Shown: piece by piece, positions 1-37,354 of the stretch
Numbering within the stretch: position 1 is the stretch's first letter
How the letters are laid out: each line of letters begins with the position of its first letter
From: Candidatus Nitrosopumilus sp.
Lineage (GTDB): Archaea > Thermoproteota > Nitrososphaeria > Nitrososphaerales > Nitrosopumilaceae
Direction of reading: 5' to 3'
Length of the DNA stretch: 37,354 nt
NCBI GenBank assembly: GCA_020431995.1
Contig: JAGQHE010000026.1
Location: 1-37,354, forward strand
Position numbers and translations under genes: made by a program
The notes under the pieces: model-generated
The model's database searches: none
What the model was told of the DNA's origin: nothing
What the model saw: the letters and a program-made list of their open reading frames with translations, nothing else

Positions 1-48
1 ACACTGGAAACACCTGAAGTAGATGATTTTGAGCCGATAGAGGAATAA
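1..48 (+). CDS. C-terminal end of an unidentified protein
   Basis: Frame 1 is open from the first base and ends at TAA 46-48, giving an acidic 15-residue tail, TLETPEVDDFEPIEE. The gene is cut by the window edge. Acidic disordered tails of this kind are too common to identify a family, so no function is proposed. Confidence 0.55.
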   Translation, partial: TLETPEVDDFEPIEE

Positions 49-83
49 TCCCTCTTTATTTTTATCTTTTTTACAATTTTTTC
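49..83 (+). terminator. T-rich putative archaeal terminator
   Basis: Directly after the stop codon at 48 there are several T-runs, including two runs of six T. Archaeal RNA polymerase terminates at such T-tracts without needing a hairpin. No stem-loop is seen, so the call rests on position and T-richness. Confidence 0.35.
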
Positions 84-90
84 TACACTA

Positions 91-103
91 ATTAAATTAT
101 AAT
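91..103 (+). promoter_or_regulatory. TATA box of rlmN
   Basis: The AT stretch ATTAAATTATAAT is centred about 28 bases upstream of the ATG at 126. That spacing would place the transcript start at or next to the start codon, so the mRNA would be leaderless or nearly so, as is common in this lineage. No Shine-Dalgarno-like sequence precedes the ATG. Confidence 0.5.
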
Positions 104-125
104 ATGATTTGAGACATACTATGTC

Positions 126-1181
126 ATGACGGATCTTTATCGTCTACTTCCAGAAGAAATGGAACAACTAGTAATGGATATGGGTTATCCTAGATACAGA
201 GCAGATCAGATTCTATTGCCCTTGTATTATAAATTTCCAAAAGATATCTCTGAGATTAAACAGCTTCCTAAAAAAATGAGGGATGAATTAATTGCATCCG
301 GTTACACTATTGGTTCAGCAAAGCAAATTCACCAAGTTGTAAGTGACGATGGAGATACTACAAAACTATTGCTGAAACTTACCAACAATAATTTTGTAGA
401 AACTGTTCTAATGCAATATGAGTCATCCAAGATTGGCGGCCATCCAAGATCCACAATCTGTGTTTCAACTCAAATTGGATGTGCGATGGGATGTGTATTT
501 TGTGCAACAGGACAAATGGGATTTGAAACTAATCTTAAATCTGAACACATTGTGTCTCAAGTTATTCATTTTGCAGAACTTTTACAAAAACGAGGTGAGC
601 ATGTGACAAACTTGGTTTTTATGGGAATGGGTGAACCAATGGCAAACTATGATGAAATGATTCGTGCTGTAAAAATTTTAACACATGATAGAGGTTTTGG
701 ATTGGGTCAACGACACATCACCATTTCTACTATTGGAATTAGATCTGGAATAGAGAAATTAGCTGATGAAAATCTACAGGTTGGTCTTGCAATATCACTT
801 CATGCTCCAAATAATGAGTTGCGTAAAAAACTGGTCCCCACAGCAATTTCCAATTCTGTTCAAGATATTATTGAATCTGGAAGATATTACTTCAAAAAAA
901 CTGGCCGACGTGTAACATTCGAATATGTGCTCATGGCTGGAATCAACGATTCTCCAGCAATTGCAAAAAAACTGGCTAAACTTTTGAAAGGCAATGGTTC
1001 GCATGTGAATTTGATTCCTATCAATCCTACTGCAGGTGATTTTAAACGTCCCACAGATGAGAGTATTTATGAATTTGAACAAATTTTGTCCCATGCTGGC
1101 ATAAATTGTACAGTTCGAGTCGAAAAAGGAACCGAGATCTCTGCTGCTTGTGGGCAGCTTAGAACAGATCTTGTAGACTAG
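126..1181 (+). CDS. rlmN: 23S rRNA (adenine-C2)-methyltransferase RlmN-like radical SAM enzyme
   Basis: The 351-residue product matches the usual length of RlmN. It carries the radical-SAM cluster motif CxxxCxxC at Cys119, Cys123 and Cys126 (GCAMGCVFC), the following ATGQMGF, the SAM-binding block LVFMGMGEPMANYD, and a C-terminal EISAACGQL with Cys342. In the family this last cysteine is the methyl-carrying or resolving residue. RlmN methylates C2 of A2503 in 23S rRNA and of A37 in some tRNAs. Both catalytic cysteines are present, so activity is expected. The family is mainly bacterial, and its place beside archaeal ribosome genes suggests an old acquisition now integrated into translation. 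The ATG at 126 is preferred because of the TATA box at 91-103. Confidence 0.9.
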   Translation: MTDLYRLLPEEMEQLVMDMGYPRYRADQILLPLYYKFPKDISEIKQLPKKMRDELIASGYTIGSAKQIHQVVSDDGDTTKLLLKLTNNNFVETVLMQYESSKIGGHPRSTICVSTQIGCAMGCVFCATGQMGFETNLKSEHIVSQVIHFAELLQKRGEHVTNLVFMGMGEPMANYDEMIRAVKILTHDRGFGLGQRHITISTIGIRSGIEKLADENLQVGLAISLHAPNNELRKKLVPTAISNSVQDIIESGRYYFKKTGRRVTFEYVLMAGINDSPAIAKKLAKLLKGNGSHVNLIPINPTAGDFKRPTDESIYEFEQILSHAGINCTVRVEKGTEISAACGQLRTDLVD

Positions 1182-1235
1182 CTTCTCGCCTCTGTTCTAA
1201 GTCTTAAAATAGGGCTTTCAAGGGCTTCACTCTAC

Positions 1236-1535
1236 ATGGCAACTAAGAAATCTCATGGCCGTTCACATGGATTTAAGCATAAATCCAGATCTGTGATGAG
1301 AAAACAATCTCCAAGAGGGGTTTCATTTCTGTTACGTGAATACCAGGAGGGCCAACAAGCACTTGTCATTATTGATCCCAGACAGCACAAAGGACTGCCC
1401 CATAGGAGATACCACGGAAAAGTAGGTGTTATAACAGGTGTTGGTAGACGTGCTATCACACTAGATGTAAAATTAGGTGATAAATCGAAAACCTTAATCA
1501 CTAGATTGGATCACATAAAACCATTCGGTGTATAA
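1236..1535 (+). CDS. rpl21e: Large ribosomal subunit protein L21e
   Basis: This 99-residue basic protein starts with a Lys/His/Ser-rich N-terminus and continues with GFKHKSRS, then RGVSFLLREYQEGQQALVII and GLPHRRYHGKVGVITGVGRRA. These are the diagnostic L21e/eL21 features: a KOW-like barrel and an HKGxPHxxYHGKxG block. It is a structural protein of the 50S subunit found only in archaea and eukaryotes. A TATA-like CTTAAAATA near 1205-1213 precedes the ATG by about 27 bases. It begins the conserved archaeal string L21e-rpo4-DUF655-ksgA-hemK, and its stop codon lies one base before the rpo4 ATG, so translation of the two is probably coupled. Confidence 0.95.
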   Translation: MATKKSHGRSHGFKHKSRSVMRKQSPRGVSFLLREYQEGQQALVIIDPRQHKGLPHRRYHGKVGVITGVGRRAITLDVKLGDKSKTLITRLDHIKPFGV

Positions 1536-1536
1536 T

Positions 1537-1863
1537 ATGGAAGAAGTAAAAACGAAACAAGCCATTTCTCTTTCGGAAGTTAAGGAAATTTTAGGGAAAG
1601 TTGATCCTGAAGAGATGGACCAAATCCAACGTTGGACATACGATTACGTTTCAAAATTTGCATCAATTGATTCTAAGAATGCAAAAGAAATGAAAAAACA
1701 ACTCGTCAAAGAATGTGAGTTAACAGAAGACGAAGCTGTTGAAATTGTTAACATTAGGCCAACAAGTTTAGCTGAACTGCGTTCTTTCACATTCGGATGG
1801 AAAAAATTAATTCTTGCTGAAACCCTAGAAAAAATGCTCAAGATAATCAAGGAGCATTCGTAA
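1537..1863 (+). CDS. rpoF: DNA-directed RNA polymerase subunit F (Rpo4/Rpb4)
   Basis: The product is a 108-residue acidic helical protein with the Rpb4 pattern: an N-terminal region ending in LSEVKEILGKV, then the HRDC-like helical half with ELTEDEAVEIVNIRPTSLAELRSF. Rpo4 pairs with Rpo7 to form the stalk of archaeal RNA polymerase, which helps open-complex formation and termination. An upstream GTG at 1528 could add three residues, but the ATG at 1537 lies immediately after the L21e stop and gives the usual N-terminus, so it is chosen. The next gene follows after 20 bases. Confidence 0.92.
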   Translation: MEEVKTKQAISLSEVKEILGKVDPEEMDQIQRWTYDYVSKFASIDSKNAKEMKKQLVKECELTEDEAVEIVNIRPTSLAELRSFTFGWKKLILAETLEKMLKIIKEHS

Positions 1864-1883
1864 ACTTTCAGGAGCATTTTATC

Positions 1884-2450
1884 TTGTATCGGGCACAATC
1901 CCCATCTAGAAAATATGAGGAATATGCATACATTCTGGATTTTAACCCCAGAGGAAAATCCTCTACTGTTCATGGAAGAGAAGGCATAATTGTAACTGCA
2001 ATCGGAGAAGATCATCTCACTCTTTTAGAAGTTCTTGGAATTCCAAACTCTTCATTTGAAATAGGTGAGAAAATCTACATCGGAAAAGATGGACGAACTA
2101 AAGTTCTGTCTGTGCTGGGTAAAATGGAATATGATAAAATATCATCGTCTGCACAAAGTGAGTTACCAACAGTAATACAAACCATCGTAACTGCCAATGA
2201 ATCAAAATTTGTAGAGTATCTTAACAATGCAAGACCTTTAACTCCAAGAATACATGCACTTGAACTGATCCCAGGAATTGGGAAGACCTACATGAAAACA
2301 ATGTTGGAAGAAAGAGAAAAGAAAAAATTTGAAAGCTATCAGGATTTACAAGATAGAGTTGGATTCAAAGATCCAGTAAAACACATTTCGGAAAGAATCA
2401 TGGATGAAATTACTGGTGAAAGTAGAATGAATCTCTTTGTAAAGAGATGA
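1884..2450 (+). CDS. DUF655 family RNA-binding-like protein
   Basis: The 188-residue product has an N-terminal beta-rich OB-like part (YEEYAYILDF, then a KGREG-like loop). It ends with a helix-hairpin-helix segment, LELIPGIGKTYMKTMLEER, near residue 130. This layout is typical of archaeal DUF655, which sits between rpo4 and ksgA in many archaeal genomes and is thought to bind nucleic acid, although its role is unknown. The start is TTG. An AGGAG at 1870-1874 lies about ten bases upstream and supports this unusual codon. The stop overlaps the ksgA ATG (ATGA, four bases), so translation is coupled. Confidence 0.88.
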   Translation: MYRAQSPSRKYEEYAYILDFNPRGKSSTVHGREGIIVTAIGEDHLTLLEVLGIPNSSFEIGEKIYIGKDGRTKVLSVLGKMEYDKISSSAQSELPTVIQTIVTANESKFVEYLNNARPLTPRIHALELIPGIGKTYMKTMLEEREKKKFESYQDLQDRVGFKDPVKHISERIMDEITGESRMNLFVKR

Positions 2451-3154
2451 TAAAACGAAAACAACTTGGGCAACACTTCCTTAATTCAAGCACTGTGGCC
2501 AAATCTATTATTTCCGACGCTGAAATCTCAAAACAAGATATCGTCTACGAGGTAGGAACTGGATTGGGAATCTTGACTCCCTTACTATGTGAGAAAGCCA
2601 AGAAAGTGATCTCTATTGATCTGGATGAAAATCTTGTCAGACATGCAAAAATCAAATTCTTTGACATTGAAAATCTTATCTTAAAGTCTGGAGACGGATT
2701 TAAGAACACGGATCCATTTACAATTTTTGTATCTAATTTGCCTTATTCTAAGAGTAAAGATGCCATAGAATGGCTTGCACAAACCTCTTTTTCACACGGC
2801 GTAATCATGGTTCAAAAAGAATTTGCAGATAAGTTATTGGCAAAATCATCAAAGAACCGAAAGGCGATAAGCATTATTGCAACTCATGCATTTGAAATTA
2901 CTATGTTGTCTAAAGTGAGTAGGAATAATTTTTCACCTCCTCCAAAAGTTGATTCTGTACTTTTAAAAATTGTGAAAAAAAACAATCTGAAAAAAGATCT
3001 AATTCTTACCATTCACAAAATTTTCTCATATAGAAGGAAAACTGTCAAAAACATTCTAAAACAATTCGACATAGAAACTGTAATGGATAAACGAGTAGAT
3101 GATCTATCTGGAGATGAAATAATTACCATTGCGACCCAAATTCTGGAAAAATGA
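2447..3154 (+). CDS. ksgA: 16S rRNA dimethyladenosine transferase KsgA/Dim1
   Basis: The 235-residue product carries the family signature QHFL near its N-terminus, the SAM-binding motif VYEVGTGLGILT, the acidic end of strand 2 (VISIDLDENL) and the catalytic NLPYS motif. It also has a C-terminal helical domain containing SPPPKVDSVLLKI. KsgA/Dim1 dimethylates two adjacent adenines in helix 45 of 16S rRNA during late small-subunit assembly. At 235 residues it is a little shorter than bacterial KsgA (about 270), which is normal for compact archaeal forms. It overlaps DUF655 upstream by four bases and hemK downstream. Confidence 0.93.
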   Translation: MIKRKQLGQHFLNSSTVAKSIISDAEISKQDIVYEVGTGLGILTPLLCEKAKKVISIDLDENLVRHAKIKFFDIENLILKSGDGFKNTDPFTIFVSNLPYSKSKDAIEWLAQTSFSHGVIMVQKEFADKLLAKSSKNRKAISIIATHAFEITMLSKVSRNNFSPPPKVDSVLLKIVKKNNLKKDLILTIHKIFSYRRKTVKNILKQFDIETVMDKRVDDLSGDEIITIATQILEK

Positions 3155-3662
3155 TGAGTATCCTCCATCTGAGGATACTTTTTTCATTGTAGATAATATA
3201 GAACATGAAAAAGGAAATCTTGCTTTAGATGTTGGAAGCGGATCCGGATATCTTACCAAACTACTCTCTGAGAATTTTTCTTTAGTTGTTGGAACTGATA
3301 TAAATTTCGAAGTATTAAAAAACCAAACCTACAAAACAAAAAATCTTGTTTGCTGCAATGGATCAGATGCATTAAAAATCAAATTTGATTTCATTGTTTG
3401 TAATTTACCATATCTTGCTACCGATGAAATTTTGGATATTGCAACAGATGGCGGTGCCGAAGGATTTGAAATACCTAAAAAAATATTCGATTCACTAATA
3501 CATAATCTAGAAAAAAATGGCAAGTTTGTTTTCATAACTTCGTCGTTATCCAATCATCAAAAATTAATTGATTATGCCAACAAACTAGGCTTGAAAACTA
3601 GAATTATGGCAAGAAAGAAACTCTTCTTTGAAGAATTAATTTTGATTGAAGCTGTTAACTGA
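3129..3662 (+). CDS. HemK/PrmC-family N5-glutamine methyltransferase (archaeal short form)
   Basis: The 177-residue protein is a single Rossmann methyltransferase domain without the N-terminal helical domain of bacterial PrmC, as in archaeal and eukaryotic Mtq2-type enzymes. An early EYPPSEDTF matches the short-form N-terminus, LALDVGSGSGYLT is SAM motif I, and VCNLPYLA holds the catalytic tetrapeptide. Related enzymes methylate the GGQ glutamine of release factor aRF1. The tetrapeptide is NLPY rather than the usual NPPY, so the substrate is not certain. The only plausible start is TTG at 3129, overlapping ksgA by 26 bases. The stop abuts the convergent dehydrogenase gene with no spacer. Confidence 0.82.
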   Translation: MRPKFWKNDEYPPSEDTFFIVDNIEHEKGNLALDVGSGSGYLTKLLSENFSLVVGTDINFEVLKNQTYKTKNLVCCNGSDALKIKFDFIVCNLPYLATDEILDIATDGGAEGFEIPKKIFDSLIHNLEKNGKFVFITSSLSNHQKLIDYANKLGLKTRIMARKKLFFEELILIEAVN

Positions 3663-4694
3663 CTATCTTCTTAGTTTTTCTTTAGCATACGTAGCTATGG
3701 CCTCGGTCATTTGAGTCGTTGACGCATTACCTCCAATATCCCATGTCACTGTTTTTCCTTCGTTGATTACTTGTTCTGTTGCAGCAAATATTGCGTCTCT
3801 GATTTCAGTTTCCCCTAGATACTGTGCCATCCAAGCACCTGACAGGATCGTAGCTGTAGGATTGACTTTGTTTTGCCCAGCAAATTGAGGCGCACTTCCA
3901 TGTGCTGCTTCAAACATTGCAAAACTATCTCCCATATTAGCAGAATAAATTAATCCAATAGATCCAACCAATCCCGATGCCAGCTCTGAAATAATATCCA
4001 TGAATAAATTAGTACTTACTAGAATTGCCCCATTGAATTGTTCTGGTGCCACAACCATCTGCTGTGCCATATTGTCAATGTAAATTTCTGACAGTGCTAC
4101 GTCTGTTCCCTCAACTGCTTTCTGAGCCGAGCTCCAAAAAATTCCATCTGTTTGTTTTAGGATATTCCTTTTTGTAATTGCAACCATTTTTTTCATGTTG
4201 TATTCTTCTGCCCATTTCATTGCCGAATTTAGAAATCTATCGCAGCCCTGTCTTGTAATCTTTCTTATTGCAATTGCGGAATCCTCTGTTATTTGGGCTT
4301 CAATTCCTGTATACAGCCCTTCTGTGGCTTCTCTGAAACAAACACAATCAAGTTTTCTATTTGGCGTTAACCTGTCATAAGTTTTAGTTGGTCTGATGTT
4401 AGAGTACAATTCAAATTTTTGACGAAGAGTGACTGCTACACTTCTGGGAGCACCTGGAACTGGTATTGTGGTCGTTGGACCTTTAAAACAAGCGTCAGAT
4501 TCTTCCAAAATCTGCATCGTTACATCTGGGATGTATGTTTTATCTTTTCTTCCATTTTTATCCCATTGTTCTGAACCTGCTTCACATAGGATTATCTCTG
4601 ATTGAATGTTGCATTCTTTTAAAACTCTAAGCATTGAATCTACGACTTCGGGTCCTATGCCATCTCCTTTCATTACCGCTGCTTTTTTACTCAA
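3663..4694 (-). CDS. Isocitrate/isopropylmalate dehydrogenase family enzyme, probably isocitrate dehydrogenase
   Basis: The 343-residue product belongs to the beta-decarboxylating dehydrogenase family. It shows GDGIGPEVV near the N-terminus, the substrate-arginine region LYSNIRPTKTYD, FREATEGLYTGIE, and the metal/NAD region GSIGLIYSANMGDSFAMFEAAHGSAPQFAG. The FRExTEGLYxGIE block is typical of NAD-type isocitrate and homoisocitrate enzymes. In the specificity helix (RSVAVTLRQ) the serine is kept, but the position that is Asn in classical isocitrate dehydrogenase is Ala, so isopropylmalate, homoisocitrate or tartrate-like substrates cannot be excluded. Isocitrate oxidation to 2-oxoglutarate for glutamate synthesis is the most likely role in an autotrophic ammonia oxidiser. 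Confidence 0.85.
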   Translation of the reverse strand: MSKKAAVMKGDGIGPEVVDSMLRVLKECNIQSEIILCEAGSEQWDKNGRKDKTYIPDVTMQILEESDACFKGPTTTIPVPGAPRSVAVTLRQKFELYSNIRPTKTYDRLTPNRKLDCVCFREATEGLYTGIEAQITEDSAIAIRKITRQGCDRFLNSAMKWAEEYNMKKMVAITKRNILKQTDGIFWSSAQKAVEGTDVALSEIYIDNMAQQMVVAPEQFNGAILVSTNLFMDIISELASGLVGSIGLIYSANMGDSFAMFEAAHGSAPQFAGQNKVNPTATILSGAWMAQYLGETEIRDAIFAATEQVINEGKTVTWDIGGNASTTQMTEAIATYAKEKLRR

Positions 4695-5178
4695 AACCGC
4701 AAGAATTTGAAGAGTTTATTATTTAATTCTACCTTGATTTAGAACTGTTTCTATGTGTATAGCTTGATATGTAATCTGATAAATGAAATTGGAATGCAAA
4801 TGTTCAGGTCCATGCGGATTCCTAATTTATACAAGAAAAATTTGATATTCCTAATGAAATCGATAACCCGAATCAAAACATAATCGTCATTACTGTTCAT
4901 GATCAATTCACTGTTGATACAGGAATGTGTTAAGAACTATTGGATTCACATATTGATGCAGCATATAGATACATGTATTGATAGGTGGCCTAGAATTTAA
5001 AGCACGAATTGTTCTAAATGCAGGAACTACGTCTGAATGCGTTCGGATATTTTGAAAACGCATACAACATTATTACAATTCCTAACAAAAAGGACAAGTT
5101 AATCTCATGTTTATGTGTAGGAAAAGACTGTCTATTGCTAAAATTATTAATAATTACAGTCAATTTGACGACGAATGA
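4695..5178. other. Gene-poor interval
   Basis: This stretch of nearly 500 bases is AT-rich and holds no open frame that looks conserved. The only protein-like signal is a split reading frame at 4783-4933, listed separately. A long frame from 5018 runs through the whole tRNA gene and is taken as chance. Confidence 0.5.
4783..4933 (+). pseudogene. Possible broken small Cys-rich protein
   Basis: From ATG 4783 one frame reads MKLECKCSGPCGFLIYTRK. After about 4840 the protein-like reading moves to another frame, reading DIPNEIDNPNQNIIVITVH and ending in DTGMC at TAA 4931-4933. The join would need a one- or two-base shift inside the A-rich run near 4836-4846. CxC and GPC motifs suggest a small metal-binding protein. 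Whether this is a real lost gene or coincidence cannot be settled from one sequence. Confidence 0.25.
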
Positions 5179-5188
5179 ATTTATTTAC
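5179..5188 (+). promoter_or_regulatory. TATA box of the tRNA-Ser gene
   Basis: ATTTATTTAC is centred about 28 bases upstream of the first tRNA base at 5212, the expected distance for an archaeal TATA box driving a tRNA. Confidence 0.45.
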
Positions 5189-5211
5189 AGATTAATTCTA
5201 GGCATCCTTAT

Positions 5212-5298
5212 GCGGGGATCGCCTAGCTTGGTAGGGCGTGGGATTGCTAATCCCATGTCAGCAATGACTCGTGGGTTCAAATCCCTCTCCCCGCGCCA
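5212..5298 (+). tRNA. tRNA-Ser (anticodon GCT), with encoded CCA
   Basis: The acceptor stem pairs GCGGGGA (5212-5218) with TCCCCGC (5288-5294), followed by discriminator G and a genomically encoded CCA (5296-5298). The anticodon stem is TGGGA (5239-5243) with TCCCA (5251-5255), enclosing a seven-base loop with anticodon GCT at 5246-5248, which reads AGC and AGU. The long variable arm forms its own hairpin, GTCA (5257-5260) with TGAC (5265-5268), the class II feature expected for serine. The T-loop TTCAAAT is at 5276-5282. The T-stem GTGGG/CCCTC has one T-T mismatch. No intron is seen. Confidence 0.95.
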
Positions 5299-5334
5299 TT
5301 AAAACTTAATAGACCGATTTAGGGAGTTTGTTCA

Positions 5335-5496
5335 ATGGGACGAAGAAAAACTCAGAAAATTATCCGCACAGGTCCAAAAAATGCAACTACTGGAATGTGT
5401 CCTCTTTGTAAAACAATTGGTAAGGTATTCCTTTTAGGTCCGCCAGGACAAGAAAGAGGAAAATGTGAAAAATGTCGCCAAGAGTTTGAATTATAG
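5335..5496 (+). CDS. Small zinc-ribbon protein, Elf1-like
   Basis: The 53-residue protein begins MGRRKTQK and has two cysteine pairs, CPLC and CEKC, about 22 residues apart, ending in QEFEL. This is the plan of the archaeal Elf1 transcription elongation factor: a basic GRR/K start, CxxC, a short beta hairpin, CxxC. It is shorter than many Elf1 proteins and the sequence between the pairs (KVFLLGPPGQERG) is not diagnostic, so a different zinc ribbon is possible. It lies 36 bases after the tRNA and may share its transcript. Confidence 0.7.
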   Translation: MGRRKTQKIIRTGPKNATTGMCPLCKTIGKVFLLGPPGQERGKCEKCRQEFEL

Positions 5497-5571
5497 TTCA
5501 AAAATCTATACATGCCCATCAAAATTTTTACCCATAACTTTTTAAGACAAATTTTATCTTGATAGATAATT

Positions 5572-5742
5572 ATGAGTTCGGAAGCTGAAACCATCTATGA
5601 AAGAGTCGCAAAACTTGAAGATGAAATCGCATTACTCAGAAATGAGGTGGATATTCTTAAACGAGCACTAAGAAATAAAATTGCCCGTCATGAAATATCG
5701 ATGATCAAAAAAGGAACCGATGTGGATTCCATTATTGATTAA
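5572..5742 (+). CDS. Short coiled-coil protein
   Basis: The 56-residue charged protein starts MSSEAETIYERVAKLEDE and continues with a heptad-like helix, IALLRNEVDILKRAL, then a basic stretch. This predicts a single coiled coil and a dimer or oligomer. No catalytic residue is apparent and the function is unknown. A TATA-like region (TTTTATCTTGATAGATAA) lies just upstream. Its stop codon overlaps the 3' end of the convergent SirB1-like gene by four bases. Confidence 0.65.
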   Translation: MSSEAETIYERVAKLEDEIALLRNEVDILKRALRNKIARHEISMIKKGTDVDSIID

Positions 5743-6557
5743 TTTTTTGTCTTTATACTTCTAATTAATTCTAAAACAAAATCCACATCTTCTGCGTTTG
5801 GATTTAATTCCAAATATTTGTTCAAATATCTCAACGCTACTTCGGAATTTAACAATCGCTCTTCCAGAATTCCTTTGTCTCTGATATCTTCTGGCGATTC
5901 CGGTTCTATTGCTAATGCCATGTTGGTGCATTGTAGTGCTTTATCATATACGAATGATTGTATGTATGAATTTTTTAAGTTACGAGCTAATCTTACCAGT
6001 ATCTGCTCAGATCTTACTTCGTCTAGAAATTCAGGTTTGAATTCTACTGCTCCTCCAAAATTAGCATCTAGAATGTCTTGTAAATCATCTATGTCTAGTA
6101 GACGCCCATCATAAAATGGATCTAAGATCACCTCTTCGTTATATTTTACTAGGATGTGACTCGGAAATCCAACAATTTTAAGATCCAACCCAATAAATTT
6201 TGCGATTTCTACATATAGAATCGAAATAGTTATCGGAAGACCAGTTTTTTTATCAATTACTTCATTTAGAAAATTATTCTTTGGACTATAGTAGTCATCA
6301 TCATCTCCACTAAAACCTAAGTTTTCAAATAGATGTTCGTTTAGCATTGAAATCAAGTATGTTGGATTTTGCACGTCGCTAATTGATTCTTTTAATGATT
6401 TTCCAATTATGTTGATCTTTTTGATGTAATCATCTACCCTAAGATCCGGATATTCCAAAATCTGAGAAAACTTTAAACATTTTTCAACTAAATTGAAGTT
6501 TGGATTCTTTACAAATGAAAACCATTCTGCAACTAGAGGATCAAATTTTTCTTCCAA
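5739..6557 (-). CDS. SirB1-like protein (transglutaminase-like fold plus TPR)
   Basis: The 272-residue product has the SirB1/transglutaminase-like core: FLNEVIDKKTGLPITISILY, then GLDLKIVGFPSHILVKY, then EEVILDPFYDGRLL. These match the GxPIxLSxLY, GxPxHxLV and DPFxxG blocks of the family. The His and Asp of a transglutaminase triad are retained but no cysteine occurs in this core, as in other SirB1 proteins, so protease or ligase activity is doubtful. The last 90 residues (ARNLKNSYI...LNSEVALRYLNKYLELNPNAED) form TPR-like helices. The function is unknown and a protein-interaction role is likely. It lies three bases downstream of the 398-residue gene, so the two probably share an mRNA. Confidence 0.8.
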   Translation of the reverse strand: MEEKFDPLVAEWFSFVKNPNFNLVEKCLKFSQILEYPDLRVDDYIKKINIIGKSLKESISDVQNPTYLISMLNEHLFENLGFSGDDDDYYSPKNNFLNEVIDKKTGLPITISILYVEIAKFIGLDLKIVGFPSHILVKYNEEVILDPFYDGRLLDIDDLQDILDANFGGAVEFKPEFLDEVRSEQILVRLARNLKNSYIQSFVYDKALQCTNMALAIEPESPEDIRDKGILEERLLNSEVALRYLNKYLELNPNAEDVDFVLELIRSIKTKN

Positions 6558-6560
6558 TTG

Positions 6561-7757
6561 TTATGAACTCAGTCTCTTGAGGTATAATTGAGGTTCCTTA
6601 ATCTCTCTTGTACTTGGTGGGTTTGTTATTATTTTTTTAAATATGTCCTTGCCTAATTTCGCATATGTTATTTTTGTAAATTCCTTACCGATACTTTTTC
6701 GTACTTGATATGACGAAAAATCTGTACCCATAAATGTGGTGAGGTAATTCTGAAAATCCTGATCATCTTTTAGGATGTTTTCTATTGTGAATGCTGCCAT
6801 CCCTTCCATGGCTGTAAATGCCGCATGATGTTGCTGAATTGGAATAAGCCATTTTTTATAAATCCCCAAAAGTTCTGGTATCAATTCTCCTATTTTTGGA
6901 TCAATTTCAACATGTGTAAAAGTCATTACATCCGGTCCAATTTGCTCTATTAGAAAATGATCTGGATTCAAGAAGAAAAATAAGTTTGCTTTTTTTGCAA
7001 ATGGGAAATCATCCGGGACTGTTTGTAACTGGCAATACTCTGATAACTTGTTAATTATTTTGGTATCTAATGATAAAATTATGGTTGCTAACTCCTCATT
7101 AATTCTATTTACGTTCATTGCGGCATTCCTGTTAATTTGCTGTAGGTTCTCTTGTGTGGAATGAATCAACTCTTCTAATACTGCCATCTTTACTGCCCCG
7201 AGATACCCTGAATTCACATCTTCGAATTTTGATTCATATGGTTTCCCTTGCTTATGGAGAATTATTTGTGGATATCTGGATAGAATAAACTTGTTTAAGT
7301 AAATCACAGAATCAAGATAATCCCCATATGTGGTTGTAATTTTAGAGATGTATTGAATTGCATATGTTGAATATACTAAATATTTTGCAGTGTTCTTTTG
7401 CATCAGCTCTGCAATTTTTTTTAGGTCTTCTTTTGCAACTGCATTGAATAGATCCGTGACAAATTGTTTTGATTCACTATCTGCAAAAACTTTGTCTCCT
7501 TTTAATCGCTTAAGCTCTTCTAATTCTGGAAACTCTAACGAAATGTTGTCTGGAACCTTTGTACCTAGAAAATTCTCGACCTTTCCTTTAAATTCTGGTA
7601 AAACCTCTTTTGCAATGTCTTCTAACTCTTTGAATTGTATTTTGTCTGATATGTCTTCTTTAGCCCTGATTGCCAAGTTTATGATCTCTTGCTCTTCATT
7701 AATTTCAACTGAGAGCTGACCAAACAACGCCTCTGCAAATTCCTGAAACTCACTCAA
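6561..7757 (-). CDS. Uncharacterised 398-residue helical protein with zincin-like motifs
   Basis: No family is recognised with confidence. The protein is largely helical and soluble, with no signal peptide or membrane segment. Near residue 195 it reads AVLEELIHSTQENL. About 130 residues later comes QHHAAFTAMEGMAAFTIE. This resembles the layout of gluzincin metallopeptidases (HExxH followed by a distant EGxA), except that the first histidine is replaced by Glu (EELIH). It may be a degenerate or alternative metal site, or only a resemblance. It is the first gene of a two-gene unit with the SirB1-like gene and reads divergently from the methyltransferase at 7852. Confidence 0.75.
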   Translation of the reverse strand: MSEFQEFAEALFGQLSVEINEEQEIINLAIRAKEDISDKIQFKELEDIAKEVLPEFKGKVENFLGTKVPDNISLEFPELEELKRLKGDKVFADSESKQFVTDLFNAVAKEDLKKIAELMQKNTAKYLVYSTYAIQYISKITTTYGDYLDSVIYLNKFILSRYPQIILHKQGKPYESKFEDVNSGYLGAVKMAVLEELIHSTQENLQQINRNAAMNVNRINEELATIILSLDTKIINKLSEYCQLQTVPDDFPFAKKANLFFFLNPDHFLIEQIGPDVMTFTHVEIDPKIGELIPELLGIYKKWLIPIQQHHAAFTAMEGMAAFTIENILKDDQDFQNYLTTFMGTDFSSYQVRKSIGKEFTKITYAKLGKDIFKKIITNPPSTREIKEPQLYLKRLSS

Positions 7758-7851
7758 TTCGTATAAAATCTAAAAATACTACATTTAAGATTACCTTGAT
7801 TTTTATATCAAAGAAATTATTACCTTACAATAATTAATTTGTTATAAGACA

Positions 7852-8724
7852 ATGCTGGAATCAAGTCTTGAGTTCTTCAGATGTGTTAGATGTGGTTCTA
7901 AATTAGAATTAGATGTATTCAAACTAGATAGAGAAATTGAGGAGGGACTCTTGGAATGCAAAAAATGTAATTTAATATTTCCGATTCTTCAGAAAATCCC
8001 TATTTTATGGGATGATTTCTCTGATTATCTGTCCAATCATAAAGTTTTGAGTGGCATTTTGTATAAATCCATCACTTCTGAGAGTCTAAGGAAGTTTGTA
8101 AAGTATTCATTATCAAAAACTGATAAATTCAACAATGATTCAACTATTACTGAGAAACGCTGGTCTCTCATATATCAAAATAGTAGATGCTCAAAATTTT
8201 ACTCGCATATTAAAAACAATCTTGATTTTATAACCCATTCAAATTTTGTATTGGAACATGGCTGCTCTATTGGCATTATGACTTCATGGTTATCTGATTC
8301 GCATCAAATGGTATTTGGAATTGATAGATCATTTGATGCCCTGTTGTATGCTAAAAAATCTTATAAGCACAATCTCGATTATGCTGTGGCTGATTCGTTA
8401 TCGGATGTATTTGGAAAATTCCAATTTGATTTAATATTGGCACTTAATGTTTTAGAGTTAATTGAACCTACTCTATTTCTTAAACAAACATCTGCGCAAA
8501 TTACATCTGGATATTTGGTGATTACTGATCCGTATGATTTTGATAGAGGTGTCAGTTCTGTAAAAACTTCTTTTGATGAGTTTACATTACGAACTAATTT
8601 GGAGTATGCTGGATTCAAAATTTTGCCAAAAACCAGTAAGCCTTCGTTTATTCCTTGGAACTTGAAAGTTAATCCGCGTGCTACTCTAAACTATAAGGTG
8701 GATTTAGTGATTGGCAAAAAATGA
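7852..8724 (+). CDS. SAM-dependent methyltransferase with N-terminal Trm112-like zinc ribbon
   Basis: The first 55 residues form a Trm112-like zinc ribbon with FRCVRCGSKLEL and LECKKCNLIFPILQKIPIL, two CxxC pairs and a typical IPxL ending. A class I methyltransferase domain follows (about residues 120-285) with motif I VLEHGCSIGIMTSWL, acidic motif II FGIDRSFDAL and FDLILALNVLELI. The first glycine of motif I is changed (EHGCS for the usual ExGCG), as often seen in tail-less methyltransferases. The substrate is unknown; built-in Trm112 domains occur in methyltransferases of varied substrates. The ATG at 7852 follows a TATA-like AATTAATTTG about 20 bases upstream. Confidence 0.8.
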   Translation: MLESSLEFFRCVRCGSKLELDVFKLDREIEEGLLECKKCNLIFPILQKIPILWDDFSDYLSNHKVLSGILYKSITSESLRKFVKYSLSKTDKFNNDSTITEKRWSLIYQNSRCSKFYSHIKNNLDFITHSNFVLEHGCSIGIMTSWLSDSHQMVFGIDRSFDALLYAKKSYKHNLDYAVADSLSDVFGKFQFDLILALNVLELIEPTLFLKQTSAQITSGYLVITDPYDFDRGVSSVKTSFDEFTLRTNLEYAGFKILPKTSKPSFIPWNLKVNPRATLNYKVDLVIGKK

Positions 8725-8897
8725 TATTTTTAAATTAAATCTTCAAATTCCTTGAAATAATAGTTGGGAAAAACAATTTTGATTCTTACCATGCAGAATT
8801 TCTTTTATCATAATGTTGATGTCTCTGTTAAGATAAATTGTGATTGTGTCATGCTTCAGTTGGCAACAGTCAAATATTAAAATGACGTGCATTTATC

Positions 8898-9194
8898 ATG
8901 ACATCTATTATCATAATTCCTATACTCTTTGTTGTGATTGCTGGCTTGTCTGGATATCTTGCCTATCGATTTTTTGTCTTTGACTTTATGTGTAAAAGAT
9001 CTGTATCCAAATCTCTTCAAAAATACAATATCCAAAAGACCCCGTCTCAAATAATTAAAGAATATTACAATGCAAAAGGGGAGGAAATATCTGAAAAAGA
9101 AATACGCGGCTTGGAAAAAAATTACAGGCAAAACGAACCTGAACAATTTCTTGTAATGTACGATGCGATAAGAGATAGATACCAAAACAAATAA
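8898..9194 (+). CDS. Small membrane-anchored protein
   Basis: The 98-residue product has one N-terminal transmembrane helix (MTSIIIIPILFVVIAGLSGY, with LAYRFFVF continuing) and a charged cytoplasmic helical tail containing KTPSQIIKEYYNAKGEEISEK. The family is not recognised. The frame, codon use and TM-plus-helix plan look like a real conserved small protein. It is convergent with the SPFH gene, with 17 bases between the stop codons. Confidence 0.7.
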   Translation: MTSIIIIPILFVVIAGLSGYLAYRFFVFDFMCKRSVSKSLQKYNIQKTPSQIIKEYYNAKGEEISEKEIRGLEKNYRQNEPEQFLVMYDAIRDRYQNK

Positions 9195-9211
9195 TCGTTC
9201 TACCTATCTAC

Positions 9212-10075
9212 TTAGGGTTTGATTGGGATCTGAATGAATGGCGTTCCGCTTTCACCTACTACTAGTGGTAATTTACCATCCCATGCCTGTGTTTTCAACC
9301 AATCCAAATAATTTGGATTCTCTGCTAATGCTTTATTGATTATTGCTATTGCTTCTGCCTCTCCTTTAGCTTCTGCAATGTTTGCGTTTGCTAGGCCTAC
9401 AGCATTGGCCTCTGTTTGTCTTGCTTCTACCTCTATCCTCCTCAAGTCATTCTCTGCTCTGAGTGCGTTTTGTTCTGCCTCTACTTTGGATTCAATTGCC
9501 TGAGCGAATAATGGGGAGAATTCAAAATCCGTAATTGAAATTACATCCGTGACTACTTCAAACTGATTCAATCTCTCTCTGATTGCAACTTCAATGTCTT
9601 GTTTAACTAAAGGTCTTTTTGTAATCAATTCTTCAGCATTGTAGTTTGCAGTTACTTGTTTTACGGTTTCTTCAATAGCTGGTTGAATTACCCTATTTTC
9701 ATAATCTAATCCCAAATTTTTGTATAACCTGTGTACCGATTCTTTGTCTGGATGATAGTTTACTGTTACAGTGGTTTCAACTGTCTGTAAGTCTCTTGAC
9801 GCACTACGAGCATCACTTGCATACTTTAGAGTACGAACTTCTACATTGATCACTTCATCCTGAAATGGAACGACAAAATGCAACCCTTCTTCTAATGGTG
9901 GTTGTGTAAGATCTACTGCATTCCAGTGCAAGAGAACACCTCTGTGACCTGCATCTACAATTTTTACTGAAGCCGTTGTTATTACTCCTACTAGAATTAG
10001 AATGATGATAGCTGCTACAATTCCTTTTGCAGCACTCATATTGACACTAACTTTGGGAGATTGATATCTTGACAA
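9212..10075 (-). CDS. SPFH/prohibitin-family membrane protein
   Basis: The 287-residue product has an N-terminal transmembrane helix (about residues 17-38), then the SPFH band-7 domain with VDAGHRGVLLHWN, EGLHFVVPF, VEVRTLKY and TVNYHPD. A long Ala/Glu coiled coil follows (ESKVEAEQNALRAENDLRRIEVEARQTEANA). This is the prohibitin layout. Such proteins form ring- or cage-like membrane assemblies that organise membrane proteases. The frame starts at TTG 10075. A TATA box, GGTATAATA on the minus strand near 10100-10108, lies about 28 bases upstream and supports a leaderless TTG start. The ATG at residue 13 is the alternative. Confidence 0.9.
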   Translation of the reverse strand: MSRYQSPKVSVNMSAAKGIVAAIIILILVGVITTASVKIVDAGHRGVLLHWNAVDLTQPPLEEGLHFVVPFQDEVINVEVRTLKYASDARSASRDLQTVETTVTVNYHPDKESVHRLYKNLGLDYENRVIQPAIEETVKQVTANYNAEELITKRPLVKQDIEVAIRERLNQFEVVTDVISITDFEFSPLFAQAIESKVEAEQNALRAENDLRRIEVEARQTEANAVGLANANIAEAKGEAEAIAIINKALAENPNYLDWLKTQAWDGKLPLVVGESGTPFIQIPIKP

Positions 10076-10182
10076 TAGAAACTGTATGCATTAGCTACTA
10101 TTATACCAATCATAATGAAAAATAATCCATTATTACAATTGATGGCTCAACAAATTTATGACATCCATGTCTGTAAAAATTA

Positions 10183-10587
10183 ATGGCAGATCCAAATTTC
10201 TCGTGGATATACTTGATATTTTTTTTGGCCATTCCATTGGCAAGAATAATTCCTAGGATATTTGCTAAAAGAAGAGTTGGAAATAAAATGCCTGGCATGA
10301 TCCAAGAAAAACAACCTCTATTTCATGTGCCTGAAATGACTCGACCTCAAATCGAATCTTCAAAACATCAAACAAAAAATATGTTGGTTTTGGGTGAATT
10401 AAACAGAGGTTCAAAAACATTTGAGAACATTCAAAAAAATACAGGATTAGACAATAAAGAACTTGACATAATTCTGGAAGATTTGGAAAATAATGGTATG
10501 CTAAAAGTAGAACAAAAACAGGGATTTTTTGGCCCAAAAATTGAATTACATCCAACTGATAAAGGATTCAAGGAATACTATTCGTAA
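10183..10587 (+). CDS. Membrane-tethered winged-helix protein
   Basis: The 134-residue product begins with one transmembrane segment (WIYLIFFLAIPLARIIPRIF, about residues 8-27) and a basic stop-transfer stretch, followed by a linker and a winged-helix domain from about residue 60. The helix-turn-helix reads RGSKTFENIQKNTGLDNKELDIILEDLENNG and the wing reads MLKVEQKQGFFGPKIELHPTDKG. The plan suggests a DNA-binding protein fixed to the membrane, possibly a one-component regulator, though a protein-protein role for the winged helix is also possible. It is divergent from the SPFH gene; the intergenic region (10076-10182) must hold both promoters. Confidence 0.72.
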   Translation: MADPNFSWIYLIFFLAIPLARIIPRIFAKRRVGNKMPGMIQEKQPLFHVPEMTRPQIESSKHQTKNMLVLGELNRGSKTFENIQKNTGLDNKELDIILEDLENNGMLKVEQKQGFFGPKIELHPTDKGFKEYYS

Positions 10588-10801
10588 ATTTAGTAAATTT
10601 TGTGTTGTTTTACTGGTATTCAATCAAAAGATCTCAGATTCATAGATGCAACGATCTATTTTTTGATCTTATGAAAATACGGTGATTGTTTTTAATAATT
10701 TTTAGTGGAGTAAATTCTAAAAAAGTGTTTAAAATAATACTTCTTTTGTGTATTTTTTTTAATTTAACCTGTAGAAATCCAAGTGAAATGTAGTTTGAGT
10801 T

Positions 10802-10888
10802 ATGGCAGCAAAGAAAAAAGCAGCAGCAAAAACAACAACTAAAAAAACAACAGCTAAAAAAACAACAAAGGCTTCAAAAAAGAAATAA
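10802..10888 (+). CDS. 28-residue Lys/Ala/Thr-rich basic peptide
   Basis: The frame reads MAAKKKAAAKTTTKKTTAKK and continues TTKASKKK before TAA, made almost only of Lys, Ala and Thr. It resembles the C-terminal tails of histone H1 and bacterial HC1/HU-tail proteins, which bind DNA without sequence specificity. It stands alone, with a TATA-like AATTTAACC at 10761-10769. A T-rich stretch (10899-10925) follows and could end the transcript. A nucleoid-associated role is inferred from composition only. A larger Lys-rich gene of similar flavour, broken, lies at 36666-36924. Confidence 0.6.
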   Translation: MAAKKKAAAKTTTKKTTAKKTTKASKKK

Positions 10889-10992
10889 TCTTCTGAAGCT
10901 TATTTTATTTTTTCATATTTCTTCTTTATTTCTATATGGTTGAGATTTTTTACTTATGATCAGTTTTATAGTCTCATCAGTTTTAGAATACA

Positions 10993-11127
10993 GTGAAAAC
11001 GTCTACCAAATGCGTTGGTTCTGGTTACTATGTTGCTGATGAATACAAAGATTCTCTGATTGATCATATGGCTTTACTTATGTCTGTGATAAACAATCTT
11101 ACATCTAATTCGTCAGGAGCAAACTAA
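10993..11127 (+). CDS. Small 44-residue protein upstream of ggt
   Basis: A GTG-initiated frame reads KTSTKCVGSGYYVADEYKDS, then LIDHMALLMSVINNL, and ends one base before the ggt start. The two halves look like a short globular start and an amphipathic helix. The AGGAG at 11115-11119 near its end serves as a ribosome-binding site for ggt, so translation of the two may be coupled. No family is recognised, and the start codon is uncertain. Confidence 0.45.
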   Translation: MKTSTKCVGSGYYVADEYKDSLIDHMALLMSVINNLTSNSSGAN

Positions 11128-11128
11128 A

Positions 11129-12760
11129 TTGAATATTGAACATATAGAAAATTCGTTTCGTCCAACTTTGGATAAAAAATGTTCTGTTGCAAAAAAAGGA
11201 ATGGTTGCATCTGCGTTCCCGGATGCAACTAAAGCAGGAGTGGAGATGCTCAAAAAAGGTGGCAATGCTATAGATGCAGCTTGTGCTACTGCATTAGCTT
11301 TGGGAGTATGTGAGCCTCAGGCATCAGGACTTGGAGGGCAATCTATGGCAATTATTCATGTTGATGGTGAATCATACGCAATTGATGGCTCTAGCCGTTC
11401 ACCATCACTAGCTAACTCATCAGTTTACTCCAAAAAGAAAAATCGCCGTCTAGGGTACAAGTCTACTACAGTTCCTAGTACTTTGGCATTGATTGGATTC
11501 TTGCATGAACGATATGGTAGGATAAAATGGCAAAATATAGTTGCACCTTCAATACGTATTGCAAAAAAAGGATACAAAATAACTCAACTTCAACACAACT
11601 TACAAGAGAGAGAACTCAAAAGCTTTCTATCAATAAAATCCAAATCTGGAGCAAAATATTTCTTAAAAGACGGCTTAGTTCCATATGACGTAGGTGATAG
11701 ATTCATTCAAGAGGATCTGTCTGAAACGCTTACTGCAGTTTCGGATTATGGATATCGTGTTTTCTATCAAGGGGAGATAGCCAAAAAAATTGCCCAAGAC
11801 ATGAAAAAAAACCATGGTTTGATTCGAGAAGAAGATTTGGCATATGTCCCTGAACCTCTAATTCGGAAGCCCATTAGCAGAAAATATCGTCACACTACAG
11901 TAGTAACACTACCTCCACCAGCTGCCGGAAGAACCTTGTTGCTTACTCTCATGATGCTGAATCATCTGCCTTCCAAGTTTTTACGTAGCTCAAAACCAAG
12001 TTCATTCCATTTTGTTGCAGAGACATTCAGAAAGGCATTCTTACACAGGATGCAAAGACCATTTAACCGTCATACATATGATCAAATTCAAGATACACTG
12101 CATCTTCAAAGATCATTTGCAAAACAAATGGCTGAATCTATTCATAATTCTATGGATGCTACTTTGCCTATGATTGACCCTGCTTTTGGAAGCGAGGATA
12201 CCACTCATCTCTCAACAATTGATGACGAAGGAAATGCTGTAGGCATTACTCAGTCAATAGAGCTTGCTTATGGTTCAAAAACTGCTGCAAATGGGCTAGG
12301 ATTCCTCTACAATAACTACATGTCTGCATTTGAATTTACAAATCCTAATCATCCGTACTATATACGACCAAATTCTATACCTTGGACCTCAGTTTCACCC
12401 GCCCTAATTTTCAATGATTCTAAACTTTGGATGGTAGTTGGAAGTCCTGGCAGTCAGAGGATTTTTTCCACAATTACTCAATTCCTCTCAAGAATAATCG
12501 ATGGTGATCTGCCTATGAGTGAGGCAATCAAAAGGCCTCGATTCCATTGTTCAATTGGTGGCATTGTTAGCATTGAAGACGGTGGATTCCGTAATGAGAT
12601 AATTGATTTTCTTCGAGAAATGGGATATAAAATTTCTGTAAAAGAAAGATATTCATTTTATCATGGTGCAATCCATGCCGTAATGAAACTTCAAACTCAA
12701 CCTGGTTATCATGGTGTAGCTGAAATAAGACGAGATGGAACAGCTGAGGGGTTGAATTGA
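11129..12760 (+). CDS. ggt: Gamma-glutamyltransferase/hydrolase
   Basis: This 543-residue N-terminal-nucleophile hydrolase of the GGT family shows KGMVASAFPDATKAGVEMLKKGGNAIDAA, EPQASGLGGQ, and the autocleavage site GSEDTTHLS. Thr358 there would become the N-terminus of the small subunit and the nucleophile. Downstream are GNAVGITQSIELAYGS and VVGSPGSQRI, which form part of the gamma-glutamyl pocket. The enzyme hydrolyses or transfers gamma-glutamyl groups. No signal peptide is present, so it should act in the cytoplasm, unlike periplasmic bacterial GGT. The start is TTG at 11129, supported by an AGGAG ten bases upstream. Its stop overlaps the next gene by four bases, forming an operon. Confidence 0.9.
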   Translation: MNIEHIENSFRPTLDKKCSVAKKGMVASAFPDATKAGVEMLKKGGNAIDAACATALALGVCEPQASGLGGQSMAIIHVDGESYAIDGSSRSPSLANSSVYSKKKNRRLGYKSTTVPSTLALIGFLHERYGRIKWQNIVAPSIRIAKKGYKITQLQHNLQERELKSFLSIKSKSGAKYFLKDGLVPYDVGDRFIQEDLSETLTAVSDYGYRVFYQGEIAKKIAQDMKKNHGLIREEDLAYVPEPLIRKPISRKYRHTTVVTLPPPAAGRTLLLTLMMLNHLPSKFLRSSKPSSFHFVAETFRKAFLHRMQRPFNRHTYDQIQDTLHLQRSFAKQMAESIHNSMDATLPMIDPAFGSEDTTHLSTIDDEGNAVGITQSIELAYGSKTAANGLGFLYNNYMSAFEFTNPNHPYYIRPNSIPWTSVSPALIFNDSKLWMVVGSPGSQRIFSTITQFLSRIIDGDLPMSEAIKRPRFHCSIGGIVSIEDGGFRNEIIDFLREMGYKISVKERYSFYHGAIHAVMKLQTQPGYHGVAEIRRDGTAEGLN

Positions 12761-13527
12761 ACCCCCTTCCAATACTACTATCCATTCCTCATGGCGGAAT
12801 AAAAAAACCTCTGGAACTAAATGGTAGTCTGTGTATTACATACAAAGACTTGTTTGATGATTCGGATCCATTTGTTACGGAACTTTATGACTTGGGAGAT
12901 AAAGTTCAGCGCGTGATTAAAACTGATATTGCAAGAGCATTTGTTGATCCTAATCGTTCATTACAAGAACTTCCTCCTGCAAATCCTGACGGTTTGATCA
13001 AAAGCTCTACTTGTTATGGTAAACCCATCTATTCTAAAGGCCTAGAACCAGGTGATTCTCTTAGGGCCTTGCTAATTCAATTATATTATATGCCATATCA
13101 TAATGCGATTAAAAAAAGTATTGAAGAGTTGGATTTACAATTGTGTCTTGACTGCCATTCCATGGCTTCAATCGCACCTAGAATCTCTCCTGACGGAAAC
13201 AAAAAACCAAGACCAAAATTCTGTCTGTCGAATAATGATGGGCAAACATCTTCTCAATATATGATTGAATTACTTGCCTCCTGCATCTCTGAATCATTTG
13301 AGATTGACAAAAATGAAATCTTACTAAATGATCCCTTTCATGGTGGATATATAACTAAAACATACGGGAAGAAACCGTTTCCTTGGATCCAAATTGAAAT
13401 GAATAGGAATTTGTATCTGGCTGAACCTTGGTTTGATATGGATTCTCTTTCCGTTGATCCTTTGCATCTTCATAAATTAAATAAACAGTTTGAATCCTGC
13501 CTCGCTCAATTTTTTTTAAGGCTTTGA
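12757..13527 (+). CDS. N-formylglutamate amidohydrolase family protein
   Basis: The 256-residue product contains the family blocks SIPHGG, KTDIARAFVDPNR, CLDCHSMASIAPR, DPFHGGYITKTYGK and IQIEMNRNLYL. Together these form the zinc-binding and carboxylate-binding site of N-formylglutamate deformylase (HutG type). That enzyme splits N-formyl-glutamate to glutamate and formate, but the wider family includes other N-acyl amino-acid hydrolases. No histidine-degradation genes are nearby. The start is TTG overlapping the ggt stop, with GAGGGG a few bases upstream. The partnership with ggt suggests stepwise release of glutamate from a gamma-glutamyl or acylated compound. Confidence 0.85.
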   Translation: MNPLPILLSIPHGGIKKPLELNGSLCITYKDLFDDSDPFVTELYDLGDKVQRVIKTDIARAFVDPNRSLQELPPANPDGLIKSSTCYGKPIYSKGLEPGDSLRALLIQLYYMPYHNAIKKSIEELDLQLCLDCHSMASIAPRISPDGNKKPRPKFCLSNNDGQTSSQYMIELLASCISESFEIDKNEILLNDPFHGGYITKTYGKKPFPWIQIEMNRNLYLAEPWFDMDSLSVDPLHLHKLNKQFESCLAQFFLRL

Positions 13528-13581
13528 CCTGTCTAGAAAAAATACCAATACATTATTACTAAAAAACACACACATAATCTA

Positions 13582-13977
13582 GTGGAACAGAAAAAATTTA
13601 GCGTATCTGAGTATGAGAAAAAATGCCAAGAAATACTTGATGACGTGGAAATCAGATTTGCAGGACTGTTGGATGAAAATGGATCTATCTTGGCAGGAGG
13701 AACTAAACCCGGAATGAATATGAGGCTAACCCAAGAACAGCTTAATTCTGTTTGCAAGGAACTGGCATCCAGAGTGGCAAAACGAAAAAAATTTGATGCA
13801 GAACTAGGGCATGTAAAATATTCTGCATCTAGAAGAGAACATGTAGTGATAATGAGTTTCCCGATCTATGAAAAAGTGGTTATGATTGTTGCAGAATCCA
13901 ATGTTAACATTGATCGATTGGCATTCAGGGTGATCGGAAAGCTAGGAAGTCAATGGGGGGAATTTGTCGGTAAGTGA
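13582..13977 (+). CDS. Roadblock/LC7-like small protein (probably the thaumarchaeal DUF6659 family)
   Basis: The 131-residue alpha/beta protein has FAGLLDENGSILAGG, ELGHVKYSASRREHVVIMSFPIYEKVVMIVAE and a final helix. The alternation of a beta hairpin with an LDxxGxI turn and a central sheet resembles Roadblock/longin dimerisation modules. It aligns along its length with the protein at 32658-33038. The function is unknown; such modules usually partner small GTPases or signalling proteins. The start is GTG at 13582. It follows the amidohydrolase by 54 bases and may be read from the same or its own promoter. Confidence 0.7.
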   Translation: MEQKKFSVSEYEKKCQEILDDVEIRFAGLLDENGSILAGGTKPGMNMRLTQEQLNSVCKELASRVAKRKKFDAELGHVKYSASRREHVVIMSFPIYEKVVMIVAESNVNIDRLAFRVIGKLGSQWGEFVGK

Positions 13978-14018
13978 ATTATTCTCTAAGTGCTGATCTG
14001 TTTTTATTGGTACAAATG

Positions 14019-14028
14019 TTTATAATAT
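14019..14028 (+). promoter_or_regulatory. TATA box of the PKD-repeat gene
   Basis: TTTATAATAT is centred about 26 bases upstream of the TTG at 14050. That distance places transcription initiation at the start codon and supports this non-ATG start on a leaderless mRNA. Confidence 0.55.
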
Positions 14029-14049
14029 GCTCACTAAGTTAGAAAATAG

Positions 14050-16149
14050 TTGAATAGTCTATTATTTTTATCCGTTTTCTCTGTGTTATTAATTGGTGGT
14101 ATCTCAAGTTCGTTTGCAGAAATAGAGTCTGTTAATGTAGTTGAAAACAAACTTGTTACTTTGCTTGGAGAAGGAATCGATGCTGATGCTGAAAATCTTA
14201 CATTCAAATGGACTCAGACTTCTGGCGAATCTGTAAAACTCTCATCATATACTGTTGCCGAACCCACTTTCATGGCACCTGAGGTCAAAAACGGTGAGAT
14301 AAAAGTTCTTGATTTTGAACTTCTAGTGACAGACCCACAAGGCGCAAATAGTTCTGCTTTTGTCGAAATCGTTGTAAACCCTGTAAACCATCCTCCAACC
14401 ATTGACGCTGGACGAGACTTGGTCACTTTTTCATCTATTAATGCAATGACAATAATCCCTAGCGCTTGGGATGCAGATGATGATGTGTTAACATACAAGT
14501 GGAGACAAGTTTCTGGACAACCAACAGAACTGTCAAATACTACTGAAAAATACCTTACATTCCTTCCTGGTTATCTTGATTATTCACAATTTGAGCCTCT
14601 TACATTTGAAGTCACAGTAAATGATGGGTTTGGAGGAACCGCAAGTGACACTGTAAATGTATATCCTTATCCAGGCGGACTAGAAAATAAACGAATTTCA
14701 GTATCAGCTGGACCTATTCAAACTGTAACCGAAGGCGATAGAGTCACGTTGAGTGCAACTGGTAGCACATTAGATAATAAACCAATTCAATATTCTTGGT
14801 TCCAACTTCTTGGACCATCTGTCACACTTAGTTCCTTTAATGGACAAGAAGTAGAATTCATTGCCCCTGAAGTAGGCGATTTTGAGAAGCTCTTGTCATT
14901 CCAAGTAACTGGTTATTCTGCTGGAAATGGTTGGGCTAATGCATTAGCCTTAGTAAAGGTACTTCCATCTAACAATCCTCCTGTCGCCAATGCTGGTAAT
15001 GATAGAAATGTTGCTGAAAATATTCTTGTAAAACTTGAAGGTGAAGGAATGGATCCTGATGGTGACAAAATCAAATATTCTTGGGCTCAAAAATCTGGTA
15101 AGGCTGTAGACCTCTATGAGCGTGCATCATACTCTGTATACTTTACATCTCCTGTTATTCAGTCTGAATCTGAAGAATTAGTTTTTGAGTTAACTGTTAC
15201 TGACTCGCATGGAAGTTCTGACACCGACGACGTGTCTGTCAATGTAAGTTCTGTGAATTATCCGCCAAGAGTTAATGCAGGTCCAGATAAGAGAGTTTAT
15301 GGTGGAACTCAAGTTACAATCGTGGGATCCGCCGTAGATCTTGATAATGATATTGTTAATCTTGAATGGAAGCAGCTTTCTGGCGAATCACTATCCTTTG
15401 ATAAAACAAAGGCAACCCTTTCATTTACTGCACCTGAAGTAACTCCAACAACTGAAAAACGCGTTGTTTTGGAACTTAGTGCAACTGATTCTGCAGGACA
15501 AATTGGCTCTGACCAAGTTGTGGTGTTTATAGTACCTGAGAACAGTGCTCCTAAAGCTAATGCAGGCCCTGATATGACCGTGGATGAAAACACAATTGTC
15601 AATCTTAACTGTGTTGGAACTGATCCTGATACCCATGTTCTTAATTATGAGTGGACTTCAGAATCATCAAAAGTAGTAATTGTGTCCTCTGAAGGTTCCA
15701 AAGTTTCAATTAAATCACCAAGTGTCGTGTCTGATCAAACTTTCACAATGACCTGCACGGTCAGTGATGGGGAACTAGCATCAGCAGATAGCATGAACCT
15801 TACAGTTAGGAACACCCTAAGTTTAGATATTATTGCTGATGCTGGTGTTGATAGAATAGTCAATGAAAATGTCAAGATAAATCTAGACGGTACCAAGAGT
15901 AATGATCCAGAAAACCAAACTATCTTCTATGAATGGACTCAAATCTCTGGCGAAACTGTAAAGTTGTCATCTACAACCAGTGTTACTCCGTCATTTACTA
16001 GCCCGACTGTAGCTAATGGTCAGGTCAAAGTACTTACATTCGAACTGAGAGTTTATGATGATAATGGTAGAGAGGCAGTTGACACTGTAGTTATTACAGT
16101 AGACCCAATCAACTCCCCACCAGAAGCATTTGCATCGGCAACTCAATAA
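14050..16149 (+). CDS. Secreted protein with seven PKD/Ig-like repeats
   Basis: The 699-residue product begins with a signal peptide (LLFLSVFSVLLIGGISSSFA, then E). It continues as tandem beta-sandwich domains of about 95 residues. Repeat starts are visible as ESVNVVENKL, PPTIDAGRD, SVSAGPIQT, PPVANAGND, PPRVNAGPD, APKANAGPD and IIADAGVD. Most have a YxWxQxSG strand and end in VTVxDxxG. These are PKD/cadherin-like folds used in archaeal surface proteins for adhesion or cell-envelope structure. No transmembrane anchor or S-layer anchoring motif follows. The protein ends at INSPPEAFASATQ, just where an eighth repeat would start, so it may be released, held by partners, or truncated. The start is TTG. 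Confidence 0.88.
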   Translation: MNSLLFLSVFSVLLIGGISSSFAEIESVNVVENKLVTLLGEGIDADAENLTFKWTQTSGESVKLSSYTVAEPTFMAPEVKNGEIKVLDFELLVTDPQGANSSAFVEIVVNPVNHPPTIDAGRDLVTFSSINAMTIIPSAWDADDDVLTYKWRQVSGQPTELSNTTEKYLTFLPGYLDYSQFEPLTFEVTVNDGFGGTASDTVNVYPYPGGLENKRISVSAGPIQTVTEGDRVTLSATGSTLDNKPIQYSWFQLLGPSVTLSSFNGQEVEFIAPEVGDFEKLLSFQVTGYSAGNGWANALALVKVLPSNNPPVANAGNDRNVAENILVKLEGEGMDPDGDKIKYSWAQKSGKAVDLYERASYSVYFTSPVIQSESEELVFELTVTDSHGSSDTDDVSVNVSSVNYPPRVNAGPDKRVYGGTQVTIVGSAVDLDNDIVNLEWKQLSGESLSFDKTKATLSFTAPEVTPTTEKRVVLELSATDSAGQIGSDQVVVFIVPENSAPKANAGPDMTVDENTIVNLNCVGTDPDTHVLNYEWTSESSKVVIVSSEGSKVSIKSPSVVSDQTFTMTCTVSDGELASADSMNLTVRNTLSLDIIADAGVDRIVNENVKINLDGTKSNDPENQTIFYEWTQISGETVKLSSTTSVTPSFTSPTVANGQVKVLTFELRVYDDNGREAVDTVVITVDPINSPPEAFASATQ

Positions 16150-16280
16150 TCTTCAATTGGATTTTGCATTACAACACTAACTGTTGAAAGTCCAACTTTA
16201 ACTAATATTAAAACCAGTCGTGTAATTGGGACTGAGAAATTATTCGTACTGTTCTTAAAGAATTCTCCCAATCACCCATA

Positions 16281-17114
16281 ATGACAAAATTATTACACAT
16301 ATCATTGGCTACTGTGTTTCTTCTGACGTCTCTCCTAACAAGTAACGCATTTGCAGAAACTGATTTTAAAAAAATCCAAGGCGATGATCTCAAAAACAAC
16401 CCTATATCACTAGACATTCTAAAGAAAATTGAAATTGCTAGAAAGCAATTTGAACAAACACAGGAAAATGACCAAAAAATAATCGAACAGCAAAAACTCA
16501 TCGACAAACAACGTACGCTTGCAAAAACGTCATTAAATGAGGAACTCAAACGAATGGAAGCAAAATATGAAGCATATACTCCTAAAAATGCATATGATCG
16601 ATATGTTGCTAGTACCAATTCGACTAATCCGGGGATATTTTGGGACCAATTTGGCTACCTCAATACTAAATTAACGATAGCAAAAGAAGCAAAAGACTCT
16701 ATTTTGCAACAGGGCGGAACTTATGCTGATGCCATGAAACAATATGTCAATTATGCAAAAATGTCCAAAATTGAGATGCTAAATGTGATTAGAGATCTAA
16801 ACATAAAGCATAATCTTGCACAAGAAGAAATTCAGTCAAATTTTGACATTAATGGAAATCTTCCAAGATATGAAAATGATTTCGAAGCCCCTTGCTATGG
16901 ATGTATGGAAAAAATTTCAAAAATACAAGTTGGTTCGCAGTCAATACCTGTACAGATCAAAACTTTCGAAAAACCCATCACAAAGACTAACGATCTTCGG
17001 AATTCTCTTTCAGAACTTCAAAAAGCGTTTGTAGAATCAAAAGACATCATTGCACAAAAGAAAATGGTATTTGAGATGAATAATTTGGTAAGCCAAATTA
17101 AAGAACTCAAATAA
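16281..17114 (+). CDS. Secreted coiled-coil protein with a CxxC motif
   Basis: The 277-residue product has a clear signal peptide (KLLHISLATVFLLTSLLTSN, then AFA and ETD). A long charged helical region rich in Lys, Glu and Gln follows (EIARKQFEQTQENDQKIIEQ, then QKLIDKQRTLAK), with a conserved-looking segment YDRYVASTNSTNPGIFWDQF. A single APCYGCMEK near residue 207 could bind metal or form a disulfide. It is probably exported and extended. The family is not recognised. It follows the PKD gene by 131 bases in the same direction with its own upstream region. Confidence 0.72.
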   Translation: MTKLLHISLATVFLLTSLLTSNAFAETDFKKIQGDDLKNNPISLDILKKIEIARKQFEQTQENDQKIIEQQKLIDKQRTLAKTSLNEELKRMEAKYEAYTPKNAYDRYVASTNSTNPGIFWDQFGYLNTKLTIAKEAKDSILQQGGTYADAMKQYVNYAKMSKIEMLNVIRDLNIKHNLAQEEIQSNFDINGNLPRYENDFEAPCYGCMEKISKIQVGSQSIPVQIKTFEKPITKTNDLRNSLSELQKAFVESKDIIAQKKMVFEMNNLVSQIKELK

Positions 17115-17118
17115 GCCC

Positions 17119-17128
17119 TTCTTTTTTT
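17119..17128 (+). terminator. T-run after the secreted coiled-coil gene
   Basis: CTTCTTTTTTT starts about five bases after the stop codon at 17114 and ends in seven T. It fits an intrinsic archaeal terminator; no hairpin is needed or seen. Confidence 0.45.
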
Positions 17129-17243
17129 AAACATTATAATTATTTTGGTCTTTTCTTGAACAGATAATTCAAGTGTACGTTATAATATGAAAGTAAGTTC
17201 AAATCATCGGAAGTAACAGATTGGAAACTTTGTGTCGTTATAA

Positions 17244-17727
17244 ATTGTTGTTGCGATTACGTTATTTTTTATCACAAGATATGTAATTCGCAAAAAATGC
17301 ATAATCTAACTGGTACTCAAAAATTACTAGGCATAGTTTCAATCTTTATCATGATTTCTGAAATTGCGTATTTGGGAACCGTGTTGGAAGTTGTTTGAAT
17401 TAGCATTAGAAAAACCCCTCTATTGGAGTTGGAATAGTGATATTTGGGGTTGCTTTACAACATCAACTAAAGAACATCGCTGCCGGGATTGAGGTATATT
17501 TTGGATCTGACATTGACATAGGCGATTCAATATTGATTAAAGAAACTCATGGAGTAATCATAGAATTACATTTGACAAAAATTGTTGCATTGACTGAGGA
17601 TGGAGGTAGAATGATCATTCCAAATCAAAAACTTGTAGAAGATGTTGTGATAATATATAACAAAAAAGAAGGGTGTCGAAAGTTGATTTCAATGTGTTAT
17701 CTCATCTTAAATTCTATCGTGGTATGA
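17244..17727 (+). pseudogene. Decayed MscS-type mechanosensitive channel gene
   Basis: Pieces of an MscS-like protein lie in successive frames: IVVAITLFFITRYVIRKK from 17244, GTQKLLGIVSIFIMISEIAYLGTVLEVV from about 17312, FELALEK, then IGVGIVIFGVALQHQLKNIA and DIDIGDSILIKETHGVI to the end. The order and spacing match the intact protein at 27246-27734 (compare ITIAEVMYLSATLKI and INVGSEIEFDNKLGTI). At least three frame changes and two stop codons interrupt it. A 96-residue open remnant from 17437 holds the MscS beta domain but lacks the pore helices, so a working channel is unlikely unless the interruptions are sequencing errors. Confidence 0.7.
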
Positions 17728-17767
17728 TGAATTTTTTATGGTATCCCTGTTTGATTGGGAATTGGAA

Positions 17768-19936
17768 TTATTTCTCAGCGCATTTATAGAGAACAGATGA
17801 CAACAGAGCTGCTCTATCTAAAATACTGTCATGTATGATGTACTCTTTAGGCGACCGATAATAGTGTCCCAATGGCCCAAAACCGTCTAGAGCTGGAAGT
17901 TCAATTGGAACATTACTGATATCAGATGATACAATTTGACAATGTTTTTTGATTTTCATATCGTGTTTTTTAGCAAGTTCTTCTACCTTGTTATAGAATT
18001 CGGTATCTGATGGCTCTTCTAATACTGGAGGTCTTGTTTGAATTTTATGAATTGCAACATCTAGCTTTTTGGAACCTTCCTCTCTTTTTTTCATAATGGA
18101 TCGAATCTTTGAATCCAAAGTTTCGCCTAATTTTTCTGTTTGATATACGCACGTCAGTGATAATGTTGCATAGTTTGGAGTATGTCCGTGAGAGCCTTTT
18201 GCAACAACAGATGTAGTTCTTAATCTGTAGTCATCTTCATTTTTTGAAATTTTTTCCAGTGCATGTAATTTTTTCGCCAAAACTGGAATTATTCCACGAA
18301 TATCTGAATCTGACTGATCGCCAACTGCAGTGAATCTGATCTGATAATCACTTCTCCCATAACAAGTTGTAATGATTCCTCCGTCTTTACTGCCTGATTT
18401 TAATCCTATGATGTACTTGGATTTCTTTGAATACTCGTTAACAAATCTTTTACTATAGCGTCCTCCCAAACTATCATCTGTTGTTAGCAATATGGCACAT
18501 CGTATCTTTCTGAGTTTTTTTGCAAATCGCAGGGCATGTAATGCACCCAGCATCACTGCCAGCCCGCCTTTGCTCTCAGCAATACCTGAGCCCAAAATCT
18601 TATCATTGTTTTCATGATAATTTATCAAATCATCAGGGCCGTAATGCGTGTCAAGGTGAGAAATTATCAAAACATCATTTTCTGATTCTGAATGGTTCCT
18701 GAAATAATGAAAATCTCCAACATCATTTTCTCTATAAACCTGCTCGTCAAATCCAAGGTGTCTTAATCGTTTGGATATAATTCTTCCTAATTGATTTACA
18801 TGCTCTTGATTGTATACATGAGTGTTAAGATTCACAAAGTCTCGTAAAGTGTCTTTGATGCTTTGCAAGTGTCCTCTTAAATAGGTTCTTGCAACAACCC
18901 TTAGTGGCTGCGTTAAATCCGTCTCAGTTCCATTGTGTTGTATAGGAGAGCCAAAATATCTAATTACTGCAACATCCAGAATTTTATTGATTAATGACTC
19001 GTAAGTGTATCCGGCAGTTTTAGCAGCGTAAAATAATGATCCTCCTAGCCCTAGACTCGCCATTGAATTTAATTCAAGAATGTACAGATTCTCATCCTTG
19101 TCCATTCTGAAATCAACTCTGCTGTAATCATTTAGGCCTAGGCATCCGAATGCCTTTATGCACATCTGGCGCATTTCTTCTGCTTTCTCCTTTGATAATT
19201 TTGCAGGACATGTTTTGTCTACTCCTCCCTTTTTCTTTTTATCATCAATAGTCTGAATTTGGTCAGGGTGGCCTAAATTGATCTCGACTATTGGAAAAAT
19301 GTCTACACTTGGATGGTTTCCTATTACTCCTACTGCAAATTCTCGTCCTGAGATAAACTGCTCGACCAAAATATCCTGTTGAAATTTTTCAATTTGTACT
19401 CTAACTGCGGCTCTGAGATCGTCCCAGTTATACACCACTTCCATTCCCATAGAAGTGGACTCTAGTTTTGGCTTCACAATTACCGGGAAAACTAAATCAT
19501 CATGAATGTCTTCCGGAGTCCGAAATACCCAAAAACCAGGAGTGGGAATGTTGTTTTTCTGCAAGACGATTTTAGTCATCACTTTATCCTGAACAATAGC
19601 ATGCCCTGCAGGTCCTGAACCGATATATGGAATTCCAAGCATTTCCATCATTGCAGGAACATGGGTGTATCTGTTTTGACCTTGGATGCCGTAAGCCATA
19701 TTGAATACCATCCCAGGAGTTTCGCCTGCAACAACTTTTGGCATGAATTCACGTAATTCATCGGCAAGATGTATGTCCCCCTCGACAACTTTTACAGTGT
19801 GACCGCCTTTCTCTAGTGCCTGCGCAACTCTCTCAACGGCTTTTTTACTGTAATGCTCTTTGGTAGTCATTCCAAAAACATTGATCACATCATTTGGGTC
19901 AATCTTATTTTCATTATAGATTAATGCAACTTTCAA
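17768..19936 (-). CDS. Fusion of a D-Ala-D-Ala-ligase-like ATP-grasp enzyme with an M20-type peptidase domain
   Basis: This is a 722-residue two-domain protein. Residues 1 to about 335 match the D-alanine-D-alanine ligase branch of ATP-grasp: GIPYIGSGPAGHAIVQDKV, FPVIVKPKLESTSMGMEVV, EQFISGREFAVGVI, RVDFRMDKDENLYILELNSM. From about 365 an M20 peptidase/deacylase domain follows with SHLDTH (His427, Asp429). However, GSGIAESKGG has Glu at the usual bridging Asp, and TTDDSLGG has Asp-Ser where the catalytic and metal-binding Glu-Glu are expected. A C-terminal GHYYRSPKEYIIHD replaces the usual AHxxDE. Archaea of this kind have no peptidoglycan, so ligation of other amino acids is more likely. The divergent neighbour is the CorA-like gene. 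Confidence 0.85.
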   Translation of the reverse strand: MKVALIYNENKIDPNDVINVFGMTTKEHYSKKAVERVAQALEKGGHTVKVVEGDIHLADELREFMPKVVAGETPGMVFNMAYGIQGQNRYTHVPAMMEMLGIPYIGSGPAGHAIVQDKVMTKIVLQKNNIPTPGFWVFRTPEDIHDDLVFPVIVKPKLESTSMGMEVVYNWDDLRAAVRVQIEKFQQDILVEQFISGREFAVGVIGNHPSVDIFPIVEINLGHPDQIQTIDDKKKKGGVDKTCPAKLSKEKAEEMRQMCIKAFGCLGLNDYSRVDFRMDKDENLYILELNSMASLGLGGSLFYAAKTAGYTYESLINKILDVAVIRYFGSPIQHNGTETDLTQPLRVVARTYLRGHLQSIKDTLRDFVNLNTHVYNQEHVNQLGRIISKRLRHLGFDEQVYRENDVGDFHYFRNHSESENDVLIISHLDTHYGPDDLINYHENNDKILGSGIAESKGGLAVMLGALHALRFAKKLRKIRCAILLTTDDSLGGRYSKRFVNEYSKKSKYIIGLKSGSKDGGIITTCYGRSDYQIRFTAVGDQSDSDIRGIIPVLAKKLHALEKISKNEDDYRLRTTSVVAKGSHGHTPNYATLSLTCVYQTEKLGETLDSKIRSIMKKREEGSKKLDVAIHKIQTRPPVLEEPSDTEFYNKVEELAKKHDMKIKKHCQIVSSDISNVPIELPALDGFGPLGHYYRSPKEYIIHDSILDRAALLSSVLYKCAEK

Positions 19937-20112
19937 TATTTTTTCACTTTCTAATGTATAATAAAGTGTATGCGACCTCGTTTTATACGATTGTCATAAC
20001 ATAATCAAGAGAATTTTTGAGTATTTTTCAAAATATTTTCAAATTTTCTATTTGATAGGACACATTCCAAATCTTGTACTTTATTAGACTACATGTATTT
20101 TGTTAAAATAAG

Positions 20113-21753
20113 TTGAACAGGATTCTAGGTGTGATCATTAATCGCATTACCATCGGCTTTCTCTTTGCAATAATTTATCAAATTGTAGTGGGTATGGCCA
20201 CATCCATTCTATCCATCCCATTAACTGGAAATATCTCTGATCTTTTTCTAGGGATACATAAAGCTGATTCAGAAGGCATTTTGTTAATTGTCTGGTGGAT
20301 AGTCTCAACCATTCTAATAACTGGAATTGCACTCTTAATCGTCAAATACAAACTGTATTTCTCTCCATATCGTGGTGAACAAAATATTGAAATCCCACCG
20401 AAAATCACCGTCATCACTGCAATAGTTATTGGATCCATCATTTCATTCATGTTCTTTTTAATGGATACAATAACTGGAATCTCTGTAGGAACAACCTCAG
20501 CTGACGTTCAAGCAATTTCTGAAGCAGCTGGTGAAGGAAACTATATCCCGCTTTATCTTAGCATGTTATTTTCGATTTTGACTGGATTTGCAATAGTGGC
20601 TATAACCGGTAAAATTTCCAGAGTCAAAGAAATTACAAAAGATATTGGTCTTCAAGACATTACCGGAATTAAACATATTATGAATATCACAAAAGCTGAA
20701 AAAACCTTGTTATCTGATACCATAGGCCAAAGCCCAGGTGCATTAATTCATGTTGGCGAAAGAAAAGTAGAAGACATTAGAATAGACATGATCGAGTATG
20801 ATGCTGAAACAATTACCGAAGCAACTAATGTTCAAATTGAGGATTGTCTAAAATCTAAAAACGAACCCAATGTTACATGGATTAATGTGATAGGCATACA
20901 TGATCCTAAAATTATGGAGTTGTTTGGAAATAGTTTTGAAATTCATCCGCTTCATCAAGCAAATATTATGAATACTGAACTCCGACCATCAATCGAAGTC
21001 TCTGACAACTATTTGTTGATAATGTTAAAGATGCCTCATTATGATTCTGATACAGGAGATCTGGACTTGGAGCAAATCTCTATAATTTTGGGCGAAAATC
21101 ATGTAATAACATTTCAAGAAATTGAGGCTGATTTTTTTGATCAGATCAGAAAACGGCTAAGAAGCAAGAGCGGTACCATACGTGATCTCAAAAGTGATTA
21201 TCTTGCTTATGCAATAATTGATGCAATAATAGACAGTTATTTTCTAGTAATTGAAAAAATTGGTGATATTACAGAGGATTTGGAAGACGAGTTGATGCAA
21301 AACCCTACGTCTAGCACTATGCAGACAATTCAAACATTGAAACGTCGAATGATCTCTCTGAGAAAATCAATCTGGCCTGCACGTGAAATCGTGGATTTTC
21401 TTGGACGTGATTCCACACTTTTCATTTCAAATAACACCAGGCCTTATCTGAGAGACGTCTACAATCACGTAATTCAGGTTATTGATACCATAGAGGGATT
21501 ACGTGATGTGATTGGAGGGCTGTTGGACACTTATCTGTCAAGCGTTAGTAACCGTATGAATGAGGTGATGAAGACACTCACAATAATTGCAGCCATCTTC
21601 ATCCCAATCACATTCATAGCTGGAATATATGGTACGAATTTTTCTTATGTGCCTGAATTAGAATGGAAGGGAAGTTATTTTGCTATGCTGATTGGAATGG
21701 CTGCAATTTCGGGTGTGATGATTGCATGGTTTAAAAAAAAGAAATGGTTCTAA
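20113..21753 (+). CDS. corA: CorA-type divalent-cation transporter with an extra N-terminal membrane domain
   Basis: The 546-residue product ends with a CorA module: a soluble domain (about residues 225-480, with NVTWINVIGIHDPKIMELFG, the long-helix TLKRRMISLRKSIWPAREI and LSSVSNRMNEVMKTLTIIAA) and two C-terminal helices flanking the pore motif YGTNF (Gly507-Asn509; GMN is commonest). An SYVPELEWKGSYF loop follows, as in CorA. It transports Mg2+ or a similar cation. Unusually, about 170 N-terminal residues add four predicted membrane helices (near 5-30, 50-75, 97-120 and 143-165). Classical CorA is about 320 residues. The start is TTG at 20113, with TATA-like TTTATTAG about 27 bases upstream. 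Confidence 0.85.
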   Translation: MNRILGVIINRITIGFLFAIIYQIVVGMATSILSIPLTGNISDLFLGIHKADSEGILLIVWWIVSTILITGIALLIVKYKLYFSPYRGEQNIEIPPKITVITAIVIGSIISFMFFLMDTITGISVGTTSADVQAISEAAGEGNYIPLYLSMLFSILTGFAIVAITGKISRVKEITKDIGLQDITGIKHIMNITKAEKTLLSDTIGQSPGALIHVGERKVEDIRIDMIEYDAETITEATNVQIEDCLKSKNEPNVTWINVIGIHDPKIMELFGNSFEIHPLHQANIMNTELRPSIEVSDNYLLIMLKMPHYDSDTGDLDLEQISIILGENHVITFQEIEADFFDQIRKRLRSKSGTIRDLKSDYLAYAIIDAIIDSYFLVIEKIGDITEDLEDELMQNPTSSTMQTIQTLKRRMISLRKSIWPAREIVDFLGRDSTLFISNNTRPYLRDVYNHVIQVIDTIEGLRDVIGGLLDTYLSSVSNRMNEVMKTLTIIAAIFIPITFIAGIYGTNFSYVPELEWKGSYFAMLIGMAAISGVMIAWFKKKKWF

Positions 21754-21804
21754 ATCTAAAATAATCATTGTCATGAATTCCAGATTTTATATGATAAGTT
21801 AAAT

Positions 21805-22443
21805 TTGAAATGTGATCATGATCTAAAACACGACCTAAGAGGTAAACAACAACTGTTTAAAACCATAATTGTTTGTAAATTAAATCCAAAATATCAAAAT
21901 TCCACGTACGGTGCAATTAGATTTCTAGTCACTCCTATGATGTTAGTTGATTTAGCTGCAATACTGCCCTTCTTCTTACCTTTTGTAATAGCGGATACTA
22001 GATTCATCCGAATAGTTAGACTCTTGAGGCTGTTTAGATTATTCAAGCTTGCAAGATACTCTGATCCAATGCAGACCCTTGGTGATGTATTTAAATCTAA
22101 AGCAGGAGATTTAGCAGTAGCGTTTTTTTATTCTATTTATCTCCTTGATACTTGCGTCTAGCCTGATGTATTACGCAGAACACGAAGCGCAACCTGAGTT
22201 ATTTTCCAGCATTCCATCATCAATGTGGTGGGGGTGATTACACTCACCACGATAGGTTATGGCGACGTGTATCAAGTCACTGTGGCTGGAAAAATTATTG
22301 GTGCAGGAGTTGCCATACTTGGGATTGCAGTATATGCAATCCCAAGTATGGCAACTGCTTTTACTGAAGAACTTAGAAAGAAAAGATCTCAAAATAACAA
22401 ATGCCCTCACTGTGGTAAAGAGATACCGGACCTATCCTCTTAA
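21805..22443 (+). pseudogene. Frameshifted voltage-gated K+ channel-like gene
   Basis: The remnant encodes channel segments S3-S4 (MMLVDLAAILPFFLPF, then FIRIVRLLRLFRLFKLARYS with the regularly spaced arginines of a voltage sensor). In the next frame come S5 and the pore turret (ISLILASSLMYYAEHEAQPE), and after a second shift the selectivity filter TTIGYGD, S6 and a C-terminal CPHCGKEIPD zinc ribbon. The first shift is at a run of seven T (22124-22130) and the second at GGGGG (22228-22232). One base changed in each would restore the frame. S1 and S2 are missing upstream, and the sequence before NPKY is not channel-like, which favours true decay. Confidence 0.75.
22308..22356. repeat. Perfect 22-bp inverted repeat inside the K+ channel remnant
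   Basis: Bases 22308-22329 are the exact reverse complement of 22335-22356, with a five-base spacer GTATA at 22330-22334. It lies in the S6 coding region (GVAILGIAVYAIPSMAT). Part of the symmetry may come from the near-palindromic amino-acid order, but a perfect 22-bp match at every third position is unexpected by chance. RNA from either strand could fold into a strong hairpin. Confidence 0.9.
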
Positions 22444-22473
22444 GCAAAAACTTAGTCTGATTTTTACACTCAT

Positions 22474-22484
22474 CTTTATTTAAT
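22474..22484 (+). promoter_or_regulatory. TATA box of the duplicated-domain secreted protein gene
   Basis: CTTTATTTAAT is centred near 22479. It is too close to the first ATG (22487) but exactly about 26 bases before the second ATG (22505). This spacing decides for the second start on a leaderless transcript. Confidence 0.5.
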
Positions 22485-22504
22485 CGATGAATCTATCCAA
22501 ACCA

Positions 22505-23533
22505 ATGACAAATAAAACAACTATAGCAATTTTTGCAGTAACAATTCTACTGGCAGGGACAATTGCAGGCTCTGTTGGACTGATTCAATCAGCTGATGCC
22601 ATAAAAAGTAAAGGCAACTCAGCCAGCGAAATTAATTCAAAAAAAGTATGCGGTGACAGATTATGCTCTGAAAAATCAACAGAAGTAAAATCACCTGAGA
22701 AAAAGAAACCAGAAGCAGTAAAACAAGAAAAGAAGGCAGAAGCTGCAGAAAAAGCTAAAGAAGTTCCAAAGAAAGACGCCAAAGAAGAAACCATGAAGGC
22801 AGCTGAAGAGCAATCCTCACTAAAAGTTCCAAAAACAATCACTGGTACAATTACATCAGTACAAGATCCTGGTCAAGGACATGAGGGACACCAATTGGCA
22901 ATAATCTTGCCTCTCTCAGAAAATACCTACAGAGGTTATCTGACATATTCTGCATCTGAAAATGTTCAGCTTGTAGCATTACACGGTCCTCTGAAGACAG
23001 GTATGGACAAAGGGCAGCCAATTTGGACGACTGACGGTAAAACAAAGTTTGGCCTTACATTTGTGGATAACGAAAATTCTGCAGGCGTATGGCAGTTTTC
23101 AGGAAATGCTATAGCAGTTCATACGAAGAATGCCGAACCATTCACTATGACCTACTCTGTTACATATAACGAGATTGCAAAAGACAGTGCACGAATTATC
23201 AAAGGAACCATGACTTCTGCACAAGATCCGGGAATCGGACATGAATCACATCAGCTTGCTGTATTGTTGCCTCCTAGAGATGCGCCATATGCAGGATATG
23301 TGACTTATGATGCGTCTGAACCTGTCCAGGTTGTAACCCTCATCGGTCCAGTACCAAAAACAGATCTTAAGGCAGTACCAAGTTGGACTCCTGATGGTAA
23401 AACATACTATGCATTGGTACTAGTTCCGGCAAAATCTTCCGGCTCTGTTGCTTTCTCAGGTAATGCTGTTGCATTACATACCATGAAAGACACGCCATTT
23501 ATTGTAAGCTACTCTTTAGTACTTACAAAGTAA
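22505..23533 (+). CDS. Secreted protein with two copies of a QDPGxGHExHQLA domain
   Basis: The 342-residue product has a signal peptide (IAIFAVTILLAGTIAGSVG, then LIQSADA), a Lys/Glu-rich linker (about residues 45-110), and two tandem beta-rich domains of about 115 residues. Each begins with a GTxTSxQDPGxGHExHQLAxxLP strand pair. Each continues with Y.GY.TY.ASE.VQ, GP, a W.T(P).DGKT block and SGNA.A.HT....PF...YS. The His, Asp and Glu residues kept in both copies could bind metal. Both copies look intact. The family is not named here; it looks like an archaeal surface protein. An upstream in-frame ATG at 22487 would give six more residues, but the TATA box favours 22505. Confidence 0.75.
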   Translation: MTNKTTIAIFAVTILLAGTIAGSVGLIQSADAIKSKGNSASEINSKKVCGDRLCSEKSTEVKSPEKKKPEAVKQEKKAEAAEKAKEVPKKDAKEETMKAAEEQSSLKVPKTITGTITSVQDPGQGHEGHQLAIILPLSENTYRGYLTYSASENVQLVALHGPLKTGMDKGQPIWTTDGKTKFGLTFVDNENSAGVWQFSGNAIAVHTKNAEPFTMTYSVTYNEIAKDSARIIKGTMTSAQDPGIGHESHQLAVLLPPRDAPYAGYVTYDASEPVQVVTLIGPVPKTDLKAVPSWTPDGKTYYALVLVPAKSSGSVAFSGNAVALHTMKDTPFIVSYSLVLTK

Positions 23534-23742
23534 TTTTTTTAATCTAATGACATTGCTTTTTAGATTTAAATCTAGCAATGATCCCGAGTGGTTTTTGTCT
23601 AATGGATAATAATTTTCAAGGCGTAGACTCGCTGTTGCCCTGTCTGATTCTCTGACAACTGCCAGAATTTCAGATTTCCTCTATGGACTGTTTTTCATTT
23701 CTTTATGTCAAGCTAATATCCTACTTTGGCAATAATACGACT

Positions 23743-24615
23743 ATGGTAGACACAACAAAGATGATGGAAAAATTTCTTCTCAAGTTTGCAAAGCAATGGA
23801 TCGCAGGAGATGACATTGATGACGCACTAATATCTGCAAAAGAAGCATACAAAAACGGCAGACATGCAATAATCAATAAACTCGGAGAATATCACAAAAC
23901 TAAAGATCCAATAGAAAAGACCATCATTGAATATGATAAGATAATCTCATCATTTAGAAAATGGAAGGTAAGGGGTGCTATATCTGTAAAACCCACACAG
24001 GTTGGCATGTCGATTAATAACACAACATGTCTAAACAGTTTCGAGAAACTAATTAATTCAGCATCAAACTCGCACGTGTTTGTATGGATTGACATGGAGT
24101 CATCCGAGCACACAGATGACACAATTCAGCTATATTATGACTTGTTTTCCAGATACGAGAGATTAGGAATTGCAATTCAGGCCAATCTAAAGCGAAGTAT
24201 CGATGATGTGAATGATCTCATCAGGCACGGCGCAAAAATCAGAATCGTAAAGGGTGCGTATAGAGAAAACGGTAGGATTGCATACAAAACAAGAGAGGAA
24301 GTAGACCAAAATTTTCTAAAAATCATGAAGTTGCTGTTCAAAGACGCAAACGAATTTGGGATCGCAACTCATGATTCAAAATTAATTGATGATGCTATTT
24401 CCTTATCAAAAAAACACCAGAAAAAATTTGAGTTTCAGTTACTAAAAGGAGTCAGAGATAAACTAAAACCGGATCTTGTAGAACAAGGATTCATAGTGTC
24501 AGACTACATTCCATATGGAACTAATTGGCTCCCTTACTCAATCCGGAGACTGCGTGAAAGAAAGAGAAACATTTTTCTTTTGGGAAGCTCGTTCATTCAA
24601 TCGCACAGAGTTTGA
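23743..24615 (+). CDS. Proline dehydrogenase
   Basis: The product is a 290-residue FAD-dependent TIM-barrel enzyme of the PutA/ProDH family: VFVWIDMESSEHTDD, GIAIQANLKRSIDDV, HGAKIRIVKGAYRE, FGIATHDSKL, FEFQLLKGVRDKL and YIPYGTNWLPYSIRRLRER, where paired arginines bind the proline carboxylate. It oxidises proline to pyrroline-5-carboxylate and passes electrons to the respiratory chain. A longer frame begins at 23683, but those 20 residues are hydrophobic and uncharacteristic, so the ATG at 23743 is preferred. Its 3' end overlaps the convergent dehydrogenase gene for the next step by 19 bases. Confidence 0.88.
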   Translation: MVDTTKMMEKFLLKFAKQWIAGDDIDDALISAKEAYKNGRHAIINKLGEYHKTKDPIEKTIIEYDKIISSFRKWKVRGAISVKPTQVGMSINNTTCLNSFEKLINSASNSHVFVWIDMESSEHTDDTIQLYYDLFSRYERLGIAIQANLKRSIDDVNDLIRHGAKIRIVKGAYRENGRIAYKTREEVDQNFLKIMKLLFKDANEFGIATHDSKLIDDAISLSKKHQKKFEFQLLKGVRDKLKPDLVEQGFIVSDYIPYGTNWLPYSIRRLRERKRNIFLLGSSFIQSHRV

Positions 24616-26162
24616 GTTTGGGATCTCATAAATTGTTGCAAGTAATGTTCCCCACCAGCTCCTTTTCCGGTTATGCCGGAACTTTTCCAACCAACAAACG
24701 GTTGACTTTGCACAAGAGCAGCAGTGGTGGCACTAGACGCCCTGTTTGCGTACACTGTTCCTGCTTGAATTTTTTCAAAGAACCTGCTTATCTGGTTTTT
24801 GTCCTCTGAAAAAATTCCTGCAGTCAGGCCATATTCAGATTTGTTTGCTAGTGCAATCGCTTCATCAAAATCGTCATATTTGTCAATGCACAAAAAAGGC
24901 AAAAACAATTCATCAGTTACAAGCTTGTGGTCTTTTGGAAGATCAGTAACAATGGTTGGTTGAACAAAATAACCATTCTCATATTCAGAATCTGTAATTT
25001 TATTTCCACCAAAAATTATCTTACCGTCTTTTTTTGCAAGATTGACGGCATCTTCAAATTTTGATACCGACTCATTATTGATTACTGGACCCAAAAATGT
25101 TTCACGATTCCAAGGCATTCCGATCCTTAACGAAGTACTTTTTTCAATAAGTTTCTCAAGAAAATCCTGAAAAATCTCCCTTTGCACATAAACTCTAGAG
25201 CATGCACTGCATTTTTGTCCTCCAAACCCAAATGCTGCATGCATAATACCTTCAGATGCCTTATCCAAATCTGCATTTTTTGTAACAATTACGGGATTTT
25301 TTCCACCCATTTCGGCAATGAACGGTTTTGATGTTTTCTCAGTAAACTTTTTGAAACCAGACATCCCAACCACCTGCGAGCCAGTAAACGCAATTCCATC
25401 AACATCATTGCTTTCAATGAGTGTCTTTCCAACAACATTTCCATCACCTGTTACAAAATTGATTGAGCCTTTAGGTATCTTGTTCATTATGGAATCTACA
25501 AAGAAGTATGAAGAAAGAGGAGTAGTGCTGGCCGGTTTTAGTACGGCAGTGTTCCCTGTAAGTAATACGCCACTAGTCATTCCAATTGCTATTGCAGAAG
25601 GAAAATTAAACGGCGCTATTATTCCCCAAACACCATAGGGTTTTAGAACTGTACTTGTCTTTTCATGAGGGTCTGGGTGATGTGTTTGTTTACAGAATCC
25701 CTCATTTTTCTCAAGTTGAAATGAATAAAATCTCAAAAAATCTATGGCTTCGTCAACGTCATTCATTGCCTCGATCCTGGTCTTTCCGTTCTCAAAGGAC
25801 ATCCAAGCTGCTAACTCAAATTTGATTTTAGAAAACTCATTTGCAGTTTCTTTGAAAATTTTAGATCTTTCTTTGTAATTCGTTTGACTCCATTCTGAAA
25901 ATGCATTTCTTGCAGAATCAATTGCACTTTCTGTTTGAGATTCATCAAGCTTTGGAAATGTGGCAAGAACAAGTCGTGTATCAGAAGGAGATCTTACCTC
26001 AAATGTATTGTCAGAATACATTTTTTCTCCATTGATAACACATGGGTATTTTTTTCCAAACTGTTTTTTTATGGTTTCTAGAGCATTTTCATAATTTTTA
26101 TGAAATTCTGTTTCTCCTCCTCTTGATACCGCATGCCCCCAAGTGTATTCGTTTTCAAACAT
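24597..26162 (-). CDS. 1-pyrroline-5-carboxylate dehydrogenase-like aldehyde dehydrogenase
   Basis: This 521-residue aldehyde dehydrogenase has a P5CDH-like N-terminus (YPCVINGEKMYSDNTFEV), KPYGVWGIIAPFNFPSAI, the NAD site IAFTGSQVVGMSGF, catalytic Glu in EMGGKNPVIV, and catalytic Cys318 in GGQKCSACSRVYV. It also has FLGPVINNES and the C-terminal QPFVGWKSSGITGKGAGGEHYLQQF region expected for P5C dehydrogenases. It converts glutamate semialdehyde (from P5C) to glutamate with NAD. The pairing with proline dehydrogenase on the opposite strand completes proline to glutamate. The ATG at 26162 is supported by a TATA box about 25 bases upstream. Confidence 0.88.
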   Translation of the reverse strand: MFENEYTWGHAVSRGGETEFHKNYENALETIKKQFGKKYPCVINGEKMYSDNTFEVRSPSDTRLVLATFPKLDESQTESAIDSARNAFSEWSQTNYKERSKIFKETANEFSKIKFELAAWMSFENGKTRIEAMNDVDEAIDFLRFYSFQLEKNEGFCKQTHHPDPHEKTSTVLKPYGVWGIIAPFNFPSAIAIGMTSGVLLTGNTAVLKPASTTPLSSYFFVDSIMNKIPKGSINFVTGDGNVVGKTLIESNDVDGIAFTGSQVVGMSGFKKFTEKTSKPFIAEMGGKNPVIVTKNADLDKASEGIMHAAFGFGGQKCSACSRVYVQREIFQDFLEKLIEKSTSLRIGMPWNRETFLGPVINNESVSKFEDAVNLAKKDGKIIFGGNKITDSEYENGYFVQPTIVTDLPKDHKLVTDELFLPFLCIDKYDDFDEAIALANKSEYGLTAGIFSEDKNQISRFFEKIQAGTVYANRASSATTAALVQSQPFVGWKSSGITGKGAGGEHYLQQFMRSQTQTLCD

Positions 26163-26180
26163 ACGAATAGTTAGTACTTG

Positions 26181-26192
26181 TTGAATTTAAAG
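26181..26192 (-). promoter_or_regulatory. TATA box of the P5C dehydrogenase gene
   Basis: On the minus strand CTTTAAATTCAA is centred about 25 bases before the ATG at 26162. A near copy, CTTAAATTCG, lies at 27121-27130 inside the 5' end of the ureohydrolase gene, which may be that gene's promoter if the shorter start is used. Confidence 0.5.
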
Positions 26193-26200
26193 TGGTGATA

Positions 26201-27154
26201 TTATTTCATTGATGAGATCACTTCGCCAAAAATCCTGGATGCTAAGTGTGATGTCCTGTTGTTTACATCAAATGGTGGGCATACTTCAACAATGTCCATG
26301 CCTATAATCCCCCTGCTTGCAATTTTTTTCAAAATAAATGCGGCATCAACACTGGATAGGCCAACTGGAACAGGCACCGAAACACCAGGTGCATGTGAGG
26401 GATCTATACAATCCATATCAAATGATACGTAGACAAGTTCTCCTAACATGTCCAGAACCTCCTGAGATATTTTTGATATACCTTTTTCTGCAATGTCAAA
26501 TGGCGAGATTACGGTGATTTTATGCTCTCTTAGATTGTCAATCTCTTCTTTCTCAGGCGTCCTTATTCCAATCTGCATGCTAGTCTTTGTGTCTATGGAT
26601 TCTAAAACATCGCCAAAAACAGAGCCATAGTAATTTTTTGTAGATGTTACAAAGTCAGGATGGGCATCAAAATATACTAGAGATATCTTTTTGGACAAAT
26701 TTTTTGATAGTTGTCTGATTATTGCGGCGCTCATAGAATGGTCACCCCCAATCGAAATAGGGATCTTCAAATCGGTGTAAATCTTGTCAAAGATTTCTGG
26801 AATTTGATTCCTTGCAATATTCCCATAGTCAAAAATATTTTTTGAAATCCAATTTGTAGGATAGCCCGTGAAGGTTTGATCATTTCGTTTGTACGTGTCT
26901 GCCAGATTTGAAATTTTTCTAATCTGATCAGGGGCTTTTGATGTTCCCTCTCGAACAGAATGCGATTGTGATTCATCTGGAATTCCAATTATGACTACAT
27001 CACTATTATCGTAGTCAGAGTTTGCCCAACAAATTTTCTCCATATTTCTTGGAATGTCAAACAAGAATAATAATTTGTTTAAGGTGTATCTGTCAGCGTA
27101 TCTCATCGACGCATTACGCTTCGAATTTAAGTCATAAGAAGAAAGCACAATCAT
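26201..27154 (-). CDS. Ureohydrolase (agmatinase/arginase/formiminoglutamase superfamily)
   Basis: The 317-residue product carries the complete binuclear-metal signature: GGDHSMS, YFDAHPDF and SFDMDCIDPSHAPG, followed by MDIVEVCPPFD. These enzymes hydrolyse guanidino groups with release of urea, or formimino groups. The specificity loops are not diagnostic. The usual DAHxDx follow-up differs (DAHPDF), so agmatine, arginine, guanidinobutyrate and formiminoglutamate are all possible. Proximity to proline and P5C oxidation favours a role in arginine-family catabolism. The start is unclear: the frame begins at ATG 27154, with alternatives at 27106 (MRYADRY) and 27043. It is tandem with the P5C dehydrogenase, 38 bases upstream of it. 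Confidence 0.85.
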   Translation of the reverse strand: MIVLSSYDLNSKRNASMRYADRYTLNKLLFLFDIPRNMEKICWANSDYDNSDVVIIGIPDESQSHSVREGTSKAPDQIRKISNLADTYKRNDQTFTGYPTNWISKNIFDYGNIARNQIPEIFDKIYTDLKIPISIGGDHSMSAAIIRQLSKNLSKKISLVYFDAHPDFVTSTKNYYGSVFGDVLESIDTKTSMQIGIRTPEKEEIDNLREHKITVISPFDIAEKGISKISQEVLDMLGELVYVSFDMDCIDPSHAPGVSVPVPVGLSSVDAAFILKKIASRGIIGMDIVEVCPPFDVNNRTSHLASRIFGEVISSMK

Positions 27155-27245
27155 TACTCTTTATGATTGGTTGGTGACAGTACAGAGATACTCAAAAATT
27201 ACTTGATATTATACAAATTGTTCTAAATATTATAAACCTTAACTG

Positions 27246-27734
27246 CTAATTCATACTTGTCTCTATTTTTTCAATTTTTGAGTTACTAATAACCGAAACT
27301 TCTTCGTCAAATTTTTTATTTGGAATCAACATCAATCTTGAATCATCTAACTCTACAATTGTTTTTGTTAGGCCAATTTGAATTATTGTTCCAAGTTTAT
27401 TATCAAATTCAATCTCACTTCCTACATTTATTCTTCTTCCTAATGCAATACTCATACCAGAAATTGCATTTTGTAGTTTATTTAGATATACAAATGTAAA
27501 AAATAATAATATTGCACTAAGTGATGTGACAACTTCTATTGCTGGGGATAAAATCTTCAACGTTGCTGATAGATACATTACTTCTGCTATTGTAATTATG
27601 ATGAAAATCACGCCTGTTGCCTTGCCTGAGCCCAGTAATGTTCTAAATTTTGTAAATTCGACTACTTTGATCATGATGAAAACTATCGAAGTAATGACAA
27701 TCGAAATAACTGCAAATAGCATATTGCTTTCCAT
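27246..27734 (-). CDS. Small MscS-like mechanosensitive channel protein
   Basis: The 162-residue product has three hydrophobic helices (about residues 3-24, 40-60 and 65-85). A pore-lining-like helix follows (FVYLNKLQNAISGMSIALGR) and then the MscS beta domain with INVGSEIEFDNKLGTIIQIGLTKTIVEL and LMLIPNKKFDEEVSVI. These fit the small MscS plan but it lacks the C-terminal alpha/beta vestibule. Such channels release solutes on hypo-osmotic shock. It is divergent from the ectoine operon, matching a role in osmolyte release. It is the intact relative of the pseudogene at 17244-17727. Confidence 0.8.
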   Translation of the reverse strand: MESNMLFAVISIVITSIVFIMIKVVEFTKFRTLLGSGKATGVIFIIITIAEVMYLSATLKILSPAIEVVTSLSAILLFFTFVYLNKLQNAISGMSIALGRRINVGSEIEFDNKLGTIIQIGLTKTIVELDDSRLMLIPNKKFDEEVSVISNSKIEKIETSMN

Positions 27735-27841
27735 CTTTTCAATTTATTTTAAAATGAATAAAAGAATCTGTATCATTACTAGCTGAATTTCAATACGTTT
27801 GTTGACAAAAGATTAACTAATTGATTTTCCAAAAATCTTCA

Positions 27842-28219
27842 ATGACTAAAAACGAAGACATGGTAAGAGATCTTGCAACTAACTTTCAAACTAAAGGACT
27901 AGAAATTATATCTGCAAAATGTAATGGTTTTACGGAACCTGTTGAGGTTCAAGGAGTTACACCTGATGTCATTGGATGGGATTCTGAAAAAGAAGTATAT
28001 CATTTAGGAATTGTTGCTGATTCGGAAATCATCTCTGATGATTCCACCAAAGAAAAAATGCAAGTATTGGCAAAAATGGCTATGGGCGTTGGGCCTTCTC
28101 AAGGTAAACGTCTGCCCTTTTATGTTGGAGTTACCAAAGATGCAAACACTATTGCTGATGAAAAACTAGAAGAAATCGACAATATCTCTAGAGAAAACAT
28201 AGAAAAAATTCTGATTTAA
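27842..28219 (+). CDS. Unknown protein leading the ectoine operon
   Basis: The 125-residue alpha/beta protein starts MTKNEDMVRDLATNFQTKG. Its centre reads GVTPDVIGWDSEKEVYHLGIVADSEI, followed by a helix with KEKMQVLAKMAM. A PD followed by an acidic residue and a strand is faintly like the PD-(D/E)xK nuclease fold, but the lysine is not in the right place, so no enzyme activity is claimed. A TTG-initiated longer frame from 27821 would add seven residues; the ATG at 27842 is preferred. It ends five bases before ectA, so it is very probably cotranscribed with ectABCD. Confidence 0.7.
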   Translation: MTKNEDMVRDLATNFQTKGLEIISAKCNGFTEPVEVQGVTPDVIGWDSEKEVYHLGIVADSEIISDDSTKEKMQVLAKMAMGVGPSQGKRLPFYVGVTKDANTIADEKLEEIDNISRENIEKILI

Positions 28220-28224
28220 CTGGT

Positions 28225-28728
28225 ATGTCTTCAATAATTTTTAGAGAACCATTAGTTAGTGATGCTGATTCTATATGGAGTTTAGTAAATTCTAATCCAC
28301 CGCTTGATGAGAACTCGAAATATCTCTATGTTCTGTTATGTCATCAATTTTCAAAAACATGTGTAGTTGCAGAATTTGATTCCAAAATAGTTGGATTTCT
28401 TTCAGGCTTTATTTCTCCAAAAAATTCTGACACTCTTTTTGTTTGGCAGGTAGCTGTGGACAGTGAGTTTAGAAACCAGGGAGTTGCAAAAGAACTTGTC
28501 TTTAAGGCATTATCTCAAACCGATTCTGCTGTGCAATTTGTTGAGGCCACAGTTACTCCTTCTAACAAGACTTCGTTGAGATTTTTACAGAATTTTGCAT
28601 CTGATCTTGATACTACTTTTACAAAATCATCCTTATTTCCAACTGAAATCTTGGAAAATGGGCACGAACCTGAGGATCTGATTAGAATTGGCCCGATTCA
28701 AAAAAATCTTTTGGAGGTTACAGCATGA
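28225..28728 (+). CDS. ectA: L-2,4-diaminobutyrate acetyltransferase EctA
   Basis: This 167-residue GNAT acetyltransferase reads FREPLVSDADSIWSLVNSNPPLDENSKYLYVLLCHQF at its N-terminus, which is diagnostic of EctA (the NPPLDxNSxYxYxLLCxHF pattern). The acetyl-CoA loop EFRNQGVAKELV and VEATVTPSNKTSLRFLQNFA follow. It acetylates 2,4-diaminobutyrate to N-gamma-acetyl-diaminobutyrate, the second step of ectoine synthesis. The stop overlaps the ectB ATG by four bases. Confidence 0.93.
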   Translation: MSSIIFREPLVSDADSIWSLVNSNPPLDENSKYLYVLLCHQFSKTCVVAEFDSKIVGFLSGFISPKNSDTLFVWQVAVDSEFRNQGVAKELVFKALSQTDSAVQFVEATVTPSNKTSLRFLQNFASDLDTTFTKSSLFPTEILENGHEPEDLIRIGPIQKNLLEVTA

Positions 28729-30020
28729 AGCAGATTAATGCTATTGAATCTCAAGTAAGATCCTATTGTAGATCTTATCCAGTAATGTTTGAAAAAGCAA
28801 AAGGTCCATTTCTTATTGATCATGACGGAAAAAAATATTATGATTTTTTATGCGGTGCCGGCTCATTAAATTATGGACATAATAATCCTATTTTAAAAAA
28901 AGAGATTATTGATTATTTGAATCAAGACGGAATAACACATAGTTTAGATCTTGCTACAAAGTCCAAAGAAGATTTCTTGAATTCTTTCTCAAAAAATATT
29001 TTAGCAATTAGACATCTGAATTACAAAGTACAGTTTACGGGGCCTACGGGTACAAATGCAGTAGAAGCAGCACTAAAGATTGCAAGAAAAGTTACTGGCA
29101 GAACTAACGTCATCTCATTTACAAATGGTTTCCATGGGGTTACGTTAGGCTCTGTAGCTGCTACGGGAAACAGTCATCATAGAGGTGGTGCAGGCACATC
29201 TCTAAATGACGTTACCTTTATGCCCTATGACGGTTACATGGGAAAGAAAATCAACACAATTGATTATCTACGACGTGTATTGGAAGATAATAGTAGTGGT
29301 GTAGATATTCCGGCTGCAGTTATTTTGGAAACAATTCAAGGTGAAGGTGGAATTAATATTGCCAGTTCCAAATGGCTTCAATCCTTACAAGATCTTTGTC
29401 ATGAATTTGGAATTCTGATGATTGTGGATGATATTCAGGTAGGATGTGGACGTACAGGTACCTTTTTCAGTTTTGAAAGTGCAGGAATCGAACCTGATCT
29501 GGTAGTGTTGTCAAAATCTCTAAGCGGTTTTGGATTGCCTTTTTCATTACTTCTGATAAAACCCGAATTTGACAAATGGAAACCTGGTGAGCATAATGGG
29601 ACATTTAGGGGAAATAACCTGGCTTTTCTCACCGCTAAAACTGCCATTGATCATTTTTGGACAACTCAGGAATTAGAGGCAGGAATAGCCCTCAAATCCA
29701 ATATATTAAAAACTAGACTTGAGCAAATTGCTAAAGAAAATCTTTCCTCAGAGATCGAAGTCCGTGGAAAAGGCATGGTTTATGGAATTGATTGTATTTT
29801 AGAAGATCTTGCAAGTGCAATTCAACAAAAATGCTTTGAAAATAGTTTGATTCTTGAAACATGTGGGTCTGATGATCATGTTGTCAAACTCCTTCCTGCT
29901 TTGACTATTGCTGAAAATGAATTGAGAGGAGGACTGGATATTTTAGAGAAAAGTGTTAAACAAGTAATGAGTAAATCTGACTTTCAGAAAAAACTTGAAG
30001 ATGAGACTGTTCAAAAATGA
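28725..30020 (+). CDS. ectB: Diaminobutyrate-2-oxoglutarate transaminase EctB
   Basis: The 431-residue class III PLP aminotransferase has FTGPTGTNAVEAALKIAR, FTNGFHGVTLGSVAATGN, VDDIQVGCGRTGTFFSFE and VVLSKSLSGFGLPFSL with the PLP lysine at Lys264. These blocks match EctB. It makes 2,4-diaminobutyrate from aspartate semialdehyde and glutamate, the first step of the pathway. It overlaps ectA upstream and ectC downstream by four bases each (ATGA type), showing tight translational coupling. Confidence 0.94.
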   Translation: MKQINAIESQVRSYCRSYPVMFEKAKGPFLIDHDGKKYYDFLCGAGSLNYGHNNPILKKEIIDYLNQDGITHSLDLATKSKEDFLNSFSKNILAIRHLNYKVQFTGPTGTNAVEAALKIARKVTGRTNVISFTNGFHGVTLGSVAATGNSHHRGGAGTSLNDVTFMPYDGYMGKKINTIDYLRRVLEDNSSGVDIPAAVILETIQGEGGINIASSKWLQSLQDLCHEFGILMIVDDIQVGCGRTGTFFSFESAGIEPDLVVLSKSLSGFGLPFSLLLIKPEFDKWKPGEHNGTFRGNNLAFLTAKTAIDHFWTTQELEAGIALKSNILKTRLEQIAKENLSSEIEVRGKGMVYGIDCILEDLASAIQQKCFENSLILETCGSDDHVVKLLPALTIAENELRGGLDILEKSVKQVMSKSDFQKKLEDETVQK

Positions 30021-30421
30021 TAGTACGAAACATTGAGTCTTTTAGAGGAACAGAACGACAAATTGATTCAGAAAATTGGTCTAGTACTAGACTTCTTTTG
30101 AAAGATGACAAAATGGGTTTTTCATTTCATGAAACGATTCTATATCCTGATACTGAAACTAAAATTTGGTACAAAAATCATCTTGAAGCAGTATATTGTG
30201 TTGAAGGAATTGGAGAAATACAAGAAGATGATGGGACCAAACATAACATAAATCCTGGAACAATTTATGCATTGGACAAACATGAAAAACATATGCTTAG
30301 AGCATTTTCTAAAATGAAAATGATTTGTGTATTTAATCCACCACTAGTTGGACCTGAAACACATGATTCTGATGGAGTATACCCATTATTGATATCGGGA
30401 GAAAACAATGTCTCAAAATAA
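30017..30421 (+). CDS. ectC: Ectoine synthase EctC
   Basis: This 134-residue cupin begins MIVRNIESFRGTERQIDSEN, has the metal-binding WYKNHLEAVYCVEGIGEI (Glu near residue 57) and YALDKHEKHMLRA, and ends near ICVFNPPLVGPETHDSDGVYPLL. These are EctC signatures. It closes N-gamma-acetyl-diaminobutyrate to ectoine. The length matches the family. It overlaps ectD by 14 bases. Confidence 0.95.
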   Translation: MIVRNIESFRGTERQIDSENWSSTRLLLKDDKMGFSFHETILYPDTETKIWYKNHLEAVYCVEGIGEIQEDDGTKHNINPGTIYALDKHEKHMLRAFSKMKMICVFNPPLVGPETHDSDGVYPLLISGENNVSK

Positions 30422-31328
30422 GTTTGAGATGGATTTTTATCCTACAAGAACAGGACCTGAATCAAAAATCATCTCAAGAACAGATCCTGTCGTATATTCT
30501 GATTCTTATGACGAACTTTCAAAAGAACAAGCGGAATTTTTTGAAAAAAACGGTTACTTAATCTTTGAAGATCTGTTTTCTTCTGACGAAGTAAGTACAT
30601 TGTTTGATGAACTTACTTCTCTTACGCATGACGAAACAAAAAGAGATATGCCTCAATTCATCTTAGAAGAAACAACAAGAGACGTGCGTTCAATTTTTGA
30701 AATTCATAAAATTAGTGAACTTTATGGCATGCTTTGTAGAGATAAAAGAATTCTAAACATAGCCCAACAACTCTTAAGAGGTAAAACATACATACATCAG
30801 TCAAGAGTTAATCTAAAACCAGGATTTGATGGTAAAGAGTTCTACTGGCATTCAGATTTTGAGACTTGGCACTCTGAGGACGGTATGCCAAAAATGCGTG
30901 CCGTATCATGTTCTATCATCTTAACAAAAAACTATGAGTTTAACGGACCCTTGATGGTAATTCCTGGCTCGCATAAGGATTTTGTCTCATGTAGTGGGAA
31001 AACACCTGATGAACATTATAAACAATCGTTGAAAAGACAAGAAATAGGAACGCCAGATAAAGAAATTTTAGAAAAAATGGTTGCCAAAAATAAGATCGTA
31101 TCAGCAAAGGGAGGTGCAGGTTCTGTGATATTTTTTGATTGTAACATCATGCATGGCTCAAATGGCAACATCACACCTTATCCCAGAAGCAACGTATTTT
31201 TTGTTTACAATAGTATTTACAACAAACTAGTTAAGCCATTTTGTGGTTTGGACCCTAGACCTGAGCATATTGCAGACAGGGAGTTTTTGCCTCTTGAGCC
31301 AGTGAACAATTTTCTTGAGTCAAGTTAG
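30408..31328 (+). CDS. ectD: Ectoine 5-hydroxylase EctD
   Basis: This 306-residue non-heme Fe(II)/2-oxoglutarate dioxygenase shows the iron triad as HSDFETWH (His148, Asp150) and FFDCNIMHGSNGNITPYPRSN (His249), with the 2-oxoglutarate-binding arginine in the latter. The region QSRVNLKPGFDGKEFYWHSD holds residues known to line the ectoine pocket of EctD. It makes 5-hydroxyectoine. It completes ectABCD on one transcript. A T-rich stretch follows from 31329. Confidence 0.94.
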   Translation: MSQNKFEMDFYPTRTGPESKIISRTDPVVYSDSYDELSKEQAEFFEKNGYLIFEDLFSSDEVSTLFDELTSLTHDETKRDMPQFILEETTRDVRSIFEIHKISELYGMLCRDKRILNIAQQLLRGKTYIHQSRVNLKPGFDGKEFYWHSDFETWHSEDGMPKMRAVSCSIILTKNYEFNGPLMVIPGSHKDFVSCSGKTPDEHYKQSLKRQEIGTPDKEILEKMVAKNKIVSAKGGAGSVIFFDCNIMHGSNGNITPYPRSNVFFVYNSIYNKLVKPFCGLDPRPEHIADREFLPLEPVNNFLESS

Positions 31329-31416
31329 ATTTTTAAAAAAATGATTCATTTTTAATGCTGAAAATCAGTTTTTATGGAGATTTGAATCATCTTTGGAAAT
31401 CAAATGAGTGAAGAAC

Positions 31417-31524
31417 ATGTTATTTTTAGAATTAGTTTTTTATTTCATGTATCTTCCTCCAATATTTTTTACAAGGATTGTTTGGCCAGCATTCAGGCAA
31501 ATAACATGTCATATTTTGAAATAA
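31417..31524 (+). CDS. Possible 35-residue hydrophobic peptide
   Basis: In the 263-base gap after ectD a short frame reads MLFLELVFYFMYLPPIFFTR, then IVWPAFRQITCHILK and a stop. It could form one membrane helix. No ribosome-binding site or strong TATA box is evident and no homology is known, so it may be chance. Confidence 0.25.
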   Translation: MLFLELVFYFMYLPPIFFTRIVWPAFRQITCHILK

Positions 31525-31591
31525 TAATTTACGGAAGATTACAACTCATCAAATAAGATGAAATTAAAGACATGATCCTGATCTTGTGTAA

Positions 31592-32026
31592 TTAATTGAA
31601 AAGCAAAAGAGGGCATTTTAGATTTTTGTGTAACTCTAGAATAGTATTTTCATAATATGCTTCTTCAAAAGATTTGAGCTTTGGGGAGTCTAAAATTACA
31701 AGATCAAAACCCCTGCTATTTACATATGAAACAATTCCCTTTGCAACAGGATCTGAAAGAATAGCTTTGATCTTAATTGAAATGTTGGATTTTTCACCAA
31801 TTTTTACAAATTCCTCAAGGGATTTTTGACAAGATTTCTTTTTCCTGTCTCTTCGTTTTTCATCATATTTTGTTTCAAAAAATCCAAATGTTGGAGGTGG
31901 CCTATAAAGACATTGAAGAACAGAAATATTGCCATCAAATTTTTTTGCTAAACTTAGACCGTAATAAAATGTCTTCTTCTTGGGATTGTCAGTAACAAAC
32001 ACCACAACCATATTTTTTGGCGTCAT
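31592..32026 (-). CDS. Universal stress protein (UspA) family protein
   Basis: The 144-residue product has the UspA Rossmann-like layout: VVVFVTDNPKKKTFYYGLSLAKKFDGNISVLQCLY, a helical middle with many Lys and Glu, IKIKAILSDPVAKGIVSYVNSRGFDLVILDSPK, and CPLLLFN at the end. The ATP-binding GxxGxxxxxxxxxGS motif at the C-terminus is absent (only ENTILELHKNLKCP), so it belongs to the non-nucleotide-binding type. The exact role is unknown; such proteins are linked to stress or energy limitation. It is convergent with the ectoine operon. Confidence 0.82.
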   Translation of the reverse strand: MTPKNMVVVFVTDNPKKKTFYYGLSLAKKFDGNISVLQCLYRPPPTFGFFETKYDEKRRDRKKKSCQKSLEEFVKIGEKSNISIKIKAILSDPVAKGIVSYVNSRGFDLVILDSPKLKSFEEAYYENTILELHKNLKCPLLLFN

Positions 32027-32109
32027 TTTATTTTATGAGGCACATCATCCATGTTGTTTCGTTCTTTAATCAAAGTCTATTGAAATAAACGTTCTTCATA
32101 AAATTTCAT

Positions 32110-32286
32110 CTATTCACTCTTTCTAAATCGTTTTTTGTATTCTTTGGTTAGGAGGATATGAAAAGGAGTGTATTCTAAATTATCAAAAAATATTTTAAGT
32201 TGACAATCTGAAAGAGATCTTAGATATGCTTTGATGTTTTTTTCACATGTGACATAGGGCTTATCAGGATCAAATAACTTCTCCAT
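32110..32286 (-). CDS. 58-residue small protein under the CTTATGAA promoter element
   Basis: The minus-strand frame reads MEKLFDPDKPYVTCEKNIKA, then YLRSLSDCQLKIFFDNLEYTPFHILLTKEYKKRFRKSE, ending in TAG. It is basic at the C-terminus with two cysteines. No family is recognised. The start ATG (32286) has a good TATA box at 32328-32340 and the shared AGCTTATGAA element at 32318-32327, so expression as a protein is well supported. Confidence 0.65.
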   Translation of the reverse strand: MEKLFDPDKPYVTCEKNIKAYLRSLSDCQLKIFFDNLEYTPFHILLTKEYKKRFRKSE

Positions 32287-32317
32287 GTTTTAATTTTATG
32301 GTTTTAGAATATAGTTA

Positions 32318-32340
32318 TTCATAAGCTGATATATTTAAAA
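32318..32340 (-). promoter_or_regulatory. TATA box plus AGCTTATGAA element, copy 1
   Basis: On the minus strand TTTTAAATATATC (32340-32328) is followed at once by AGCTTATGAA (32327-32318), which lies 31 bases before the ATG at 32286. The same arrangement occurs in front of three other minus-strand genes in the window. Confidence 0.6.
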
Positions 32341-32353
32341 TACAATTTTGAGC

Positions 32354-32533
32354 TTATGATAATACCGTGTCTATCATTCTCCTGTTGAGAAAGCTGTATG
32401 ATAATTCTTTTTGATTAGTGTTTTTTCTGCATTTTTTGCAAATTACAGACTTTATTTTAACATCTAATTCTATCTCACCAACTGCCTTTCCACATTCTGA
32501 ACATTTTACTATTTTTTTATCATAAAGATTCAT
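32354..32533 (-). CDS. 59-residue zinc-ribbon protein
   Basis: The frame reads MNLYDKKIVKCSECGKAVGE, then IELDVKIKSVICKKCRKNTN and a basic tail SYSFLNRRMIDTVLS. Two CxxC pairs (CSEC and CKKC, 21 residues apart) form a classic zinc ribbon, probably for nucleic-acid or protein binding. The ATG (32533) is preceded by a TATA-like TTATTATAAGC and the AGCTTATGAA element at 32569-32578. Confidence 0.7.
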   Translation of the reverse strand: MNLYDKKIVKCSECGKAVGEIELDVKIKSVICKKCRKNTNQKELSYSFLNRRMIDTVLS

Positions 32534-32568
32534 TTCTATTTTGTATGGAACTACAAATTACATAAAAA

Positions 32569-32594
32569 TTCATAAGCTTTCAAGCTTATAATAA
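32569..32594 (-). promoter_or_regulatory. TATA box plus AGCTTATGAA element, copy 2
   Basis: On the minus strand TTATTATAAGC (32594-32584) precedes AGCTTATGAA (32578-32569), 35 bases before the ATG at 32533. Here the element is also half of a perfect 8-bp inverted repeat, ATAAGCTT-TC-AAGCTTAT. Confidence 0.6.
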
Positions 32595-32657
32595 CAAAAT
32601 CACTTGAAAATATTCTGAATTGCTGGTTATGGATTCTTAAAATTGTGTTTAAGATAC

Positions 32658-33038
32658 TTATTTTTTTAATATTTTTTCGAATAATAATATTGTACTGTTT
32701 GCAATTGGATCACAATTCTCATTTGGTTCAACAGTAATTATGATTACGTGATCAAATATGGGAATAGTTATCATATTTATTTTTGTTCTATGACTGACAT
32801 TATATTTTAATAAACCAATTTCATTGTCAAAATCTTTTTCAAATAAAATCGATAATACCGATTTAATATATAATGAACGTGATTTGTTATCTGATATTGA
32901 TAGTTTGAGATTCTTCTGTTCTTTTTCAAATATCAGGTTACCCATCTTGTCTAAGATTCCAACATATCTTATTCCTTTGTTTGCAAGAAGGATGTTACAT
33001 GCATAGTCAAATAATTTTGGAATAATCTGTGTGGACAC
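32658..33038 (-). CDS. Roadblock/LC7-like small protein, second copy
   Basis: The 126-residue product is a relative of the protein at 13582-13977: IRYVGILDKMGNLIFE matches IRFAGLLDENGSILAG, and IGLLKYNVSHRTKINMITIPIFDHVIIITVEPNE matches LGHVKYSASRREHVVIMSFPIYEKVVMIVAESN. The start is GTG at 33038. The CTTATGAA element and a TATA-like sequence lie just upstream. The function is unknown; the fold suggests a dimerisation or signalling adaptor. An N-terminal cysteine (FDYACNILL) is not shared. Confidence 0.68.
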   Translation of the reverse strand: MSTQIIPKLFDYACNILLANKGIRYVGILDKMGNLIFEKEQKNLKLSISDNKSRSLYIKSVLSILFEKDFDNEIGLLKYNVSHRTKINMITIPIFDHVIIITVEPNENCDPIANSTILLFEKILKK

Positions 33039-33060
33039 TAACTAATTATGTTGATTCAAA

Positions 33061-33079
33061 TTCATAAGTGTAATTAAGC
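33061..33079 (-). promoter_or_regulatory. TATA-like sequence plus CTTATGAA element, copy 3 (variant)
   Basis: On the minus strand GCTTAATTA (33079-33071) precedes ACTTATGAA (33069-33061), 22 bases before the GTG at 33038. It differs from the other three copies at the G of AGCTT and is the closest to its start codon. Confidence 0.5.
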
Positions 33080-33144
33080 TGTTTTTGTTAATTTCAGCTA
33101 ATTTTTTCATTAGATCTAATGTAATTCTAAAATTAAATCATAGC

Positions 33145-33360
33145 ATGACAAAATTACAACAGCTTCAACAACTAGTTGAAGAAAAAGGTGAGCTGATGGT
33201 TATGTCAGATACTGGTGAAAAATTTGAACTTCACAAACACAATGTAAAATTTGATGATTCCTCAGATCTGATAGGAATTGATGGTGATACAAAGAAATTT
33301 TGGTTAATTCTATCAAAGATTACATACTGTTGGACACATGACAAAGCCAGGGAAGAATAG
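33145..33360 (+). CDS. 71-residue uncharacterised soluble protein
   Basis: The frame from ATG 33145 reads MTKLQQLQQLVEEKGELMVM, then SDTGEKFELHKHNVKFDDSS and a C-terminal KKFWLILSKITYCWTHDKAREE. It has an N-terminal helix followed by a small beta sheet. An in-frame TTG at 33085 would add 20 residues that look unlike a coding start. No family is recognised. Its 3' end faces the FilR1-like regulator. Confidence 0.6.
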   Translation: MTKLQQLQQLVEEKGELMVMSDTGEKFELHKHNVKFDDSSDLIGIDGDTKKFWLILSKITYCWTHDKAREE

Positions 33361-33380
33361 TCCCAAGGCTTGTTTAACAA

Positions 33381-33401
33381 TGAATGGTTGCATGCCATTC
33401 A
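33381..33401. terminator. Hairpin between convergent genes
   Basis: TGAATGG (33381-33387) pairs perfectly with CCATTCA (33395-33401) around a seven-base loop. It lies in the 78 bases between the stop codons of the 71-residue protein and the regulator on the other strand. T-rich sequence follows on the plus strand. It could end transcripts from both sides. Confidence 0.35.
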
Positions 33402-33438
33402 AGACATATTATTTTATTTAATCTGACAATTTTTTAAC

Positions 33439-34236
33439 TTATTCTTGTAATTTGAATTCCTTGAAAGGATCAGATGAATTCCAACAATATTTGAAATAAT
33501 CTGAACACCACTCCCTAAATGATTCGTCTTGACTGTAAAACATTGAACGAAGATCTGGTTTTCCACTCAAATCCGGAAACATTAAACCTGCAGATTTTTC
33601 ATTGATTATTACAGAGATTTGAACAGTGTTTAACATGCGCCTCTGAATTTTCTCCGCCTTTAGTAATGGATAAAAACCAGATTTTTCGAGTAGTTTTTTT
33701 CTACCCTTAGGAATGCTTGCGTTTTCTGATATGATATGACGATATTTTGTTCCACGTTTGACACGTTTTATCATCAACTCAATCAAATCAAGAGGTGTTT
33801 CATCTAATACATTGAAGATATACTCATCTGCTGAGCGATAGATTTTCTTCCATGTTTCAAGCACTTTGGAAACCCCTATAATTTCTTGAGAATCACTTAG
33901 ATCTCCTATTCGTCTTAGAAACTTTGGTGGTAGGTTCCCAAACCCATGGGTTGTCAGATATTTCTTGTTTTGAGAAAGAAATGAGACTGAGTAAATTTGA
34001 GTACAAATAGTTCTCCCAAAAGTGGTTAATCCGTAACTGTTGTCTTCTTGTTTAATGATTAACCCTGTATTTACCATGCGTTCAAAATTTCGATGGATCT
34101 CCTGAGCAGTCACGTTAAATTTTTTTGCCATCGTAGTAACTCTAGATGGTTTTTTAATCAAATCAAATAAAATTTTCAGTCTTACCTCGCTGGCTAACTC
34201 TAAAAATTCAGCAGATATATTTTCAAAATCAATCAT
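33439..34236 (-). CDS. Winged-helix regulator with a FilR1-like sensor domain
   Basis: The 265-residue product has an N-terminal ArsR-like winged helix (LASEVRLKILFDLIKKPSRVTTMAKKFNVTAQEIHRNFERMVNTGLIIK) and then a helical linker. The C-terminal domain (about residues 115-260) includes YIFNVLDETPLDLIELMIKRVKRGTKYRHII and FREWCSDYFKYCWN. This resembles the FilR1/DUF1724 sensor domain of methanogen and other archaeal regulators. The ligand is unknown. A 16-bp palindrome near its own promoter (34277-34292) suggests autoregulation and possibly control of the divergent CDGSH gene. Confidence 0.75.
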   Translation of the reverse strand: MIDFENISAEFLELASEVRLKILFDLIKKPSRVTTMAKKFNVTAQEIHRNFERMVNTGLIIKQEDNSYGLTTFGRTICTQIYSVSFLSQNKKYLTTHGFGNLPPKFLRRIGDLSDSQEIIGVSKVLETWKKIYRSADEYIFNVLDETPLDLIELMIKRVKRGTKYRHIISENASIPKGRKKLLEKSGFYPLLKAEKIQRRMLNTVQISVIINEKSAGLMFPDLSGKPDLRSMFYSQDESFREWCSDYFKYCWNSSDPFKEFKLQE

Positions 34237-34276
34237 ACTGATTACTTTTTTTTATCATTAAAAACATTTTATGATT

Positions 34277-34292
34277 AATTTCCAAGGAAATT
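34277..34292. promoter_or_regulatory. 16-bp palindromic operator candidate
   Basis: AATTTCCAAGGAAATT is a palindrome with seven-base arms around AA, lying 40 bases upstream of the regulator start on the minus strand and 87 bases upstream of the divergent CDGSH gene. Homodimeric winged-helix proteins usually bind such sites. No second copy was found in the window. Confidence 0.5.
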
Positions 34293-34379
34293 ATTAATTT
34301 AGTCACATTATAACAAACAGAGACAATTAAATCATAAAAATTAGTAATCTTTAATGAAAATTAAGCTCCAATAAGGATA

Positions 34380-34556
34380 ATGACAAATGTAAAAATCAAA
34401 GTAGAGGAGAACGGTCCCTTACTAGTAGAAGTGGATGGCAAAACAACAGTAACATTATGTAGATGTGGAAAATCACAATCTCAGCCAAGTTGTGATGGCA
34501 CTCATGCTAAAATAGCATTTAAAGCTCCCTCATCAGAAATCACTGTTACTGATTAA
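34380..34556 (+). CDS. CDGSH-type iron-sulfur protein
   Basis: The 58-residue protein has the CDGSH motif in the form CRCGKSQSQPSCDGTH, with three cysteines and one histidine to bind a 2Fe-2S cluster (mitoNEET-like, single-domain archaeal type). Such proteins take part in electron or Fe-S transfer and redox sensing. The ATG is preceded by AAGGATA, a weak ribosome-binding site. It is divergent from the FilR1-like regulator and is followed by a cupredoxin gene. A T-run (34563-34569) follows the stop. Confidence 0.88.
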   Translation: MTNVKIKVEENGPLLVEVDGKTTVTLCRCGKSQSQPSCDGTHAKIAFKAPSSEITVTD

Positions 34557-34562
34557 ACACAC

Positions 34563-34569
34563 TTTTTTT
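34563..34569 (+). terminator. T-run after the CDGSH gene
   Basis: Seven T in a row start six bases after the stop codon at 34556, fitting an intrinsic archaeal terminator. Confidence 0.45.
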
Positions 34570-34664
34570 AAAATGCATGCATGTCCTCATAAATCACTAA
34601 ACTAGCTTAAAATCACAATCATTACATACGTCAAATCAAATACTTTCAACACCAATAAAGATCA

Positions 34665-35282
34665 ATGAAAAACCAAAATGACAAATTTGGTGCAATATTG
34701 TCTATTGTAATTACTGCAATGGCCCTTGGATTTGTAGCAAGTTTAAATTCTATAAATGATGGATCAATTTCATCTCAAGGGGAAAGAGTAATTGACAGAA
34801 CTGTATCTGAACTTGAAAATGTTCCTGACAAAGTGCAAGATTTAGCATCAGAAGCTTTGGAAACTACGGATACAATCATTGAAAAATCTGATTCAGTTTC
34901 AGAAGCATTAGATATGGCATCTAATATGATTGAAGATGAATTACCTGATGTGCCAAAAGTAGTAAAACAAACAGATGGAAAATTACTAGAATTAGTATCC
35001 ATCCCACCTGAAACTGGAGTCCCTGGATGTGAATTGTCGAATTTGTGTTATCTTCCAGCGAATGCTATGATGTCACCTGGTGGTGAAGTCATATGGGCTA
35101 ATCATGACACAGTAGCACATACAATAACTTCAGGGAATCCACAAGATGGCCCTAATGGATTATTTGACAGTGGGTTACTAATGCCAAACAAAACATATTC
35201 GATGAAATTTGATCTTGCCTTTGAATATGACTACTTTTGTCTGGTGCATCCTTGGATGCAAGGCACAATAGTAGTTCAATAA
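34665..35282 (+). CDS. Membrane-anchored cupredoxin (plastocyanin-like)
   Basis: The 205-residue product has an N-terminal membrane anchor or signal (AILSIVITAMALGFVASLNS), a helical acidic stalk (about residues 40-100), and a C-terminal plastocyanin-like domain. The type 1 copper ligands are visible: His152 (VAHTIT), Cys192, His195 and Met198 (FCLVHPWM). Such blue copper proteins are unusually numerous in ammonia-oxidising archaea and are thought to carry electrons in place of cytochrome c. The helical stalk between the membrane and the copper domain is a notable addition. A T-rich run follows. Confidence 0.88.
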   Translation: MKNQNDKFGAILSIVITAMALGFVASLNSINDGSISSQGERVIDRTVSELENVPDKVQDLASEALETTDTIIEKSDSVSEALDMASNMIEDELPDVPKVVKQTDGKLLELVSIPPETGVPGCELSNLCYLPANAMMSPGGEVIWANHDTVAHTITSGNPQDGPNGLFDSGLLMPNKTYSMKFDLAFEYDYFCLVHPWMQGTIVVQ

Positions 35283-35290
35283 TTCCATCC

Positions 35291-35297
35291 TTTTTTT
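35291..35297 (+). terminator. T-run after the cupredoxin gene
   Basis: CCATCC followed by seven T starts eight bases after the stop codon, as expected for an archaeal terminator. Confidence 0.45.
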
Positions 35298-35444
35298 ATT
35301 CTATGATGTATTGGTTTAAAATTGTCAAACTCTAATTGTTATTTGATTTGTCTATGCAAATTTTTTGTACGATACAGCTCATTTGTATAATTTCAGCTTT
35401 ATATCTTATGATGTCTTATTGGTAATGATCAAGTAAAACAATAC

Positions 35445-35861
35445 ATGAACAACAAACTGAACAAATCATGTATAATTGTGGTATCTGTAGTGATTGCATC
35501 GACATTAGGTTATGGAGACGCATTGGCAGAATCTGAAATAAATCTAGTTGCTGAGAAAACTGTTTTTGAACCCTCTGCAAGAATATTTCTCACAGGTACG
35601 GTAGATCCTGAAGATGCTTTTTACGAACCAGTTTCAATCATAGTTTATGATGTGAATGGGAATGAAATAATTCATGTTAAAAGTGATGTTGACTACAATC
35701 ACTTCGCTGCATTGATAACTGGACCTTTAGGTTCTTTTGAAAAAGGAATGTATGTCATTGAAGCCTCACATGTTTCTGCAATAAACACAGCCAAAGTAGT
35801 GATTAGCATAGATGATCTAACCTATGATTTATCATTGCTAAGTAATTTGATGCCACTCTGA
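35445..35861 (+). CDS. Secreted beta-sandwich protein
   Basis: The 138-residue product has a signal peptide (SCIIVVSVVIASTLGYGDAL, then AES). One Ig- or Big-like beta domain follows: INLVAEKTVFEPSARIFLTGTV, EPVSIIVYDVNGNEIIHVKSDVD, and the closing strand GMYVIEASHVSAINTAKVVISI. The pattern (x-G-x-V followed by IxVxDxxGNxI) matches the archaeal surface-protein domains found in Thaumarchaeota. The role is unknown. It has its own upstream region with TATA-like sequence near 35400-35410. Confidence 0.75.
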   Translation: MNNKLNKSCIIVVSVVIASTLGYGDALAESEINLVAEKTVFEPSARIFLTGTVDPEDAFYEPVSIIVYDVNGNEIIHVKSDVDYNHFAALITGPLGSFEKGMYVIEASHVSAINTAKVVISIDDLTYDLSLLSNLMPL

Positions 35862-36004
35862 AATTCAATTGTAGGTATTTAGCACTGACTATCTAAATCT
35901 TGCAGTAATATGTTTGTGTATTCTCTCCTAATTTTCTAATCATTTTATGTAATACGGGGCTTGACCATTCTAATCTATATTGATTTTTCACTCAAAAAAT
36001 TATT

Positions 36005-36169
36005 TTAATACAAAAGATCATCCAATTTACCCCTCTCTAGCATTTCCAAAACAAATGATTCTATCTTGGTAATTCCACATCTAGGAAATTGTTTTCGTAG
36101 ATTATTTTTGTTTGTTATTACTATGGCATCATCAAAAACTTGGATGCTTATCTTTGGTATGTTATACAT
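36005..36169 (-). CDS. 54-residue small protein coupled to the RAM-domain gene
   Basis: The frame from ATG 36169 reads MYNIPKISIQVFDDAIVITN, then KNNLRKQFPRCGITKIESFVLEMLERGKLDDLLY. It overlaps the end of the RAM-domain gene by eight bases, so it is likely made from the same mRNA. A longer frame starts at 36199. The beta-hairpin then helix plan is plausible, but no family is recognised. Confidence 0.55.
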   Translation of the reverse strand: MYNIPKISIQVFDDAIVITNKNNLRKQFPRCGITKIESFVLEMLERGKLDDLLY

Positions 36170-36416
36170 TTTTTGTTGAGAGAACTTTAGGTGCTTCACA
36201 CATGGTAAGAATACTGCGTATATGATCTAGAGGGCGAATACTGATTAAAACAAGATTGTCGATATCTTCATGAGTGAGATTTTCTGTCTTTACAATGCAA
36301 TCATATGCGCCTATTGTGGGAACAGCTTCGGCTATGCCTGATAATTTTTGGATGGTATCTGCAACCTCGATATTTTTGTTAACCTCGCATGATAGAAGCA
36401 AAAATGCTGTTCCCAT
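36162..36416 (-). CDS. Stand-alone Lrp/AsnC ligand-binding (RAM) domain protein
   Basis: The 84-residue alpha/beta domain has TAFLLLSCEVNKNIEVADTIQKLSGIAEAVPTIGAYDCIVKTE, NLTHEDIDNLVLISIRPLDHIRSILTM. This is the RAM/ASNC ligand-binding fold (betaalphabetabetaalphabeta) without the DNA-binding half found in Lrp proteins. Such stand-alone domains bind amino acids and may act with full Lrp regulators or enzymes. It is preceded by an AGCTTATGAA element and TATA box. Confidence 0.8.
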   Translation of the reverse strand: MGTAFLLLSCEVNKNIEVADTIQKLSGIAEAVPTIGAYDCIVKTENLTHEDIDNLVLISIRPLDHIRSILTMCEAPKVLSTKNV

Positions 36417-36448
36417 TTTGGTTATTAGTAGAAAATAATTATTATGAG

Positions 36449-36472
36449 TTCATAAGCTAATTTATTTAATTT
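36449..36472 (-). promoter_or_regulatory. TATA box plus AGCTTATGAA element, copy 4
   Basis: On the minus strand AAATTAAATAAATT (36472-36459) is followed directly by AGCTTATGAA (36458-36449), 32 bases before the ATG at 36416. Arrangement and spacing match copies 1 and 2. Confidence 0.6.
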
Positions 36473-36610
36473 CAAGTGATTTGTTGATAATTTGTTCTAG
36501 GTTTTGTAATGATATTATAGGTGTTGGCCAAAAACAGAGATTTAGAGGATATGAATGAAAAAGATTAGAAAAATGGAATATTGGTAGAAGAAATTTTTCT
36601 TAAATTTGCA

Positions 36611-36652
36611 CCATGTGGTGAATTTTAAATTAAAATAAAATCCACACCATGG
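36611..36652. terminator. Imperfect stem-loop downstream of the Lys-rich remnant
   Basis: CCATGTGGTGAATTTT (36611-36626) and AAAATCCACACCATGG (36637-36652) can pair at 13 of 16 positions around a ten-base AT loop. It lies just past the stop codon of the minus-strand Lys-rich gene and could shape or protect the 3' end of its transcript. Confidence 0.35.
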
Positions 36653-36665
36653 AAAAAAATAAAAG

Positions 36666-36924
36666 TTATTTGGTTTGAGTTGCTCTTTTTAGGGCCTTTT
36701 GATAAGTTGTTTTCTTTTTTCTTGCAGTCTTTTCAGCAGTTCTTAGAGCTTTTTTCATGCTCTTGATTTTGCTGTTTGCTTTTTGAAGTTCACGTTTTCA
36801 TTTATTGGCTACTAATGTTGCTCTTCTCTTTGCTTTGCTTATTGTTTTTGTTGCTTTTCTAACTGTTCTCTTTGCTTTATTGGCTGTTCTCTTTGCTAGG
36901 CATTGATCGTTTTTTTGTTGCCAT
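36666..36924 (-). pseudogene. Broken Lys/Ala-rich histone-H1-like gene
   Basis: From ATG 36924 the frame gives MATKKRSMP, then closes at TAA. One frame over, a long basic sequence is open: AKRTANKAKRTVRKATKTIS, KAKRRATLVANK, then an in-frame TGA (36800-36798), then KRELQKANSKIKSMKKALRT and AEKTARKKKTTYQKALKRAT to TAA at 36668-36666. Composition is dominated by Lys, Ala, Arg and Thr, as in histone H1 tails. One frameshift near 36901 and one stop interrupt it. It may be a lost gene, a sequencing error, or a recoded one. The tiny peptide at 10802-10888 has similar composition. Confidence 0.7.
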
Positions 36925-37090
36925 TAACTGATAAAAAATTTAGAGAATTAAATAACCCTCACATCAGAAAAAACTTAGGCAAACTCAACTAATTTAAGCA
37001 AATTACTGTATGTTAAACAGTAAGCTTATGTGTTGATAATAACTTTCTGAGCTGAAAACAATCTATGTAATATGACACGTATTGAATAGT

Positions 37091-37354
37091 ATGGAAGCGT
37101 ATCAAACTATGTCTTGGAAAGAGTTACAAGATGAATATTACAAAAATATGGCAAAATTTGATGAATCAATAAATTCACTAGAAACTGCTTCAAATGAGAT
37201 ACAGAAAATATATTCGCAAGTACTGGAAAAATCCAAAGAGGATTCTGTAGAAACAAGAAAGGAATTTGCAAACTTGTGGCTCGAAAATATTGATATTGAA
37301 AATAACTCGTCATTTTTAGAAGTAAAAGATGACTATAACACATTTCTTAACAGT
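37091..37354 (+). CDS. N-terminal part of a coiled-coil protein (cut by the window end)
   Basis: 88 codons are open from ATG 37091 to the last base: MEAYQTMSWKELQDEYYKNM, then AKFDESINSLETASNEIQKI and an acidic continuation. It is strongly helical and charged with probable coiled coil. The subunit PhaE of polyhydroxyalkanoate synthase is one family with such a start in this lineage, but nothing here proves it. A variant AAGCTTATG lies at 37022-37030, 60 bases upstream. Confidence 0.6.
   Translation, partial: MEAYQTMSWKELQDEYYKNMAKFDESINSLETASNEIQKIYSQVLEKSKEDSVETRKEFANLWLENIDIENNSSFLEVKDDYNTFLNS

Follow-up and report, generated by a model that had tools for sequence, protein, structure and literature searches.

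A two-part promoter element and a candidate winged-helix regulator in an ectoine gene island of Nitrosopumilus

Results

The window analyzed here, a whole contig of 37,354 nucleotides (C51), belongs to a Candidatus Nitrosopumilus genome of 1.73 Mb that is 99% complete; the genus is represented by 95 genomes in our set. The features of its ectoine island are as follows.

27246-27734, minus strand: MscS-like mechanosensitive channel gene, divergent from the ectoine operon, with which it has an element in common (Pfam, site position)
27781-27808, plus strand: element of the ectoine operon (22.1 bits; 42 nt before the ATG at 27842; 9/9 orthologs; also in other genera)
27842-31328, plus strand: putative main target operon, in which a 125-aa gene precedes those read as ectA, ectB, ectC and ectD (Pfam)
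32319-32346, minus strand: element of the 58-aa gene at 32110-32286 (19.5 bits; right AGCT 41 nt before the ATG; orthologous promoters aligned)
32570-32597, minus strand: element of the zinc-ribbon gene at 32354-32533 (13.9 bits; right AGCT 45 nt before the ATG)
33072-33099, minus strand: element of the DUF6659 gene (19.2 bits; GTG start at 33038, 42 nt from the right AGCT)
33439-34236, minus strand: candidate regulator, a 265-aa winged-helix protein of HVO_A0261_N / FilR1-middle type (Pfam, tree, co-occurrence)
34604-34631, plus strand: weak element of the cupredoxin gene, ATG at 34665 (10.5 bits, near chance level alone)
35384-35411, plus strand: element of the 138-aa gene (15.2 bits; 42 nt before the ATG at 35445)
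36450-36477, minus strand: element of the RAM/AsnC-ligand-domain gene at 36162-36416 (26.0 bits; right AGCT 42 nt before the ATG)
37031-37058, plus strand: element of the gene from 37092, which is cut by the contig end (13.3 bits; right AGCT 42 nt before the ATG)

The gene read as ectC belongs to the ectoine synthase family (Pfam). The 125-aa protein (27842-28219) has no Pfam match; its gene comes first in the ectoine operon of each of the nine genomes seen. Adjoining the island are genes for proline dehydrogenase, aldehyde dehydrogenase and the arginase family (23683-27154).

The original prediction was that a ten-base word, AGCTTATGAA, is shared by the promoters of four small minus-strand genes. 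The word occurs exactly at 32318-32327, 32569-32578 and 36449-36458, and ACTTATGAA occurs at 33061-33069, all on the minus strand and all where they had been placed. Base composition predicts ∼0.15 exact copies for the window (P of three or more ∼5e-4). When one mismatch is allowed, the window count is unremarkable, as 16 of 100 shuffles reach it. Of the six exact copies in the whole genome, three are those of the window promoters and the other three lie in apparent coding sequence. Since coding and promoter copies are equally frequent, which the prediction had named as evidence against itself, the bare ten-mer does not stand as a genome-wide promoter word; the same cannot be said of the two-part element to which it belongs. 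The word is the right, promoter-proximal half of a 28-bp element. Thus, a shared promoter element is real, but the word proposed as its unit is only half of it.

In an alignment of 41 promoters, the element reads AGCTKAAWTT-N9-AGCTTAYRA, with two AGCT half-sites exactly 19 bp apart and the start codon 41/42 nt from the right AGCT. Counted over the window and 22 related loci, one AGCT follows another at 19 bp in 40 cases, at 8 bp in 19 and at 27 bp in 17, while any other spacing up to 60 bp was seen at most five times (background 1.8 per spacing); because orthologs are not independent, the Poisson P values of 3e-39, 1e-13 and 1e-11 are guides only. The register is similarly sharp. Of the 91 occurrences of AGCTTA in 491 upstream regions, 34 begin 41 or 42 nt from the start codon and 18 begin at 60/61 nt, compared with an average of 0.6 per position. 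Columns that played no part in selecting the 41 promoters are also conserved: counting from the right AGCT, A at -14 in 40, T at -10 in all 41, and TA at +14/+15. Some genes are preceded by the element in reverse orientation, at 49/50 nt. For the 58-aa and zinc-ribbon genes, AGCTTAYRA keeps a constant distance from the start codon in the promoters of orthologs, and a second AGCT lies 19 bp upstream in the former and 8 bp upstream in the latter.

The word had been described as following a TATA-like stretch and lying between TATA and transcript start; neither placement is supported. In 305 genes that lack the element, TATA-like words are most frequent 28/29 nt upstream of the ATG, and element promoters have them at the same position, together with A-rich bases at -10/-9. 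What precedes the word, the AT-rich stretch, is made up of the left half and spacer of the element; it is not conserved and lies off the -28 peak, and we rejected it as a TATA box. TATA lies downstream of the word, ∼28 nt before the start codon, and the element upstream of TATA. Given that TATA is found at -26/27 of the transcript start (PMC4158304), these transcripts should be leaderless or nearly so. By this sequence-based reckoning, the element would occupy ∼-61 to -33 of leaderless promoters and border BRE/TATA on its upstream side.

Sites in the window were scored with a position weight matrix (PWM) trained exclusively on other genomes. The best matches are at 36477-36450, 27781-27808, 32346-32319, 32332-32359 (on the opposite strand and overlapping the preceding site), 33099-33072, 37045-37018, 35384-35411, 32597-32570 and 37031-37058, and the first 27 kb of the window contain one weak match. 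The plus-strand sites at 27781-27808, 35384-35411 and 37031-37058 are additional to those noted earlier. A weaker variant of the word reported before 37091 does mark a real site, although the in-register half-site is the AGCT at 37050; another AGCT, at 37023, lies 27 bp upstream of this right AGCT. In contrast, the supposed fourth copy of the word, ACTTATGAA at 33061-33069, is a chance resemblance outside the element, as the true site of the DUF6659 gene is AGCTGAAATT-N9-AGCTTAATT at 33099-33072. Read in reverse, this site lies 49 nt before a plus-strand 71-aa gene (ATG at 33145), and the site at 27781-27808 lies 50 nt before mscS. The site of the 58-aa gene has an additional AGCT 27 bp upstream of its right AGCT, and that of the zinc-ribbon gene is the palindromic 8-bp form TTATAAGCTTGAAAGCTTATGAA, which is found identically in G057. 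The cupredoxin site has an intact left half and a degenerate right half and is supported by its register and orthologs. The shared cis element supports the regulon that was originally proposed, but not its restriction to small regulatory genes, since the ectoine/hydroxyectoine operon and mscS are included.

The whole genome was searched with sequence patterns, while the PWM was applied to the window and to loci of other genera. Six near matches elsewhere in the genome (at most two mismatches) were examined. Four are inside long open frames, a fifth is upstream of an apparent tRNA gene and the sixth lies on the border of a 156-codon open frame; the arrangement of the window is repeated at none of them. 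The near match upstream of the apparent tRNA gene (L156, G000:C110:3557-3581) has the 19-bp spacing, is out of register with any open frame and has counterparts in several congeners.

As the original prediction required, the element is kept at orthologous promoters. It precedes the ect-operon gene in 9/9 genomes, the RAM gene in 11/11 copies, the 71-aa gene in 8/8 orthologs, the 58-aa gene in 7/9 and the cupredoxin gene in 5/6. A PWM trained in one genus detects sites in two other genera, again with the ATG 41/42 nt away, and a family scan of 250 genomes, allowing one mismatch, gave 31 matches to the pattern versus 2 to the reversed pattern. An exact-pattern scan of 84,980 species genomes returned 72 stretches, of which 8 belong to this archaeal order. 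Five of these 8 have an in-register start codon (two more have one in reverse), versus 3 of the 64 elsewhere. An EctC family search found ectoine synthase in 8 of the 95 genus genomes, all of which are element-positive. Since G062, G072 and G081 carry the element and the regulator without ectoine synthase, ectoine is not the defining target.

The candidate regulator scores 29.4 bits for the HVO_A0261_N domain, below the cut-off of 35 (a clade member in G062 scores 39.1, above it), and 27.5 bits for the FilR1 middle domain, barely over the cut-off of 27 (an ortholog scores 26.1). Pfam scans of the window protein and its relatives gave no match to the TrmB domain (PF01978). In a tree, the regulator clade (clade A) is separated from a widespread paralog group (B) with support of 98/96, or 99/97 with 17 rows. 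Clade A is carried by 11 of the 12 element-positive genomes of the genus. The exception, G049, is a draft that is 81% complete and 6% contaminated, in which we found elements yet no clade A member; it is the only genome lacking clade A that has in-register sites. In the set examined, genomes with matches to our first pattern (at most two mismatches) have an in-register start codon only if they carry clade A. The P value for co-occurrence is 1.5e-13, which overstates independence because the genomes are related. In two other genera, element-positive genomes also carry clade A; it is lacking from G109 and from G103, where the only match has one mismatch. The genes ectABCD, the winged-helix gene and the 58-aa gene are contiguous, in this order, in G106 and G107, which belong to another genus. 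The regulator's own promoter lacks the element. A predicted structure of the regulator (4 rows) is poor as a whole, with a mean pLDDT of 46.5, and is usable for the winged-helix part only; no solved structural relative was found.

The window regulator is nearer to that of G106 (86%) than to those of congeners (at most 82%), with support of 96/96. It is possible that the ectoine island was transferred between genera.

Discussion

We consider it likely that the island's winged-helix protein reads the 28-bp element as its operator and activates a local stress regulon. The protein encoded at 33439-34236, probably a dimer, would contact AGCT half-sites two helical turns apart and, once bound, recruit TBP/TFB. 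Recruitment would switch on the ectoine/hydroxyectoine operon, mscS, the RAM, DUF6659 and cupredoxin genes and several small genes. As ectoine and mscS genes are among the targets, the signal is presumably osmotic stress. For TrmBL1/Tgr, sites upstream of BRE/TATA activate and downstream sites repress (PMC4158304). Since the element is also upstream of BRE/TATA, we favor activation.

It is also possible, although rather unlikely, that the same protein and element work in the opposite sense, with the protein covering the BRE and blocking TBP/TFB until the signal arrives. The right half does abut the BRE/TATA region, and related archaeal regulators can repress; however, repression by TrmBL1/Tgr involves sites downstream of BRE/TATA (PMC4158304), and this site is upstream.

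Could a paralog be the reader? Clade A and its paralogs have a common recognition helix, QE[IV]HRN. Since the helices differ so little, a B-type protein could read the element in addition to its own 8-bp palindrome, and the elements of G049 occur together with a B paralog alone. B genes also adjoin AGCT-N4-AGCT sites: in 186 kb around paralogs, the 8-bp AGCT spacing occurs 24 times and any other at most four times. However, the 19-bp spacing is not enriched in these 186 kb, and many genomes with B paralogs lack 19-bp elements, making this reading improbable.

An earlier suggestion, that a particular TFB is the reader, fares worse. A TFB paralog (307 aa, PF00382) lies in the island of several genomes with the element in its own promoter (L128:6875-7798, minus strand, L384, L386 and others), and a dedicated paralog of this kind, rather than the winged-helix regulator, might recognize the element as an extended BRE. 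However, its close form is found in only five genus genomes and is absent from G064, G012, G003, G039, G081 and the window's own genome (G000), where the best match is 38%. Absence rules it out as a general reader for the window's genome. Moreover, the element is not confined to a few bases by TATA but conserved from ∼-61 to -33, and 28 bp reaching -61 exceeds a BRE. We therefore regard a TFB reader as very unlikely. That the element is a chance word of AT-rich promoters, or a set of plain TATA variants, as the one-mismatch count in the window and the equal promoter and coding copies might suggest, is refuted for practical purposes by the spacing and register peaks and by conservation in other genera.

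Our preferred reading, activation by the winged-helix protein, has parallels in known systems. In Thermococcales, TrmBL1/Tgr with its glycolytic motif (TGM) likewise pairs an archaeal HTH regulator with an operator that is repeated in many promoters and lies upstream of BRE/TATA when activating, and the regulator gene is near some targets (PMC4158304). The TGM is an inverted repeat, TATCAC-N5-GTGATA, whereas here AGCT half-sites are 19 bp apart; the target genes differ, and the candidate regulator does not match the TrmB domain. FilR1/HVO_A0261-type regulators (PF08350, PF25213) resemble the candidate in domain make-up, and the literature searched yielded no description of the operator, targets or signal of their thaumarchaeal members. 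EctR is, like the candidate, a winged-helix regulator linked to ect genes. It is a bacterial MarR repressor of ectoine genes that recognizes two 8-bp half-sites with 2 bp between them (PMC5924519), whereas the ect-linked candidate here belongs to a non-MarR family, and a Pfam scan detected no MarR-family gene at the ect operon or among its neighbors.

The element is undescribed in the literature that we found, which covers few subscription papers and probably not the primary report on the N. maritimus ectoine genes. Nor did the literature searched name a regulator or operator of ectoine synthesis for ammonia-oxidizing archaea. The element and regulator would be a first candidate control system for the ectoine salt response of these organisms. 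Now that the DNA target is exact, the candidate regulator named and its genes listed, salt-stress control becomes testable in globally abundant nitrifiers, and around ten uncharacterized small genes gain functional leads.

Finally, the paralogs hint at a wider scheme. Paralog genes are accompanied by GGTMAGCT-N4-AGCTKACC palindromes, which often precede starts by 41 or 61 nt and which genomes lacking clade A have as well. Together with the common helix, this suggests that one half-site is read by one helix and that spacing decides which family member binds. We tentatively propose that an expanded family of thaumarchaeal winged-helix paralogs with one helix and an AGCT half-site separates its targets by half-site geometry, locked at ∼-41/-61 of leaderless promoters. 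If so, the 19-bp tandem would belong to the ectoine-island clade and the 8-bp palindrome to the widespread paralogs. The palindromes are found by B-type genes at L197, L202-L212, L191, L192 and other paralog loci, and the gene that they precede by 41 or 61 nt is often one of 49 aa (MKTQQISNWD) or a small one whose product begins MRIDSCRKCG.
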